Positions 1-64,000 of a stretch of DNA of 64,000 bases are shown one piece after another; the stretch's first letter is position 1; every line of letters starts with the position of its first letter. The DNA is from Thiogranum longum (lineage in GTDB: Bacteria > Pseudomonadota > Gammaproteobacteria > DSM-19610): positions 567,580-631,579 of the forward strand of contig NZ_SMFX01000001.1 in assembly GCF_004339085.1 (NCBI RefSeq), in the 5' to 3' direction. A program made the translations under genes and the position numbers. Below the pieces are notes generated by a model, which saw only the letters and a program-made list of their open reading frames with translations, was not told the origin of the DNA and made no database searches.

Positions 1-1
1 G

Positions 2-734
<733 letters not shown>

Positions 735-752
735 GGGAAACTCTGACTACTT

Positions 753-893
753 CGTCATTGCGAGGATGCCTTGATCTGAAGGGTAAGGTACCCGTAATGA
801 AGCCCGTAGGGCTTCTATGGGCCGAAGTGGCGCGGCAATCTGTAACAGACTGATTCCATTGTATGAGATTGCCACGCTTCGCTCGCAATGACG
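753..893. repeat. Dispersed inverted-repeat element, copy 1
   Basis: The element begins with CGTCATTGCGAG and ends with its reverse complement CTCGCAATGACG. Its inside (781-821) contains a 41-bp core that recurs in inverted orientation with two mismatches at about 3597-3637. It lies in the gap between the convergent P-II and bamD genes and could fold into a long hairpin that helps end transcription. Short palindromic elements with such ends are common in proteobacterial intergenic DNA; mobility is an inference. Confidence 0.75.
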
Positions 894-936
894 TGAATTA
901 TGAATCAAGTCAGAGGCTCTCTAAAACTTTCCCGGT

Positions 937-1695
937 TTACGGTGCAGCTTTCCCCGACACGGGGATCGCGGGCAAATTCCGGTCCAGCACACGCTGCGCG
1001 TCCTTGGCCAGATCGGTCATGCCCATCCGGGTGTAGGCCACGACCAGTACCTGCAATGCCTCACGGGCCGCCGGTGTGCGCTGGTAGTTCTCGATTACAT
1101 AACGTGCCCGGTTGGCAGCTGCAACCCAGGCTTCACGGCGCATGTAATAGCGGGCGACATTGATTTCATATTGTGCCAGCTGATTATGCAGGAAGATAAG
1201 CCGTTTTTTGCTGTCTTCCGCGTAGTGGCTGTCGGGAAATTTCTGTACCAGGGTTGTGAAATCGCTGAATGCATCGCGCAGGGCGCGTGTATCACGTTCT
1301 GACGGGTCGCGATTTGCCAGGCGATCGACAAGGCTCATGCCGCGGGTATAGTTGGCCAATCCCTTAAGGTAATAGGCGTAATCCAGGTGTTTGTTACCCG
1401 GGTTGTTGCGAATGAAGCGGTCCGCCGCGGCAATGGCTGAATCCGGCTCATCATATTTGTAGTAGGCATAGGCAATTTCCAGCTGTGCCTGCTGGGCATA
1501 TTTTCCGAACGGGTAACGGGCTTCCAGCTTCTCGAAGGTGTTGATGGCGGTTTCAAAATCCGACGAGGCGAGCGCATCCTTGGCGCGTTTATACAGTTCA
1601 TTGGCCGAGAGATTTCCCAGCTCGTCTTCGGCGGTCGTTGCGCAGCCGAGGGTGAATAATGCCGCCAGAAGCGGTATAAGGCGTAACCAGTGCAT
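937..1695 (-). CDS. bamD: Outer membrane protein assembly factor BamD (lipoprotein)
   Basis: BamD is the essential lipoprotein of the BAM complex that inserts beta-barrels into the outer membrane. The 252-residue product has a lipoprotein signal with lipobox LFTLGC (Cys18) and then five TPR-like repeats, recognisable in 'LYKRAKDALASSDFETAI', 'ARYPFGKYAQQAQLEIAYAYYK' and 'FPDSHYAEDSKKR'. Length matches the family (about 245 residues). It is transcribed divergently from rluD, the usual bamD/rluD arrangement in gammaproteobacteria, with only 72 bp between the start codons. Confidence 0.95.
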   Translation of the reverse strand: MHWLRLIPLLAALFTLGCATTAEDELGNLSANELYKRAKDALASSDFETAINTFEKLEARYPFGKYAQQAQLEIAYAYYKYDEPDSAIAAADRFIRNNPGNKHLDYAYYLKGLANYTRGMSLVDRLANRDPSERDTRALRDAFSDFTTLVQKFPDSHYAEDSKKRLIFLHNQLAQYEINVARYYMRREAWVAAANRARYVIENYQRTPAAREALQVLVVAYTRMGMTDLAKDAQRVLDRNLPAIPVSGKAAP

Positions 1696-1767
1696 CTGCC
1701 ATTTTTCCGGTTTTGAAAATCGAACCTAATTGTAAGGCCGCGAGCCGGCTGTTGGCCACCTGATTCC

Positions 1768-2715
1768 ATGTCTGAAACGATTTATCTCAACGGAACTATT
1801 CCCGAACAGGCTGCCGGAAGGCGCCTCGACCAGGTATTGGCCGAGCTTTTTTCCCGGTATTCCCGCAGCCGTCTCCAGCAATGGACGAAGCAGGGGCATG
1901 TTTTACTGGACGGAAAACCGGCCACGGTCAGGCAGCGGGTGCTGGGTGGCGAGGCGGTTGAGGTTCGCGCGGAGTTGCAGGAAGAAGGGGCTGTCGAAGC
2001 GGAAAATATCGAACTTGATATTGTTTACCAGGATGAACAGGTGATGGTCATCAACAAACCGGCGGGTCTGGTTGTGCATCCGGCTGCCGGTAACCGGGCA
2101 GGTACCCTGCAAAATGCGTTGCTTTATCTTGACCCGGCGCTGGCAACCGTGCCGCGTGCCGGTATTGTGCATCGCCTCGACAAGGACACCAGTGGCCTGA
2201 TGGTGGTCGCACGCACGCTGGAGGCACACACCTCGCTGGTTGGGCAGTTGCAGGCGCGCAGTGTCGGTCGCGAGTATCTTGCCCTGGTACACACCGTGCT
2301 CACGGCCGGTGGTACGGTCGATGCTCCGATTGGCCGACACCCGAAGGATCGCCTGCGTATGGCAGTGGTTGAGTCGGGCAAGCCTGCGGTCAGTCATTAC
2401 CGGGTGCTCGAGCGTTTCACGGCACACACCTTGGTACAGGTGCGACTGGAGACCGGGCGGACCCACCAGATCCGTGTACACATGGCGCACATTCACTGCC
2501 CGCTGGTCGGTGACCCGGTGTATGGCGGCAGGCTGCGTATACCACGCGGCGCGTCGGAGCGCCTGCGCGAGGCCTTGCAGCATTTCAGGCGACAGGCCCT
2601 GCATGCCAGGCGGCTGGCATTCGTTCACCCGCAAAGCGGTGAAACGGTAAGCTGGGAAGTGGAGCCGCCGGAAGACTTTGCTGTCCTGCTCGATGTTGTG
2701 AGAGCGAAATCGTGA
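1768..2715 (+). CDS. rluD: 23S rRNA pseudouridine synthase RluD
   Basis: RluD isomerises uridines 1911, 1915 and 1917 in helix 69 of 23S rRNA. The 315-residue protein has an N-terminal S4 RNA-binding domain (about residues 16-75, 'RRLDQVLAELF') and the catalytic domain with the RluA-family motif HRLDKDTSG, whose aspartate (about residue 137) is the nucleophile. Later motifs 'GRTHQIRVHM' and 'GDPVYGG' are intact. It overlaps pgeF by 4 bp (ATGA), a standard pairing. Confidence 0.95.
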   Translation: MSETIYLNGTIPEQAAGRRLDQVLAELFSRYSRSRLQQWTKQGHVLLDGKPATVRQRVLGGEAVEVRAELQEEGAVEAENIELDIVYQDEQVMVINKPAGLVVHPAAGNRAGTLQNALLYLDPALATVPRAGIVHRLDKDTSGLMVVARTLEAHTSLVGQLQARSVGREYLALVHTVLTAGGTVDAPIGRHPKDRLRMAVVESGKPAVSHYRVLERFTAHTLVQVRLETGRTHQIRVHMAHIHCPLVGDPVYGGRLRIPRGASERLREALQHFRRQALHARRLAFVHPQSGETVSWEVEPPEDFAVLLDVVRAKS

Positions 2716-3476
2716 TCTACCCGGACTGGCCGGCCCCTGAAAATGTGCAGGCATTGACAACTACGCGTAAGGGCGGCGTAAGCCGTGGTCCCTGGGCCAG
2801 CCTGAACCTGGCTGATCATGTGGGAGATGACCCGCTCGCTGTACAGGAAAACCGGCGCCACCTGCATCAGTCACAGCAATTGCCGGCCGAACCCCTGTGG
2901 CTGAAGCAGGTACAGGGTGATGATGTTGCAGAGGTGGCGTTGTATGCCTCCCAACCGGGCCGGGATAGCCGTGCCGTGCCACAGATTGAGCCTCCCAGAG
3001 CAGATGCCAGTATCGTACGCGGGTCAGGCCAGGTAAGCGCAGTCCTCACCGCAGACTGCCTGCCGGTATTGTTCTGCGAGCGTTCCGGGCGTTGCGCGGC
3101 TGCAGCGCATGCCGGATGGCGTGGCCTGGCGGCGGGCGTGCTCGAGCGGACTGTGCAGGTGATGGGGATTGATCCTGCAGAGCTGCTGGTCTGGCTGGGG
3201 CCTGCTATCGGTCCACAGGCATTCGAGGTCGGTGACGAGGTGCGTAGCGTTTTCGTTGCCCGGCACACGCAGTCTGCCGATGCATTCACCCTGTATTCCC
3301 CCGGCCACTGGCTGGCAGACCTGTATCATCTGGCGCGTATTCGCCTGGCAGGCGTCGGCGTATCGGCTGTCTATGGTGGTGACCGCTGTACGTTTACCGA
3401 GGACCGCGATTTCTACTCCTACCGCCGCGATGGTGTAACCGGTCGCATGGCCACATTGATCTGGTTAAGTTCCTGA
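2712..3476 (+). CDS. pgeF: Peptidoglycan editing factor PgeF (YfiH/laccase-domain family)
   Basis: The 254-residue protein belongs to the YfiH/DUF152 family, purine nucleoside phosphorylase-like enzymes that in E. coli prevent misincorporation in peptidoglycan precursors. Family motifs are present: 'TTRKGGVS' near the N terminus, 'LTADCLPVLF', 'AAHAGWRGLAAGVLE' and 'GPAIGPQAFEVG'; their His and Cys residues form the metal site. Its ATG overlaps the rluD stop by 4 bp, implying translational coupling. A dispersed repeat follows, so pgeF is probably the end of this unit. Confidence 0.93.
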   Translation: MIYPDWPAPENVQALTTTRKGGVSRGPWASLNLADHVGDDPLAVQENRRHLHQSQQLPAEPLWLKQVQGDDVAEVALYASQPGRDSRAVPQIEPPRADASIVRGSGQVSAVLTADCLPVLFCERSGRCAAAAHAGWRGLAAGVLERTVQVMGIDPAELLVWLGPAIGPQAFEVGDEVRSVFVARHTQSADAFTLYSPGHWLADLYHLARIRLAGVGVSAVYGGDRCTFTEDRDFYSYRRDGVTGRMATLIWLSS

Positions 3477-3520
3477 GCAGTGCAGCCCATTGTCGCGAAG
3501 CGGACGATGTTCGTGTGTCC

Positions 3521-3661
3521 CGTCATTGCGAGGCGCGCAGCGCCGTGGCAATCTCTCCTGCCTGGTGCCGGACGAATGGAGATTGCTTCGCTTTGCCCAT
3601 AGAATCCCTCCGGGCTTCATTACGGGTACCTTACCCTTGCGGGTCAAGGCATCGCATTGAC
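3521..3661. repeat. Dispersed inverted-repeat element, copy 2 (opposite orientation)
   Basis: This is the reverse-orientation partner of the element at 753-893. It starts CGTCATTGCGAG, carries the shared core at 3597-3637 (two mismatches in 41 bp) and ends in a shortened 'aaggcatcgcattgac', where a few bases of the terminal repeat have been lost. It fills the gap between pgeF and the ZIP transporter gene. Confidence 0.75.
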
Positions 3662-3707
3662 AAATCAAGACAATGGAAAAAACAGATACTCCTGGATGGA
3701 TAAATAA

Positions 3708-4496
3708 ATGACCTTGTTGCAATGGATACTGGTATTCACCCTGCTGGGCGGTGTTCTCAGCGTGCTGGCGGCAGGGCTGTTCCTGCTGTTACCGGAAAAA
3801 ACACGCAGCCGCCTGTTGCCGCACGCGGTCAGTTTCGCTATCGGCGCTTTGCTGGGCGCGGCCCTGCTTGGACTATTGCCGCATGCGCTGGAAGGTGTGC
3901 AGGATGGGAATTACCACGGTATTACGGCGACCGTGCTGTTCGGGCTGTTCGGTTTCTTTGTGCTGGAAAAACTGGTGCTATGGCGTCACTGTCATCATGA
4001 AGATTGCGAAATCCATCTTCCGGATCTGCACGATCATGACGTGCATCATGCGGCAGCCGGTACGCTGATCCTGATTGGTGACGGTCTGCATAATTTCATC
4101 GACGGCATCCTGATCGGTGCGGCATTTCTGACTGACATACACCTGGGTGTGGTCACGGCGCTGGCTGTGGCAGCCCACGAGATTCCACAGGAAGTCGGCG
4201 ACTTTGCCATATTGCTGCACAGTGGTTTCAGTACTTCGCGTGCTTTCCTGTTCAATATGCTGTCAAGCCTGACGACTATCGTCGGCGGTGTTCTGGCCTA
4301 TTACAGCCTGAGTACGTTGCAGCCTTTGCTTCCGTATGTGCTGGCGGTTGCAGCGTCGAGTTTTATCTATGTGGCCGTTGCCGATCTGATCCCTGGCCTG
4401 CACAAGCGCGCCGAGTTCAGTGCCACGATCAAGCAGATGCTTTTGATTGGCTCAGGTGTCGGGTTGATTTACCTGGCGCATTCAACGTTACACTAG
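3708..4496 (+). CDS. ZIP family divalent metal transporter
   Basis: The 262-residue integral membrane protein has about eight hydrophobic segments. Between TM3 and TM4 lies a histidine/acid-rich cytoplasmic loop ('HHEDCEIHLPDLHDHDVHHA'), a ZIP hallmark thought to bind Zn2+. The TM4 motif 'GDGLHNFIDGILIGAAF' and TM5 motif 'AAHEIPQEVGDFA' supply the binuclear metal-site residues. The role is import of zinc, possibly iron or manganese, into the cytoplasm; the metal cannot be read from sequence. It stands alone after a repeat element. Confidence 0.9.
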   Translation: MTLLQWILVFTLLGGVLSVLAAGLFLLLPEKTRSRLLPHAVSFAIGALLGAALLGLLPHALEGVQDGNYHGITATVLFGLFGFFVLEKLVLWRHCHHEDCEIHLPDLHDHDVHHAAAGTLILIGDGLHNFIDGILIGAAFLTDIHLGVVTALAVAAHEIPQEVGDFAILLHSGFSTSRAFLFNMLSSLTTIVGGVLAYYSLSTLQPLLPYVLAVAASSFIYVAVADLIPGLHKRAEFSATIKQMLLIGSGVGLIYLAHSTLH

Positions 4497-4535
4497 GGAG
4501 CTTCTGACTCCAGGTTACAGGAAAGGGCGATACTG

Positions 4536-5057
4536 ATGGCAAGTTGGTACATGTTGACGTTGGTGGGCAAGGACCAGCCGGGTATTGTGGCGAAGGTGAC
4601 GTCTGCGCTGTTCGAGGCTGGGTGCAACCTGGGCGAGACTTCGATGATCCGCCTCGGTGAGAACTTTACCGTGATGATGCTGGTGCAAAGCGATGCAGGT
4701 GAAGCACAGCTGCGCAAGGCGCTTGAACCCGTCCTGAAGGATCTTTCCCTGGTATTGCACGTTGACCCGGTTCAGGCCGGCCTGAGCCAGCGTCCGGTGC
4801 CGGACGTGCGTATCCTGGTGCACGGTGCGGATCGTACCGGGATTGTTTCCCGGGTCACTTCACGGGCGGCGGATGCGGGACTGAATATTCTCGACCTGGA
4901 GTCGGTTGTTGGCGGTAGTGAAACCGACCCGATTTATATTCTGCAAATCGAAGGCGTGGCAGCACAGGGTGTTGAGGCAATAAAAGATGCCCTGGCGCCG
5001 TTGCAGGCCGAGGGTGTCAAGGTTGATGTCCAGCCTGTTGAAACCCTGATCGGCTGA
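4536..5057 (+). CDS. gcvR: Glycine cleavage system transcriptional repressor GcvR-like, tandem ACT domains
   Basis: The 173-residue protein consists of two ACT domains, the first from 'YMLTLVGKDQPGIVAKVTSALFEAGCN' and the second from 'VRILVHGADRTGIVSRVTSRAADAGLN'. This is the architecture of GcvR, which binds GcvA and represses the glycine cleavage operon in enterics. No gcv gene is visible, so the target here is unknown and a general amino-acid-sensing role is possible. It is followed after 3 bp by def and is probably co-transcribed with it. Confidence 0.82.
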   Translation: MASWYMLTLVGKDQPGIVAKVTSALFEAGCNLGETSMIRLGENFTVMMLVQSDAGEAQLRKALEPVLKDLSLVLHVDPVQAGLSQRPVPDVRILVHGADRTGIVSRVTSRAADAGLNILDLESVVGGSETDPIYILQIEGVAAQGVEAIKDALAPLQAEGVKVDVQPVETLIG

Positions 5058-5060
5058 CTT

Positions 5061-5561
5061 ATGTCTGTTCTCGATATCCTGATCTACCCCGATGAACGCC
5101 TGCGCCAGCTTTCCGTGCCGGTAGGGCAATTCAACGGCGCTTTGCAGGAGAAAATCGATGCGCTGGAAGAAACCCGGCTTGCCGGTCCGGGCGCGGTGGG
5201 TATTGCGGCCCCGCAGACCGGCTGGTTCGAACGCGTGCTGATTGTCGATGTGTCCGGGCGCAAGAAAACCGCCAGTCACGGCCACCTGGTCCTGGTAAAC
5301 CCGGAAATTACCGAGTGGGAAGGGCATGTCATGGGACGCGAGGGCTGCCTGTCCGTGCCTGAATACACCGGTAATGTGCTGCGGGCGGAAAAAATCCACC
5401 TGGACGCGCTCGATCGCGATGGAAATCCGCTATCCTTTGATATGGAGGGCTTCGAGGCGCGTGCCATACAGCATGAGCTGGATCATCTTGATGGTCTGCT
5501 GTTCCTCGATCGGCTGGTTAGTCGCCGCCAGGATCTGTTCCAGCGCAAAAACTACAAGTAA
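5061..5561 (+). CDS. def: Peptide deformylase
   Basis: The enzyme removes the N-formyl group from nascent polypeptides. All three family motifs are seen in the 166-residue product: motif 1 'GAVGIAAPQTG', motif 2 'EGCLSVP' (metal Cys) and motif 3 'QHELDHLDG' (HExxH metal site). It is not beside fmt, so it may be a second deformylase of the genome; that cannot be checked here. The next gene, clpB, has its own heat-shock promoter. Confidence 0.95.
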   Translation: MSVLDILIYPDERLRQLSVPVGQFNGALQEKIDALEETRLAGPGAVGIAAPQTGWFERVLIVDVSGRKKTASHGHLVLVNPEITEWEGHVMGREGCLSVPEYTGNVLRAEKIHLDALDRDGNPLSFDMEGFEARAIQHELDHLDGLLFLDRLVSRRQDLFQRKNYK

Positions 5562-5584
5562 CAGCGTCTGGCGGTCATTTGCTG

Positions 5585-5613
5585 CTTGAAATCCGGTTTC
5601 CGGCCCCCCATAT
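5585..5613 (+). promoter_or_regulatory. Sigma-32 (RpoH) heat-shock promoter of clpB
   Basis: A perfect -35 box CTTGAAA (5585-5591) and a -10 box CCCCATAT (5606-5613) are separated by 14 bp. This matches the RpoH consensus CTTGAAA-N13-15-CCCCATNT. The clpB start lies 40 bp downstream, after the SD-like AACGGGAG. It indicates heat-inducible transcription of clpB. Confidence 0.9.
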
Positions 5614-5652
5614 GCTGTCCCATCAAAGAATTTCAACGGGAGAACCCAAATC

Positions 5653-8250
<2,598 letters not shown>

Positions 8251-8272
8251 TAAAGGCTGCCCCCGTTGAAAC

Positions 8273-8310
8273 AACCCTGTCCGGTTTTTCGGGCAGGGTT
8301 TTCTTTTTTT
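8273..8310 (+). terminator. Rho-independent terminator of clpB
   Basis: A hairpin with arms AACCCTG / CAGGGTT plus internal CC/GG pairs is followed by a T-rich run (TTTTCTTTTTTT). It lies 23 bp after the clpB stop. Confidence 0.88.
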
Positions 8311-8390
8311 GGGCGTTAAATAATTGAAATTCAGTAGGTTGCAGGGGGTCTGTAACATCATCCTGGCGCTTTCATGGTGCATATTCCCGC

Positions 8391-8419
8391 TTGAAGGTAG
8401 ACCTGCTAATCCGTAGTAT
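8391..8419 (+). promoter_or_regulatory. Possible sigma-70 promoter of the small barrel gene
   Basis: TTGAAG and TAGTAT are spaced by 17 bp, each matching four of six consensus bases. They lie 53 bp before the start codon at 8472, which has a strong GGAGGAGG Shine-Dalgarno sequence. Without transcript data this is only a candidate. Confidence 0.4.
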
Positions 8420-8471
8420 GGCCCCGTATTTGGCGCACGCCAGAACATAAAAATAGCATGGAGGAGGAAAC

Positions 8472-9053
8472 ATGAAACTACAGAAAACCCTGGCGACTGT
8501 GCTTGCCGGCTCACTGGTGCTGGCTTTGTCACCGGCCGTTATGGCGGCAAAAGGCTTCAGTTACAGCTATGCCGATGTGGGTTACCAGCGAATTGATGGT
8601 GATGGCGTCGATTTTGATAACGGGGTGGTCGATGCCTCATTTGGCATATTCGACATGTTTGCCTTGCGCGCAGGTTTTCGGCGTGGCAATACGAGCGATA
8701 TACCTGGCGACAATCTGGATCTGACCGAGTTTCGTGTCGGCGGTCGGGGACACTATAAGCTGATGGACAAGCTGGATATATTCGCCGATGTGCTGGGATT
8801 TAATGCCAAATTTAACAGTAACCAGAGTACGTTCAATGATGCCGGCGCTATTTACGAAGCCGGTGTACGGTTCCAGGTAGTAAAAAAGCTGGAAGTCAAC
8901 ACCAGCTACAAGTACCTGTCCGGTGATATCGATGACGACTTTGGCACCGTCGGAGCCGTGTTCAAGATTAGCAAGGCATTTTCAGCAACAGCAAATGCTA
9001 CCTTTGGCAGTGAAATCGATGAGTATTTTGCAGGACTGCGTCTGAACTTCTGA
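8472..9053 (+). CDS. Small outer-membrane beta-barrel protein, function unknown
   Basis: The 193-residue product has a Sec signal peptide (MKLQKTLATVLAGSL...AVMA, cleavage about residue 25). The mature part alternates polar and hydrophobic residues in at least eight short strands, such as 'FSYSYADVGYQRI' and 'EVNTSYKYLSG', and ends in 'AGLRLNF' with the terminal aromatic residue used as a BAM signal. It resembles OmpA/OprF-like or lipid A-modifying small barrels in outline, but I do not recognise the family and assign no function. It is monocistronic, with a strong SD and its own terminator. Confidence 0.8.
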   Translation: MKLQKTLATVLAGSLVLALSPAVMAAKGFSYSYADVGYQRIDGDGVDFDNGVVDASFGIFDMFALRAGFRRGNTSDIPGDNLDLTEFRVGGRGHYKLMDKLDIFADVLGFNAKFNSNQSTFNDAGAIYEAGVRFQVVKKLEVNTSYKYLSGDIDDDFGTVGAVFKISKAFSATANATFGSEIDEYFAGLRLNF

Positions 9054-9074
9054 TTTTTTGTGATGCAACAACCC

Positions 9075-9106
9075 GACCTGTCGGCAGAAATGCCGGCAGG
9101 TTTTTT
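9075..9106. terminator. Rho-independent terminator between barrel gene and SDR gene
   Basis: Arms ACCTGTCGGCA / TGCCGGCAGGT with a GAAA loop are followed by TTTTTT. It ends the plus-strand barrel gene and touches the stop codon of the convergent SDR gene. Confidence 0.88.
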
Positions 9107-9980
9107 ATGTCCGGGGTTTCTGCCCCTGCTCGTTCCGTGAAACCTTCAGCAGCACTCTGTCCAGCCCCCGCGTTGTCAGGAAACGCTTGAGCGTTCCAAA
9201 CAGGTAGGTGGGGAAAGTGACGTAGTAGCGGCCTTTTGGGCGAGGCGATGAAAGTGCCTTGAGCAGTTTGTCTACTACGGCTTCAGGGGGGAGGGTAAAA
9301 GGAACGGCCGGACCTTTCTGTTCCAGGCGTCTTTCTGTCGCGAGGTAAGCTTCACGGTGTACGCTGTGCACGGTATCGATATTGCGCTGGTAAGCGGCAA
9401 AGGCATTTTCACGAAAACGACTGGTGATGGGGCCGGGTTCGATCAATACCGGGAAGATGTTACTACCGGCAAGTTCCAGGCGTAGCGTGTCATATAATCC
9501 CTCGAGGGCGTATTTGCTGGCGTTGTAGGCCCCCCTGTAAGCCAGTGACACGAACCCCAGCACCGAGCTGTTCTGGATAATGCGGCCTTCCCCCGCTTCG
9601 CGCATCCAGGGCAGGATGCGATTGGTCAGTTCCAGGGTGCCGAACACATTGGTTTCAAACTGGGCGCGCAGGACGTCTCGCGGCAGGTCCTCGACGGCCC
9701 CCGGTTGTCCGAATCCCGCATTGTTGAACAGCGCGTACAAGTGTCGCCCGGTTCTTGCCTCGACTTCGTCCACCGCTGCAGCAATCGAGGTTGTGTCGTC
9801 CAGGTCCAGTTGAATGCAATCCAGGCCCTCTTGTTGCAACCGCATGACATCATTCATGTTTCTTGCGCTAGCGATAACGCGATAGCCACACTTGTGGAGC
9901 GTGTGGGCAGCACAATAGCCAATACCACTGGAACAGCCTGTAATCAGTACCGACCGTTCCCGCGAGGATAGTTCAGTCAT
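9105..9980 (-). CDS. Short-chain dehydrogenase/reductase
   Basis: A 291-residue classical SDR with a Rossmann fold. The nucleotide-binding motif TGCSSGIG is at residues 14-21, 'NNAGFG' follows 'YALFNNAG', the catalytic Ser lies in 'NSSVLGF', and YNASK gives the catalytic Tyr/Lys. An Arg/Asn pair after beta-2 ('ASARNMND') suggests NADP preference. The C-terminal extension 'YYVTFPTYLFGTLKRFL' resembles SDRs acting on lipids or retinol-like substrates. The substrate is unknown. It is divergent from motA. Confidence 0.88.
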   Translation of the reverse strand: MTELSSRERSVLITGCSSGIGYCAAHTLHKCGYRVIASARNMNDVMRLQQEGLDCIQLDLDDTTSIAAAVDEVEARTGRHLYALFNNAGFGQPGAVEDLPRDVLRAQFETNVFGTLELTNRILPWMREAGEGRIIQNSSVLGFVSLAYRGAYNASKYALEGLYDTLRLELAGSNIFPVLIEPGPITSRFRENAFAAYQRNIDTVHSVHREAYLATERRLEQKGPAVPFTLPPEAVVDKLLKALSSPRPKGRYYVTFPTYLFGTLKRFLTTRGLDRVLLKVSRNEQGQKPRT

Positions 9981-10118
9981 GTCTAAGCCTTTCAGTTTAC
10001 AAACTATTCCTGATTGTGTGGGATTTCCGGGCTGACCGCCTGTCCATTCAAGAAACGCCCTGTTGCGGCGATATAGCGTATATGAATTTCTAGCCTATCG
10101 TTAATGGAGTAACAATTC

Positions 10119-10895
10119 ATGGATCTCGCCACTCTGATCGGCCTGCTTGGCGCTATCGGCATCATTGCTATGGCAATGGTGCTCGGCGGGAGTGTCCTAC
10201 TCTTTGTCAATGTTCCTTCGCTGCTGATTGTGGTGGTTGGCACGATGTTCGCCACACTGATCAAGTTCCCCATCGGGCATTTCTTCGGGGCATTCAAAAT
10301 CGCCATGAAGGCTTTTTTTGGCAAGACCGATAATCCGTCCCAGTTGATAGAAGAAGGTGTGGCACTGGCCAACATTGCGCGCAAGGAAGGCGTGCTGGGC
10401 CTGGAAGGCCAGGATATTCAGAACGAGTTTCTGAAACGTGGAATTCAGATGTGCGTCGATGGTCACGAACCCGAGTTTGTACGTTCCATGCTCAGCAAGG
10501 ATATCAACCTGACCATCGAACGCCATGAAAGAGGCCAGGCGATCTTCAAGGCTATGGGTGACGTGGCACCGGCCATGGGCATGATCGGCACGCTGATTGG
10601 TCTGGTACAGATGCTGTCAGCGATGGATGACCCCAAGTCTATTGGACCGGCCATGGCGGTAGCCTTGTTGACGACCTTGTATGGCGCAATTATCGCTACG
10701 GTTTTTGCTCTCCCCATTGCTGACAAGCTGGCCCTGCGTAGCCAGGACGAGCGGCTGAACAAGGCGCTGATCCTGGAAACAATCAGCTCGATCCAGGAAG
10801 GTCTCAACCCGCGCGTCATGGAAGAACTGCTCAAGACCTACCTTCCGGAGACCAAGCGTGAAAGTGTCGGCGAAGCCAGCGCCGATGCAGCCTGA
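10119..10895 (+). CDS. motA: Flagellar motor stator protein MotA/PomA
   Basis: The 258-residue protein has the four-helix MotA/PomA topology: two N-terminal TM helices, a large cytoplasmic loop with charged residues that contact the rotor ('ARKEGVLGLE', 'HERGQAIFKAMGDVAPAMGMIGTLIGLVQML'), and two C-terminal TM helices ('AMAVALLTTLYGAIIATVFALPIADKLALR'). The sequence is closer to the PomA/MotC type than to E. coli MotA, but the coupling ion (H+ or Na+) is not certain. motB follows after 38 bp. Confidence 0.93.
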   Translation: MDLATLIGLLGAIGIIAMAMVLGGSVLLFVNVPSLLIVVVGTMFATLIKFPIGHFFGAFKIAMKAFFGKTDNPSQLIEEGVALANIARKEGVLGLEGQDIQNEFLKRGIQMCVDGHEPEFVRSMLSKDINLTIERHERGQAIFKAMGDVAPAMGMIGTLIGLVQMLSAMDDPKSIGPAMAVALLTTLYGAIIATVFALPIADKLALRSQDERLNKALILETISSIQEGLNPRVMEELLKTYLPETKRESVGEASADAA

Positions 10896-10933
10896 CGGAA
10901 CCCGGGTTCCGGGATCAACAGGGACAGTTGAGA

Positions 10934-12370
10934 ATGTCTGACGAAGCCCCCGCAAAACAGGTTGAAGAGGGTCTGCCCGCCTGGGTCATGACCTTTGCCG
11001 ATCTCATGTCGTTGTTGATGTGCTTCTTTGTGTTGTTACTGTCTTTTTCCGAAATGGACGTCTCCAAGTACAAGGAAATGGCAGGCTCGATGAAAAATGC
11101 ATTCGGTGTGCAGCGTGATATCAAGGTCAGGGAGCCGCCCAAGGGTATCAACGTCATTGCCCGTGAGTTCAGCCCCGGTCGGCCTGAGCCCACGATTATG
11201 AATGTCATCCGCCAGATGACGACAAATGACCTGCATGTGAATCTCGATCTCGGCAAGGAGCGTCGGCGTCCTGTGCCGACGCCGAAGAGCGAACATACCC
11301 CGGACAAGACCCGGAACTTAAAACCCCATGAGAAAGCGGCAAACATGGCAGACAATCAGGCTGGCCAGAAAGCCGGGCAACGTGCCGACCAGACCGCGGG
11401 CGAAAAGAATGGCGACCAGGCGCAGTCGCTGGCAGGTAAGCAGCTCTCCCAGGCTGAAGGTTTGACGGATACCCAGAAAAAGGAGCTTGCAAAGGCCAAG
11501 GCGCTGGCGGAAGTCCGCCTCAAGGAGAAGTTGAAAATGGAGGCGAATACGGCTGCCGCACAGGGTAAGGCTGTAACAGCGATTGAAAACAAATCACTGG
11601 AAGAGTTGATCAGGACCAAAGCGGAAGAAAAGCGTCGCAAGAAGCTTGAGCATAGCGCCAGACTGATCAGTAATGCCCTTGGTCGCGAGATCAAGGAAGG
11701 TGGTGTGGATGTTGAAGTCGAAGGGAAGAAGATAATTATCCGGGTGCGTGAAAAAGCCTCCTTTGGTTCCGGGCATGCTGATTTGAAAGGCTCATTCCGG
11801 CCGATTCTGGCTAAAGTGGCGGAAATTCTCAAAGGCTCGGAAGGCAAGATTATTGTTGCCGGCCACACGGACAATATTCCTATCTACACCGAACGTTTCC
11901 GGTCCAACTGGGAATTGTCATCCGCACGTGCAGTATCTGTGGCGCACGAAATGATGCTGGCTACCGATATCCCTTCCAGTCGCTTCCTGATCCAGGGTTT
12001 TGCCGACACCAAACCGATGGTGCCGAACACGACTCCGGCCAACCGGGCAAAGAACCGCCGGGTAGAGATTATTCTTCAGCAGGGCGAGGACGAGGACGGG
12101 AAAGATATCTCGGCCACCTTGCCATCCACCCCCGTTACACCGCAAACTGGCGCAGTGCCGGCACCGGTGAAAAAGCCGGTTGCCAGGATGAAGGGTAAAA
12201 AACCTGTAGCGGCTGGTGGAGTTAAACGCGTTACACGACCTGCGACAAAGCCAAAGGCGGTAAAGGGTGTTCGTGCGGGCGGGGCAAACAGGCCGGCACC
12301 GGAAAAGGTTGAGGAAAAAACATCAAAACCGTCGTCCGGACTGGGAATCAAACTGGGCGGCAGCAAGTAG
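10934..12370 (+). CDS. motB: Flagellar motor protein MotB/PomB with long low-complexity insert
   Basis: MotB anchors the stator to peptidoglycan. The 478-residue protein has a single TM helix with the ion-binding aspartate (TFADLMSLLMCFF, Asp23), a plug region ('SFSEMDVSKYKEMAGSM'), and a C-terminal OmpA-like peptidoglycan-binding domain with 'AGHTDNIPI' and 'NRAKNRRVEI'. It is about 150 residues longer than typical MotB: an Ala/Lys/Gln/Glu-rich stretch (about residues 105-230) separates plug and OmpA domains, and a Pro/Lys/Ala-rich tail (about 390-478) follows. ATG 10934 was preferred over TTG 10928 because of SD spacing from AGGGAC. Confidence 0.92.
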   Translation: MSDEAPAKQVEEGLPAWVMTFADLMSLLMCFFVLLLSFSEMDVSKYKEMAGSMKNAFGVQRDIKVREPPKGINVIAREFSPGRPEPTIMNVIRQMTTNDLHVNLDLGKERRRPVPTPKSEHTPDKTRNLKPHEKAANMADNQAGQKAGQRADQTAGEKNGDQAQSLAGKQLSQAEGLTDTQKKELAKAKALAEVRLKEKLKMEANTAAAQGKAVTAIENKSLEELIRTKAEEKRRKKLEHSARLISNALGREIKEGGVDVEVEGKKIIIRVREKASFGSGHADLKGSFRPILAKVAEILKGSEGKIIVAGHTDNIPIYTERFRSNWELSSARAVSVAHEMMLATDIPSSRFLIQGFADTKPMVPNTTPANRAKNRRVEIILQQGEDEDGKDISATLPSTPVTPQTGAVPAPVKKPVARMKGKKPVAAGGVKRVTRPATKPKAVKGVRAGGANRPAPEKVEEKTSKPSSGLGIKLGGSK

Positions 12371-12384
12371 TTCAGGATATATAT

Positions 12385-12972
12385 ATGAGTGATGAACGCA
12401 GGGAGTTTTTCCGGATCGATGACGAGGTGGCGCTTGACTACCGTTTGATCGATCATGATGAAGTCGATCAGTTACTGGAAAAGATCCAGTCTCAACTGGT
12501 AGACCGGTTTACAGCGGCATCCAGCTTTACCGCCACTACCCGGCAGATGATGAACCTGATACACAAGGTGCAGGCGCAATCGCCCGAGCTGGCGCGTTGT
12601 CTGCAGGCCATTGATCAGAAACTCAACATGATTGCCCAGTTGTTTGTTTCGGAGGAAATAAAAGAAAAGCAGCATGACACGCGGGAAGTAAACCTGAGTG
12701 CAGGCGGCGTGGCATTCCGTGCACAACATGAGCTGCCGGTTGGTAGTCTGCTGGAATTGCGCATGGTGTTGTTCCCGTCACTGGTCGGCATTCTGACGAT
12801 CAGCCGGGTTGTCCACTGCGAGCGTGTGAAAGACGGGAATCCGCAGTATCCCTGGCAAATTGCGGTAGAGTACGAGCACCTGAAGGAAACCGATCGTGAG
12901 CTGCTGGTGCGGCATATCATGGCGAGAGAAACCGAACAGCTACGCAGGCAACGCACCGAAAACGACGACTGA
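12385..12972 (+). CDS. PilZ domain protein (putative c-di-GMP receptor)
   Basis: The 195-residue protein begins 'MSDERREFFRIDDEVALDYR', which holds the RxxxR arginines of PilZ domains, and later has 'VNLSAGGVAF', matching the D/NxSxxG motif. About 70 helical residues lie between the two motifs. It starts 14 bp after motB, so it is likely co-transcribed with the stator genes and may adjust motor output to c-di-GMP, as YcgR-type brakes do; that link is inferred from context. Confidence 0.88.
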   Translation: MSDERREFFRIDDEVALDYRLIDHDEVDQLLEKIQSQLVDRFTAASSFTATTRQMMNLIHKVQAQSPELARCLQAIDQKLNMIAQLFVSEEIKEKQHDTREVNLSAGGVAFRAQHELPVGSLLELRMVLFPSLVGILTISRVVHCERVKDGNPQYPWQIAVEYEHLKETDRELLVRHIMARETEQLRRQRTENDD

Positions 12973-12980
12973 TTTCCCGG

Positions 12981-14783
12981 TCAAGGCACCTGGCCGGCGA
13001 CCTGTTTTTCCTCTTCCTGTTGTTGCAGTTCCCAGAGATGCGCATACACGCCGGCGTGGCCAAGTAACTGACCATGACTTCCCTGTTCGACGATTTTCCC
13101 GTCCTGCATCACCAGTATCTGGTCCGCGTCGATAATCGTCGACAGACGGTGTGCGATAACGAGTGTGGTGTGGTTCTGTGCTGCGTTGCGCAGGCTTTCC
13201 AGAATGATCTGCTCGGAGTGGCTGTCGAGGCTGGAGGTGGCTTCGTCAAAGACGAGGATTTTCGGGTTTTTCAAAATGGCACGGGCGATAGCGACGCGCT
13301 GTTTTTCGCCACCTGATAACTTCAGTCCGCGCTCACCCACCACGGTGTCATAACCCTTCGGCAGACTGATAATGAAGTCATGGATATTGGCAAGCTTTGC
13401 GGCCTGTTGAATTTCTTCGAAACTGGCGTCTGTGCGTGCATAGCCAATGTTGTAGCGCAAGGTGTCGTTAAACAGCACAGTGTCCTGCGGAACAATGCCA
13501 ATCGCTGCGCGCAGGCTTTGCTGGGTAACGGAACGTATATCCTGGTCATCAATGAGAATGCACCCTCCATTGACGTCATAAAACCGGAACAGCAATCTCG
13601 CGAGTGTGGATTTACCTGCCCCGCTGGGACCAACCACCGCGACCCTGTGTCCGGCAGGAATAGTAAAGCTGACTTCCCTGAGAATCGGGCGGTCCGGGTC
13701 ATAGGCAAAGCTGACACGGTCGAATCGCACCTCACCATCACGCAATTTCAAAGGTACGGCATCGGGCGCGTCCTCGATCTCCGGGCGTTTTTCCAGTACA
13801 TCGAACATCAGCTGCATGTCTGCAATGGCATGCTTGAGCTGGCTGTAGACAATGCCAAGGAAGTTAAGGGGTATGAACAACTGCAGCAGAAAAGCATTGA
13901 TCAGTACCAGGTCGCCGATACTCAGATCACCTTCAACCACGCCACTGGAGGCCAGGATCATGATCGATGTAACGCCCAGCGCAATGATCGATGCCTGGCC
14001 CACATTCAGCGCCGATAGCGAAGTCTGGCTTTTTACCGCAGCGTCTTCCCATTCCGCAAGTGATGTGTCATAGCGCGCCAGTTCGTGCGGTTCATTACCG
14101 AAGTATTTAACGGTTTCGTAGTTGATCAGGCTGTCGATGGCCTGGGTATTGGCTCTCGAATCGGAGGCATTCATCTTTACCCGGTACTTCATTCGCCATT
14201 CGGTGATGCGGAAGGTGAAGAAGATATAAGTCATCACGGAGATAAACGTAATGACGGCGTACCACACGCTGTATTGCTTGAGCAGGATGCCGGCGATCAG
14301 GGTGACTTCCACCAGGGTAGGCAGAATACTGAACACCATGTAGTTCAGCAGCGAGCTGACACTGCGCGTACCGCGCTCGATATCGCGTGAAATGCCACCG
14401 GTCTTCCTCTCCAGGTGATAGCGCAATGATAACCGGTGCAGGTGTTCCAGCACACGAACCGACACCTTGCGCATGGCGCCATGGCGAACCCGCGCAAATA
14501 CGGCGTCGCGCAGTTCGTTGAACAGGGAACTTGCCAGACGAAGCCCGCCGTAACCCAGCAACAGACCCAGTGGCAGCACCAGTTGCATGTTGTCGCGGTC
14601 CAGTGCGTCGACAATACCCTTCAGCATCAGCGGAATACCGACATTGGCAACCTTGGCCAGGATCAGAAAGGTCAGTGCCAGCACTACCCGCACCCGGTAT
14701 TCCCACAAAAAAGGCGCGAGAGATCGCAGCGTTTTCAGATCATTACCGTCAGTGTCTGGTAGTTCAGTATGCCGGTTGTGCAT
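12981..14783 (-). CDS. ABC transporter, fused permease-ATPase, Atm1/HMT1 type
   Basis: The 600-residue half-transporter has a six-helix ABC transmembrane domain (about residues 30-320) and a nucleotide-binding domain with Walker A GPSGAGKST, signature LSGGEKQRVAIARA, Walker B ILVFDEATSSLD and the H-loop 'VIAHRLSTI'. The TMD resembles Atm1/ABCB7, which exports glutathione-bound sulfur or metal species ('NYETVKYFGNEPHE' is a family hallmark). It ends 9 bp from the convergent PilZ gene. Confidence 0.9.
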   Translation of the reverse strand: MHNRHTELPDTDGNDLKTLRSLAPFLWEYRVRVVLALTFLILAKVANVGIPLMLKGIVDALDRDNMQLVLPLGLLLGYGGLRLASSLFNELRDAVFARVRHGAMRKVSVRVLEHLHRLSLRYHLERKTGGISRDIERGTRSVSSLLNYMVFSILPTLVEVTLIAGILLKQYSVWYAVITFISVMTYIFFTFRITEWRMKYRVKMNASDSRANTQAIDSLINYETVKYFGNEPHELARYDTSLAEWEDAAVKSQTSLSALNVGQASIIALGVTSIMILASSGVVEGDLSIGDLVLINAFLLQLFIPLNFLGIVYSQLKHAIADMQLMFDVLEKRPEIEDAPDAVPLKLRDGEVRFDRVSFAYDPDRPILREVSFTIPAGHRVAVVGPSGAGKSTLARLLFRFYDVNGGCILIDDQDIRSVTQQSLRAAIGIVPQDTVLFNDTLRYNIGYARTDASFEEIQQAAKLANIHDFIISLPKGYDTVVGERGLKLSGGEKQRVAIARAILKNPKILVFDEATSSLDSHSEQIILESLRNAAQNHTTLVIAHRLSTIIDADQILVMQDGKIVEQGSHGQLLGHAGVYAHLWELQQQEEEKQVAGQVP

Positions 14784-14979
14784 GGATTTTCAGGTTTCCG
14801 TGGTTGTCGGGTTGATGCAAGGGTTGATTGTCACCACATTTCCCGTGTCTGTGGCGTGCCTGCCATGCAGGCGCAGCCGAATTGTACCCGAAGCCGGCAA
14901 AACGGCGGCATCAGCACGGTTTGGCTGGTATACTTGCGCGCTTTGCTGAAATCGGGAGCCTGAATCCGGAGTTAGAATC

Positions 14980-15249
14980 ATGCCGATTTACGAATACCAA
15001 TGCACTGAATGTGGCCTGGAAATGGAAAAGCTGCAAAAACTCAGCGATGAACCGCTGACGGTATGCCCCGAGTGTGGCAAGCCGACCTTGCAGAAAAAAG
15101 TATCTGCCGCCGGGTTTCGTCTCAAGGGCAGCGGCTGGTACGAGACCGATTTCAAGAGCAAGGACCGCAAGAATGTCGCCAAGGGAGACAGCAAGTCCAA
15201 AACCGGCGGGGATTCTTCCGGCAAGTCCTCTTCGGGGGACAGCAAGTAA
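14980..15249 (+). CDS. FmdB family zinc-ribbon protein
   Basis: An 89-residue protein starting 'MPIYEYQCTECG' with two CxxC pairs (CTECG and CPECG) that form a zinc ribbon. The rest is a Ser/Lys/Gly-rich tail. FmdB-type proteins upstream of aspS are very common in beta- and gammaproteobacteria, but their function is unknown. Here aspS starts 84 bp downstream with a hairpin between. Confidence 0.9.
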   Translation: MPIYEYQCTECGLEMEKLQKLSDEPLTVCPECGKPTLQKKVSAAGFRLKGSGWYETDFKSKDRKNVAKGDSKSKTGGDSSGKSSSGDSK

Positions 15250-15253
15250 ACAA

Positions 15254-15272
15254 CCCCGGTCAATGACCGGGG
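15254..15272 (+). other. Hairpin between fmdB and aspS
   Basis: Perfect arms CCCCGGTC / GACCGGGG around a 3-nt loop, without a T run. It may be a pause or an RNA-processing hairpin rather than a terminator, since aspS has no other obvious promoter. Confidence 0.5.
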
Positions 15273-15333
15273 CCTGACAAGCCCATTGCCCGCCGCTCCG
15301 GCGCGGCGTTATCTGGAAATACTGAAGACTGAC

Positions 15334-17166
15334 ATGCGAACACAATACTGCGGTGAACTGAATGCGAGCCACCTCGACGCCGAGGTGACACTGGTCGGCT
15401 GGGCACACCGCCGCCGTGACCACGGCGGGGTGATTTTTATCGATCTGCGCGACCGGGAAGGTCGTGTACAGGTCGTGTTCGACCCCGATACCGAAGAGAC
15501 ATTCGCCACTGCCGAGCGTGTGCGCAGCGAGTATGTGCTCCAGGTAAAAGGCCGTGTACGCCGTCGTCCTGAGGGTACCGAGAACCCGGACATGGCCACC
15601 GGTGAAGTGGAGGTACTGGGCAAGGAGCTGACCATTATCAATGCGTCGGAGACGCCGCCATTCCACCTGGACGATGACAGCGTGTCGGAAGAACACCGCT
15701 TGCGCTATCGCTACATCGACCTGCGTCGCCCGGAGATGCTGCAGCGTATCCGCCTGCGCTCCGAGGTGACCCGGGAACTGCGTTATTTCCTCGACAGCAA
15801 CGGTTTCCTGGATATCGAAACACCGATCCTGACACGTGCCACGCCGGAAGGTGCGCGTGACTACCTGGTGCCCAGCCGTACTCACCCGGGTGAGTTTTTT
15901 GCCCTGCCGCAGTCACCGCAGCTGTTCAAACAGTTATTGATGATGTCCGGTATGGACCGCTACTACCAGATTGTACGCTGCTTCCGCGACGAGGACCTGC
16001 GCGCCGATCGCCAGCCGGAATTTACCCAGCTGGATATCGAGACAGCGTTCATGGATGAAGACCAGATCATGACGCTGATGGAAGAAATGATCCGCGGCCT
16101 GTTCGACAAGCTGCTGGGTGTCAAACTGGACAACCCGTTCCCGCGCATGACCTACCAGGAAGCCATGTTGCGTTTCGGCTCCGACCGCCCGGACCTGCGT
16201 GTGGCGCTGGAGCTGGTCGATGTCGACGACCTGATGAAAGCCGTCGAGTTCAAGGTATTTTCCGGCCCCGCCAACGATCCGGAAGGTCGCGTTGCGGCGC
16301 TGCGTCTGCCCAAAGGTTGTGAGCTGACACGCAAGGAAATCGACGACTACACCAAATTCGTCGGCATCTACGGCGCACGTGGTCTGGCCTACATCAAGGT
16401 CAACGAACGGGCCAAAGGCCGCGAAGGCCTGCAGTCGCCGATCCTCAAATTCCTGCCGGACGAAGCGGTCGACACTCTCATGCAGCGCACCGGTGCCGAA
16501 GATGGTGACCTGGTGTTCTTCGGTGCCGACAAGGCGCACATCGTTAATGAAGCGCTGGGTGCCCTGCGCGTCAAGCTCGCTGAAGACCGGGGACTGATGG
16601 AAGGCGACTGGAAACCCCTCTGGGTGGTGGACTTCCCGATGTTCGAGAAAGGCGGGGATAGCGGGCGAGGTGAGACTGCGGAGCAGTCGAGAGGGTCCCC
16701 TGGGGGAAGCTGGACTTCCTTGCATCACCCCTTTACCGCACCGAAAGAAGAGCACCTGGATTTGCTCGAGACAGATCCCGGCGCCTGCCATTCGCGGGCC
16801 TACGACATGGTACTGAACGGTACCGAGGTTGGTGGCGGTTCTATGCGTATCTTCCGCACCGAGGTGCAGCGGCACGTGTTCGAATTGCTGGGTATCAGTG
16901 ACCAGGAAGCAGAGGACAAGTTCGGCTTCCTGCTGACGGCGCTGAAATACGGCTGCCCGCCGCACGGTGGACTGGCCTTTGGCCTGGATCGTCTGTTAAT
17001 GCTGATGAGCGGTGCAAGCTCGATCCGCGAAGTCATGGCATTCCCGAAAACGCAGACCGCCAGTTGCCCGTTGACCAATGCACCCTCAGAAGTCTCCGAT
17101 GCGCAGTTACGTGAACTGAATGTGCGCCTGCGCAAACCTGTCGAAAAGGAAACACCCGCCTCCTGA
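15334..17166 (+). CDS. aspS: Aspartyl-tRNA synthetase
   Basis: A 610-residue bacterial class II synthetase charging tRNA-Asp. Domains: OB-fold anticodon domain (1-105, '[23 protein letters not shown]'), catalytic core with motif 2 '[20 protein letters not shown]', the bacterial GAD insertion (about 290-420), and motif 3 '[12 protein letters not shown]'. An earlier in-frame ATG at 15286 would add 16 atypical residues, so 15334 ([10 protein letters not shown]) was chosen. An unusual Gly/Ser/Glu-rich stretch of about 18 residues is inserted between 'FPMFEK' and '[11 protein letters not shown]' (nt 16651-16707). Confidence 0.96.
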
Positions 17167-17170
17167 GCCT

Positions 17171-17614
17171 ATGCATCACGACTACAAGCGCCCCGAATCC
17201 GTCCTGGTTGTTATCTACACCAAAGCCGGCGATGTGCTGCTGATGGAACGTCGCCAGCCAGAGGACTACTGGCAGTCGGTTACCGGCAGCCTGGAATGGG
17301 ACGAGCAGCCACGTGAGGCGGCAATCAGGGAAGTTCGTGAGGAAACCGGGCTGGATGTCAGTGAGTTGCTGGCTGATGGTAAAAAAACAGTGCGATTTCG
17401 TATTCTGCCGGCCTGGCGGGACCGCTATGCACCGGAAGAACAATACAACACAGAACATCTTTATCTGGTGGAGCTACCGGAACAGGTCGATATCACCCTC
17501 AACCCCGATGAACACCGTCAGCTGCGCTGGCTCCCGGCGCGGCATGCGGCACTCAAGGCCAGTTCTTCTACCAACCGGCAGGCGATAGAGAAGTTCGTCG
17601 TTTTTCGGCGTTAG
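17171..17614 (+). CDS. nudB: Dihydroneopterin triphosphate diphosphatase (Nudix)
   Basis: The 148-residue Nudix hydrolase carries the complete box GX5EX7REUXEEXGU as 'GSLEWDEQPREAAIREVREETGLD'. The N-terminal 'YKRPESVLVVIY' and 'VLLMERRQPEDYWQSVTGSLE' match NudB, which removes pyrophosphate from dihydroneopterin triphosphate in folate synthesis. aspS-nudB linkage is conserved in gammaproteobacteria. ATG 17171, 4 bp after the aspS stop, was chosen over an in-frame start at 17120 inside aspS. Confidence 0.92.
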   Translation: MHHDYKRPESVLVVIYTKAGDVLLMERRQPEDYWQSVTGSLEWDEQPREAAIREVREETGLDVSELLADGKKTVRFRILPAWRDRYAPEEQYNTEHLYLVELPEQVDITLNPDEHRQLRWLPARHAALKASSSTNRQAIEKFVVFRR

Positions 17615-17630
17615 GTGGCAAGCACCGGTT

Positions 17631-17802
17631 GGTTGAGGCTATCCGGTTCAACGGTTTGCCCCTACGCGGCTACCCTGCGCTTCTCGCGTAACGCGGCGTT
17701 CGCCCAAACGCGCGGTTTCTGCGAAACCACTCAAACAGGGCTCTCTTGTTCCGCATTACGCTGCGATGCTCCGCTGCACCGATTCACCGGAAAGCCTCAA
17801 CC
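17631..17802. repeat. MITE-like element with terminal inverted repeats
   Basis: The left end GGTTGAGGCTATCCGGT (17631-17647) is matched by the reverse complement of the right end (GGTTGAGGCTTTCCGGT, about 17786-17802) with one mismatch in 17. The 170-bp body has no open gene. It fills most of the 295 bp between nudB and nadA. Non-autonomous mobility is inferred from the structure only. Confidence 0.6.
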
Positions 17803-17909
17803 CGCCCGGGACGAAATCAGGCACAGGAACTACTCCATTTAGTATGGTTGCGCAAAATCTCTCGATAAAAGAGAATTGAACCCGTGAAATCAACGAGATT
17901 CGCCCTGAA

Positions 17910-19010
17910 ATGGCTGTAAATGCAATAGACGTCGATCCCTATACCTCGCTGTCCGATGAAGACTGCGAGGCGCGTATTCTCGCGGCAAAGGAAAAGCTGG
18001 GCGAGCGGCTGGTGATCCTCGGCCACCACTACCAGCGCGATGAAGTCTTCCGGCATGCCGATTTTTCCGGTGATTCTCTCAAACTATCACGCCAGGCGGC
18101 CGACTCGAAGGCCGAGTACATCGTTTTTTGCGGTGTACATTTCATGGCCGAGGTGGCGGATATTTTGTCGCGACCAGACCAGATCTCCATTCTGCCGGAC
18201 CTGTCCGCCGGCTGTTCCATGGCGGATATGGCCAACCTGGCCAAGGTGGAGCGTGCCTGGCAGGAACTTTCGCAGGTGCTTGACCCCGACCAGCAGGTTA
18301 CCCCGGTAACCTATATCAATTCTGCAGCAGACCTGAAGGCGTTCTGCGGCCGTCACGGCGGTATCGTCTGTACATCGACCAATGCACGGCATGTGCTGGA
18401 ATGGTCATTCTCGCGGCGTGAGAAGGTGTTGTTCTTCCCGGACCAGCACCTGGGGCGCAATACCGGTTACAACATGGATATTCCGCTTGAGGACATGGTG
18501 GTATGGGACTTTGACCTGCCCATGGGTGGTCTGACGAAGCAACAGATCCTCGATGCGAAAATGATTTTGTGGAAAGGATTCTGTTCGGTGCACCAGATGT
18601 TCGATGTGTCACACATCGAGCGCTTCAAGGAAAAGTACCCGGATGCGAAAATCATCTCTCACCCCGAAGCCAGTTTTGAAGTCTGCCAGGCATCGGATTT
18701 CGTGGGTTCGACTGAATACATCATCAGGACCGTCCATGATTCCGAAGCGGGTACACGCTGGCTGGTCGGTACCGAGCTGAACCTGGTCAATCGGCTGCAC
18801 GATGAGTGCAAGGCCGAAGGCAAATCGGTGCATTTCATGTCACCGACGGTGTGTATGTGCTCGACCATGTTCCGTATCGATCCGCAGCATCTGCTGTGGG
18901 TGCTGGAAAATCTGGTCGAGGGGAACCCGGTCAACCGTATCAGCGTGCCGGTTGAGGAAGCCGCTATGGCGCGTTCGGCGTTGCAGCGCATGCTGGATAT
19001 CTCACCCTGA
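17910..19010 (+). CDS. nadA: Quinolinate synthase A
   Basis: NadA condenses iminoaspartate with dihydroxyacetone phosphate to quinolinate in de novo NAD synthesis, using a [4Fe-4S] cluster. The 366-residue protein shows 'ILGHHYQRDEV', 'HFMAEVADIL', 'DLSAGCSMADM' (Cys102), 'FEVCQASDFVGSTE' and 'CMCSTMFRIDP', which include the three cluster cysteines. It fits the longer NadA subgroup of gammaproteobacteria. A MITE-like repeat lies directly upstream. The hairpin CACTGAC/GTCAGTG at 19026-19050 follows. Confidence 0.96.
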   Translation: MAVNAIDVDPYTSLSDEDCEARILAAKEKLGERLVILGHHYQRDEVFRHADFSGDSLKLSRQAADSKAEYIVFCGVHFMAEVADILSRPDQISILPDLSAGCSMADMANLAKVERAWQELSQVLDPDQQVTPVTYINSAADLKAFCGRHGGIVCTSTNARHVLEWSFSRREKVLFFPDQHLGRNTGYNMDIPLEDMVVWDFDLPMGGLTKQQILDAKMILWKGFCSVHQMFDVSHIERFKEKYPDAKIISHPEASFEVCQASDFVGSTEYIIRTVHDSEAGTRWLVGTELNLVNRLHDECKAEGKSVHFMSPTVCMCSTMFRIDPQHLLWVLENLVEGNPVNRISVPVEEAAMARSALQRMLDISP

Positions 19011-19090
19011 GCCTCTGCGCCAGGCCACTGACGCGGCCGGCCGGTCAGTGCTAGACTCCTGTCATTGCACTATTTGACGACGAGGCAGTC

Positions 19091-19834
19091 ATGGCAGGAC
19101 ATAGTAAATGGGCCAATATCCAGCACCGTAAAAAGGCGCAGGACGCCAAGCGCGGCAAAATATTCACCAAGCTGATTCGCGAGATTACCGTTGCAGCACG
19201 GATGGGCGAGCCGGACCCGGCCTCCAATCCACGCCTGCGACTGGCTGTCGACAAGGCACTCGGCGCCAACATGACCAAGGACACCATCGAGCGTGCCATC
19301 AAGCGCGGCGCGGGTGCCCAGGATGGCGAAAATTTCGATGAAATCCGCTACGAGGGCTATGGCCCGGGCGGTGTGGCTGTGATCGTCGATTGCCTTACCG
19401 ATAATCGCAATCGCACGGTATCCGAAGTGCGGCACGCTTTCACCAAGGCCGGCGGTAATCTCGGTACCAGCGGCTCGGTGGCGTTTCAGTTCGCCAAGAC
19501 CGGTATCCTCAGCTACCCACCGGGCAGCGATGAAGATGCCATCATGGAAGCTGCGCTGGAAGCTGGCGCCAATGATGTACTGACCAATGATGACGGTTCT
19601 ATCGACGTGCTGACCACCCCGGAAGAGTTTATCAGCGTAAAGGAAGCGATGATCGAGGCCGGTTTCGAGCCGGAGCAGGCCGAAGTTACCCAGCGCGCAG
19701 AGAACACCACGCCGCTGGACAAGGATGATGCCGAAAAAATGATCCGTATGATCGACGTACTGGAGGAGCTGGACGATGTGCAGGATGTCTTCTCCAACGC
19801 TGACATCGCCGACGACATTCTCGCGGAGCTCTAG
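19091..19834 (+). CDS. yebC: YebC/PmpR (TACO1) family protein
   Basis: This 247-residue protein starts '[27 protein letters not shown]', the signature of the YebC family. Members act as DNA-binding regulators in some species and as ribosome-associated factors that help translate difficult (for example polyproline) sequences in others. Acidic C-terminal segments '[26 protein letters not shown]' are typical. It heads the ruv cluster, as usual. Its TAG stop is followed in the same reading frame by ruvC. Confidence 0.96.
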
Positions 19835-19837
19835 ATC

Positions 19838-20365
19838 CTGCGCGCCACGACCCGCATCCTTGGTATCGATCCCGGCTCACGGTTGATGGGATACGGGCTG
19901 ATCGACAGTGACGGGCGCAAGGCCAGTTATATTGCCAGCGGTTGCCTGAAGGTGACCGGTAAAAGTCTGCCGGACAAACTGGGACTGATCTTCCGTGAAC
20001 TCAGCGAACTACTGCATAGCTACGAACCACAGCAACTGGCCATCGAAAATGTCTTCATGCACCGTAATGCCGATTCGGCCCTGAAACTGGGGCAGGCGCG
20101 CGGTGCAGCCATCTGTGCAGCCGTGACGCGCGATCTTCCGGTTGCGGAATATGCGCCACGTGAAATCAAGCTTGCCGTAGTCGGCAAGGGCGGCGCAGAC
20201 AAGGCGCAGGTTCAGCACATGGTGCGCGTGTTGCTCAACCTCAGTAAAACGCCGCAGGCGGACGCTGCGGATGCACTGGCGATTGCACTCTGTCACAGCT
20301 ACCAGCAGGGCGCGCTCGATCGGGTGTCCGGTGCCACCGGTCTGGCAGGCGGGCGGCTGCGATGA
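19838..20365 (+). CDS. ruvC: Holliday junction resolvase RuvC (non-canonical start)
   Basis: RuvC cleaves Holliday junctions after RuvAB migration. The protein has 'RILGIDPGSRLMGYGLID' with the first catalytic Asp, 'AIENVFMHRN' with the catalytic Glu and 'DAADALAIALCH' with the C-terminal Asp pair. No ATG, GTG or TTG lies between the yebC stop (19832-19834, same frame) and the first catalytic Asp; the first standard start (TTG 19883) would delete it. A CTG at 19838 gives 175 residues, close to the family's 173, and sits 9 bp after GGAG (19825-19828); ATC 19835 is the alternative. Its end overlaps ruvA by 4 bp. Confidence 0.9.
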   Translation: MRATTRILGIDPGSRLMGYGLIDSDGRKASYIASGCLKVTGKSLPDKLGLIFRELSELLHSYEPQQLAIENVFMHRNADSALKLGQARGAAICAAVTRDLPVAEYAPREIKLAVVGKGGADKAQVQHMVRVLLNLSKTPQADAADALAIALCHSYQQGALDRVSGATGLAGGRLR

Positions 20366-20964
20366 TCGGTTACCTGCACGGCGTACTGCGCGACAAGCAG
20401 CCACCTTCTCTGCTGATTGAAGTGCAGGGCGTGGGGTACGAAATCGAAGCGCCAATGACAACCTTCTACGATCTGCCTGCGGTGGGTGAGCCGGTCAGGC
20501 TTTATACACACCTTGCCGTGCGGGAAGATGCGCACACGCTGTACGGTTTCAGCAAACTGTCTGATCGCACCCTGTTCCGCACACTGATCAAGGTCAACGG
20601 GGTGGGCGCAAAAATGGCGCTGACCATCCTGTCCGGTATGGAAGCCAGCCTGTTTGCCGGCTGTGTGCAGGCCGGTGATACCGCCGCCCTGGTCAAGTTA
20701 CCGGGTGTTGGCAAGAAAACCGCCGAGCGCCTGGTGGTGGAAATGCGGGATCGGCTCGCAGACTGGGATACTTCGGGTGTCGGCGTGGCGGGTGGAAAAC
20801 AGCCGCTGGCAGACGTGCTCAACCCGGTGGAAGAAGCCGTCAGCGCACTGGTGGCACTCGGCTACAAACCGGCCGATGCCAGTCGCATGGTGCGGGCTGT
20901 CGATGTCGATGATCTGGGCACGGAAGCGATTATCCGCAGCGCCCTGCAGTCCATGGTCAAGTAA
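20362..20964 (+). CDS. ruvA: Holliday junction branch migration protein RuvA
   Basis: RuvA binds the junction and loads RuvB. The 200-residue product has the N-terminal OB domain ('MIGYLHGVLRD'), two helix-hairpin-helix motifs ('LIKVNGVGAKMALTIL' and 'LVKLPGVGKKTAERLVVEM') and the flexible linker followed by the C-terminal RuvB-binding domain ('EEAVSALVALGYKPADASRMV'). Its ATG overlaps the ruvC stop. ruvB is 2.2 kb away, separated by an unrelated lipoprotein gene. Confidence 0.96.
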   Translation: MIGYLHGVLRDKQPPSLLIEVQGVGYEIEAPMTTFYDLPAVGEPVRLYTHLAVREDAHTLYGFSKLSDRTLFRTLIKVNGVGAKMALTILSGMEASLFAGCVQAGDTAALVKLPGVGKKTAERLVVEMRDRLADWDTSGVGVAGGKQPLADVLNPVEEAVSALVALGYKPADASRMVRAVDVDDLGTEAIIRSALQSMVK

Positions 20965-21152
20965 TAAACCAGCAGGTTTTCTGGCAATTCCGCATTTTTT
21001 ACCTGCCGGGTATGTAATTCGCTAATTGGCGACATGGCCAGTCGTCCAAACTCTGCCTGGCTGGTGACATTGTCACATTCGTGCTGCTTCGCTCCCTCTA
21101 GTCTTCATCACCCTGCCAATACCGGCGGAGTGTCTGAGAGGCTGAATACGTC

Positions 21153-23072
21153 ATGCAATTTTCTTCATTTACAAAACTCGCTGCTGCGGCCGCGTTATCA
21201 ATACTGGTTTCAGCCTGCGGCGGTGGCGGAGCCTCACAGGATGCGACTGCAGCTGAGCAGTCCAGCGGCGTCATTGGCAGTAAAGGTACGGGTTCGGATA
21301 CCGGCAACAGCAACAGCAACAGCAACAGCGGTACTGTGGTAACCGGTACCACAGTAACCTTTATGCATATGAATGATCTGCATGCTCACCTGACACCCCA
21401 CCAGGATCGGGTCGTTGATACACAGGGTGAATCAAAAATTGTTGAACGTGGTGGCCTGGCCCGGATGGCGACCCTGATCCAGCGTATTCGCACAGAAAAC
21501 CCCGACAGTGTGTTAATGAACATCGGTGATACCTATCACGGCGGTGCCGAGGCCATGTTTACGCTGGGTAACGCCATTGTTGATCCAGTCAATGCGCTGG
21601 GTATTGACGTCGGTGTGCCGGGAAACTGGGATTTTGGCTACAGCTCGGTGGTATTCCGCTTGCGCTATACGGATACAGCTCTGCTACCGGCAGAAATGAT
21701 TGCCGATAAGCTCATGCCAACATTCACAGCCATAAAAAAACCGAACTTCCCCAACCTGGCTGCCAACATGACGTCGCGTCTGACCGGTGAGACTGTTCTC
21801 CCGCCGACCCTGATGAAAGATGTGAATGGCGTGCAGGTAGGCTTCATTGGTCTTACCTCCGATATTGTAAAGTTTGTCTATCCGCTGCTTGCGCCGCTGT
21901 TTGATTTTGCCGGTGACGGTCAGACATCTGCCGAGGCTGAAGCGACCTACCGGGATCTGGTTAACCAGTATGCAACAACCTTGCGTAACGAGGGTGCTGA
22001 TATCGTGGTGGTGATGTCAGAGCTGGGTATCCACAAGGATTTCCGTCTTGCCCAGATAGTCGATAACGGTGCGGTCGATGTATTCTTCTCGGCGCATACG
22101 CACGAAGCAACGTTTGAACCCCTGGTTTCCGGGAGTGGTGCGCTGGTAGTCGAGGCGGGTAATGATGGTTACCTCGGGCGGATGGATATTACTGTTGAGG
22201 GCGGCAAGGTTACCGGGCGTAACTGGGAGTTGCTGACTATCGACAGTACATTACCGGAAGATGAAGCGGTTGCCGCCCTGGTTCGCAAGGCGCGTGCACC
22301 GTTTATGGCGGCCGATATTAAATTTTCAGATCCCATGCCCAACAGTCTGCTGGCACTGGTAAAACCGCTTGACACGGTGGTTGGCTACACGGACACCAGC
22401 CTGGACCGTCGTGGCGCCCTGCAAAATACCTTCAACAATGCCATGACGGACATTATGCGTAACTATGGTCAAACGGATCTGGCCATGAATCCGGGATTCC
22501 GTTTTGATGCTGAAGTGGCGTCCGGTGTGATGCTTGAAGATAATACCCTGGCGACCGGTGATATTACGCTGGAAGATATTTACCGGTTCTATCCGCTGAT
22601 GTTCACACTGGCGACCGCTGAGGTTGCCGGCGCGCGCCTGAAGGAGATCCTGGAAGAGTCATTGAGCAGTACCTTTTCACCCGACGCATTCCGCCAGCGT
22701 GGTGGCTGGCTGGAAGGCTGGTCAGGTCTGCAATTGACTGTTAACCTCGCCAACCCCGATGGTCAGCGTGTGCTGGAAATGCGCCTGAAGGATAGTGGCG
22801 AACTGATCACGGATTCGACACTGGTGACAGTCACTGGCTGTAAACGACCGATCGAGCCACGCGATATTCTCTGCCGTCACAGCGGGTTCAATAATGTTGC
22901 CGCGTTACTCGCTACCGGCACAGGAGAGCCCTGGTCGATTATCGACCTGCTGATCGAAGGTGTTTCGACGGGTGTACTGTTCGATGCCGGGCGCCAGGAT
23001 ATCGTCGATCTCAATTCCACGCCGATGTGGCCACTGACGCCCTTTATCCAGCCGCTTGAGGGTGTGCAATAG
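21153..23072 (+). CDS. SoxB/5'-nucleotidase-like metallophosphatase lipoprotein
   Basis: The 639-residue protein has a lipoprotein signal (lipobox LVSAC, then Gly at +2, consistent with the outer membrane) and a Ser/Asn repeat linker. Its metallophosphoesterase domain shows 'MHMNDLHAHL', 'MNIGDTYHGG', 'PGNWDFGYS' and 'FFSAHTHEATF', followed by a 5'-nucleotidase C-terminal domain ('GALQNTFNNAMTDIM', 'DITLEDIYRFYPLMF'). The usual GNHEFD motif of 5'-nucleotidases is replaced by GNWDF, which is closer to the HWE motif of SoxB. It may hydrolyse nucleotides or another ester outside the cytoplasm; the substrate is unknown. It splits ruvA from ruvB. Confidence 0.85.
   Translation: MQFSSFTKLAAAAALSILVSACGGGGASQDATAAEQSSGVIGSKGTGSDTGNSNSNSNSGTVVTGTTVTFMHMNDLHAHLTPHQDRVVDTQGESKIVERGGLARMATLIQRIRTENPDSVLMNIGDTYHGGAEAMFTLGNAIVDPVNALGIDVGVPGNWDFGYSSVVFRLRYTDTALLPAEMIADKLMPTFTAIKKPNFPNLAANMTSRLTGETVLPPTLMKDVNGVQVGFIGLTSDIVKFVYPLLAPLFDFAGDGQTSAEAEATYRDLVNQYATTLRNEGADIVVVMSELGIHKDFRLAQIVDNGAVDVFFSAHTHEATFEPLVSGSGALVVEAGNDGYLGRMDITVEGGKVTGRNWELLTIDSTLPEDEAVAALVRKARAPFMAADIKFSDPMPNSLLALVKPLDTVVGYTDTSLDRRGALQNTFNNAMTDIMRNYGQTDLAMNPGFRFDAEVASGVMLEDNTLATGDITLEDIYRFYPLMFTLATAEVAGARLKEILEESLSSTFSPDAFRQRGGWLEGWSGLQLTVNLANPDGQRVLEMRLKDSGELITDSTLVTVTGCKRPIEPRDILCRHSGFNNVAALLATGTGEPWSIIDLLIEGVSTGVLFDAGRQDIVDLNSTPMWPLTPFIQPLEGVQ
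21302..21327 (+). repeat. In-frame hexanucleotide repeat (AACAGC)n in linker
   Basis: Four copies of AACAGC encode alternating Asn-Ser just after the lipid anchor. Unit length is two codons, so copy changes would alter linker length without a frameshift. Confidence 0.7.
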
Positions 23073-23167
23073 ACCCCATTCCCCCCGGGGGGAGCTTTTC
23101 CGGCAGCTGTACGGTCTGGCTTTGTCAGTGCTGTACCCGTAACGGGTGAACCGGTATCCTCATACGC

Positions 23168-24205
23168 ATGATTGAACCGGATCGCATTGTTACCGCCACA
23201 GCCTCGTCACAGGACGAGGCTGTGGATCGCGCCATTCGTCCGAAGCAGCTGGCTGACTATGTCGGCCAGCCGCAGGTGACCGAGCAGATGGAAGTCTTTA
23301 TCGAGGCAGCGCGGCGGCGTAAAGATGCGCTCGATCACGTGCTGATCTTTGGCCCCCCAGGTCTGGGAAAGACCACACTGGCGCACATTATCGCCAATGA
23401 AATGGGCGCCAACTTGCGCCACAGTGCCGGACCGGTGCTGGAAAAACAGGGTGATCTGGCGGCCTTGCTGACCAACCTCGAACCGCACGATGTGTTATTT
23501 GTCGATGAGATTCATCGTCTCAGCCCGGTGGTCGAGGAAATTCTCTACCCGGCCATGGAAGACTATCAGCTGGATATTGTTATCGGGGAAGGACCGGCGG
23601 CGCGTTCCATCAAGCTAGATCTGCCGCCCTTCACGCTGGTGGGTGCGACGACCCGCGCAGGATTGCTGACCTCGCCATTGCGGGACCGTTTCGGCATCGT
23701 GCAGCGGCTGGAGTTCTATAATGCAACGGACCTGGCGGTCATTCTGAAACGCTCTGCACATATTCTTGGTATTGAAATCGATGAGGCCGGCGCCTGCGCG
23801 CTGGCCTCACGTTCCAGGGGCACACCGCGTATTGCCAATCGTCTGCTGCGCCGGGTGCGCGACTTTGCCGAGATCAAGGCGAAGGGGAAGGTGACGGCCG
23901 ATGTGGTAGAGGCTGCCATGAACATGCTGGATGTCGACCCACAGGGTTTTGACAGCCAGGATCGGCGCCTGCTGCGAACCATTATCGAAAAATTCGATGG
24001 TGGCCCGGTAGGTGTGGAAAACCTGGCTGCCGCTATAGGTGAAGAGAAAGGTACGATCGAAGATGTGCTGGAACCCTACCTGATCCAGCAGGGTTTTATT
24101 ATACGCACCCCGCGCGGCCGAATGGCGACCCGTCATGCCTGGTTGCAACTGGGACTCAAGCCGCCCAGACCGGAAGGTGAAGCATTGCCTTTAATCGACG
24201 GCTGA
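23168..24205 (+). CDS. ruvB: Holliday junction branch migration ATPase RuvB
   Basis: A 345-residue AAA+ motor that drives branch migration with RuvA. Walker A is [12 protein letters not shown], Walker B '[10 protein letters not shown]', sensor 1 'LVGATTRAG', and the arginine-finger region 'LRDRFG'. The C-terminal winged helix ends with '[13 protein letters not shown]'. ruvB starts 95 bp after the lipoprotein gene, with a GC-rich palindrome (CCCCCCGGGGGG, 23081-23092) between, so it may have its own promoter. Confidence 0.97.
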
Positions 24206-24224
24206 CTTGCGGTAGAGAGGTTGC

Positions 24225-25352
24225 TTAACCTGTTCGTAATAGCTTCGTCAGGTGCTTCATGATTTCAGCAGCCGTATGGGCATGCGAGGTCAGCTTGCCC
24301 CCGTAAATACTCAGCAGGCGCGGTGTATTTTCGTCGTAGTGAAGCATGGTATCTCTTGAGCGATTGAACACCTTTGTATGACTGGCCGGTAACACGCGCA
24401 GGCCGGCAAAGGCCTCGATAACATCGCTGGTATCCAGCTTGCTGTTGAAATAATGGTTGTATACATCGAGCAGGTACGTTTGTTCCTCTTCCAGTGGGTG
24501 AACATCGGCCGGGTCCCCCTGGTAGTGGGTTTCAGTTGTACCGATCATGATCCGGTCCTGCCAGGGCATGATGAAGATAGCGCGCTGGTCCTGCGGTGCC
24601 TCCAGGTAGTAGATTCCCTGTTTCAATGATCCTGGCACGATGATGTGTGTGCCCTGAACCAGTTCAATATCCACAGGTGTTTGCCGGGGTGTAATGTGTT
24701 CAAGGACACGGTTAACCCACGGGCCGCTGGCATTGACTACTGCCCTGGCGGTAAGGGTTTCTTTTCCTGCCGGCCCACAGCACGTTATCTGGCAAGCTGC
24801 CGGTTCGCAGATGGCTTGTTCAAATATCGTGTTAAAAGAGACTTTCGCGCCAAGCGTGCCGGCATCATGAAGTATGGCGCGGGTCAGTTCGCGGTCATCG
24901 GTTTGCGCATCGAAGTAGCGGAATACTGCACGCAGTCCGCCCGTATTCAACCCGTCCAGCGTATCCCAGTCGCTTTCGGGTAGCCGGGTAAAACGGTGGC
25001 CGCCAAGCAGCTGGTATAGCCACAGTCCGGCAGCAATTTTCCAGGGCGGGCGCGTGGTACTTGCATAGACCGGTATATAGAACGGGGTGAGTGTCACCAG
25101 TGACGGACGCTCCTTTAGCAGGGTGCGTTGTTCCTGCAGGCACTGGCGTACCAGCCTGAACTGGCCGGATTCCAGGTAGCGCAGGCCGCCGTGGATCAGT
25201 TTTGACGAACGGCTCGATGTACCTTCCGCTGCGTGGCTGAATTGCTCAATTACGCGAACACTATAGCCCTGGAGTGCGGCCGCATAGGCCACAGCGGCGC
25301 CGTGTATCCCGGCACCGATAACGAGAACATCACACATCGTGGCGGCAGGCAT
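24225..25352 (-). CDS. FAD-dependent glycerol-3-phosphate dehydrogenase-like oxidoreductase (short GlpD)
   Basis: The 375-residue protein has the FAD dinucleotide motif 'VLVIGAGIHGAAVAYAAALQG' and the GlpD/DAO signature 'SSRSSKLIHGGLRYLESGQFRLV'. GlpD oxidises glycerol-3-phosphate to dihydroxyacetone phosphate and feeds the quinone pool. It ends after 'GLRVLPA...SIYGGKLTSHAHTAAEIM', so it lacks the about 120-residue helical C-terminal domain of E. coli GlpD. It overlaps the upstream diesterase gene by 23 bp, so it lies in the same operon. An alternative start is ATG 25337. Confidence 0.82.
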   Translation of the reverse strand: MPAATMCDVLVIGAGIHGAAVAYAAALQGYSVRVIEQFSHAAEGTSSRSSKLIHGGLRYLESGQFRLVRQCLQEQRTLLKERPSLVTLTPFYIPVYASTTRPPWKIAAGLWLYQLLGGHRFTRLPESDWDTLDGLNTGGLRAVFRYFDAQTDDRELTRAILHDAGTLGAKVSFNTIFEQAICEPAACQITCCGPAGKETLTARAVVNASGPWVNRVLEHITPRQTPVDIELVQGTHIIVPGSLKQGIYYLEAPQDQRAIFIMPWQDRIMIGTTETHYQGDPADVHPLEEEQTYLLDVYNHYFNSKLDTSDVIEAFAGLRVLPASHTKVFNRSRDTMLHYDENTPRLLSIYGGKLTSHAHTAAEIMKHLTKLLRTG

Positions 25353-26097
25353 TTCTGGCCAGTAGCGGATGTTTTATCAGGCGCGTGATATCGCCGGTTT
25401 CGATCAGGCGGATGCCGCGCTGTGCCCAGCCCAGTGCCTGTTGTGGATCCAGAATGTCATAGAGCATCCACTGCCAGGTGCCACTCCACAGAGGTTCGTC
25501 CGAGGGTATTTTCTTCTGGTTACAGATAAGGTAATCCGGGTTCAGTTGTTCGGCGCGTTTCCGTTGCGCGTCATTATAGCGGTGCAGTACCCAGCCGATC
25601 TGTAACGGGTCTGTATGACTGACAAGATGCAGTGCAGTGTCGTCGAAAGAAATAAGTACGCAACGATCATAATGTCCATGCAAGGTTTCCAGCAAGGTGG
25701 ATATTACATTCTCTCGTCCAAAGTGATCCAGGCTTTCGGTCTTTATTTCCACCATGGCCCGCACATTGGTCTGCTCAGAGAGCCATGTCAGTACTTCATC
25801 CAGTAACGGAGTTACTGCAGGTTTGAACCGGTCACCAAATTTATCTGCTTGATGCACGCTGATATCACGGCAGTCCGCAGCGTCCAGATTGAACACGCTG
25901 CGTGTATCTTCGCCGGTTCTCCGGAAGTCGGCATCGTGTAGCAGCACGAATGTGCCATCGGCACACATTTGTATGTCGAACTCCAGCCAGCAGGCACCTG
26001 CTTCGACGGCCGCTTGCAGGGCTGGCCAGCTGTTTTCCGGGTATTCCCGCATATCGCCACGGTGGGCAACCAGCCAGGGTATGTTTTCAGTTGTCAT
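25330..26097 (-). CDS. Glycerophosphodiester phosphodiesterase
   Basis: The 255-residue GDPD-family TIM barrel hydrolyses glycerophosphodiesters to an alcohol and glycerol-3-phosphate. Catalytic signatures 'LVAHRGDMREYPENS' (HRG and the ENT-like site) and 'WLEFDIQMCADGTFVLLHD' (ExD and HD) are intact. No signal peptide is seen, so it is cytoplasmic. ATG 26097 was chosen; an upstream in-frame extension runs through glpK in another frame. It overlaps the kinase gene by 11 bp and the GlpD-like gene by 23 bp. Confidence 0.9.
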   Translation of the reverse strand: MTTENIPWLVAHRGDMREYPENSWPALQAAVEAGACWLEFDIQMCADGTFVLLHDADFRRTGEDTRSVFNLDAADCRDISVHQADKFGDRFKPAVTPLLDEVLTWLSEQTNVRAMVEIKTESLDHFGRENVISTLLETLHGHYDRCVLISFDDTALHLVSHTDPLQIGWVLHRYNDAQRKRAEQLNPDYLICNQKKIPSDEPLWSGTWQWMLYDILDPQQALGWAQRGIRLIETGDITRLIKHPLLARNACRHDV

Positions 26098-27499
26098 TCG
26101 GAGTACCCGCTTGCTGGTCCAGCAGGTCAACAAATTTTCGGTAACGATCCAGTAAGGGGGCGTCCACCCGGGGGTAGAATACTGGCGCTTCACCCCGTGC
26201 AGACCAGTCGCCTGATTGTCCACCCGCCAGCCAGGCAACGCCACGAGCGCTCGCTTCGGGATCGTCAGATCGTTCGACCGGTCGTTGCGACAGGTTGGCA
26301 AGCTTTTGGCAAAGCGCGTCGAGATGTGAGAGACCGCCACTGACCTGGAGGTGCTCCAGCGTTGTTACGCGCAGCATATATTGCAGATTATATTGAAGCA
26401 GGAACAGGATGCTTTCGATGACGGCAACTGCGCGTTCCGCTTTCGTCAGTGCGGGGTTTTCCGGGACAAATTTCTGTTCCGTTTGTGGTCGCCACCAGGG
26501 GGATCCCAGGCCACCTGTGCTGTTCACAAACAGCGGTGGTGAGGTGATGTCTGCCAGCCACTCGGGGAGTCGGGCGGTTAAATCATTGACGCCGTACTGT
26601 TCCGAAAACCATTGTAATGCGCTGCCGGCACCGTTTACCGTGCCCTCGATCAGCCACTCCGCATTTTGTGTATCGCTGCAGGACAAGCTGCTGAGGAGTT
26701 CGGGTATCCCGTCATTCGGCGGTTGCGCAGCCAGAATAAATGCGCCACTCCCCAGGTTGATTCGTGCGCAGCCATGCGCAGGCACACCATTGCTGTGCCA
26801 GGCTGCATTCTGGTCGCCACACACTGCGGTTATCGGTATATCGCTGTCGACAAGCTTCCCGTAGTCAGTAACAACAGGTCGACATTCCGGAAGGTTGTGG
26901 AGTGGAAGCTGGAACCAGTCAGCAAGCTGGTTTGACCAGTCGAGGGAAGAGATGTCCATCAGCTGCATCCGCTGGGCATTGCTGTGATCGACAACATGGC
27001 CGCCACCCGTCAGATGCATGAGCAAAAAACTGGCCAGTGGGCCGAGTCGAAGTTCCGGTTCACTGGCCAGTAACTGGTGTAACCAGTGCAGCTTGCTGGC
27101 GCCATAGTGGGCGGAGAGTGGCAGGCCGGAACATTCACGGATGGCGGTAGCGTGTGGCTGAAGTGCGGTGACAAGCGGTGCTCCGCGGGTATCCTGCCAG
27201 CTAATAGCAGCGGACAGCGGTGCACCATTTGCCTGCCACGCCAGAACGGTGGAGCGCTGAGTGGTAATGCCACAGGCATGGACGCGATCGCGTTCCCCGG
27301 GTGGGAGTGACTGGAGGGTTTGCCTGACTGCTTCGGTGACAGAATCAAGTATTTCACCAGGATCCTGTTCCACCCGGTTCACCTGTGCCCTGTTGAGGGT
27401 GACGGGGATGAGGTGGCCGGCAACCCGTTTGCCGTTTGCATCAAACAGCAGCGCCCGGCTGGCGTGAGTCCCCTGGTCAATCGCGAGCACATAGTCCAT
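26087..27499 (-). CDS. glpK: FGGY family carbohydrate kinase, probable glycerol kinase
   Basis: A 470-residue kinase with the FGGY N-terminal motif 'YVLAIDQGTHASRALLFD', the 'AISWQDTRG' segment, and the second domain 'CGDQNAAWHSNG' and 'INLGSGAFI'. Glycerol kinase makes glycerol-3-phosphate. Operon partners (GDPD and GlpD-like) support that substrate, but the active-site region differs from E. coli GlpK, so another polyol is possible. ATG 27499 was chosen over an upstream frame extension to 27568. It diverges from the HIT gene with 71 bp between. Confidence 0.78.
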   Translation of the reverse strand: MDYVLAIDQGTHASRALLFDANGKRVAGHLIPVTLNRAQVNRVEQDPGEILDSVTEAVRQTLQSLPPGERDRVHACGITTQRSTVLAWQANGAPLSAAISWQDTRGAPLVTALQPHATAIRECSGLPLSAHYGASKLHWLHQLLASEPELRLGPLASFLLMHLTGGGHVVDHSNAQRMQLMDISSLDWSNQLADWFQLPLHNLPECRPVVTDYGKLVDSDIPITAVCGDQNAAWHSNGVPAHGCARINLGSGAFILAAQPPNDGIPELLSSLSCSDTQNAEWLIEGTVNGAGSALQWFSEQYGVNDLTARLPEWLADITSPPLFVNSTGGLGSPWWRPQTEQKFVPENPALTKAERAVAVIESILFLLQYNLQYMLRVTTLEHLQVSGGLSHLDALCQKLANLSQRPVERSDDPEASARGVAWLAGGQSGDWSARGEAPVFYPRVDAPLLDRYRKFVDLLDQQAGTPNDN

Positions 27500-27570
27500 G
27501 GCGCTAACGATAACGCCATTAGCTTGAATGCAGAAGAGGGCAGGCGTACAAAGCAGGTCAGAGACCACAC

Positions 27571-28011
27571 ATGGAGCAGCACTTGGACGAGGATTTTAAA
27601 CTGCACCCGCGCCTGGCGGAGGATTGCATATCGGTTGGCCATTTGCGGCTGTGCCGGTTGCTGTTGCTGAATGATTCGCGTTATCCCTGGTTTGTGCTGG
27701 TTCCCACGCGTGCCGGTGTGACAGAGGTGTTTGAACTCAGCGAAACGCAGCAACAGCAGTTGTGGCGGGAATCCGCACAACTTTCGCGTTACCTGAAGGA
27801 AAAATACGCGGCAGACAAAATCAATATCGGTGCACTGGGTAACCTGGTGCCACAATTGCACGTGCATCATATTGCACGTTTCATTGATGATCCTGCATGG
27901 CCCGGGCCGGTATGGGGGCACAGTGCAGCAGTACCCTACAAAAAAGCAGACCTGCAGCAAAGGGTGGATTCCGTACGAAAGTGGTTTGCAGATGAGTTGA
28001 CAGATAAATAA
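27571..28011 (+). CDS. HIT family protein
   Basis: The 146-residue protein has the histidine-triad motif 'QLHVHHIAR' (HxHxH) near residue 93, characteristic of HIT nucleotide hydrolases or transferases such as Hint and AP4A hydrolases. 'LLNDSRYPWFVLVPTR' fits the proteobacterial subgroup of DUF-like HIT proteins. The substrate is unknown. It is followed after 17 bp by a small lipoprotein gene with its own SD. Confidence 0.88.
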   Translation: MEQHLDEDFKLHPRLAEDCISVGHLRLCRLLLLNDSRYPWFVLVPTRAGVTEVFELSETQQQQLWRESAQLSRYLKEKYAADKINIGALGNLVPQLHVHHIARFIDDPAWPGPVWGHSAAVPYKKADLQQRVDSVRKWFADELTDK

Positions 28012-28028
28012 CCAACAGGAGAACTGCG

Positions 28029-28235
28029 ATGCAGAGATGGATCATCATAGCGTGCCTGGCCGGGTTGGCCTCGGCCTGCTCATCCCCGTCAGATGACGCT
28101 ACAGAGTCGGCGGCTGATAAGCCCGAACATGTGTGGCAGGACCAGGTTGACACGCTGGAGAAGGCGCGTGGCGTCGAACAAACCCTGATGGATGCCCGGC
28201 AACAGCGTGACGAGAAGCTGCGCAAGCAGGAATAA
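28029..28235 (+). CDS. Small putative lipoprotein
   Basis: A 68-residue product with a lipoprotein signal (LASAC, Cys17). The 50-residue mature part is charged and predicted helical ('WQDQVDTLEKARGVEQTLMDARQQRDEKLRKQE'). Start ATG 28029 is preceded by AGGAG. Small lipoproteins of this type are found after HIT genes in related bacteria, as far as I recall. Function unknown. Confidence 0.75.
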   Translation: MQRWIIIACLAGLASACSSPSDDATESAADKPEHVWQDQVDTLEKARGVEQTLMDARQQRDEKLRKQE

Positions 28236-28338
28236 ATTACTCCTGTGGAAGCGGGTAATGTTATACCGTAATAGTGCCACCCCGGTCCGGAGGCTTCATT
28301 TTTCCGGAGGTATAGTGCATATACCTGAAGCTGTGGTA

Positions 28339-28365
28339 GTCGCCAGGCTTTCCTGGCCTGGCGAC
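28339..28365. other. Perfect 10-bp hairpin between convergent genes
   Basis: Arms GTCGCCAGGC / GCCTGGCGAC around a 7-nt loop lie between the small lipoprotein gene and the solute-binding protein gene. There is no adjacent T run, so it is only a possible weak bidirectional terminator. Confidence 0.5.
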
Positions 28366-28397
28366 GCCCGGCAACGTTTTTACGATATCAGTTGCGC

Positions 28398-29369
28398 TCA
28401 GGGGATAGCTTTCAGTTTTAATTCATCGGGAGTGGCTTTAATAAATCCATGGTTGGCATAGATGTTCTGTGCAGCATCGCTTGCCAGGTAGTCGAGGAAG
28501 GTTCTGGCATTCGCCGGGTTGCGGCCGGTCTTCAGGGCGCCAATGGCATAACCGACCTTGTCCTGCTTGTTGTAGGGTGCGGGAATGGCCACACCATCAA
28601 TTTTACGACCTTCTTTTTTGGCGTGAACAACCTCGGTAGCCCATACAATACCGACATCGGCTTCCCCGGTTTCAATGCGGTGCGGGGTTTCACGGTGATG
28701 GCGTGAGGTAAACCAGGTTTTTCCCGGCACGGCCCAGCAGCTTTTGCACATGGCGTTACCGGTGACTTTTTCATACAGCCCAAGGTCCTTGAGCATTTCC
28801 GCGCCGTAGAACTTGAAAATACCTTCGGTCAGTGGATTCGGGTGTGACTGCACCAGGTCATCACGGCCAAGATCTTCAGGGCCCTTGATGTGCTTCGGGT
28901 TGCCTTCAGCGACCATCAGCTCCAGTTTGTTATGGGTATAGATGATGTACTGGTCCATCATACCCTTGCCTTTCAGCTTTTTAAGGTGCCCAAGATTGAC
29001 GCTGGCGTACAGATCGGGGTTCATGGCGGTATTGGTACCGTTAATCTGTCCCTGCTTGAGTAGCTGTTGCTTGAGTATCTGCCCCGGTGGGATGGTTTCC
29101 ACGTAAACCGTTTTGATATCGGGGTGTTTTTTCTGAAAATCTCCGATCAGATCTTCCATGACCATGAACTGGTTGCCTGCCAGGTACATCACCAGGTCGG
29201 CCGTGTAGGAATCGCCGATTTTCCCGTAGTCGGTAGTGTCATTGCTGTGGAAAGTACGGTAGTCGTGCCCCTGGCCGGCATCCTTGGCGGCCTGCGCATT
29301 CAGTGATGTAACTAACAGGATCGGTAGAAATATCAGGGCGGAACGTAGGCTTCTGGCAAGATTCTTCAT
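28398..29369 (-). CDS. Orphan periplasmic solute-binding protein (type 2, ModA/WtpA-like)
   Basis: The 323-residue protein has a Sec signal (ending 'LNAQA') and a two-lobe type 2 periplasmic binding fold: 'LVMYLAGNQFMVMEDLIGDFQKKHP' in lobe 1 and 'GEADVGIVWATEVV' in lobe 2 resemble molybdate/tungstate or oxyanion binders. A CxxC pair (MCKSCW) in lobe 2 is unusual for ModA. There is no permease or ATPase next to it, so it either works with a distant transporter or with a non-ABC partner. A 9-bp perfect inverted repeat lies upstream. Confidence 0.8.
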   Translation of the reverse strand: MKNLARSLRSALIFLPILLVTSLNAQAAKDAGQGHDYRTFHSNDTTDYGKIGDSYTADLVMYLAGNQFMVMEDLIGDFQKKHPDIKTVYVETIPPGQILKQQLLKQGQINGTNTAMNPDLYASVNLGHLKKLKGKGMMDQYIIYTHNKLELMVAEGNPKHIKGPEDLGRDDLVQSHPNPLTEGIFKFYGAEMLKDLGLYEKVTGNAMCKSCWAVPGKTWFTSRHHRETPHRIETGEADVGIVWATEVVHAKKEGRKIDGVAIPAPYNKQDKVGYAIGALKTGRNPANARTFLDYLASDAAQNIYANHGFIKATPDELKLKAIP

Positions 29370-29404
29370 GTCTGCTCCTCGTCTGGTTCTGTGGTTATTC
29401 TTGT

Positions 29405-29432
29405 CATCTTTATGGTTAGTCTTATAAAGATG
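29405..29432. promoter_or_regulatory. Operator-like inverted repeat upstream of solute-binding protein
   Basis: Perfect arms CATCTTTAT (29405-29413) and ATAAAGATG (29424-29432) with a 10-bp spacer lie 36-63 bp before the minus-strand start codon at 29369. The size and symmetry suit a dimeric repressor. The sequence does not match the ModE box I know. Confidence 0.5.
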
Positions 29433-29548
29433 GCGGCAGGGCGCAAAATATTCCCGTCAGTCAGGCAGGCGAAATATCCGAAAGCTGCTATGCTTTTTTC
29501 AGGGTGCGCAGCTTGCGCCTGTGTGAACTGACTACGGGAGAAATAGCT

Positions 29549-29884
29549 ATGGCAGTAGTGGGTCGAGAATTAACATTCCCTTATGCGCCGGAAAACTGGT
29601 CGCCTGAGGAGGCGCTTGAGATTGCCCGTGAAGAAGGGCTGGATATGAGTGACGATCACTGGGAAGAGCTGAATGCCCTGCAGGAGTACTATTCTCGCAG
29701 GGAGGCTATGCGTATCAGTGTGCGGGAGCTGTGCGATGCGCTGGATGAGCATTTCCACGACAAGGGCGGTATCAAGTACCTGTACGGACTCTTTCCGGGT
29801 GGGCCCGTTGCACAGGGTTGCCGACTTGCCGGCCTCGAGGTTCCGGCTGGTGCGATTGACCGGGGGTTTGGCAGCGTCGTCTGA
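29549..29884 (+). CDS. DsrC/TusE family protein with atypical cysteine pattern
   Basis: The 111-residue protein has the DsrC/TusE fold markers 'DDHWEELNALQEYY', 'ISVRELCDAL', 'GGIKYLYGLFPGGPVAQGCRLAGL'. These proteins carry sulfur in tRNA thiolation (TusE) or in sulfite reduction or sulfur oxidation (DsrC). Cys91 aligns with the upstream CysB of DsrC, but the penultimate CysA is replaced by Ala102, and the C terminus continues for nine residues (IDRGFGSVV). TusE keeps CysA only, DsrC keeps both; this one keeps CysB only. ATG 29549 follows GGGAG; an upstream GTG 29504 is less likely. Confidence 0.88.
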   Translation: MAVVGRELTFPYAPENWSPEEALEIAREEGLDMSDDHWEELNALQEYYSRREAMRISVRELCDALDEHFHDKGGIKYLYGLFPGGPVAQGCRLAGLEVPAGAIDRGFGSVV

Positions 29885-29889
29885 TTTTT

Positions 29890-30441
29890 TCAGGGTGAGT
29901 CATACGTGGTACCGGACGCACTGCGCACCAGCGCCTTGAGGAATCCCAGGTACTCGGGCTGGTCCCATGGGCGCCCCCCGAGTGCCTGGTAACGAACCTG
30001 TCCCTGAGGGTCGATCAGGTAGGTCGCAGGTAAACCACGGGGTTTCCATACTTCTGTGACTTCACCGTCCCGATCCATCAGCGTTGTCATGTCTGGCGCA
30101 ACGCCTCCCAGAAAGCTGAACACAGTATCTTCGTCCTCGGCAGTATTAACGAGCTGGATTTTCAGGGGCTGGTTTTCCATCAGCCGGGCCATTCGCTGGA
30201 TAGCGGGCATTTCCTTTCGGCAGGGCCCGCACCAGCTGGCCCAGAAGTGCAGGAACACCCATTGTCCCTGTCCGCTGGAAAGGCTGTCGCGGTTACCATC
30301 CATATCATCAAGTTCAAAGTCAGGTGCCGGGCCGATGGCGTACACACGGATGCCGGTGGGCGGCTTGATATTTCCGCTGTCGGCACCAACCGGCAGTATG
30401 AATAGCAGGGTCAGCAGCAGGAGAGGGAGTGAAAGGCGCAT
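29890..30441 (-). CDS. TlpA/ResA-type periplasmic thiol-disulfide protein
   Basis: The 183-residue protein has a Sec signal peptide and a thioredoxin-like domain with active site WCGPC ('WASWCGPCRKEMP') and the cis-proline loop 'GLPATYL'. It probably reduces disulfides in the periplasm, for instance in apocytochromes c, which would suit the SoxX and SoxA hemes made elsewhere. Its ATG overlaps the stop of the upstream gene by one base (TGATG). It ends 5 bp from the convergent DsrC-like gene. Confidence 0.9.
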   Translation of the reverse strand: MRLSLPLLLLTLLFILPVGADSGNIKPPTGIRVYAIGPAPDFELDDMDGNRDSLSSGQGQWVFLHFWASWCGPCRKEMPAIQRMARLMENQPLKIQLVNTAEDEDTVFSFLGGVAPDMTTLMDRDGEVTEVWKPRGLPATYLIDPQGQVRYQALGGRPWDQPEYLGFLKALVRSASGTTYDSP

Positions 30442-30974
30442 CAGGACATATTCTCTACACAGCGCAGGTTATCGAAATCAAGTTTCACCGCTGGCCCCTT
30501 TCCCTCTTTACCGGTCGCGAATTCGGCGTGCAGGTGGATAGGGCCTTTCACGCGGGGCAGGATAATGTTGCCACCCTCGCTCTCTCCCGGCTGGTAGTCC
30601 AGAAGTTCTGGCAACAGGGTCCAGCGGAATGTTGATCGGTTTGCAGCAGGCATGCCCATGTCTTTCCACTTTTCAAGCCAGTAATTGCGATGATAGCGCT
30701 GCAGGGGTTTGCCGTTGGCAGTAAATGTCCACCGGGCCAGATCGAGCCAGACGATATCCTGACCGGTGTTAGTGACTCGTACGGTAATAAAACATTGTGC
30801 ATGGAGCGGCTTGATCATGGCATCCGGGAAGCCGCGCGCCTCATAGAAAGCGCTCATCTGGTCAGGTGTACGTGGTTTGAACTGTAACTCGACGTCAGCT
30901 TTTTTTGCAGCGTACAGAGGCAGCCCTGTAACGGTGAGCAAGCCGAGCAACAGCAGTGTGATGGGCGATTTCAT
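30441..30974 (-). CDS. Exported protein of unknown function
   Basis: The 177-residue product has a signal peptide (MKSPITLLLLGLLTVTGLPLYA). The mature part is rich in beta-strand-like segments ('QCFITVRVTNTGQDIVWLDLARWTFTANGKPL') and may be an immunoglobulin-like periplasmic domain; it has two cysteines (in 'AQCFI' and 'LRCVE'). I do not recognise a family. Translational coupling with the TlpA-like gene suggests a joint function in the periplasm, perhaps metal or redox handling. Confidence 0.75.
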   Translation of the reverse strand: MKSPITLLLLGLLTVTGLPLYAAKKADVELQFKPRTPDQMSAFYEARGFPDAMIKPLHAQCFITVRVTNTGQDIVWLDLARWTFTANGKPLQRYHRNYWLEKWKDMGMPAANRSTFRWTLLPELLDYQPGESEGGNIILPRVKGPIHLHAEFATGKEGKGPAVKLDFDNLRCVENMS

Positions 30975-31065
30975 AGGGTGATACTACCTGAAAACACAGG
31001 TGGTATTTCAAATTTGCCGGTCTTTCACCGACAATAGGCGTCCATTTAACCTGAGGTGTCTTGTC

Positions 31066-32517
31066 TTGCGTTTGTATCGCCCCAAATCGATTCGACGATT
31101 ACTGCTGGTCGGCTTTGCGCTGGTGGTGATTCCGCTACTGGCGGCGCTGCTTCACGCTACCTGGTCAGTCGACCAGCTGGTGGCCCAGGGGCAGCGCGCC
31201 CTGTTTGCCACGGTGCGCGCTACCCAGAGTAGCCAGCTGCTGGTCGAGGCTATTACGGCCATGGAGCGTAATGCGCGTCAATACCAGGTGACCGGCGAAA
31301 GCAAGCTGCTGGAAGTCTACCGGGAGTATCACCAGCAGTTTCTCGATGCGGCGCGCCGGCTCGCGGTTCTGAACCTGTCTGAGTTGCAGCGCCAGCGGCT
31401 GGAAATGATCGAAACCGTTGAAGCTTCCATGAATGAGGCCTTAATGGCGGGATTTCCACATGACGCGCCGGAAGTGCGTTCTGCAGTTGATGGTTTTCGT
31501 GAGCTGACGCGTGATGCGCGCAAAATGCTGGTTGATAATCGCCAGCTGGTCGAGCGCGAAGTGGATCGGCTGGACGCCAAAGGCGAAGGGTTGCAGCGAG
31601 GCCTGATCGTGCAGGCCATGGCGCTGGTGCCGGCGGCACTTATCCTGACGGTATTTTTCACTGTTCTTATCACGCGTCCTATCCGGCAGATGGATCGGGC
31701 TATTCGCCGGCTTGGCGACGGTGATTTTTCCCGTTCCGCTCATATCGTAGGCCCACGCGACCTGGAGCAGCTCGGTGAACGACTGGACTGGATGCGTATG
31801 CGTCTGCTTGAGGTCGAGCAGGAGAAAAACCGCTTCCTGCGCCACATTTCCCACGAGCTGAAAACCCCGCTGACAGCACTCCGCGAGGGTGCCGAGTTGC
31901 TGACAGAGCAGTCAGTTGGCAGTTTGAATGCACAGCAGAGCGAGATTGTGGCGATTTTGAGGGATAACAGCCTGCAGTTGCAGAAACTTATCGAGAACCT
32001 GCTTGACTTCAATGTCGCCAGTTCCAGCGCCGCGCAGCTCAAGCTCAGCGTGGTACCGTTACACCGGGTGATCGAGTCAGTACTGGAGGACCACAAGGTA
32101 GCCGTACTGGCGCGTCAGCTGCTGCTGGATGTGTCACTACAGCCGGTCGAGCTGGACGGTGACCGTAAAAAATTGCAAACGTTGGTGGACAATCTGCTGT
32201 CCAACGCTATCAAGTTCTCCCCTGTTGAAGGGCGGCTGCGGGTAAAGCTCGAATGCCATGGCGAGCAGGCCGTGCTGGAAGTGGCTGATTCCGGACCGGG
32301 CATACCAGAGGAGGAACGACGACGCATTTTTGATGTCTTCTATCAGGGGTCCTCGTCATCAAATGGCCACGTACGTGGTACAGGAATTGGATTGTCTATT
32401 GCGCGTGAATATGCCCAGGCGCATGGCGGCTATATTGAAGTTATAGAAAGTGAAGACACCGGAGCATGCCTTAGAGTCGTGCTACCGATACACCGAACGG
32501 AGGTTGTAGGTGAGTAA
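31066..32517 (+). CDS. glrK: Sensor histidine kinase GlrK (QseE)
   Basis: The kinase has one TM helix near residues 12-30, a helical periplasmic domain of about 150 residues, a second TM near 180-200, a HAMP segment ('RPIRQMDRAIRRLGDGDF'), a HisKA domain with the phospho-acceptor His in 'FLRHISHELKTPL' (about residue 263), and a HATPase domain ('DNLLSNAIKFSP', 'DSGPGIP', 'GTGIGLSIA'). Together with QseG and GlrR it forms the envelope-stress system. TTG 31066 was chosen because GAGG lies 9 bp upstream; the open frame reaches back to GTG 31000. The stop overlaps qseG by 8 bp. Confidence 0.9.
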   Translation: MRLYRPKSIRRLLLVGFALVVIPLLAALLHATWSVDQLVAQGQRALFATVRATQSSQLLVEAITAMERNARQYQVTGESKLLEVYREYHQQFLDAARRLAVLNLSELQRQRLEMIETVEASMNEALMAGFPHDAPEVRSAVDGFRELTRDARKMLVDNRQLVEREVDRLDAKGEGLQRGLIVQAMALVPAALILTVFFTVLITRPIRQMDRAIRRLGDGDFSRSAHIVGPRDLEQLGERLDWMRMRLLEVEQEKNRFLRHISHELKTPLTALREGAELLTEQSVGSLNAQQSEIVAILRDNSLQLQKLIENLLDFNVASSSAAQLKLSVVPLHRVIESVLEDHKVAVLARQLLLDVSLQPVELDGDRKKLQTLVDNLLSNAIKFSPVEGRLRVKLECHGEQAVLEVADSGPGIPEEERRRIFDVFYQGSSSSNGHVRGTGIGLSIAREYAQAHGGYIEVIESEDTGACLRVVLPIHRTEVVGE

Positions 32518-33013
32518 GGCCTTAATATTTATGGTATTTGTTCTGGTTTCTGGCTGTGCGCCGGTAACCGTACAACGCACTGATGGCCCGGTTCCTCTGG
32601 CCGTGCGCGTGGACGATGCCGCTTACTGGTTGGAAGAGTGGAACCGTATTCGAGATCTGCCGGACGACATGCTGCAGCGTACGCTGCAGACCCGCGAGCG
32701 TGATTTTGCAAAATTTCCTACACCACGCAGTCGCTTACGGTTGTCTCTGCTGCTGGCAGAAGGCCCGAAGTCAGTACGTGATCAACCCCGTGCCCTGACA
32801 CTGCTAAAAGGACTGGACACCAGCAGGGCGAGTGATAGCGCCAAAGCATTGGCGGTTTTGCTGGAGCAGATTGTCGAGGAACAGTTGTGGTCCCGTGATA
32901 AAATCAACGAATTGAAATCCGGATTGAAGCAGGCTGATACGCGCGTGGAAGAGTTGGAACGACAGTTGCAAGAGCTAACCAACATTGAACAAAGTATCCA
33001 GCAGCGTAACTGA
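32510..33013 (+). CDS. qseG: QseG-like outer-membrane lipoprotein
   Basis: The 167-residue lipoprotein (lipobox VSGC, Cys16) lies between glrK and glrR, where QseG lies in enterics; QseG activates the kinase. It starts at GTG with GGAGG upstream. The product is mostly helical, with a C-terminal coiled coil ('LKSGLKQADTRVEELERQLQEL'). The name rests mainly on position, since sequence similarity in this family is low. Confidence 0.78.
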   Translation: MSKALIFMVFVLVSGCAPVTVQRTDGPVPLAVRVDDAAYWLEEWNRIRDLPDDMLQRTLQTRERDFAKFPTPRSRLRLSLLLAEGPKSVRDQPRALTLLKGLDTSRASDSAKALAVLLEQIVEEQLWSRDKINELKSGLKQADTRVEELERQLQELTNIEQSIQQRN

Positions 33014-33037
33014 CCAATAAGGTTAGAAGGAGTAGAA

Positions 33038-34411
33038 ATGAGCGCATGTCGTTATCGTGTCATGGTAGTAGATGATGACCCCGCCCTGTTGCGGTTGTTG
33101 TCCATGCGCCTGTCAGCAGTAGGCTATGAAGTCACGGCTGTTGAAAGCGGGGAAAAAGCAGTTGCACAGATCCCGACCTTCCAGCCTAACTTGGTAATCA
33201 CGGACTTACGGATGGATGGCATGGATGGCATGACGCTGTTTGACATGATTCATCGGAGCAGTCCGGCGCTGCCAGTGATCATTCTCACGGCCCACGGCAG
33301 CATCCCGGATGCCGTCAATGCGACCAGCCGTGGTGTGTTTGGCTACCTGACCAAACCGTTCGATAGCCAGGATCTGCTTGAGCAGGTGACTCGCGCGCTT
33401 CGTGTTACCGGTGAGCAACAGAACCGTTCCGAAGCCTCGGCTGTCGCTGAATGGCGTCAGGGTATTATAACCCGCAGCCCGTTGATGGAAGACCTGCTTG
33501 GGCAGGCAAGGCTGGTGGCTTCAAGCGGTGCCAGTGTATTTATTCATGGTCAGAGCGGTACCGGCAAGGAAGTGCTGGCGAAAGCCATACACCGTGCCAG
33601 TCCGCGCGCTGACGGAGAATTTATTGCGGTTAACTGCAGCGCGATTCCGGAGACCCTGTTCGAGTCCGAATTTTTCGGTCATGCCAAAGGGTCTTTTACC
33701 GGTGCCACGCGCGAGCACAAGGGCCTGTTCCAGGCCGCCGAAGGCGGTACGTTGTTCCTCGACGAGATCGGCGATATGCCTATGAGTTTCCAGGTCAAGT
33801 TATTACGAGCTATCCAGGAGCGCACCGTTCGGCCGGTCGGGTCAACCTATTCAATTCCGGTGGATGTTCGTATCATTTCGGCAACCCACCGGGATCTGGA
33901 CGAGTTGCGCAAGGGCGGCGGCTTCCGTGAAGACCTGTATTACCGTCTGAATGTCGTTACGCTGGATATCCCGTCACTCATCGAGCGTCGCGAGGATATC
34001 CCTCTGCTGGCCAATCATGTATTACACAGTCTTGAGGACGCCTCTCGCAAGGGTGTTAAAGGCTTTGCGCCGGATGCCATGGAGGCGCTTCTGTCGGCGC
34101 CCTGGCCGGGGAATGTCCGCCAGCTTTACAATGTAGTGGAGCAGTCTGTGGCATTTACCACCACATCGCTGATTCCGGCCAGCCTGGTACAACGTGCATT
34201 GCGTGATGAAGCGAACGAGGAAATGCCGGCATTCGCCGATGCGCGTTCGCGTTTTGAGCGTGAATACCTCACCCAGCTACTGCAGATTACCAGTGGTAAT
34301 GTCAGTCAGGCCGCACGTATCGCCAAGCGAAACCGTACCGAGTTCTATAAGCTTTTACATAAACACCATCTGAATCCCTCCCAGTTCAAGGGTGCCCGCG
34401 CGGCGACCTGA
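33038..34411 (+). CDS. glrR: Sigma-54-dependent response regulator GlrR
   Basis: A 457-residue NtrC-type activator: receiver domain with phospho-acceptor Asp56 ('[10 protein letters not shown]'), AAA+ domain with Walker A GQSGTGKE (171-178), the sigma-54 contact loop GSFTGA (218-223, Ser in place of the common Ala) and Walker B 'LFLDEIGDM', then a Fis-type HTH ('[20 protein letters not shown]'). In E. coli GlrR activates glmY and rpoE from sigma-54 promoters via TGTC-N10-GACA sites. Exactly such a site and a sigma-54 promoter occur just downstream, before the EF-hand gene. Confidence 0.95.
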
Positions 34412-34461
34412 ATGCATTGCTGTGTGACCGGCGGCCTGCTTGTGCGGGTCGCGGCTCAAAT

Positions 34462-34479
34462 TGTCGGGATACAGAGACA
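34462..34479. promoter_or_regulatory. GlrR-type binding site (TGTC-N10-GACA)
   Basis: TGTC at 34462-34465 and GACA at 34476-34479 have a 10-bp spacer, the arrangement described for E. coli GlrR sites. It lies 51 bp after glrR and about 185 bp upstream of the inferred transcription start at about 34655, a normal enhancer distance. An AT-rich stretch (34486-34515) between site and promoter could help bending. Confidence 0.65.
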
Positions 34480-34628
34480 CCTCAGCTTATTGTTAACAAT
34501 ATAGATTTAAGCTAATGCGTTACTTCTGTCGTCAGAAGGTAACGAAATCTGCCGGTTCTGGCCGAAATTTCTACTGTTGAGCGAAAAATCTTTGGGCAAG
34601 CGGCTGTGCTGCGGTGCTTTTTCAAAGC

Positions 34629-34644
34629 TGGCATATCCCTTGCT
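34629..34644 (+). promoter_or_regulatory. Sigma-54 promoter of the EF-hand gene
   Basis: TGGCATATCCCTTGCT matches the consensus TGGCAC-N5-TTGCW at all key positions: GG at -24 (34630-34631) and GC at -12 (34642-34643), with correct 12-bp spacing. The start codon is at 34688. Confidence 0.88.
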
Positions 34645-34687
34645 GCCGCACTCTGTAAAAACATCAAACAAGAACTGAGGAGTGTTT

Positions 34688-34936
34688 ATGAAAGTGCTGG
34701 CAGGAATAGTTCTGTCGTGTATTGCGGCAGCCCACGCGTACGCCGATACGGTTGTGTCGGTCGATGAGCGCGGACTGGTGGCATTCATACATCTTGATAG
34801 TGATCACAATGGCTATGTAAGCCGCGTTGAGGCCCGTTCTATTACGGGCGTGGAGCGTGCGTTCGATACGGCTGACAGTAACCGTGACGGTTTGCTGGAC
34901 AAGGGTGAATACACACAGGTCAGGCAGGACAGATGA
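34688..34936 (+). CDS. Small exported EF-hand protein
   Basis: An 82-residue product with a Sec signal (MKVLAGIVLSCIAAAHAYA) and two EF-hand loops: 'DSDHNGYVSRVE' and 'DSNRDGLLDKGE', each with acidic residues at positions 1, 3 or 5, Gly at 6 and Glu at 12, suited to bind Ca2+. Start ATG 34688 follows GAGGAG; GTG 34682 is less likely. The sigma-54 promoter and GlrR site upstream suggest it is an output of GlrKR. Function unknown; a calcium-buffering or envelope sensing role is possible. Confidence 0.88.
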   Translation: MKVLAGIVLSCIAAAHAYADTVVSVDERGLVAFIHLDSDHNGYVSRVEARSITGVERAFDTADSNRDGLLDKGEYTQVRQDR

Positions 34937-35024
34937 ACTGTGGTAGCAATTGCATGTGTCGAGCAGCGGGATAGTCAGTTTTCCTCCTGGTGATAATCAG
35001 GCTTCTGTTCCCGCCCATGGGAAA

Positions 35025-35052
35025 TACGCGGTCCCCCAGACCGCGTTTTTTT
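35025..35052 (+). terminator. Rho-independent terminator after EF-hand gene
   Basis: Arms ACGCGGTC / GACCGCGT with a short loop, followed by eight T residues. It lies about 90 bp after the EF-hand gene; the space between holds no gene I can support. Confidence 0.9.
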
Positions 35053-35173
35053 TATCCTGCGTCGCTACAGGTGCAAAGCAAATGCTGCGCCGGTAAGCTA
35101 TGCTGCTGATGTTTTGTATTGATGCCCGGCGTTGCGTCAGGAATCTTTTTGTGTCGCTGTGGTCTTGAGAGGG

Positions 35174-35590
35174 ATGAGTTTGTCGCAGTTTACCTGGCCG
35201 GTTCGAGTGTATTACGAAGATACCGATAGTGGTGGCGTGGTCTACTACGCCAATTACCTGAAATTTATGGAGCGTGCGCGTACAGAATGTTTGCGGGCGC
35301 TGGGTTTCGAACAGGACAGGTTGCGAACCGAACAGGGTGTTCTGTTTACCGTGCACTCTGTCCAGGTCAACTTCCACAAGCCGGCGAGGTTTAACGATGC
35401 CCTCGAAGTGAGCGCCGCCGTCAGTGAGCAACGGCGTGCCAGTCTGATGTTTGACCAGCAGGTTCGCCGAGAGGGCGAATCATCCATACTATGTAGCGGG
35501 AAGATCAGGATTGCCTGTGTCGATGCGGGATCCTTCCGCCCATCCCCTATCCCCGTTTTTGTCCTGGAGGCACTGAAAGATGTCCGCTGA
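35174..35590 (+). CDS. ybgC: Acyl-CoA thioesterase YbgC (Tol-Pal associated)
   Basis: A 138-residue hotdog-fold thioesterase with 'VYYEDTDSGGVVYYANYLKFMERARTE', which includes the catalytic Asp and the YbgC/4HBT signature. YbgC heads the tol-pal operon in many proteobacteria. ATG 35174 (SD GAGAGGG) was chosen over an upstream frame extension to 35132. It overlaps tolQ by 11 bp. Confidence 0.94.
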   Translation: MSLSQFTWPVRVYYEDTDSGGVVYYANYLKFMERARTECLRALGFEQDRLRTEQGVLFTVHSVQVNFHKPARFNDALEVSAAVSEQRRASLMFDQQVRREGESSILCSGKIRIACVDAGSFRPSPIPVFVLEALKDVR

Positions 35591-36254
35591 TCTATCGTTT
35601 TTCAGTCTTATCAGTGGCGCCAGCCTCGTAGTACAGATGGTCATGTTCCTCCTGTTGGCGGTTTCGGTGATGTCCTGGACCATGATATTCCGCAAGCGCA
35701 CTGCCCTCGCAGAAGCGCGCGAGGAAGCCGAGGCGTTCGAGGAACGTTTCTGGTCGGGTGGTGACCTGGCGACGCTGTATCATCAGGTCGCGCAAAAGGG
35801 TGAGTCGTTGCGTGGGCTGCCAAGCATTTTTGTGGCAGGGTTCAGGGAATTTACCCGTCTGCGCAAGCAAAACGGTGTTGACCCGATGGCCGTGGTCGAG
35901 GGCGCCCAGCGGTGCATGCGGGTTGCACTGTCACGTGAAGTCGATGAACTGGAAACTCATCTGTCATTTCTTGCAACCGTGGGTTCGACCAGTCCTTATG
36001 TGGGTCTGTTTGGCACTGTATGGGGAATTATGAATGCTTTCCGGGGGCTCGCCAATGTTCACCAGGCAACCTTGTCGATGGTGGCGCCGGGTATAGCCGA
36101 GGCGTTGATTGCCACGGCAATGGGTCTGTTCGCGGCGATTCCGGCAGTTATTGCCTACAATCGTTACTCCAACGATGTCGAGCGGCTGGAAAATCGCTAC
36201 GACAATTTCCTCGAAGAATTTTCCACCATCCTTCAGCGTCAGGCGCATAACTGA
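35580..36254 (+). CDS. tolQ: Tol-Pal system protein TolQ
   Basis: TolQ is the inner-membrane proton-channel subunit of Tol-Pal, homologous to ExbB and MotA. The 224-residue protein has three TM helices and the TolQ signature 'FLATVGSTSPYVGLFGTVWGIMNAF' followed by 'PGIAEALIATAMGLFAAIPAVIAYNRY'. It works with TolR to energise TolA during cell-envelope constriction. It overlaps ybgC and is followed by tolR after 9 bp. Confidence 0.97.
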   Translation: MSADLSFFSLISGASLVVQMVMFLLLAVSVMSWTMIFRKRTALAEAREEAEAFEERFWSGGDLATLYHQVAQKGESLRGLPSIFVAGFREFTRLRKQNGVDPMAVVEGAQRCMRVALSREVDELETHLSFLATVGSTSPYVGLFGTVWGIMNAFRGLANVHQATLSMVAPGIAEALIATAMGLFAAIPAVIAYNRYSNDVERLENRYDNFLEEFSTILQRQAHN

Positions 36255-36263
36255 TTACGTATT

Positions 36264-36698
36264 ATGGCCAGACAACGCCAGCGCAAACGACCGATGTCAG
36301 AAATCAATGTTGTTCCCTACATTGATGTCATGCTTGTTATGCTGGTTATCTTCATGATCACTGCACCATTACTGAACCAGGGCGTGGATGTTGAATTGCC
36401 GCAGGCCGATGCCGAGCCCATGGACAGTGACCAGAAAGATCCGCTGGTGCTGACAATTGATGCCGACGGGCGGTATTTTCTCAACATTGGCGATGATCCT
36501 GAGCAACCGATTGATGAGGGTACGCTGGTAGAGCGTGCCAGTGCGGTCCTCAGGCGACGTCCGGATGCTACAGTGATGGTACGTGGTGATGCCGACGTTG
36601 ATTACGGTCGGGTGGTGGCTGCCATGGCATTGCTACAGCAGGCAGGCGCCAGGCGCGTTGGTCTGGTGACCGAACCCGTATCTGGAGGGGGAGGCTGA
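36264..36698 (+). CDS. tolR: Tol-Pal system protein TolR
   Basis: The 144-residue ExbD/TolR protein has a single N-terminal TM helix with the proton-accepting aspartate in 'INVVPYIDVMLVMLVIFMITAP' and a periplasmic domain ending 'QQAGARRVGLVTEPV'. It forms the stator with TolQ. Its C terminus is followed directly by a strong SD for tolA that lies within the tolR coding end. Confidence 0.96.
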   Translation: MARQRQRKRPMSEINVVPYIDVMLVMLVIFMITAPLLNQGVDVELPQADAEPMDSDQKDPLVLTIDADGRYFLNIGDDPEQPIDEGTLVERASAVLRRRPDATVMVRGDADVDYGRVVAAMALLQQAGARRVGLVTEPVSGGGG

Positions 36699-36699
36699 G

Positions 36700-37620
36700 A
36701 TTCGCGAGCTACTGCGATTTCTGCGTAAATATCCGCGATCCTTTATCTATGCCGTGCTTGCCCATCTTGCACTGCTCGCGGTGCTGATGTTCAGTCTGGA
36801 CTGGAGTCCGTCGCCCAGTACTGCGCGCAAGCCGGCACCGATACAGGCAATCGCGATTGATGCACGCAAGCTGGATGCAGAGGTTGAGAGCAAAAAGAAG
36901 CTCGAGGCGACCAGGCAGCAGGAAAAGCAGCGTGCCGAGCAGGCGCGGCTGAAGCGCGAGCAGGAAAAGAAGCAGCTCGCCGAAGAAAAACGCAAGGCGG
37001 AAGCCGAGAAAAAACAACGGGTCGAGGCAGCGCATAAACAGGCAGAAGTTGAAAAGAAGCGTAAGGCCGAGTTGAAAAAAAAGGCCGAGACCGAGAAGAA
37101 ACGCAAGGCTGAAGCAGTACGCAAAAAGGCCGAGGCTGAAAAGAAACGCAAGGCCGAGGCAGTACGCAAAAAGGCCGAGGCCGAAAAGAAACGTAAGATG
37201 GAAGAAGCACGACAAAAGGCCGAGGCTGAAAAGAAGCGCAAGGCGGAAGAGGCGCGACAAAAGGCCGAGGCCGAAATGCGGGAACGCCTGGCAGCCGAGC
37301 AGGAACGTTTACGCGCGCAGCGCGACTCGGCAATGCAGCGTATGATTGACGAGTACGGCCTGTACATAAAAGAAAAGGTACAGCGAAGCTGGATTCGCCC
37401 CTCCGCTGGCAGTTCAAGCCTGTCGTGTGTGGTGAACGTCAGGCTGATTCCTGGCGGTGAGGTGGTTGATGTAAAGATTGTACGTGGGAGTGGCAATGCG
37501 GCATTTGACCGTTCGGTGGAGGCGGCCGTATTCAAGGCATCGCCCCTGCCGGTACCGCCGGATCCCGAGGTGATGGAGAAATTTCGTTCAATAACGTTTG
37601 AGTTCAATCCTGATTCATGA
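36700..37620 (+). CDS. tolA: Tol-Pal system protein TolA (apparent ATT start)
   Basis: TolA links the TolQR motor to TolB-Pal across the periplasm. The frame encodes a TM helix ('FIYAVLAHLALLAVLMFSL'), a long Lys/Glu/Ala helix (about residues 65-215) with four 15-residue tandem repeats, and a C-terminal TonB-like domain ('SSLSCVVNVRLIPGGEVVDVKI'). No ATG, GTG or TTG precedes the 'RELLRFLRKYPRSF' segment; ATT 36700 sits 5 bp after a very strong SD (GGAGGGGGAGG, 36684-36694). GTG 36754 would cut into the TM helix. Length is then 306 residues. tolB overlaps by 4 bp. Confidence 0.9.
   Translation: MRELLRFLRKYPRSFIYAVLAHLALLAVLMFSLDWSPSPSTARKPAPIQAIAIDARKLDAEVESKKKLEATRQQEKQRAEQARLKREQEKKQLAEEKRKAEAEKKQRVEAAHKQAEVEKKRKAELKKKAETEKKRKAEAVRKKAEAEKKRKAEAVRKKAEAEKKRKMEEARQKAEAEKKRKAEEARQKAEAEMRERLAAEQERLRAQRDSAMQRMIDEYGLYIKEKVQRSWIRPSAGSSSLSCVVNVRLIPGGEVVDVKIVRGSGNAAFDRSVEAAVFKASPLPVPPDPEVMEKFRSITFEFNPDS
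37081..37260 (+). repeat. Four 45-bp tandem repeats in tolA domain II
   Basis: Four 15-codon units of the type KAEAEKKRKAEAVRK follow each other in frame with few changes, and a fifth starts before diverging. They extend the TolA helical spacer and are prone to copy-number change. Confidence 0.85.
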
Positions 37621-38924
37621 AAATACAAGCTTTGGTAAAACTGTCGTTCTTCGTCTCGCTGCTGCTGTCTGGTGTTGCGCATGCAGCGCTGACGATTGAA
37701 ATCACTCAGGGTATGGAAGGCGCTGCACCGATCGCGGTGGTGCCATTCGATACCAGTAATAACCGTTATCCGCCACCGCAGGATGTATCCGGCATTATTG
37801 CGGCCGACCTTGCGCGCAGCGGTCGTTTTGCGCCTGTCGATGAACGCGATATGCTGTCAAAACCAAGTGATATCAAGCAGGTCCGTTTCCAGGACTGGCG
37901 AACACTGGGCGTGGACAACCTGGTTATTGGAAAGGTCGAGACAGCCGGTGATGACAAGTATCGCATCCAGTTCCGCCTGTTCGATGTATATCGTGGGCGT
38001 CAGATAACAGGTCACAGTATTCCCGCCACGGCAGCCCAGCTGCGATATGTCGCCCACCGTGTCAGCGACATTATTTATGAAAAGCTGACTGGCGAGCCGG
38101 GCGCGTTTGCAACGCACATTGCCTATGTCGAGGCAGAGAAGAAAGCGGACCATAAGGAATACCGTCTGTTGCTCGCCGACAGCGACGGGTTCAACGCGAG
38201 AACGTTACTGACCTCGCGCGAGCCGTTGATGTCGCCGGCCTGGTCGCCGGATGGTCGCCAGCTGGCTTATGTCTCCTTCGAGAAGCGCCGTGCTTCCGTC
38301 TTCATTCAGGATGCCTCGACCGGCAAGCGGCGCAAGGTGGCCGGGTTTGAGGGCATTAATGGTGCGCCGGCCTGGTCACCGGACGGGAGCCGGCTGGCAT
38401 TGACCCTGTCACGTGACGGCAACCCGGAAATCTACACGCTACGGCTGAAAGACGGCCAGTTGAAGCGCCTGACTGTTGGCCCGGCGATCGATACCGAGCC
38501 GGCCTGGTCACCGGATGGAAGCAGTATAGTATTTACGTCCGACCGGGGCGGCAGCCCGCAGCTGTACCGGATGGCATCGAGTGGTGGGCAGGCGAAGCGC
38601 CTGACCTTTGAAGGCAGTTACAACGCCAGCGCAGATTTTTCACCGGACGGACGTCAGCTTGCGATGGTGAGCGGAGATCGTGGTCGTTATCGCATTGCCG
38701 TACTCGACCTGGACAGCGGGTTGCTGCGCGTGGTGAGTGACGGCAAACTGGATGAATCCCCCAGTTTCGCGCCCAATGGCAGTATGATTATTTATGCCAC
38801 CGAGGCAGACCGTCGCGGTGTGCTGGCGGCGGTCTCCAGCGATGGCCGCATTCGGCAACGCTTGAGTGTTCAGAAAGGTGATGTGAGAGAGCCGGTATGG
38901 TCGCCTTATAACCGGCAGCGTTGA
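37617..38924 (+). CDS. tolB: Tol-Pal system beta-propeller TolB
   Basis: A 435-residue periplasmic protein with a Sec signal (ending 'GVAHA'), an N-terminal alpha/beta domain ('GAAPIAVVPFD') and a six-bladed propeller whose blades show 'PAWSPDGRQLAYVSFE', 'PAWSPDGSRLALTLS' and 'PAWSPDGSSIVFTSDRGG'. It binds Pal and TolA. It overlaps tolA (ATGA). Confidence 0.97.
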   Translation: MKIQALVKLSFFVSLLLSGVAHAALTIEITQGMEGAAPIAVVPFDTSNNRYPPPQDVSGIIAADLARSGRFAPVDERDMLSKPSDIKQVRFQDWRTLGVDNLVIGKVETAGDDKYRIQFRLFDVYRGRQITGHSIPATAAQLRYVAHRVSDIIYEKLTGEPGAFATHIAYVEAEKKADHKEYRLLLADSDGFNARTLLTSREPLMSPAWSPDGRQLAYVSFEKRRASVFIQDASTGKRRKVAGFEGINGAPAWSPDGSRLALTLSRDGNPEIYTLRLKDGQLKRLTVGPAIDTEPAWSPDGSSIVFTSDRGGSPQLYRMASSGGQAKRLTFEGSYNASADFSPDGRQLAMVSGDRGRYRIAVLDLDSGLLRVVSDGKLDESPSFAPNGSMIIYATEADRRGVLAAVSSDGRIRQRLSVQKGDVREPVWSPYNRQR

Positions 38925-38970
38925 GTACAGACTGGATTCCCTGTTTAATTTTAGGTAAAGGAGCGTAACA

Positions 38971-39504
38971 ATGAATTTGATAAAATTTTTGCTGGTTATG
39001 GCCACGCTGGGTTGGCTTGCGGCATGTAGTTCGACCGGTGGCAGCAAGGAAGGTGATGTAGCTGTCGAGGATCGGGGAGCGTCTGGTGGTTATGAAGGTG
39101 CAACCACGAGTGGTGCTACCGGCTATGGCGATTTAAGCATCGACTCATTGTCAGACCCCAACAGCCCATTATCGCAGCGGGTAATCTACTTTGCCTATGA
39201 CAGCGATGAGGTCGCGGAACAGGACAGGGCGCTGATTGCCGCCCATGCGGCATTTTTATCCGCTAACCCGGACGTCAAGGTTTCGGTTGAAGGACATACC
39301 GATGAACGTGGCGCGCGCGAATACAATATTGCGCTTGGGGAGCGTCGCGCACAGGCCGTACGCCGTATGCTGGAGTTTCAGGGTGTCTCGCCACAGCAGA
39401 TTACCACCGTCAGCTATGGCGAGGAAAAGCCCGCTGTCGAGGGTCACGATGAATCGGCCTGGAGTATGAACCGTCGCGTGGAACTGGTTTATGTGGGCTA
39501 CTAG
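38971..39504 (+). CDS. pal: Peptidoglycan-associated lipoprotein Pal
   Basis: The 177-residue outer-membrane lipoprotein (lipobox LAACS) has an OmpA-like peptidoglycan-binding domain: 'VIYFAYDSDEV', 'VEGHTDERGAREYNIALGERRA' and 'SMNRRVELVY'. It anchors the outer membrane to the cell wall and is the TolB partner. SD AAGGAG precedes the ATG. The end overlaps cpoB by 14 bp. Confidence 0.97.
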   Translation: MNLIKFLLVMATLGWLAACSSTGGSKEGDVAVEDRGASGGYEGATTSGATGYGDLSIDSLSDPNSPLSQRVIYFAYDSDEVAEQDRALIAAHAAFLSANPDVKVSVEGHTDERGAREYNIALGERRAQAVRRMLEFQGVSPQQITTVSYGEEKPAVEGHDESAWSMNRRVELVYVGY

Positions 39505-40339
39505 AAGCATCATTATAGCCGGCCTGTTGTTTTCGACGCCGGCCTGGTCGGTCAGCAAGTCAGAACTGGAAACCCGTATTCAGCAACTGGAACGAAAGCT
39601 GGACAGCAGGGGACTGGTTGAACTGTCTGACCAGGTTGCGGTGTTGCAGAAAGAAGTGCAGCAGCTGCGTGGCGAGCTGGAAGTGCAGGCACATGAGATG
39701 GACAGCCTGAAGAAACGGCAGCGTGATCTGTATGTCGACATCGATCGGCGCTTGCACCGCCTGGAAACAGCCGGTGTACAGAGCAGTGTGCCGGCACAAA
39801 CAGGAGCCGCCGTGATCTCGTCGGGGAGTGTAAAGCCGCCTGTGGCTGGTATTGCGGTTACTCCGGCAGCTTCCTCGGCACCCTTGCCCGCGTCGGATAA
39901 AAGCGTTGTGAAAGTGGCCCCGGTGTCCACACTGGATCCGGCCGCTGAGCGCAAGGATTACGACAATGCGCTGGCCATCCTCAATGAGCTGCGCTACGAC
40001 GAGGCTGCTTCGGCATTTCGCGAATTTCTGAAGAAATATCCGGGCAGCAGTTACGCCGACAATGCGCAGTACTGGCTGGGTGAGGTCTACTATGTCACAC
40101 GAGACTTCAGGGCGGCGCTGGAAGAATTCGGAAAGCTGCTGGAGCGCTTTCCCGATAGCCCCAAAGTACCGGGGGCCATGCTGAAAATGGGCTATAGCCA
40201 TTACGAGTTGAAGGACTGGAAGGCCGCAGCAGACTTGCTTGGGCAGGTGGTAAAGCGTTTCCCTGACAGTTCCACTGCCAGGCTGGCACAGAAACGCCTG
40301 GACCGGATGAAGCAGGAAGGCCATATCCCGGCAAAATAG
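39491..40339 (+). CDS. cpoB: Cell division coordinator CpoB (YbgF)
   Basis: The 282-residue periplasmic protein has a signal peptide (to about 'PAWS'), a coiled-coil trimerisation segment (about residues 22-85), a Pro/Ala/Ser linker and a C-terminal TPR domain ('AASAFREFLKKYPGSSYADNAQYWLGEVYY'). CpoB coordinates outer-membrane constriction with peptidoglycan synthesis. It is the last tol-pal gene here. Confidence 0.94.
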   Translation: MWATRSIIIAGLLFSTPAWSVSKSELETRIQQLERKLDSRGLVELSDQVAVLQKEVQQLRGELEVQAHEMDSLKKRQRDLYVDIDRRLHRLETAGVQSSVPAQTGAAVISSGSVKPPVAGIAVTPAASSAPLPASDKSVVKVAPVSTLDPAAERKDYDNALAILNELRYDEAASAFREFLKKYPGSSYADNAQYWLGEVYYVTRDFRAALEEFGKLLERFPDSPKVPGAMLKMGYSHYELKDWKAAADLLGQVVKRFPDSSTARLAQKRLDRMKQEGHIPAK

Positions 40340-40390
40340 CGCCTGTCACCGGCAGGGCCGCTGTAAGCGCTTTAGTGGTAAGATAATGGC

Positions 40391-41068
40391 ATGCAGCCTG
40401 TTCTTCACACTTCATCGCATCAGCCGGCTGAGCGGCTCCGTGTCAGCGAGATATTTATTTCCCTGCAGGGCGAATCGACCACTATCGGCTTGCCTACGGT
40501 GTTTATTCGTCTGACCGGCTGTCCGTTACGTTGCCAGTACTGCGACACAGCATATGCCTTTCGTGGCGGCGAAATTATGGCAACCAGTGATGTTGTATCC
40601 CGGGTAGGAGACTACCAGGTGAAGCACGTCACAGTGACGGGAGGGGAGCCTCTTGCGCAACCTGCCAGCCTGCTGCTGCTGGAACGGCTGTGTGAGACGG
40701 GATATCGGGTCTCGCTCGAGACCAGTGGTGCACTGGACATCAGCCAGGTCGATACGCGCGTCATGAAAGTGATGGATCTCAAGACCCCCGCTTCAGGGGA
40801 AGTCGATAAAAACCGCTTTGAAAATCTGAAGTATCTCGTGCCGCGTGACCAGGTGAAATTCGTGATCTGTAATCGCGAGGATTACCTCTGGGCCTGCCAG
40901 ATGCTGGAGCAGCACGCTATTGACCGACACTGCGAGGTGCTTTTCTCGCCGGCGTTTGGTCAGCAGGATGCTGCTACGCTGGCCGAATGGATCATTGCAG
41001 ACCGACTCCCGGTGCGGTTCCAGATTCAGCTACATAAAATTCTGTGGGGCGATGAGCCAGGCCGCTGA
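40391..41068 (+). CDS. queE: 7-carboxy-7-deazaguanine synthase QueE
   Basis: A 225-residue radical SAM enzyme of queuosine synthesis. The cluster motif CxxxCxxC is present as 'CPLRCQYC', followed by 'TGGEPLAQ'. It makes 7-carboxy-7-deazaguanine from carboxytetrahydropterin, the precursor of preQ0. queE-queC downstream of tol-pal is a well-known arrangement. The stop overlaps queC by 17 bp. Confidence 0.95.
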
Positions 41069-41738
41069 GCGCAAAGCGGTGGTCCTGTTGTCTGGCGGGC
41101 TGGATTCAGCCACGACGCTGGCACTGGCGCGTGAGCAGGGCTTCGCCTGTTATGCTTTGAGCCTGGATTATGGACAGCGGCACCGTGCGGAACTCAAGGC
41201 AGCGCAGCGGGTGGCGAATGCAATCGGCGTCGTTGAACACAAGATAATTCCCCTGGATCTTGGGGCGTTTGGTGGCTCAGCACTGACAGACGCGAAAATT
41301 GAGGTGCCGGAGCAGTCTGCTGAAGGTATTCCGGTCACCTATGTGCCTGCGCGCAATACTGTTTTTCTTTCCCTGGCGCTTGGTTGGGCTGAAGTGCTGG
41401 GTGCGTGGGACCTGTTTATCGGTGTAAATGCGGTCGATTATTCCGGCTACCCGGACTGCCGGCCGGAATATATTGAGGCTTTCCAGCGTCTTTGTCGGCT
41501 AGCAACCCGGGCAGGTGTAGAGGGTGGTAATTTCACGGTACGGGCTCCGCTCATCAAGATGAGCAAGGCCGAAATCATCCGTACCGGGGTCGGTCTTGGG
41601 CTAGACTATGGGCTAACCATCTCCTGTTACGCTGCCGACAATGCCGGGCGGGCCTGTGGGAAGTGCGACTCCTGCCGGTTGCGGGCCGCAGGCTTTGCTG
41701 TAGCGGGAATTGATGACCCAACAGACTACCGGTCATGA
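41052..41738 (+). CDS. queC: 7-cyano-7-deazaguanine synthase QueC
   Basis: The 228-residue ATP-dependent ligase has the PP-loop '[17 protein letters not shown]', the '[11 protein letters not shown]' segment and a C-terminal zinc site with '[20 protein letters not shown]'. It turns 7-carboxy-7-deazaguanine into preQ0. ATG 41052 inside queE was chosen; upstream in-frame residues belong to an antisense-like extension with no family match. Confidence 0.95.
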
Positions 41739-41765
41739 TCAGATTCATTCAGAGGAACCCACGTT

Positions 41766-43031
41766 ATGACATTTGACAGTTTTGTCTCCGCGCAGTCCTT
41801 TTTTCTCTGGGCTGTTTTTGCGATTGCGCTGCTGATGGGCGCCATCGTCAATAAAACCAATTTCTGCACCATGGGCGCGGTGTCTGACTGGGTCAATATA
41901 GGTGATACCGGTCGATTCCGCGCCTGGTTGTTTGCCATTGCAATCGCTGTGCTGGGCGTGACCGCCCTGGAACCCTACGGGCTGGTTAATGCCGACGCCT
42001 CGTTCCCGCCGTATCGCGGATCGCAGTTAATCTGGGCCGAAAACCTGCTGGGCGGTATTATGTTTGGCATTGGCATGACGCTGGCCAGTGGTTGCGGCAA
42101 CAAATGCCTGGTGCGTATTGGTGGCGGTAATTTCAAATCGATCCTGGTATTTGCAGTCATTGCGGTGGTTGCCTATTTCATGGTCAACCCGTTTCCCGAT
42201 TCGGATCAGACGCTGTTTACCGTCCTTTTCTATAACTGGATTCGCCCGCTGGCGGTTGAGCTGGGTTCCAGCCAGGATCTTGGAACACTGGTCGCCGGCA
42301 GTGAAGGTGCCGCAAATGCACGCATGATCATTGGGGGTGCACTGGGGGTATTGCTGTTATTTATTGTCTTCAGTTCACGCAGTTTCCGTGGCAGTTTCGA
42401 CAATGTGCTGGGTGGACTGGCTGTCGGTCTGGCAGTACTGGCTGCCTGGTACGTGACCAGTAATGTGCAGATCGACATCGACGGTGAGCAATACACCCTG
42501 CAATCTTTTGCCCAGCAGTGGGATTTCGTCGCTGATACGGATGAAGGGAAGCCAGCCGACACCCGACCCCTGATGCCGCAGTCTTTTACCTTTATCAATC
42601 CCATGGGGCAGACAGCCGGTTATACCGTGTCCGGTTTTAATTCCGCGTACCTGACTTTTGGTGTCATGGCTGTCGCTGGCGTGATCCTTGGTTCCATGCT
42701 CTGGTCGCTGCTGAGTCGCAGTTTCCGTTTTGAATGGTTCGTTTCGCTCAGGGACTTCTTCAATCATTTTATTGGTGCCATCCTGATGGGATTTGGCGGT
42801 GTGCTGGGACTGGGTTGCACCATAGGGCAGGGTATTACCGGTATTTCCACCCTGGCGCTGGGGTCGTTTATTGCTTTTATCGGTATAGTTCTGGGTAGTG
42901 CTCTGACAATGAAGATCCAGTACTACAAAATGGTGTATGAGGACGACGCCAGCTTTGCGGCGGCGCTGTTGACCTCACTGGTTGACATGCATCTGTTACC
43001 CAAGGCGCTACGACGGCTTGAAGCGGTCTAG
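41766..43031 (+). CDS. YeeE/YedE family sulfur-compound transporter
   Basis: The 421-residue membrane protein has about ten TM helices and the YeeE hallmarks: 'VNKTNFCTMGAVSDW', 'LASGCGNKCLVRIGGGN' and 'GLGCTIGQGITGIS', whose cysteines line the thiosulfate path in characterised homologues. It probably moves thiosulfate or a related species across the inner membrane. A periplasmic loop of about 60 residues (about 245-300) is longer than usual. It fits with TusA, rhodanese and sox genes in this window, although it is not in an operon with them. Confidence 0.9.
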   Translation: MTFDSFVSAQSFFLWAVFAIALLMGAIVNKTNFCTMGAVSDWVNIGDTGRFRAWLFAIAIAVLGVTALEPYGLVNADASFPPYRGSQLIWAENLLGGIMFGIGMTLASGCGNKCLVRIGGGNFKSILVFAVIAVVAYFMVNPFPDSDQTLFTVLFYNWIRPLAVELGSSQDLGTLVAGSEGAANARMIIGGALGVLLLFIVFSSRSFRGSFDNVLGGLAVGLAVLAAWYVTSNVQIDIDGEQYTLQSFAQQWDFVADTDEGKPADTRPLMPQSFTFINPMGQTAGYTVSGFNSAYLTFGVMAVAGVILGSMLWSLLSRSFRFEWFVSLRDFFNHFIGAILMGFGGVLGLGCTIGQGITGISTLALGSFIAFIGIVLGSALTMKIQYYKMVYEDDASFAAALLTSLVDMHLLPKALRRLEAV

Positions 43032-43097
43032 TCAGGTAGCCTGCCAACGGCCCGGGCTTGTCATTTTTGGCCGGTTCGGTATCATGCCGGGCTTTCC

Positions 43098-43173
43098 GGG
43101 TCGTTAGCTCAGTTGGTAGAGCAGTTGGCTTTTAACCAATTGGTCATAGGTTCGAATCCTATACGACCCACCA
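43098..43173 (+). tRNA. tRNA-Lys (anticodon UUU)
   Basis: A complete cloverleaf: acceptor GGGTCGT/ACGACCC, D-arm GCTC/GAGC, anticodon arm GTTGG-CTTTTAA-CCAAT with anticodon TTT, T-arm ATAGG-TTCGAAT-CCTAT, and an encoded CCA end (43171-43173). Confidence 0.98.
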
Positions 43174-43187
43174 AAATAAAACAGTTC

Positions 43188-43214
43188 CGGGGCTCTTTCC
43201 GAGCCCCGACTTTT
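43188..43214 (+). terminator. Terminator after tRNA-Lys
   Basis: Arms CGGGGCT / AGCCCCG with a loop CTTTCCG, then ACTTTTG. The T run is short, but the position 15 bp after the tRNA supports it. Confidence 0.75.
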
Positions 43215-43320
43215 GTGGCGGATCGGTGTCACGAACCATGATGTCATACTCCGCAGTACACTCACTGCTTATTCTGCGCTGGGACTATTGCAAATATATG
43301 ACTGCTCTTCCAGGGGTTTG

Positions 43321-44625
43321 TCATAACATCGCAACGACAGGTGGACGAACGTAGGCGCTGGCGCCGGCATAACTGGCAGCATTGCCGAGCTGCTCTTCGA
43401 TGCGTAACAGCTGGTTGTACTTTTCAACCCGCTCACCGCGGGCCGGTGCCCCGGTCTTGAGGTGTCCACTGTCCAGGGCTACGGTCATGTCTGCAATAAA
43501 ACTGTCTACCGTCTCGCCGGAACGGTGTGACACAAAGGCCCCCCAGCCGTGGTTGCGCGCCAGTCGGGTGGCGGCGATGGTTTCTGTCAGGGTGCCAATC
43601 TGGTTGAGTTTTATCAATACTGCGTTGGCAATGTTTTCCTTGATGCCACGTGCGATGATTTCCGGGTTTGTGCAGAAAATATCATCGCCGACCAGTTCGA
43701 TACGTGAACCGAGACGCTGGTTTAGAAGCTTCCAGCCTTCCCAGTCATCCTGAGCCATGCCGTCTTCCAGTAACACCAGCGGGTAATGTTGCGCGAGCTT
43801 ATCCCAGTAATCTACCATCTCTATCGCTGTCAGGACGCGTCCCTCGCGGCGCAGCCGGTAGTGACCGTCTTTGAAAAATTCGCTGGATGCTGGATCACAG
43901 GCGATTCCAACATCCGTACCCGGCCGCAGACCAGCTTGCTGGATAGCCTGGGTAATTAATTCGAAGGGCTCCTCGTTGGAGCTGACGTGCGGGGCGAAAC
44001 CCCCTTCGTCACCCACGCCGACGGACAACTGTTTGTCTTCCAGAAGGTCCCGCAATGTCTGGTAAATCTCGCTGCCCCATTCAAGGGCCTGATGGAAATT
44101 GCTCGCACCGAAAGGCGCGATCATGAATTCCTGGAAGTCAGCACCCTGCCAGTGTGCGTGCACGCCGCCGTTGAGTATATTCATATGTGGTACTGGCAGC
44201 CGCGTGGCGCCTGGGCCGCCCAGATACTGGAACAGTGCGAGGCCACTGTGCATGGCGGCGGCACGGGCAACCGCCAGTGAAACACCAAGCAGGGCGTTGG
44301 CGCCCAGCCGACCCTTGTTGGCAGTACCATCCAGCGCAATCATGGTGTGGTCGATCACCGCCTGCTGTCGTACATCACTGCCCATCAGCGCTGCAGCAAT
44401 TTCTCCATTGACGTTGGCCACGGCATGAGTAACGCCCTTGCCGCGAAAACGTGTCTTGTCACCGTCTCGTAATTCAACAGCTTCACGGCTGCCGGTAGAG
44501 GCACCGGAAGGCACAGCGGCACGTGCGACCATGCCGGACATCAGTGTGCATTCAACTTCAACCGTCGGGTTGCCACGTGAGTCCAGTATTTCCCGGGCAT
44601 GAAGTCCGGTGATCGCGCTGTCCAT
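43321..44625 (-). CDS. eno: Enolase, divergent paralogue type
   Basis: The 434-residue protein has all main enolase motifs: 'REILDSRGNPTVEVE', 'PSGASTGSREAVELRDGD', 'VGDEGGFAP', 'LLEDGMAQDDWEGW', 'GDDIFCTNPEI', 'LIKLNQIGT' and 'VSHRSGETVDSFIAD'. It interconverts 2-phosphoglycerate and phosphoenolpyruvate. Some segments differ from the common proteobacterial form ('NGGVHAHWQGADFQEFMI', 'IACDPASSEFF'), and it is not beside pyrG/kdsA/ftsB, so the genome may hold a second enolase. ATG 44625 has GGAGG upstream; an earlier frame start at 44655 is unlikely. Confidence 0.9.
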   Translation of the reverse strand: MDSAITGLHAREILDSRGNPTVEVECTLMSGMVARAAVPSGASTGSREAVELRDGDKTRFRGKGVTHAVANVNGEIAAALMGSDVRQQAVIDHTMIALDGTANKGRLGANALLGVSLAVARAAAMHSGLALFQYLGGPGATRLPVPHMNILNGGVHAHWQGADFQEFMIAPFGASNFHQALEWGSEIYQTLRDLLEDKQLSVGVGDEGGFAPHVSSNEEPFELITQAIQQAGLRPGTDVGIACDPASSEFFKDGHYRLRREGRVLTAIEMVDYWDKLAQHYPLVLLEDGMAQDDWEGWKLLNQRLGSRIELVGDDIFCTNPEIIARGIKENIANAVLIKLNQIGTLTETIAATRLARNHGWGAFVSHRSGETVDSFIADMTVALDSGHLKTGAPARGERVEKYNQLLRIEEQLGNAASYAGASAYVRPPVVAML

Positions 44626-44721
44626 GGAACAACCTCCATTGTTACACCGGGCCAACCGTAGAACGCGGCGCCTTCATGTGTCTCTTCAACTGCTTTGCAT
44701 TATCTGCGGTAATCATAAAGA

Positions 44722-44736
44722 ATGGCAGTATGCCAT
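44722..44736. promoter_or_regulatory. Small palindrome in the eno/iron-transporter divergent region
   Basis: ATGGCA and TGCCAT flank GTA in the 178-bp divergent intergenic region. It is a possible operator for either gene; the Crp-type regulator encoded downstream is one candidate. No perfect Fnr box or Fur box was seen. Confidence 0.35.
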
Positions 44737-44803
44737 ACGTTTTTATACATTCACGCGACTGTTCCCCGGCCCCGCTTGCCCGCTGTTATCGCACATTGGT
44801 TGT

Positions 44804-45892
44804 ATGAACACCACTTTTTGTGCGCAGGCGCGGCATTTTTATCTCGATGAGATGAATGACCACATCACTTACCGCACGCTGGCCGGGGGTGTACGCGACC
44901 CGCACCTGGCACAACTGTTACAGCGCGTGGCAGATACGGAGCTGCATCACGCGAATTTCTGGGCCGGACTGCTACGTCAGCATGACCAGCTGGTACCGAA
45001 AGTTCAGCCAAAACGCCTGCGATTGTGGGTGCTGCAACTGTTGCTACGGCTGGTCGGACCGGTATGGCTGGTATCGGCACTGGAGCTGGGTGAAACGGGC
45101 GCCGCCCATACCTATTACCGGGTATGGAATGAGGGCGTATTGAACGATGAGGAGCGCAATAGCCTGCGTGACATCATTATCGACGAGCTTGAACACGAAT
45201 CGAGCTTTCGCGAGGAGCAGAATGCTTCGGCACTGGGCAACGTGCGGGATTTCGTGCTGGGCATGAACGACGGGCTGGTCGAGATTCTCGGTACCGTGAC
45301 CGGTCTTTCAGCCGCCTATGCCGGCAATCTTCTGCTAGTGGCTGTCAGCGGACTGGTAGTGGGCGTTGCCGGTGCACTATCAATGGGTATAGGGGCTTTC
45401 ATCTCCGTGCGTTCACAGCGCCAGATTAATGAAAGTACACGCGCACGAATGGAAATCCTGTTTGCTGTATCACCGCAGCGCGCCGTGGAGGAATACCGCG
45501 AGCGACTGCAAGGCTCGGGTCTTCCCGAGGATATCAGTGTTGAGGTTGCCGAGCGTCTTGGTACGCAGCAGGACGTACTGACGAAGCTGCTGTTCCAGGA
45601 CAGCCCTGAGAATGAGTGGCGTTCGGCTTTCTTTACCGGTGGCGCCTATTTGTTCGGTGTCGCCTTCCCGGTATTGCCCTATTTCCTGGCTGACTCATCG
45701 CAGCAGGCAGTGCTGGGTTCCATTGGTTTTGCCGGTCTGGCGCTTGCCCTGGTCGGTGCTATGATTGCACTGGTATCCGGTATATCACTGCGTGGCAAGA
45801 TTATGGAGATGGTCGTGTCCGGGTTTTCTGCTGCGGGGCTCGCCTACCTGTTTGGATACATCATGCAAGCACTGTTCGGTGTGGGGGTCTGA
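44804..45892 (+). CDS. Ferritin-like/VIT1 fusion iron exporter (MbfA-like)
   Basis: The 362-residue protein joins an N-terminal erythrin/rubrerythrin-like four-helix domain (about 1-145; metal-ligand motifs 'DTELHHANFW', 'SALELGET', 'DELEHESSF') to a C-terminal VIT1/CCC1 membrane domain ('DFVLGMNDGLVEILGTVTGLSAAYAG', 'GVAGALSMGIGAFISVRSQ', plus three further TM helices). This Er-VIT1 layout is that of MbfA, an inner-membrane iron exporter of alphaproteobacteria. ATG 44804 was chosen; the open upstream frame has no family match. The Crp-type gene starts at the next base. Confidence 0.88.
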   Translation: MNTTFCAQARHFYLDEMNDHITYRTLAGGVRDPHLAQLLQRVADTELHHANFWAGLLRQHDQLVPKVQPKRLRLWVLQLLLRLVGPVWLVSALELGETGAAHTYYRVWNEGVLNDEERNSLRDIIIDELEHESSFREEQNASALGNVRDFVLGMNDGLVEILGTVTGLSAAYAGNLLLVAVSGLVVGVAGALSMGIGAFISVRSQRQINESTRARMEILFAVSPQRAVEEYRERLQGSGLPEDISVEVAERLGTQQDVLTKLLFQDSPENEWRSAFFTGGAYLFGVAFPVLPYFLADSSQQAVLGSIGFAGLALALVGAMIALVSGISLRGKIMEMVVSGFSAAGLAYLFGYIMQALFGVGV

Positions 45893-46621
45893 ATGAAGAC
45901 AGACTCACCACTTTATCTGCATTATAAGAAAAAACTCTCACAATCACCGGTATTCAGCGGGCTGTCAGATGAAATCCTGGCCGATATGCTGGGGGAGTTT
46001 CACCACACGACCTGGCGTCAGGGTGTTGTGACAGGCGGGGTTTCGTTAACAGAGCGTTTCTACCTGATTATTGATGGCCGCGTTAAAATTCAACGTATCG
46101 ACGCTGCATCGGGAAACCGTATAACGCTTTTTTTACTGGGTCCGGGGGATGGATTTGATGTTATATCGCTGCTGGATAATCAACCGCACGAAATTTTACC
46201 AGTGGCACTTGACGATCTTCAACTGCTCAGCGCACCCAGGCAAACCGTGCGTGAATGGATAAGCTTGCACCCGGAGTTCAACCGGAACTTTCTGCCTTAC
46301 CTGGGGGAGCAGATGCGCACAATCGAGGAACTGGCAACAGATCTTGCTACAAAAGATACCTTGACCCGGCTGGCCCGGCTGATTTTACGCCACACCATTC
46401 CTGGTGCATCCTCCGGGCAAGGTGGTCATTCCGTCAGACTGATCCATGACCTGCATCACGATGCGCTTGCGCATATGATAGGCGCGACACGGCAGGTAGT
46501 GAACAAGCATCTTAGGGCAATGCGTAATCAGGGCATTTTGGATCGTGACTCCCATCATCTGGTGGTAGCCGAGCTGGGAGCGCTGAAAGAAAAGGCCGAA
46601 AAGTTTTTGTCACGCGAATGA
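45893..46621 (+). CDS. Crp/Fnr family transcriptional regulator
   Basis: The 242-residue protein has an N-terminal cyclic-nucleotide-type sensor domain ('GVSLTERFYLIIDGRVKIQRID...GNRITLFLLGPGDGFDVISLL') and a C-terminal Crp-type winged helix ('HDALAHMIGATRQVVNKHLRAM'). It has no cysteines, so it cannot hold an FNR-type cluster. Its ATG directly abuts the stop of the iron exporter, so the two are translationally coupled. It may control the exporter; ligand and targets are unknown. Confidence 0.92.
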   Translation: MKTDSPLYLHYKKKLSQSPVFSGLSDEILADMLGEFHHTTWRQGVVTGGVSLTERFYLIIDGRVKIQRIDAASGNRITLFLLGPGDGFDVISLLDNQPHEILPVALDDLQLLSAPRQTVREWISLHPEFNRNFLPYLGEQMRTIEELATDLATKDTLTRLARLILRHTIPGASSGQGGHSVRLIHDLHHDALAHMIGATRQVVNKHLRAMRNQGILDRDSHHLVVAELGALKEKAEKFLSRE

Positions 46622-46724
46622 TAGAGACAAGCATAAATTTTCAGGTTCCACACCCGATTTCGTTTTCACTGCAACAGCTAATGCCAGGTTGATAACCCGC
46701 TCCCGGAAACTATGAAGGTATATA

Positions 46725-48077
46725 ATGAACAAACAGGGAAAATCTGAAACGAAGGCGTTTGGTCTTTTGAGTGCGGTCTTCCTTGGTATCGGTTCCATGG
46801 TGGGTGCCGGGATATTTATCGTGATTGGTGAAGCAGGCGCCATAGCGGGGAGCCTTGTCACAGTTTCTTTTCTGGTGGGTGGAATCATTGCACTGTTATG
46901 CGGTTACTCTCTGAGTAAACTTGCAGTTTACTACCCGAGCCGTGGTGGCATTATTGAATACCTGGTGCAGGGTTATGGTGAGGGTGTTTTATCCGGCTCG
47001 CTGGGCATTTTGTTTTATTTTGCCCAGTTGGTTGCGCTCGCCGCTGTGGCAAAATCCTTTGGTACCTATGCAGCCACTTATATGAGTGAAGGTGTTACGC
47101 CGCTGTACAGTAATCTTTTTAGCATCGGAATCCTGCTGTTTTTTGTATGTATAAATCTCATTGGCGCTGCACTGGTTGCCAGGGCGGAAAATATCATTGT
47201 TGTTATCAAGTTGGCCGTGTTGATTGCTTTTGCAGTCGCGGCCCTGTTTTTTATACATCCCTCGAATCTGGTTATTGACAAGGCACCGGAGCTTGTCAAT
47301 ATTTTCTACGCGCTGGGGCTTACTTTTTTTGCCTACCAGGGCTTTAGCGTTATTACTAACAGCGTTGAAGATATGCAAGACCCGAAAGAAACAATGCTTC
47401 GGGCCATGTTCTGGGCAATCGGACTGGTAGCGGTGCTTTATATTGCTGTTACGATTGCTGTGTTTGGGAATTTGCCACTTGATACCATTGTCAAGGATAA
47501 GGATTACGCGCTTGCTGAGGCTGCGAAACCCGCTTTTGGTGCGTGGGGGTTCAGGATTATGGCAGCAGCAGCACTCCTGGCCACAGCATCTGCAATCAAT
47601 GCTACGCTCTATGCTGTGACGCAGATCAGTTATACCCTGGCCAAGGATGGCGATCTTCCCGAAGTCTACGACTACAATATTTTCCACAATACGGAGGGTC
47701 TGATAATCTCCGCATTGCTGATAACGCCGCTGATCCTGTTTTTTAATCTTGGGCAGGTGGCAACAATCGCCGCCATTGCAGTTCTTCTGATTCAGGGCTT
47801 TACCCATACAGGGCATCTTTTCAAGTACAAACAGACGGGCGCAAATCGTTGGTGGATTATGGCTGCCGTCACAGGAACATTCGGCGCGGCGTGGTTCGCT
47901 ATCGCGTACACGTCGAAGTCCATGCCGCATATCATTTATTATATTGCCGGAATATTTTTCCTGGCATTCATTTTTGAGGTGTTGCTGCGTCTCTTGAACA
48001 ACAGAACAGTCGGCAGGCAAATTGTGTCAACCCTCAAGACGTTGGAAGAAAACAGCTTAAAAAGACTGGAACGTTAA
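46725..48077 (+). CDS. APC family amino acid permease
   Basis: The 450-residue transporter has about twelve TM helices. The first has the APC signature 'LGIGSMVGAGIFIVIGEAGAIAGSLV', and 'YPSRGGIIEYLVQGYG' and 'FFAYQGFSVITNSVEDMQDPKETMLRAM' follow. It resembles YfnA/Cat-type amino acid permeases; the substrate is not clear. It stands alone, 103 bp after the regulator gene. The 3' neighbour is separated by 316 bp. Confidence 0.88.
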   Translation: MNKQGKSETKAFGLLSAVFLGIGSMVGAGIFIVIGEAGAIAGSLVTVSFLVGGIIALLCGYSLSKLAVYYPSRGGIIEYLVQGYGEGVLSGSLGILFYFAQLVALAAVAKSFGTYAATYMSEGVTPLYSNLFSIGILLFFVCINLIGAALVARAENIIVVIKLAVLIAFAVAALFFIHPSNLVIDKAPELVNIFYALGLTFFAYQGFSVITNSVEDMQDPKETMLRAMFWAIGLVAVLYIAVTIAVFGNLPLDTIVKDKDYALAEAAKPAFGAWGFRIMAAAALLATASAINATLYAVTQISYTLAKDGDLPEVYDYNIFHNTEGLIISALLITPLILFFNLGQVATIAAIAVLLIQGFTHTGHLFKYKQTGANRWWIMAAVTGTFGAAWFAIAYTSKSMPHIIYYIAGIFFLAFIFEVLLRLLNNRTVGRQIVSTLKTLEENSLKRLER

Positions 48078-48393
48078 AGGGGTGTGATTACACGCCATGG
48101 CTGAGCGCCTGTAGTATTCTGACAATTACGAACTTGTGCTAGGGAAAGACTTCGGCAAAGCCATCTGCCTGTTCGGTTGTAGCGCTGTTGCCCCGCGACT
48201 GGCTGCCAGGTGCAGGGTGGTTACGTAGAACACGGGTTCAGTAGCTGAAGTGTGGCGTGTTGACAGGATGTGTTGTCTGCAACCCAAGTGACATCCCTTG
48301 ATGTGGGTCATCAGGTAAGGTTGCGGCAGCGTTATCCGGGTAGCATCGCGACCTGGCGCGATGAGTCTATAAGCGGGTTACAGGAGATAAATA
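48078..48393. other. Intergenic region of 316 bp, no gene seen
   Basis: I see no protein or RNA gene that I can support. A short palindrome GGTGTGATTACACGCC occurs just after the permease stop (about 48081-48097), which may be a weak terminator, and AGGAG near 48383 serves the following gene. A 61-codon minus frame has no plausible SD or recognisable composition. Confidence 0.5.
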
Positions 48394-48939
48394 ATGTCTG
48401 AGTCTGAAACAGGTAATCCGGTAAAAACAAGCCATGACAACTCAGCTCGCCACCTCGTTGATCTGGTTACACTGTTCGTATTGCTGGGTTGCTCCTTTAT
48501 TGGTGTCGCAATAACCAATATATCCCCTGCCCGCAGTCACACCTACTGGATGGCCATGGTGCCGGTATTTTTCATTGCCAGCCTGGTGACCGAGTGGCCA
48601 CATGTTCGTAATGGTAAATACCCCTGGGTAACGGTGCTCTGGAATCATGGTCTGCAATGGCTGGCATTGCTGGCGGCGGCACAGATGGTGTTTGTTATTC
48701 AGCAGATTGGCCGTCTTAATAATGAAACGACCGGTCTGATACTGTTGTTGTTATTCGCGCTGTCGACCTTTGTTGCTGGTATTCGTATGGGTTGGGTATT
48801 CAGACTTGCCGGGATTTTCCTTGCGGCAGGTCTGCTGGTGCTGGCTTACATCGAGCGGTACCTGTGGGTGTTAGTTCTGCTGGCTATATTTTTCCTGGTT
48901 CTTCACCACTTTATCTCGCGTTTCAGCAGGCGGGCGTAA
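48394..48939 (+). CDS. Integral membrane protein of unknown function
   Basis: The 181-residue protein has five predicted TM helices: 'LVTLFVLLGCSFIGVAITNI', 'MAMVPVFFIASLV', 'WLALLAAAQMVFVI', 'LILLLLFALSTFVAGIRMGW', and a hydrophobic stretch from 'LAGIFLAAGLLVLAYIERYLW' to the end. A conserved-looking 'TEWPHVRNGKYPWVTVLWNHGLQW' lies in a loop. I do not recognise the family. SD CAGGAG precedes ATG 48394. It is followed by a 167-bp gap and a YfdX gene. Confidence 0.8.
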   Translation: MSESETGNPVKTSHDNSARHLVDLVTLFVLLGCSFIGVAITNISPARSHTYWMAMVPVFFIASLVTEWPHVRNGKYPWVTVLWNHGLQWLALLAAAQMVFVIQQIGRLNNETTGLILLLLFALSTFVAGIRMGWVFRLAGIFLAAGLLVLAYIERYLWVLVLLAIFFLVLHHFISRFSRRA

Positions 48940-49106
48940 CCGGGGCGGGAAAGCTGCTGCCCGTCAGGCAGGTAGAACTTCAGCCTGAAATCATCCTCAA
49001 TTTCTTTCCAACTGTCATTCAGATGACAGAATTTTACTGTCCCTGATATTAGCATCCAGGCAGGCAGTGTGCCTTGCATAACGGTATTTAACAGGAGAAC
49101 TGAAGA

Positions 49107-50021
49107 ATGGATATTTCGAATGGCAAAACCCGTGGAATTTTGCCCGGCTGGGTGCTGGCTGGTGTTTTGAGTGTTCCGTTGGTAGTAATGAATAACATGT
49201 CGGTCGCCGCTGTGCAGCCAGATGTCGTCAAACAGGGTGCGGTTACCCAGGCTGAAAAGGCCGCAGAAAAAAAGCAGGAGAAGTTCAGTGCTGAAGCAAT
49301 GGCAGCACTCAAGTCGGTTGATGAAGCTATTAGCTTGCTGAAAGACGGTAAAAAAGATGTGGCCGTCAAAAAGCTCGAGATAGCCAGTGGCAAACTTGAA
49401 GTAGCTATGGCGGCCAATCCGTCGCTCAAATTGATTCCTATAGCCACTGAGGTCAGGACTTATGAGCTGATTACGACACCGAAACAGGTTAAAGCTGATC
49501 TTGATGCAGTGGATGACTTGCTGGAAAGTGGTGATGTACAGGGCGCGCGCGCGTTGCTGAGCGGAATGCGCAGTGAAGTTGTTACTGAAACAATATATAT
49601 CCCGATGGAAACCTACCCTGATGCCATCAAGCGTGCAGTGCGGGAAATTACGGCTAACCAGAGCCGGAAAGCCCGGGCAACGCTGATTGAAGCCATGGGA
49701 ACACTGGTTAAAGATACGCTGGTCATGCCGCTGCCTGTGGTTCTGGCGCAGGGTGCTATCGAGGATGCCATGGCCGTGCAGGCATCTGACAAGGACGAGG
49801 CGCTTAGAGATCTGGAATATGCCTCAGTGCAGTTGGAAATTGCCAGGCAGCTCGGTTATTTTTACGACACAAAGGATGACTACAAGACGTTAAAGAAAAA
49901 TATCGAGGATATTGAGCAAGCACTCAAGGGTAAAAGTAAAACCGGGCAGCTGTTCGATGACGTGAAAAATGGCTTTGGCAAGCTGGTCGACAAATTTACC
50001 AGTGGCAAGGAAAAGAAGTAG
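49107..50021 (+). CDS. YfdX family protein
   Basis: The 304-residue protein has an N-terminal hydrophobic signal or anchor and a YfdX domain ('EAISLLKDGKKDVAVKKLEIASGKLEVAMAANPSLKLIPI', 'IYIPMETYPDAIKRAVREI', 'DLEYASVQLEIARQLGYF'). YfdX proteins are periplasmic, helical and linked to acid or virulence regulation in enterics; their biochemical role is uncertain. It is longer than E. coli YfdX because of a C-terminal extension. SD ACAGGAG. It converges on soxB. Confidence 0.85.
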   Translation: MDISNGKTRGILPGWVLAGVLSVPLVVMNNMSVAAVQPDVVKQGAVTQAEKAAEKKQEKFSAEAMAALKSVDEAISLLKDGKKDVAVKKLEIASGKLEVAMAANPSLKLIPIATEVRTYELITTPKQVKADLDAVDDLLESGDVQGARALLSGMRSEVVTETIYIPMETYPDAIKRAVREITANQSRKARATLIEAMGTLVKDTLVMPLPVVLAQGAIEDAMAVQASDKDEALRDLEYASVQLEIARQLGYFYDTKDDYKTLKKNIEDIEQALKGKSKTGQLFDDVKNGFGKLVDKFTSGKEKK

Positions 50022-50033
50022 ATTAGAAAAATC

Positions 50034-50084
50034 CCGGCTGATCCGTTGCCGCATTCGCTACAGGAGCGGCAATGGACAGGCCGG
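50034..50084. other. Long imperfect hairpin between yfdX and soxB
   Basis: The arms CCGGC...TTGCCGC (50034-50052) and GCGGCAA...GCCGG (50066-50084) pair almost fully. It lies between the two convergent genes and is a probable bidirectional transcription stop, though no long T run is present. Confidence 0.55.
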
Positions 50085-50101
50085 GGTATCTTCTCAGCTG
50101 G

Positions 50102-51856
50102 TTATGATTTGACCGGCGCGTAGCCAGGGTTGCCTTCGACACCCTTGATCTTTGGTTCATTGAGTTCCATGTGCGAGATGGTCTTCTTGTCGCGCAGGTA
50201 TTCGCTGACCACGTCCCAGATCGGCTTGCCTTCAAGCGGCTGACCAACGCTGGCCCAGCCGGCAACGGAGTATTCCTTGCTGGCACTGATCGGCTTGCCA
50301 TCCAGTTCCATGTCACTGATGCGCGAGCCCATGGCGGCGTTCGGGTCGATGCTGTATTTCAGTCCACCAACGCGCACCATGTCGCCACCCTGCTGGTAGT
50401 AGGGGTCTTTATTGAACAGGTTGTCGGCAACATCTTCGAGGATTTCCTTGATGCGAGTGCCGGTCGTATTATTGAGCGTGACAGTAGGGTAGGTAATGGC
50501 TGTCTGTGTCATCACGTGCTCGAAAGTAATGGCCTCGCCCGGCAACACGCTTACGCCCCAGCGGAAGCCTGGTGACAGTGATATCTCTGCGCCCTGAACG
50601 TCCATCAGTGCGTCACAGATAAGCTGGTCGAACGTGCCGTTGAAGTTGCCACGACGGTACAGAAGCTCATCAGTGACGGCCAGTTCTTCAGCCAGCCTGG
50701 CTTCATAGGGCTTGCGCATTTTATTGATATACGTTTCCATCTCGTTGTCTGCTTCCAGCAGGTTGGAGAAGATCGGCATCAGGTGATAGCGGTAGCCTTG
50801 CACCTTGCTGTTGCGGACGTCGAAATCGAGTACGCCAAGGAATTTGCCATTGGAGCCGGCGTTGGTCACCAGTGTCTTGCCACTGGCGTTGTCGACGATG
50901 ACCGGACGGGGAATGGCATCGTGCGTGTGCCCGCCCATAATGGCGTCTATACCCGTAACCCGTGAAGCCATCTTCAGGTCGACATCCATACCGTTATGTG
51001 ACAGCACGACGACGACCTGTGCGCCCTCACCGCGGGCCTGGTCAACCATTTTCTGCATCCGCTCGTCGCGAATGCCGAAACTCCAGTCAGGTACCATGTA
51101 GCGGGGGTTGGCGATAGGCGTATAGGGGAAGGCCTGGCCAATGATGGCAGTCGGGACGCCGTTGATTTCCTTTATTACGTAGGGCTTGAAGACAGGCTCT
51201 TCCCACTCGGTGCTGAAAATATTCTGGGCGACAAAGTCGATTTGTCCCTTGAAATCTTTCTCGATGATCTCGGTGACGCGGTCTGCGCCGTAGGTCATTT
51301 CCCAGTGGGCGGTCATGACGTCCACGCCGAGCAGCTTCTGGGCATCGACCATGTCCTGGGCATTGGTCCAGTACGAGGTGCCGGAGCCCTGCCAGGTGTC
51401 ACCACCGTCCAGCAGCAGCGCCCCGGGGCGTTGTGCGCGCACTTTCTTCAACAGTGTGGCGAAGTGGGAGAAGCCGCCGACTTTGCCGAATTTTTTTGCC
51501 GCCTCGGTAAAATTCAGATAGGTGAAGGCATGGGCTTCGCGCGAACCTGGCTTGATGCCGTAGTAGGCAAGGAACTTCTCTCCGACCAGGTGTGGCGGCT
51601 GGCCACGCATGTTACCGATACCGAGGTTGATATTCGGTTCGCGGAAATAAATGGGCTGTAGTTGTGCGTGACAATCTGTGTAGTGCATCAGGGAGACATT
51701 CCCATAGGGAAGCATCTCGTAGGGCTGCAGAGGCGCTGACGAAGGCGTCACGCCGGCAGAGGGGGCGGGTGCATCCGAGTCGCAGGCACTCAGGGAAATA
51801 CCTGAAGCACTCGCAACGGCGAGCATCTGGAGAAATTCACGACGACTGATATTCAT
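50102..51856 (-). CDS. soxB: Thiosulfohydrolase SoxB
   Basis: SoxB hydrolyses the sulfonate from SoxY-bound thiosulfate using two Mn2+ ions. The 584-residue protein has a twin-arginine motif (SRREFLQM), 'LMHYTDCHAQLQPIY', 'LLDGGDTWQGSG', the SoxB-specific 'TAHWEMTYG', and 'VVVLSHNGMDVD' and 'MGGHTHDA'. A lipobox LSAC follows the Tat segment, with Asp at +2, so it may be a membrane-anchored lipoprotein. It is separated from soxA by 133 bp with a terminator, so it may have its own promoter. Confidence 0.96.
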   Translation of the reverse strand: MNISRREFLQMLAVASASGISLSACDSDAPAPSAGVTPSSAPLQPYEMLPYGNVSLMHYTDCHAQLQPIYFREPNINLGIGNMRGQPPHLVGEKFLAYYGIKPGSREAHAFTYLNFTEAAKKFGKVGGFSHFATLLKKVRAQRPGALLLDGGDTWQGSGTSYWTNAQDMVDAQKLLGVDVMTAHWEMTYGADRVTEIIEKDFKGQIDFVAQNIFSTEWEEPVFKPYVIKEINGVPTAIIGQAFPYTPIANPRYMVPDWSFGIRDERMQKMVDQARGEGAQVVVVLSHNGMDVDLKMASRVTGIDAIMGGHTHDAIPRPVIVDNASGKTLVTNAGSNGKFLGVLDFDVRNSKVQGYRYHLMPIFSNLLEADNEMETYINKMRKPYEARLAEELAVTDELLYRRGNFNGTFDQLICDALMDVQGAEISLSPGFRWGVSVLPGEAITFEHVMTQTAITYPTVTLNNTTGTRIKEILEDVADNLFNKDPYYQQGGDMVRVGGLKYSIDPNAAMGSRISDMELDGKPISASKEYSVAGWASVGQPLEGKPIWDVVSEYLRDKKTISHMELNEPKIKGVEGNPGYAPVKS

Positions 51857-51944
51857 ATTTGGTCTTCCCGGGTTTTGGTGCAGGCAGTTGTAAAAGTTGT
51901 CTGAAAAGACGCGAACGAGGCAAGTTTATTCCTATTGGCATAAA

Positions 51945-51974
51945 CAAAAAAGCCCGGTCAGAGACCGGGCTTTA
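51945..51974 (-). terminator. Rho-independent terminator after soxA
   Basis: Read on the minus strand, arms AAAGCCCGGT / ACCGGGCTTT around a 5-nt loop end in TTTTTT. It lies 15 bp after the soxA stop and before soxB. Confidence 0.88.
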
Positions 51975-51989
51975 CGGGGTGGCTTGCGA

Positions 51990-52826
51990 TTACTTGCGAG
52001 CCCCCGGGCCGTTGAGTTCCAGACCGTCGCTCATATAGGTGTGGAAGTATTCAAGTGCCTTGTACTCATCACTCTGTGCCTTGAAAGGCTTGAAGCGAAC
52101 CTGCTTGTTACAGCCGCCGTAACGACGGTGGATGGTGCCAAGCGCTCCCCACTTGGAACGGTAAACCGGGAAGTGGGTCGTTTGACCGAGTGCTGGACTC
52201 AACAGGTCGGCACGAATGCGGTTGCCTGCATTCCACTGGTGGCAGTCTGCACAGGACATGTTCAGCTGTCCGCGTTTGGCATAGAAGTGGTTTTTGCCAC
52301 GTTCGTAGGCTGCCATGGCAGCCGTGTCAGCCGGAATTTTGACGTTGGTCTTGTTCCCGCGTGAGGTGTAGGCCATGTAGGCGGAAATATCGGCTATCTT
52401 GCCTTTCTTCCAGCCCAGTGGCTTTTCACCATTCTTCACGCGACAGTCATTGATCGCGCCTTCGAGTGTGACGACCTTGCCGCTACTGGTATCAAAGTAG
52501 GGGTAGTCCTGCTTGATACCCATGCCGCCGTTGCGGAAACAACTTGCATAGGTCTTGCCGTTTGCGAACGGGGTTTCGAACAGCTTCTTGCCCTTGTCGA
52601 TACTGAGTTCGTAGGGTGGAAACTCTTCAATGGATTCCCATTGCGCCCGGGAAGCCTTGTCGATGGCGTACACGCCGTTGACAAATTCCTGGAAGGGAAC
52701 GTCGGGGAACCGCTTGGCAAAGTAGCTGCGGAATTCTTTCAGATCCTGCTGTGGACTAGCCTGAACCGCGATTGATCCTGAAAACATCAGGCCGAGGGTC
52801 GTGGCGATGGTGAGCAGTTTTTTCAT
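51990..52826 (-). CDS. soxA: Sulfur oxidation c-type cytochrome SoxA
   Basis: With SoxX, SoxA couples thiosulfate oxidatively to SoxY. The 278-residue protein has a Sec signal (ending 'AVQA') and one CxxCH heme site (CADCH) in the C-terminal domain. The first heme motif is replaced by 'YASCFRNGG', so it is a mono-heme SoxA. The 'RRYGGCNKQ' cysteine corresponds to the heme-ligating persulfide Cys. ATG 52826 was chosen; an upstream frame to 52886 has no signal peptide. It follows soxZ by 52 bp. Confidence 0.95.
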   Translation of the reverse strand: MKKLLTIATTLGLMFSGSIAVQASPQQDLKEFRSYFAKRFPDVPFQEFVNGVYAIDKASRAQWESIEEFPPYELSIDKGKKLFETPFANGKTYASCFRNGGMGIKQDYPYFDTSSGKVVTLEGAINDCRVKNGEKPLGWKKGKIADISAYMAYTSRGNKTNVKIPADTAAMAAYERGKNHFYAKRGQLNMSCADCHQWNAGNRIRADLLSPALGQTTHFPVYRSKWGALGTIHRRYGGCNKQVRFKPFKAQSDEYKALEYFHTYMSDGLELNGPGARK

Positions 52827-52878
52827 GAGTTGTCTGCCTCCGTATGGGGTGTTGGTCGGTTGGATTGTCTGATCAGCA

Positions 52879-53190
52879 TCAGGCAATCTTGGCCTCGGCG
52901 GAGTCTTTCTCGCCCTTGTTATCGACCCAGCTCAGCTTGATGGTATCGCCCTTCTTGGCGCCTTCAACCTTGAACTGCAGGAATGGGCGCTTTGAAACTG
53001 CAGGCCCCCACAGCGCTGTCAGCACAACAGTGCCATTTAGCTCACAGACCACCTCCTGGATGAAGTGGGCAGGAATTTTCTTGCCCGTTTTTTTGTCTTT
53101 ACGCAGGCCGGTTTCCATGGGGTGCTCGATCAGTGCACTGACCTTGGTAACCTTGTCGCCGGCTTTTGCCCGAATCTTGATAGTTGACAT
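52879..53190 (-). CDS. soxZ: Thiosulfate oxidation carrier complex protein SoxZ
   Basis: SoxZ forms the sulfur-carrier heterodimer with SoxY. The 103-residue protein has the immunoglobulin-like SoxZ fold: 'HPMETGLRKDKKTGKKIPAHFIQEV', 'GPAVSKRPFLQFKV' and 'SWVDNKGE'. No signal peptide; it is exported with SoxY. ATG 53190 was chosen, 22 bp after soxY. The upstream open frame belongs to soxY DNA. Confidence 0.96.
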   Translation of the reverse strand: MSTIKIRAKAGDKVTKVSALIEHPMETGLRKDKKTGKKIPAHFIQEVVCELNGTVVLTALWGPAVSKRPFLQFKVEGAKKGDTIKLSWVDNKGEKDSAEAKIA

Positions 53191-53212
53191 GTTTCTTTCC
53201 TCTGAATCCTGG

Positions 53213-53686
53213 TTAACCGCCACAACCACCGATGGTGATCTTGACCTCTTTCTGCGCGCTGTACAGCTTGCCACCCGCCTTGACGACAGCAATGACGTTG
53301 GATGTCTTGCCCATCTTGATGCGCGTGTTGACAAAGCCCTCTACGCCCGGGCCGAGGATGAAGGAAGCGGTCAGTGGTGATGCGTTCTTGTCGACAATAA
53401 TGCTGATAGATTCGATATCAGCCAGCTGGCTGGTGACCTTGACCGGTACCACTGCGCTGTTTTCGCCCAGATCCGGTGCATCGATCTGAACCTTGTCCGA
53501 AGCCTGCATGGCATGTGAGCCGGCTAGTGCGTCGAGTGCAGCGTCTACACTGGTTGCCTGGAATGCATTTGTTGGCCAGGCGGCCAGAACGGCTCGCGGG
53601 GTTAACAGGCCTGCACCCACAGCGGCACTGACTGCGCCTGCGGCTACGGAGCCTTTCAGGAAGGTTCTGCGTTTCATGTTAATCAC
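53213..53686 (-). CDS. soxY: Thiosulfate oxidation carrier protein SoxY
   Basis: SoxY carries sulfur intermediates on the cysteine of its C-terminal arm, here GGCGG as in all SoxY. The 157-residue protein has a Tat signal (KRRTFLKG) and is exported folded with SoxZ. GTG 53686 was chosen because AGGAGA lies 7 bp upstream; ATG 53677 is the alternative and leaves only the Tat motif at the start. It follows soxX by 33 bp. Confidence 0.96.
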   Translation of the reverse strand: MINMKRRTFLKGSVAAGAVSAAVGAGLLTPRAVLAAWPTNAFQATSVDAALDALAGSHAMQASDKVQIDAPDLGENSAVVPVKVTSQLADIESISIIVDKNASPLTASFILGPGVEGFVNTRIKMGKTSNVIAVVKAGGKLYSAQKEVKITIGGCGG

Positions 53687-53719
53687 TGGTATCTCTCCTG
53701 GTATTGAACTGCACGCTGT

Positions 53720-54100
53720 TTATAACGTGTAGATAAACTCGACAATTTTATCGATCTCGCTTTCGCTGAGAATCTTGTTGCGCCCGAAGGGTGGCATAAT
53801 CGTGTTGGGGTTGGCCTTGGTGGCATCCCAGATCTGCGCGCGTAGCTTTGCCTTGTCAGGGTAGCGTGCTTTCATGGCAATCAGTGGCGGGCCGATGTTA
53901 CCGGCCAGCTTGCCACCTTCGATCTGGTGACATGCGAGACAGTTGCCTTTCTTGCGGTCGAATGACAGGGCTTTTCCCTGTTCAGTGACCGAGGCGGTTT
54001 GTGCCTCGGCAGCGGTGCCGGTGACCGGGAGCAGCGCCAGGCTGCTCGCAATCGCCAGCACAGAACTTGCTGTTTTCAGGATGCTGGGGAATTTCCGCAT
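53720..54100 (-). CDS. soxX: Sulfur oxidation c-type cytochrome SoxX
   Basis: SoxX is the mono-heme partner of SoxA. The 126-residue protein has a Sec signal (ending about 'GTAAEA'), a CxxCH site (CLACH) and the distal Met ligand in 'NTIMPPFG'. Its ATG is preceded by GAGGATAAAG. It is the first gene of soxXYZA; the promoter lies about 127 bp upstream. Confidence 0.95.
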   Translation of the reverse strand: MRKFPSILKTASSVLAIASSLALLPVTGTAAEAQTASVTEQGKALSFDRKKGNCLACHQIEGGKLAGNIGPPLIAMKARYPDKAKLRAQIWDATKANPNTIMPPFGRNKILSESEIDKIVEFIYTL

Positions 54101-54190
54101 CTTTATCCTCCTTACAATGCGCATTTAAAAAAAGTGTACTTGTTTTGCCAGTTATCTGGCGAATTTTGCGCGGCTGCTAAGCCATGCACG

Positions 54191-54210
54191 TTATTGTGAA
54201 CCTGCAATAA
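54191..54210. promoter_or_regulatory. Operator-like inverted repeat in the soxX leader
   Basis: TTATTG (54191-54196) and CAATAA (54205-54210) are inverted with an 8-bp spacer. They lie about 10-29 bp downstream of the inferred sox start site, a position suited to a repressor. The protein that binds is unknown. Confidence 0.5.
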
Positions 54211-54226
54211 TCCCAATGCTTTCGCG

Positions 54227-54255
54227 ACTATAGCCCTCTGTTTACGGCGAGTCAA
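54227..54255 (-). promoter_or_regulatory. Sigma-70 promoter of soxXYZA
   Basis: On the minus strand, TTGACT (-35, 54255-54250) and TATAGT (-10, 54232-54227) are separated by 17 bp, with five of six matches in each box. The soxX start is 127 bp downstream. An inverted TTGCT/AGCAA repeat at 54273-54295 lies upstream of the -35 box, where an activator could act. Confidence 0.75.
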
Positions 54256-54386
54256 AGCAGTTGCTGCGGCGTTTGCTGATAATGATTTATAGCAACGCTT
54301 TGAGGGTCCGGTCGAATTCGTGTTTCAGGTCGTGAATCGGGTATTTTCTCAAGTTACTAGACGCGAAGACGGGGGTCGCCGGGGTT

Positions 54387-55835
54387 TTATTCCCGTTCTG
54401 CGCGTTTGGCGAGAGCAGATTTAAGATCATGCAGTCTGGCCTGTATGCGGGCGCGGTCATAGTCATTCAGCCCTTTCAGCTTGAGGGCCTGTTCCAGCTG
54501 GTCGACGGCGAGCGGCAGATTACCGTTCATGGCATAGAGTTCGGCAGAGGCGAAGCGGGTTTCCCAGGTGGGACCGTGGGCGCTGGCGGCACGTGCCCAA
54601 AGCTTGTAGATCGGCGGTGTTCTGGCATTTTCGTTACGCAATAGTGCCAGAATGACGTTGCGCGCCTCATCGGGCTTGCCGGCGATCAGCAGGGCTTCTG
54701 CGTAGTACTGGCCAACCACCAGGTCACCGGGATAGAGGCGCAGGGTGTCCTCGAACAGCTCCAGTCCTTGTTGGGTTTTGCCGTCCTCCATCAGCAGCCG
54801 GGCCTGGGTGGTGCGGTACAGGATGCGGTCAGGATCAGATTTCCTCAATACAGCGAGCTGTTTCAGCGCCGTGCTTTTGTCGCCCGTACGCCAGTTGGCA
54901 AGTGCTATGCCATAGCGTTGGGCCGGCCCTGCGTTTGCCTTGAAGCTGCGCAGCAGGCTGCCGGGGTCGCGGGACTGTTGTACGGCGAGGCGCACCTTGA
55001 CCAGTTCAAATTCCAGTGTGTCTCGTTGTTTGCCATGGCCGTATTTGCCTGCCCGCTCGGTCGATTCCGCAATACGGTCGGCGGTCACCGGGTGAGTACT
55101 GAGAAATTCAGGGATGCTGGCTGCACCGTACAGTCGCGTCGTCTGGTACAAGCGCTCAAAAAAGGCCGGCATGCCGAAGGGGTCGATATCGGAGCGTGCA
55201 AGGGTCTGGATGCCGATTCGGTCGGCTTCCTTCTCGTTGGCGCGTGTGAAATTCAATTGTTGCTGGATGCTGCCTGCCTGTACGGCAGAAGCGGCGGCTA
55301 TGCCGGCATCGGCGCTGCCGGTGGCGGCACCCAGCAGGATTGCCGCAATGGTTGCAGCCGCTGTAGGCAGGCTGAGTTGCTGTGCTGATTCGTAAGCGCG
55401 TAACAGGTGGCGCTGGGTGACGTGGGCGATTTCATGTGCCATGACGCCGGCCAGCTCGCTCTCGTTTTCAGCGGCGAGTATCAGCCCTGTGTGGACGCCT
55501 ATGCGTCCCCCGGGCCCTGCAAATGCGTTGATCGACGGGTCGTCGACAACAAAAAATGTAAACGGGTAGCTTGGTGTGTCGCTGTGGGTGACCAGTCGGG
55601 CGCCGAGCTGGCGGATATAGCGGTTGATGTGAGGGTCGGATACGAGCGTTGCCTGACTGCGTATGCTGCGCATGAAGGCCTCGCCCAGCGCCTGCTCCTG
55701 AACCGGAGAAATCAATGCGCCCGTGGAATCGCCGAAATCCGGGAGCTGGTCGGCAGATATCTCACTATGGGCAATCTGCGGGAGGCCCCCTGACAGCAAT
55801 GTCAGGGCAACCAGCTGGAGGACGCGCGGTATCAT
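54387..55835 (-). CDS. bepA: M48 family metalloprotease with TPR domain (BepA-like)
   Basis: BepA is a periplasmic protease and chaperone that helps LptD and BAM assembly and degrades faulty outer membrane proteins. The protein has a signal peptide ('MIPRVLQLVALTLLSGG...AHSE'), an M48 peptidase domain with HExxH as 'VMAHEIAHVTQRH' and the third ligand in 'NEKEADRIGIQTL', 'FLSTHPVTADRI', and C-terminal TPR repeats. ATG 55835 was chosen because it starts the signal; the open frame continues up to ATG 55910 or TTG 55937, and no start has a strong SD. Length is 482 residues from the chosen start. Confidence 0.88.
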   Translation of the reverse strand: MIPRVLQLVALTLLSGGLPQIAHSEISADQLPDFGDSTGALISPVQEQALGEAFMRSIRSQATLVSDPHINRYIRQLGARLVTHSDTPSYPFTFFVVDDPSINAFAGPGGRIGVHTGLILAAENESELAGVMAHEIAHVTQRHLLRAYESAQQLSLPTAAATIAAILLGAATGSADAGIAAASAVQAGSIQQQLNFTRANEKEADRIGIQTLARSDIDPFGMPAFFERLYQTTRLYGAASIPEFLSTHPVTADRIAESTERAGKYGHGKQRDTLEFELVKVRLAVQQSRDPGSLLRSFKANAGPAQRYGIALANWRTGDKSTALKQLAVLRKSDPDRILYRTTQARLLMEDGKTQQGLELFEDTLRLYPGDLVVGQYYAEALLIAGKPDEARNVILALLRNENARTPPIYKLWARAASAHGPTWETRFASAELYAMNGNLPLAVDQLEQALKLKGLNDYDRARIQARLHDLKSALAKRAERE

Positions 55836-55987
55836 TCGCAGCGCAGAATAACCCAGCGTCAGGCTGGCGCCAAGGCGATGGTTTAAAGAATGCTCTGGTT
55901 GACGATACATGAAAGCCCGGTCAGGTTGGGTTGACAATAAAACAAATCACCCCAACAATATTAACAATGACTAATATAGGTGAGACG

Positions 55988-56341
55988 ATGAACGGGATAC
56001 AGGAAATTAATGCATCACAGCTTTCCGATATGATCGGAAACGGGGCTGAAAGTTTCAGGCTGATCGATGTTCGCAGTGCCAACGAGATGGCGCAGGGCAT
56101 GCTTCCGGGTGCAGAAGCCATGCCGATGCACCTGGTGCCATTACGGCTCGAAGCGCTGAGACAACCCGGGAAAATCGTTTTTTATTGCAGAACAGGCGCA
56201 CGATCGGCGCAGGTTTGCGCCTTTTTGCAGCAGCAAGGTGTTGATCACGCTATTAACCTGCAAGGTGGCATTGTCGACTGGTATCGTCAGGGCTACCCGA
56301 TAGAGTCACCAGAGGCGGGTGTCGTGGCTGCTGCCCGATGA
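55988..56341 (+). CDS. Rhodanese-like sulfurtransferase
   Basis: A 117-residue single-domain rhodanese with 'LIDVRSANEMAQGMLPGAEAMPM' and the active-site loop CRTGARS containing the catalytic Cys, then 'LQGGIVDWYRQGYPIE'. It has no signal peptide, so it acts in the cytoplasm, transferring sulfane sulfur. tusA lies 172 bp downstream; rhodanese-TusA pairs are typical of sulfur oxidisers. ATG 55988 with GGTGAGA upstream was preferred over earlier in-frame starts. Confidence 0.92.
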   Translation: MNGIQEINASQLSDMIGNGAESFRLIDVRSANEMAQGMLPGAEAMPMHLVPLRLEALRQPGKIVFYCRTGARSAQVCAFLQQQGVDHAINLQGGIVDWYRQGYPIESPEAGVVAAAR

Positions 56342-56512
56342 GACAGGAAGAGTGCAAGTTCCCGTATCTGTGGTCGAATGTCAGCTATCCAGAAAGGGAT
56401 ATCAGGGCGCTTTTTGCTTGCGTTTGAAGATTACTTACCTTATAAGTACGGGCCTTCGAGACTGACCACCAAACTATTTATAAATTGAAAACACGTTAAG
56501 GAGCACTTTACG

Positions 56513-56743
56513 ATGGCAAATTTTGACGAAGAATTAGACGCATCCGGCCTGAACTGCCCGCTGCCGATCCTGCGCGCCAAGAAGGCACTCGGAACACTGG
56601 ACAGTGGTAAGGTGCTGCATATCATTGCGACCGACCCGGGTTCTGTGAAAGATTTTGAAGCTTTCGCCAAGCAGACCGGTAACGAGCTGATCGAATCCAA
56701 GGAAGCTGGCGGTAAATACGAGTTTCTGATCAAGAAAGCGTAA
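56513..56743 (+). CDS. tusA: Sulfur carrier protein TusA
   Basis: The 76-residue TusA-family protein has the sulfur-carrying Cys in the CPxP motif ('SGLNCPLPILRAKKAL') and the typical 'ATDPGSVKDFEAFAKQTGNEL'. It carries persulfide sulfur between rhodanese, DsrE/DsrC-type proteins and tRNA thiolation or sulfur oxidation enzymes. SD AAGGAG. A strong terminator follows. With rhodanese it suggests a cytoplasmic sulfur relay. Confidence 0.96.
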   Translation: MANFDEELDASGLNCPLPILRAKKALGTLDSGKVLHIIATDPGSVKDFEAFAKQTGNELIESKEAGGKYEFLIKKA

Positions 56744-56760
56744 GCTGCGGCAATTCCATA

Positions 56761-56800
56761 AAAAGCGGCGTGGGGATTACTCCCCACGCCGCTTTTTTTT
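56761..56800 (+). terminator. Rho-independent terminator of tusA
   Basis: Perfect arms AAGCGGCGTGGGG / CCCCACGCCGCTT with a 6-nt loop and a run of eight T. Confidence 0.95.
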
Positions 56801-56803
56801 GGC

Positions 56804-56830
56804 AAAAAAAGCCCCGGCACTGCCGGGGCC
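56804..56830 (-). terminator. Rho-independent terminator of the minus-strand fadL gene
   Basis: On the minus strand GCCCCGGCA / TGCCGGGGC is followed by TTTTTTT. It lies beyond the dispersed repeat at 56881-56951, so the fadL transcript would include that repeat. Confidence 0.85.
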
Positions 56831-56880
56831 ATATTTCACATATAGACAATTGTCCTGGGGAGCTCTGATTAATTCATATT

Positions 56881-56951
56881 CCGCCATTCTGGCGTATGCC
56901 AGAATCCAGTGGTTTCAACGAGATGGATGCCGGCCTACGCCGGCATGACGG
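56881..56951. repeat. Short dispersed palindromic repeat
   Basis: Two small palindromes, CATTCTGGCGTATGCCAGAAT and GATGCCGGCCTACGCCGGCAT, flank a short centre. This type (CGTCATNCCGGC...GCCGGNATNACG) is very widespread in proteobacterial intergenic DNA. It lies in the 3' leader-free part of fadL. Confidence 0.65.
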
Positions 56952-56967
56952 ATCAATCTGAGGTTCC

Positions 56968-58329
56968 CTAGATATTCCACACCAGCTGCGCGCTGAGAAT
57001 ATCCACGCTGGCATCGTAATCGCCTGAAATAGTGCCAGTGGTGGCAGTGCCGTGATCCGTTTTTGGCTCTTTCACAAACAAGTGTGAGTAGCCCACATCG
57101 ATGCCCAGTGCGGGGCTCATCTGGTAACCAAAGCCAACCGAAACCCAGGTGCGGTCTTCACCCGGTATGCGCGCGGTCCGGTGTTCATCATTGGGGATGG
57201 GGCTTTCGTCGAAGGCAACGCCACCGCGGAACAGCCACTGGTTATTGTGCCGGTAGTTGACACCGACAGCATACCGCATGCTGTCATTCCAGCTTTCATC
57301 AATGGCAGTGTCGGGCTGGAATGAGTCATATTCAATGCGTAACTCATCGAATGAACTCCAGCCGGTCCAGGTGACATCAGCCATAACGGCCCACTGGTTG
57401 TTCATGTCGTGGTAAGCACTGAGTGAAGCTGTCTGGGGCAGGTCGACACTGGCGCTGACATCGGTGTCCACGAAAATGCCGAACGGGGCAATCTGGGCAA
57501 TCGTATTGGAGAAATCACCATCGCCTATCAGTTGTTGCTTGACCTTGGAGCGGTAGTTAAAGCCGATACGGGTGCTGGCAGATGGTTCGTACAGCAGGCC
57601 AAAATTGAAGCCACCGGCCCAGTTATCACCTTGAACCTTGGCGAAACCATCGGCGCCCTCCGGCAGCAGGCCGGCACAGCTTGCCGGGTCTGCGCCAGGT
57701 ACACCAGCGGCCTGCAGCTGGGCCAGGATCGGGGTGCACAGGCTGCCCTGGTCAATCGCCTGTGTCAGCTCTGCTTCCATATACTGAAAGCTCACACCTA
57801 AACCGACAGACAGTGAGTTGGTGGCCTTGAAAGCAATAGAAGGGTTGATATTGATTGTGATGACTTCCGACTTGATGGCCTGGTAGCGACCGACCCAGTC
57901 ATCGTCGTATTCGGTTGCAAGACCAAACGGGGCATTGATACCAAGGCCAAACATGAGCTGGTTATTAAGTGGTGTTGTGTAGTACAGATTGGGAACGACA
58001 CCAAGTCCGCCGGCATTTCCACCATCGCCGCCGGTTGTTACCGGTGTAGTTGCCGGTGTGGTTGCGTTGCCACTGAAATCGGCCTGGGTCGCCACAAGGT
58101 GCAGACCACCAACCACTTGTCGAGGTAGTCGCGTCATGCCGGCGGGATTGAAATAAATCGTTGATGCGTCATTGGCGATTGCCGCGCTACCGGCAAAGGC
58201 ATTGCCCATTTGACTGGCGCTTTGTTCGATGAGCGCAAAGCCTGCTGCCATGGCGCCGGGAGCCACCAAGGCCAGTATTCCGGCGGTGGCAAGTTTAAGT
58301 GACGGGATTCTGGCTTTCGGATTCAGCAT
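56968..58329 (-). CDS. FadL/OmpP1 family outer membrane channel 1
   Basis: The 453-residue FadL-family barrel transports hydrophobic molecules such as fatty acids or alkanes across the outer membrane. It has a signal peptide (ending 'PGAMA'), the N-terminal hatch 'GFALIEQSASQMGNAFAGSAAIANDASTIYFNPAGMTRL' with the NPA motif, and a C-terminal strand ending in 'AQLVWNI'. It is divergent from a second FadL-type gene, 295 bp away. Confidence 0.93.
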   Translation of the reverse strand: MLNPKARIPSLKLATAGILALVAPGAMAAGFALIEQSASQMGNAFAGSAAIANDASTIYFNPAGMTRLPRQVVGGLHLVATQADFSGNATTPATTPVTTGGDGGNAGGLGVVPNLYYTTPLNNQLMFGLGINAPFGLATEYDDDWVGRYQAIKSEVITININPSIAFKATNSLSVGLGVSFQYMEAELTQAIDQGSLCTPILAQLQAAGVPGADPASCAGLLPEGADGFAKVQGDNWAGGFNFGLLYEPSASTRIGFNYRSKVKQQLIGDGDFSNTIAQIAPFGIFVDTDVSASVDLPQTASLSAYHDMNNQWAVMADVTWTGWSSFDELRIEYDSFQPDTAIDESWNDSMRYAVGVNYRHNNQWLFRGGVAFDESPIPNDEHRTARIPGEDRTWVSVGFGYQMSPALGIDVGYSHLFVKEPKTDHGTATTGTISGDYDASVDILSAQLVWNI

Positions 58330-58500
58330 CGGAAGCTCCTCTGATTGTTGTGTGGCCGCTACGAATTTGCAGCATATCGTCCGCAGCCGCCGTAATACAA
58401 GTCAAATCCACGTAAAACTGCTTTCAGAAAAATGGCTAAGTATCATGAAACTCTTATATATAATAGCAGGCATGAAACTTGCTTTTCAGGAAATGGGGAA

Positions 58501-58569
58501 TTGACAGCCTGCCCCTTTCTGCTACATGTTTGTAGCGTACACCCCAACCAGGTGTTGTAAAAATACAAC
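58501..58569 (+). promoter_or_regulatory. Promoter region of fadL paralogue 2 with two palindromes
   Basis: A perfect -35 TTGACA (58501-58506) is followed about 16 bp later by TACATG as a weak -10. GCTACA-TGTT-TGTAGC (58521-58536) overlaps this -10 and GTTGTA-AAAA-TACAAC (58554-58569) lies downstream; both have 6-bp perfect arms with 4-bp centres, 33 bp apart (three helical turns). The rest of the 295-bp divergent region (58330-58624) shows AT-rich DNA but no gene. Confidence 0.45.
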
Positions 58570-58624
58570 GTAATGCAGGCGCCATACGAGATAGACAAAT
58601 TCTTTTTAAGAGAGGAAAGGACTT

Positions 58625-60139
58625 ATGAAACCCATCCTGAAAGGTACATTGACATCCGCCGCAGTGGCGGCCGCGCTGATAACAGCGCCGTTGGCTAATG
58701 CCACCAACGGGTATTTCAAAATCGGTTATGGTTCAAAGAACCGGGGCATGGCAGGCGCAGGTATGGCCTTCGGTCAGGACTCGCTCGCTGCAGCGGTTAA
58801 TCCTGCGGCTCTGGCAGGTATGGGGAACCGTGTTGATGCCGGCGTTGAATTATTCAGCCCGAGTCAGCGTGAATCCGAAGTTGATGCCAGAGGTCTGTTG
58901 GTTGGGGATCTCGGTAACGGTATCCGCCAGGGCATGGAAAGTCGTGAAGACAGCGGTGCCACTTTGTTCGCAGTACCGAACTTCGGTCTTTCGATGGATG
59001 GGGGCGGCAACATGACATTCGGGCTGTCGGTTGTTGCCAACGGTGGCATGAATACGCGTTACGGAAGCGCCAATGGTGGAACCGGCAATATCTTTACCAC
59101 AGCATTTGCGCCAGTGATCGGTGATACCTCAACGGGGGCATTTCAGCCGGGCGGTCCCTCCGGTTTTGCTGGTGCGCTCGAGGTTGGTGCATTTGGCCCC
59201 CCGGTGCCTGCGGCAGTCATGGACCCGAACCTGGCGGCGCTGTACCTGAACCCGAACACGGCACCCTCGCTTGGTGTTAACCTGTCACAGTTGCTGATCA
59301 CGCCAACCATTGCATACAAGATCAATGCAAATAACTCGGTCGGTTTCTCACCGATCATCGCCTACCAGCGTTTCCGCGCTTACGGGGTGGGCCTGTTCCA
59401 GGCATTCTCCAGTGACCCGGGCAAAGTGACCAACAACGGTGACGATGAGTCCTGGGGTTACGGTGCCCGGGTCGGTTACCAGGGTACGTTTGGTATGTTT
59501 TCAATCGGCGCTTCCTATACCAGTAAGCTGAATATGGAGGCCTTTGACGACTACGCCGGCCTGTTTGCCGAGAAAGGTGATTTTGATATCCCGTCGACCT
59601 ACGGTGTCGGCATTGCCATTCATCCTTCATCCAAATTGACCATTGCGGCAGATGTTACCCGCATCAACTACAGTGATGTGGCGGCCATCAACAATGACGG
59701 CCCGACGGCAGATGAGTTCATGAATGCATTTGTGGGTGCGCTGGTTGGAAACCCTGCAGCTATCTCGAATCCGCTGGGTACGAATGACGGCTGGGGTTTT
59801 GGCTGGGACGATATCACCGTGTACAAGGTGGGTATCAACTACATGCATAACAGCAAGTGGACGTTCCGTGCCGGCTACAACTTTGCAGAAGTACCTTACG
59901 ACGAGGACCAGGCATTGTTTAACGTACTGGCACCTGCCGTCGTCGAGAAGCATGCTACTGTCGGGTTTACCTACAATCCGTCGACCACCAGTGAGTTGAC
60001 GGTGGCCTACATGCATGCTTTCCGCAACAGTGTGGATTATGACTACAATGGTACGGGTGGGTTTGCGGGCTTTGGTTTCTCTGCGGAAAATGCCATGTCC
60101 CAGAACTCCGTCGAAGCCAGCTATGCGTGGAAGTTCTGA
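58625..60139 (+). CDS. FadL/OmpP1 family outer membrane channel 2
   Basis: A 504-residue FadL-like barrel with a signal peptide (ending 'ANA'), hatch motif 'GYGSKNRGMAGAGMAFGQDSLAAAVNPAALAGM' and a C-terminal aromatic end 'SYAWKF'. It is longer than the neighbour on the minus strand and quite different in sequence, with extended loops ('QPGGPSGFAGALEVGAFGPP', about residues 175-210). Substrate unknown; hydrophobic compounds or sulfur-related lipids are possible. The SD is AGAGAGGAAAGG. Confidence 0.92.
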   Translation: MKPILKGTLTSAAVAAALITAPLANATNGYFKIGYGSKNRGMAGAGMAFGQDSLAAAVNPAALAGMGNRVDAGVELFSPSQRESEVDARGLLVGDLGNGIRQGMESREDSGATLFAVPNFGLSMDGGGNMTFGLSVVANGGMNTRYGSANGGTGNIFTTAFAPVIGDTSTGAFQPGGPSGFAGALEVGAFGPPVPAAVMDPNLAALYLNPNTAPSLGVNLSQLLITPTIAYKINANNSVGFSPIIAYQRFRAYGVGLFQAFSSDPGKVTNNGDDESWGYGARVGYQGTFGMFSIGASYTSKLNMEAFDDYAGLFAEKGDFDIPSTYGVGIAIHPSSKLTIAADVTRINYSDVAAINNDGPTADEFMNAFVGALVGNPAAISNPLGTNDGWGFGWDDITVYKVGINYMHNSKWTFRAGYNFAEVPYDEDQALFNVLAPAVVEKHATVGFTYNPSTTSELTVAYMHAFRNSVDYDYNGTGGFAGFGFSAENAMSQNSVEASYAWKF

Positions 60140-60179
60140 TTGGTGTCTGTGAGACCTTTATGCAAGATATCCAGTTAGA

Positions 60180-60209
60180 AAAAAGGGCCGTGATGTCACG
60201 GCCCTTTTT
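60180..60209. terminator. Rho-independent terminator after fadL paralogue 2
   Basis: Arms AAAAGGGCCGTGA / TCACGGCCCTTTTT with a 2-nt loop and T or A runs on both sides, so it can work on both strands. Confidence 0.9.
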
Positions 60210-60293
60210 GTACAACATATGCGGTCGCAATACAGGTGTATGTTGTTTAGACTGAATCCGATGAGTAAAAAATCAGGAGTCAAGGAGAGGAGT

Positions 60294-61223
60294 ATGGTTA
60301 ATATTAAACGTCTGTTTTCAATTTTCATGCTGGTCGGGGTGGCACTGTTGCCGCTATCCGGCGCAGTCCAGGCCGCCGAAAAATTCAAACCTTTTGTTCT
60401 GGCGTTCAAGGGGCCAGCGGATTTCGATGCCAAGGTCAATGAAACGCGTGACAAGCTGAAGTCCGAGGGCTTCCGGATTGTTGGAGAATTTACGCCTTAT
60501 GAGGGAACGCATGTCGACAAGGCCCACGTAATCATTGTTACCAATGACGAACTGGTCAAGGCGGCATCCATGTCCAAACTGGGTGGCTTTGCAGCACCGT
60601 GGCGCATTGGTATTACCAAGGTGGGTGACGAGGTCCAGGTGGCTTATCCGAATCCCATCTATATCGCCAAGGCCTACCGGCTAAAGACGGACCTGGAAGG
60701 TGTCAATGACGCGCTCCGTCGTTCACTGGGTGCGATCGAAACATTTGGCTCAAAGAAGGGCTTGTCAGCGCGTAAATTGCGCAAGTACCACTATACCTTT
60801 GGTATGGAGTACTTCGATGATGTGCTCGAATTGGCCGAATATGACAGCCACAAGGCGGCAGTGGACGCAATTGAGAAAAATCTGGCGGCCGGTGTGGGTG
60901 GTGTGACCAAGGTTTATCGTCTGGATCTGCCCAACGATGTCACAGTATTCGGTGTCGCGCGGAAGGCCGGAGAAAAGGGTGACGAAAACATGGATGATGC
61001 ATGGATTATGGACAACGTCGACTTTGAAGAACTGAAAACAACGGCCTACCTTCCCTATGAAATCCTGGTCGATGGCAACAAGGTAGTTGCGCTTCACATG
61101 CGTTTCCGTATGGCACTGCACCGCCCCGATCTGAAGATGATGGGTTCTAACAGCTTCATGAATATCATGCCCAGTCCGAAAGCCGTGGAAAAAGCACTTC
61201 GTGCTGCTGCAGGTGGCAAATAA
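60294..61223 (+). CDS. Exported protein with DUF302-like domains
   Basis: The 309-residue protein has a signal peptide (ending 'GAVQA'), then a region resembling DUF302 ('DAKVNETRDKLKSEGFRIVGEFT', 'GGFAAPWRIGITKVGDEVQVAYPNPIYIAKAYRL') in which proline and the 'NP' turn are typical. The second half ('YFDDVLELAEYDSHKAAVDAIEKNLA') could be a second copy or a related fold. Function unknown; DUF302 proteins are found in sulfur and metal-oxidising bacteria. ATG 60294 follows AAGGAGAGGAG. A terminator follows. Confidence 0.75.
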   Translation: MVNIKRLFSIFMLVGVALLPLSGAVQAAEKFKPFVLAFKGPADFDAKVNETRDKLKSEGFRIVGEFTPYEGTHVDKAHVIIVTNDELVKAASMSKLGGFAAPWRIGITKVGDEVQVAYPNPIYIAKAYRLKTDLEGVNDALRRSLGAIETFGSKKGLSARKLRKYHYTFGMEYFDDVLELAEYDSHKAAVDAIEKNLAAGVGGVTKVYRLDLPNDVTVFGVARKAGEKGDENMDDAWIMDNVDFEELKTTAYLPYEILVDGNKVVALHMRFRMALHRPDLKMMGSNSFMNIMPSPKAVEKALRAAAGGK

Positions 61224-61258
61224 GCCTGAAAGAGACCGGGTTTCGTGAGTCAATTTTG

Positions 61259-61283
61259 AACCCCTGCTTGCAGGGGTTTTTTT
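61259..61283 (+). terminator. Rho-independent terminator after DUF302-like gene
   Basis: Arms ACCCCTGC / GCAGGGGT with a 2-nt loop, followed by seven T. Confidence 0.9.
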
Positions 61284-61381
61284 ATGTTTATCCGGAAATG
61301 GATTTTACTGTAAAGATGTGTGTTTTCCAGCCGTTATCAGTTATTACTACAGAACTGTAATCGCTAAATCAGGGAAATCAT

Positions 61382-62533
61382 ATGCCGGGTCAGGCCAGAA
61401 AAATATTTACTGTACGCTTTGGTGGCAAGTCTGGAACTGACCTTGTGATAACACTGGTCATGCTGCTGCTGACCGGTGTTTCTGTCACGGTATATTCATC
61501 AGCGTTGCTGGCTGCGCTGACCGGTTCGGTGGCCGGGTTCTTTATTTCAAGATTGATATTGACGTCGCAGGTTGCCTGGGCTGACGCGTTGGCTTCCTTT
61601 ATGTCAGCTTGCAGGGAAGGTGATTTCACGGCTCATCTTGATGTCGGTACCAAACAGGGCATGCCAGCCAGGCTGGCTGAGAGTTGTAATGCAATTACCG
61701 ATCTGGTTCAGGAGCAGGCCAGCGTCATTGCACGCTTCTCCGGTGACGCGACAGGCATAGCGCGAGGTGTCGTTGATAACCTGAACCAGGCGAGTGAGCA
61801 GGCTGAAAAAGATGCTTCGGAGATCAATGAAGCCGTATCGACACTTGACGGTTCTGTTAAACAGGTTTCAAACGGTGTAGTGCGGGCAACTGAAGCCTCT
61901 GCGCACGCCAGTAAATGCGCCAATGACAGTAATATCGCCATGACCGAGGCATTGGGTTCAATGGCGATGCTCAGTGGCGAACTCGGGAATGCCCGCGATG
62001 CCATGCAGCGGCTGGACGGTTTTGTGGATAACGTGGGAAATGTACTCAGCGTTATACGCGGTATTGCAGAGCAGACCAATATGCTTGCACTGAATGCTGC
62101 TATCGAGGCAGCCAGAGCCGGCGAGCAAGGGCGGGGGTTCGCCGTGGTCGCCGACGAAGTCCGCAACCTGGCGGGGCGCACGCAGAATGCGACACATGAA
62201 ATCCAGGCGATCATCGAACAAATCCAGACCGGCGCGCGGGAAGTGGTTTCGGTGGTGGCTGAAGGTGATGGTCAGGCGACGGTTTGTGAGGAACTGATTG
62301 AAACGGCTTGTATTGCATTATCAGAAATTGGCGGGGAAATCTCTGCAATTGAATCGGCGACCACAGAGATTAACGCACTGACCGATGCCCAGCGTGGTGT
62401 GGTAGAACTGTTGGGTGATCGTATGGAACATTCTGCCGACGAGCGGAGATCAAGGCTTGAAAGCAATGGCCTGAGATCCATGGCGGAAGACCTGCACAAA
62501 CTTGCCGACAAATTGAGCGGTAATTTCCGTTAA
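61382..62533 (+). CDS. Methyl-accepting chemotaxis protein without periplasmic domain (1)
   Basis: The 383-residue chemoreceptor has two adjacent N-terminal TM helices ('[20 protein letters not shown]' and '[19 protein letters not shown]') with almost no loop between, then a short linker and the cytoplasmic MCP signalling domain with the hairpin '[41 protein letters not shown]'. Without a periplasmic sensor it may sense membrane or cytoplasmic signals. It is followed by a second MCP gene 83 bp downstream. Confidence 0.93.
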
Positions 62534-62616
62534 GTCCAATGGCGACTGGCCGCCACAAAGAACAAGTGCCAGTTGGCACGGACTGAATATTCACCTAAAG
62601 GACTGAGTGTCGTTTT

Positions 62617-63795
62617 ATGAAACCCAGCATACTCCGCAATCTATTGATATCAAGTATATTTTTTGGACTACTTACCGGCGCAATATTCCCGTTCTTTGCT
62701 GAAATATTTGTCGATATCAAGGAGGGCATGTTTTTCTGGTTCCTGGGCGCGTGCTTGATGGCGGGTACTTTCATCGGTGTAAGCAACTACTGGCTGGTAA
62801 ATGTAATCTTGCTGAAACGCCTGAAACGAATTTCAGAAATCGCCAATGCCATCAGCCAGAATGATGTGTCGCATGAATGCAAGATGCAGAGCAACGACCT
62901 GATTGGTGAAATCGTTGGTGCCTTCAATCAGATGGCGGCCAATTTGCGTAACATGATCGGGCAGATCAGCGGGGCAACAACCCAGCTGGCAGCTGCAGCC
63001 GAAGAAACATCTACCATCACGGATGAAACCAGCCGTGGCATACAACAGCAGCAGTCAGAAATTGACAGTATTGCCTCGGCAATGGATGAAATGACCTCGA
63101 CAGTTCAGGAAGTGGCGCGCAGTGCGGCCGAAGCGTCGAGAGCCGCTGATAATGCAGACCACGACGCGAAGTCCGGCGCGCTGGTTGCAACAGAAGCCAT
63201 AGGTGGCATTGATGTCCTGCTGGGTGAAGTGGATTCTGCCGCTCAGGTGATTCGTAACCTGGAGAAAGAAAGCGAGAATATCGGTTCCGTGCTTGATGTT
63301 ATTCGGGGTATCGCTGAACAAACCAATCTGCTTGCGCTTAATGCGGCTATTGAGGCAGCCCGTGCCGGTGAACAGGGGCGCGGATTCGCTGTGGTGGCGG
63401 ACGAGGTGCGTACTCTGGCCAGCCGTACACAGACCTCGACCCAGGAAATTCATGACATGATCCAGCGTCTGCAGGATGGCGCTGTCAATGCCGTCAAGGT
63501 GATGGAAGGCGCTCAGTCCAAGGCCCAGGGTAGTTCAGATCATGTCGAAAAAGTTGCCGAAGCACTGGCTTCAATAGCCGGTGCCGTGTCGAATATCAAT
63601 GATATGAATACCATGATAGCCAGTGCTGCCGAGGAACAGAGCTCGGTGGCAGCTGAGATGCAGTCAAATATGAACAACATCCGTGGGGTGTCTGACCGTT
63701 CAGCCGAAGGGGCGAAGCAGACAGCCCAGGCGAGTGAAGAGCTGGCGCGCCTTGCAGCAGAGCAGCAGGAACTGATGGCCCAATTCAAACTGTAG
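62617..63795 (+). CDS. Methyl-accepting chemotaxis protein without periplasmic domain (2)
   Basis: The 392-residue chemoreceptor has two TM helices with a very short loop ('[20 protein letters not shown]' and '[23 protein letters not shown]'), a HAMP domain ('[20 protein letters not shown]...FNQMAANL') and the signalling domain with hairpin '[41 protein letters not shown]'. It resembles receptor 1 in layout, but sequence outside the tip has diverged. No C-terminal pentapeptide for CheR/CheB docking is present. Confidence 0.94.
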
Positions 63796-63820
63796 AGCCT
63801 GCTGTAAACCGAAAACCGGT

Positions 63821-63851
63821 AAGCCGGACGGGAAACCGTCCGGCTTTTTTT
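63821..63851 (+). terminator. Rho-independent terminator of the chemoreceptor gene
   Basis: Arms AAGCCGGACGG / CCGTCCGGCTT with a GAAA loop and seven T. Confidence 0.94.
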
Positions 63852-63983
63852 ATCCCTTTTGGGAGGGGTGAAAAGGCATGCAAAAAGGATTTTTGTGCTG
63901 TATTGTTCGCGCCCGGATCAATAAATTTTATTGGCTCGAAAAAAATTTAGTTGGCACCAGGGTGCAAAGAAGGGTTCGTAAAC

Positions 63984-64000
63984 ATGTCAGATCGCAGATT
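63984..64000 (+). CDS. Possible start of a further gene (cut by window end)
   Basis: ATG 63984 follows AGAAGGG with 9-bp spacing and begins MSDRR before the window ends. Only five codons are visible, so this is a guess based on the SD and gap size; about 130 bp of non-coding DNA precede it. Confidence 0.3.

Follow-up and report, generated by a model that had tools for sequence, protein, structure and literature searches.

Most of what is known about GlrR comes from enteric bacteria and concerns glmY and rpoE. In the window analysed here, that is, the whole 64,000-nucleotide stretch of Thiogranum longum DNA, a glrR-like gene is followed by a potential GlrR/sigma-54 promoter and by the gene of a small EF-hand protein, which raises the question of whether such a protein can be a local output of the GlrK–QseG–GlrR system. 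Passages of two papers describe QseF/GlrR as an activator of glmY and rpoE from sigma-54 promoters (PMC6075780) and cite TGTCN10GACA as the GlrR consensus (PMC8745638).

A putative GlrR/sigma-54 unit behind glrR

The locus contains the following features, all on the forward strand.

31000–32517, + strand: glrK-like sensor histidine kinase (ORF; Pfam HAMP, HisKA and HATPase_c)
32510–33013, + strand: small lipoprotein in the qseG position (gene order; lipobox-like VSGC by eye)
33038–34411, + strand: glrR-like sigma-54 activator (receiver and Sigma54_activat domains; NCBIfam GlrR is the best model)
34462–34479, + strand: distal GlrR-type operator TGTCGGGATACAGAGACA (TGTCN10GACA; model score 15.5, itself a training site)
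34527–34544, + strand: proximal, degenerate GlrR-type operator TGTCGTCAGAAGGTAACG (poor score of 3.0)
34629–34644, + strand: sigma-54 (–24/–12) motif TGGCATATCCCTTGCT (one mismatch to TGGCACN5TTGCW)
34677–34682, + strand: ribosome-binding site GAGGAG, spaced 5 nt from the ATG (read from the sequence)
34688–34936, + strand: predicted exported EF-hand protein of 82 aa (ORF, Pfam; ATG at 34688)
34688–34744, + strand: likely signal peptide, residues 1–19 (by eye)
34796–34831, + strand: EF-hand loop 1, DSDHNGYVSRVE
34874–34909, + strand: EF-hand loop 2, DSNRDGLLDKGE
35026–35053, + strand: intrinsic terminator (8-pair stem, T8) at the end of the unit, followed by ybgC-tolQRAB-pal

The order of kinase, small lipoprotein and regulator genes is that expected for a GlrR system, and a search with the QseG model gave no match to the small lipoprotein at 32510–33013. 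The glrR product contains both the receiver and the sigma-54 AAA+ domain (Pfam); a match to HTH_8 for the C-terminal helix-turn-helix scored 17.8 bits, below the cut-off of 22. Among all NCBIfam models the GlrR equivalog (PRK15115) matched best, at 623.9 bits, followed by ntrC at 409.2 bits; because the equivalog cut-off of 763 was not reached, we call the protein GlrR-like on the basis of gene order and operator type. The genome contains rpoN, and the genes downstream of the EF-hand unit are ybgC-tolQRAB-pal (named by eye from translations).

The TGTC-N10-GACA site that the initial annotation had placed directly after glrR was present at 34462–34479, 167 bp before the sigma-54 motif. The same annotation described a textbook sigma-54 promoter about 150 bp further on; the place was right (150 bp separate 34462–34479 from TGGCATATCCCTTGCT) and so was the motif, whereas 'textbook' was slightly generous for a sequence with one mismatch. 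The proximal operator lies 65 bp after the distal one and 102 bp ahead of the motif, and relatives carry an operator-like site at the same offset. The arrangement is thus a TGTCN10GACA site upstream of a –24/–12 motif at glmY-like distances, with a degenerate proximal site. Transcription would be predicted to start near 34655. Between the operators and the promoter we found no exact match to the IHF pattern WATCAAN4TTR. The initial annotation did not include the proximal operator, the terminator or, elsewhere in the genome, a further EF-hand gene with a sigma-54 motif.

Within the 64-kb window both DNA motifs occurred at chance level, with 2 TGTCN10GACA sites seen against 0.98 expected and 49 sigma-54 patterns of up to two mismatches seen against 47.2 expected; the case therefore rests on comparison. 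Other operator-like sequences in the window were TGTCGGCGGTCGGGGACA at 8735–8752 (score 18.4) and, inside glrR, TGTCGCTGAATGGCGTCA at 33442–33459 (score 17.8), which could be a coding coincidence; similar sites occurred in L196 and L197.

Scores were assigned by an operator model trained on 36 sites behind glrR (16 from the family, 20 from others). Trained without E. coli, this model identified three sites at K-12 glmY, at –230, –197 and –134, where a sigma-54 motif, TGGCACAGTTACTGCA, lies at –27. For the two sites nearer the promoter, the distances to the motif are 170 and 107 bp at K-12 glmY, compared with 167 and 102 bp in the window. This match to glmY at near-equal distances is the strongest indication that the sites belong to GlrR.

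The EF-hand protein

The two EF-hand loops that the initial annotation had seen in a small protein after the promoter, DSDHNGYVSRVE and DSNRDGLLDKGE, lie in the 82-aa ORF starting at the ATG at 34688. Its product passed the Pfam gathering cut-offs of EF-hand_1 (31.5, cut-off 25.4) and EF-hand_6 (30.5, cut-off 25), and fell short of those of the pair model EF-hand_7 (27.9, below 30) and of EF-hand_5 (25.4, below 25.9). EF-hand_1 matched all 19 rows of the protein family at E values up to 0.001. In the window protein, positions 1, 3 and 5 of each loop are acidic or amide residues, and position 12 is E. Loop starts were 26 residues apart in 17 of the 19 rows, including L098 with its spoiled second loop, and 25 apart in one; in L017 the pattern fitted the first loop alone. 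These two proteins (L017 and L098) are overlooked by the strict two-loop search and were recognised in the locus readings.

Four of 11 pairwise comparisons were unsaturated at synonymous sites and gave dN/dS values of 0.05–0.18, and the remaining seven, with synonymous saturation, gave pN/pS values of 0.20 to 0.37. Judged by these ratios, strong purifying selection acts on the EF-hand ORF. Structure prediction from the single sequence was too poor for use (mean pLDDT 50.9). We take the protein to be a calcium-type compact EF-hand pair that is predicted to bind Ca2+.

Conservation in the family

All 20 genomes of the same family contained glrR, and in 12 of them an EF-hand ORF followed it (L001, L003, L004, L005, L007, L008, L009, L011, L012, L016, L017 and L018). 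An operator scoring above 7 was present in each of these 12 loci, and the sigma-54 pattern was matched in ten, the exceptions being L017 and L018. Enrichment was calculated for the 300 bases after glrR, with the rest of the same loci as background; the duplicate loci L023–L026 were excluded from this analysis, from the operator model and from the spacing and dN/dS analyses. These 6.0 kb contained 16 copies of TGTCN10GACA, spread over 15 of 20 loci, versus 3 copies in the other 79 kb, and TGGCA[CT]N5TTGC was found behind glrR in 15 of 20 loci versus 0 occurrences in the other 79 kb. The position model placed a second operator 65–66 bp after the first in many family loci; pairs 63–69 bp apart with both sites above 7 were present in 10 of 20. 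A hairpin with a T run, similar to that of the window, was seen by eye in 16 of 20 loci.

The other eight family genomes had no intact EF-hand gene behind glrR (L006, L010, L013, L014, L015, L019, L020 and L028), and the sigma-54 motif was still there in six of them. EF-hand remnants were recognisable behind glrR in L010 and L028, which therefore look like recent losses. On these counts, the EF-hand protein is a frequent but not constant product of the glrR-adjacent promoter. The order of site, promoter and EF-hand gene behind glrR, for which the initial annotation had suggested a search in relatives, recurred within the genus and in other families. Its proposal that the EF-hand protein is a local output of the GlrR system is supported, as a putative regulatory link, by this recurrence at near-fixed spacing; the eight family genomes without the gene count against it.

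Linked EF-hand genes and operator geometry across the class

We searched 369 genomes of the class, 87 of which had a GlrR match at E values up to 1e-140. Among the 150 matches listed for the class, an EF-hand gene lay within 6 kb of glrR in at least 22 of these 87 genomes, from at least 17 families, compared with 0.35 matches expected if the 92 listed matches of GlrR genomes are placed at random in 3.3-Mb genomes; the profile used (A1) comprises 19 proteins, some of them glrR neighbours, and favours such neighbours. A1 contained no protein from seven of the 17 linked families (f56, f20, f72, f82, f65, f76 and f139, one genome each). The other 65 GlrR genomes had no EF-hand match within 6 kb of glrR among the matches listed.

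In 18 of the 22 linked genomes listed (14 of 17 families), the EF-hand gene was preceded by an operator that stood in register with a sigma-54-like motif, under a loose sigma-54 pattern (essentially GG-N10-GC) with two distance ranges; the same rule applied to reversed sequences gave 0 of 22 in register and 4 of 22 with an operator alone. The in-register count is not independent of operator training for all families; outside the training set stand the sites of L165, L166, L168, L169 and L172 and the unlinked EF-hand genes. Nine of the 22 linked genomes had an operator pair 63–69 bp apart. No operator passed in four (G047, G165, G038 and G364), with a weaker site and a promoter motif visible in G165.

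The spacing of operator pairs behind glrR peaked at 64–69 bp beyond the family too. Pairs 63–69 bp apart with both sites above 7 were present in 14 of 87 other loci (a count of loci, distinct from the 87 GlrR genomes), and 11 of 12 operator pairs elsewhere in the loci had the same spacing; at least the pairs in G221, G219 and G283 belong to promoters of EF-hand genes. The operator-to-promoter distance was likewise nearly fixed across relatives. The complete architecture also preceded EF-hand genes upstream of glrK, in L165, L166 and L168. In L165 (bases 1829–3371, oriented), two operators and a sigma-54 motif are followed by three EF-hand genes in a row and then by the glrK operon. A single EF-hand gene is present in L166 and in L168, and in L168 it is divergent from glrK. 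Four Alteromonadaceae loci (L225, L226, L227 and L230) had a compact EF-hand gene upstream of glrK with weak operator-like sites only. A scan for one operator plus promoter covered 20 genomes, 13 from the family and 7 from outside it. The pattern was matched in 7 of 20 and 6 of 20 in two runs and the control pattern in 0; some of the matches away from glrR lacked the operator's CG core.

Unlinked EF-hand genes

In GlrR genomes, a strict operator pair plus promoter (score of at least 10) was found at 6 of 47 unlinked EF-hand genes and was absent at 41; reversed controls gave 0. Eight of the 47 genes had been added by hand (L133, L184, L180, L187 and four from the window's own genome), and without them the count is 4 of 39; the sites of L133 and L184 had already been noticed before their inclusion, and L315 was left out of the test. 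In genomes scored as GlrR-less, the strict pair occurred at 1 of 40 unlinked EF-hand genes, in G083. On the same contig, that genome carries a GlrR fragment of 59% identity that is truncated at the contig end, so 0 of 39 remain for GlrR-less genomes. Seven other such genomes were searched again; their best matches had 40–43% identity and some shorter matches as much as 48%, values that paralogues would give. For the remaining genomes the absence of GlrR rests on the 1e-140 threshold.

The window's own genome had five EF-hand matches. In the second best (L173, approximately 1468952–1469209 of contig 1), the sigma-54 motif TGGCATACGGCTTGCT stands just ahead of the gene start, and two weak operator-like sites (scores –0.8 and 8.8) are spaced by 65 bp; the gene failed the strict test (7.9) and is only suggestive of a further GlrR/sigma-54 EF-hand gene. 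In the sister genus the unit beside glrR lacks an EF-hand ORF; there, operators 65 bp apart occur at an unlinked EF-hand gene (L182, L184). Two unlinked EF-hand genes of a genome of the same genus (L276 and L277, G016) have one operator each (10.4 and 15.7), at 106 and 93 bp from the sigma-54 motif, respectively, and no second operator.

Other candidate GlrR outputs

In eight loci (L019 and L020, approximately 182–350 bases after glrR, and L046, L051, L060, L061, L070 and L091), operators were followed by an ORF-less stretch and a T-run hairpin before ybgC. The sigma-54 pattern passed in L019, L020, L046 and L051, was recognised by eye in L060 and L091, and was weak or absent in L061 and L070. 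Such units are candidates for GlrR-driven small RNAs outside enterics. As homologues of GlmY or GlmZ, the EF-hand-less units were rejected, there being no Rfam match in the window and 13 loci. Downstream of glrR in L078 and L084, the same kind of promoter preceded mdoG/opgG-like genes (Pfam MdoG), a periplasmic envelope function that may be another GlrR output. In L045 and L083, operators downstream of glrR were followed, farther on, by an N-acyl amino acid synthase/GNAT-like gene (Acetyltransf_5, FeeM).

Weighing the explanations

The selected product could be, or include, a terminated small RNA in the manner of glmY, with the EF-hand ORF as an optional passenger. This is possible because six of the eight family genomes without an adjacent EF-hand gene keep the promoter: operators, promoter motif and terminator persist in L010, L013, L015, L019, L020 and L028, and in L019 and L020 the approximately 130 bases from promoter to terminator hold no ORF and resemble a small RNA gene. 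Similar ORF-less units exist in other families, such as L046 and L051, and in E. coli the small RNA gene glmY lies beside glrK. However, the EF-hand ORF has a good ribosome-binding site along with its strong purifying selection, no GlmY, GlmZ or other Rfam family matched the window or the 13 loci at gathering level, and the genomes of L019 and L020 have an unlinked EF-hand gene with operators; the remnants in L010 and L028 may mean that the promoter outlived a recent loss. On balance we regard an RNA product as quite unlikely. The chance that the EF-hand pair is tuned to another metal, for example lanthanides, as a cousin of lanmodulin, is small. The best solved-structure match of the family profile was lanmodulin 6mi5, followed by 8fns (listed as an EF-hand domain-containing protein), which we take to be a lanmodulin, and there were a compact loop spacing and a weak match to NCBIfam LanM; yet that match scored 19.4 against a cut-off of 135, and the proline at loop position 2 that marks lanmodulin was absent from every intact loop of the 19 rows.

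Ten further matches spanning the sigma-54 activator domain in the genome leave a very slight probability that an NtrC-family activator other than GlrR drives the promoter, an idea opposed by the match of the operator model to the E. coli glmY sites, by the clustering of sites beside glrR or glrK, and by the strict architecture at 0 of 39 EF-hand genes of GlrR-less genomes once G083 is moved. That chance motifs stand beside an unrelated small gene, as their frequency within the window alone would allow, is scarcely credible: enrichment, fixed spacing, recurrence in many families and the complete absence of the full arrangement from reversed controls (0) mean that the comparison already speaks strongly against it. 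We consider it quite likely that the locus is a sigma-54 unit under the adjacent GlrK–QseG–GlrR system and that its product is a small periplasmic EF-hand protein. Comparison supports this reading through the operators, the promoter motif and their spacing, the purifying selection on the ORF and the recurrence in many families.

In the mechanism that we propose, an envelope signal, relayed via the lipoprotein, would activate GlrK. Phosphorylated GlrR would then bind both tandem operators, which lie 167 and 102 bp ahead of the promoter motif, and open sigma-54 polymerase at the promoter. The mRNA would yield an 82-aa preprotein for export, leaving a mature protein of approximately 63 residues, a compact EF-hand pair with loop starts 26 residues apart, which may bind periplasmic calcium, buffering or sensing it during envelope stress. 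Of these steps, we infer GlrR binding, activation, export and calcium binding; any role of the bound calcium and any feedback of the protein on GlrK are guesses.

Considering the loci as a group, we read them as a putative GlrR/sigma-54 regulon that encodes small periplasmic EF-hand proteins. Its recurrence in many bacteria that are only distantly related suggests calcium handling as a common, overlooked output of the GlrR system. A bolder proposal, which we hold to be unlikely as a whole, is that compact EF-hand proteins are an ancient GlrR output across Gammaproteobacteria and a fourth component of GlrK–QseG–GlrR; made on envelope stress, they would bind periplasmic calcium and feed back on QseG/GlrK, outer-membrane-bound calcium would be part of the signal, and in enterics glmY would have replaced them as the output of such a promoter. 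If the regulon exists, GlrR has a second widespread kind of target, an envelope regulator is tied to calcium, and small EF-hand proteins gain a testable role. The operator model could be used to trace GlrR regulons in genomes far from E. coli.

Comparison with known systems

Full-text search found no literature joining GlrR or QseF with an EF-hand; subscription papers are mostly outside its reach, so novelty is unproven. A full-text search on QseE, QseF and calcium found no mention of an EF hand, and the accessible part of a paper on the QseG–QseE structure names calcium in a reference title only (PMC12691602). Literature joining EF-hand with sigma 54 and RpoN gave no GlrR link in its accessible portions; it includes an EF-hand gene reported, in an excerpt, to be lowered in an RpoN mutant of Bradyrhizobium (PMC13207237).

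Among known EF-hand proteins, lanmodulin 6mi5 resembles the window family as its best match in a solved structure and differs by its loop-position-2 proline and by a LanM cut-off that the family is far from reaching. For EfhP (PA4107) of Pseudomonas aeruginosa, the portions of the literature available show no tie to GlrR or sigma-54. CaBP of Caulobacter vibrioides, as described in part of one paper, is likewise an EF-hand protein exported to the periplasm and connected with a stress regulatory circuit; unlike the window protein, it has three EF-hands and 133 aa and is linked to sigV, with no GlrR link found in that part (PMC13171946). On the regulatory side, the E. coli glmY promoter shares with the window unit the TGTCN10GACA-type sites, the sigma-54 motif, the near-equal distances and the position beside glrK-qseG-glrR. 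The two differ in position and product: glmY, a small RNA gene, is upstream of glrK, whereas the window unit is found downstream of glrR, ahead of an EF-hand gene.
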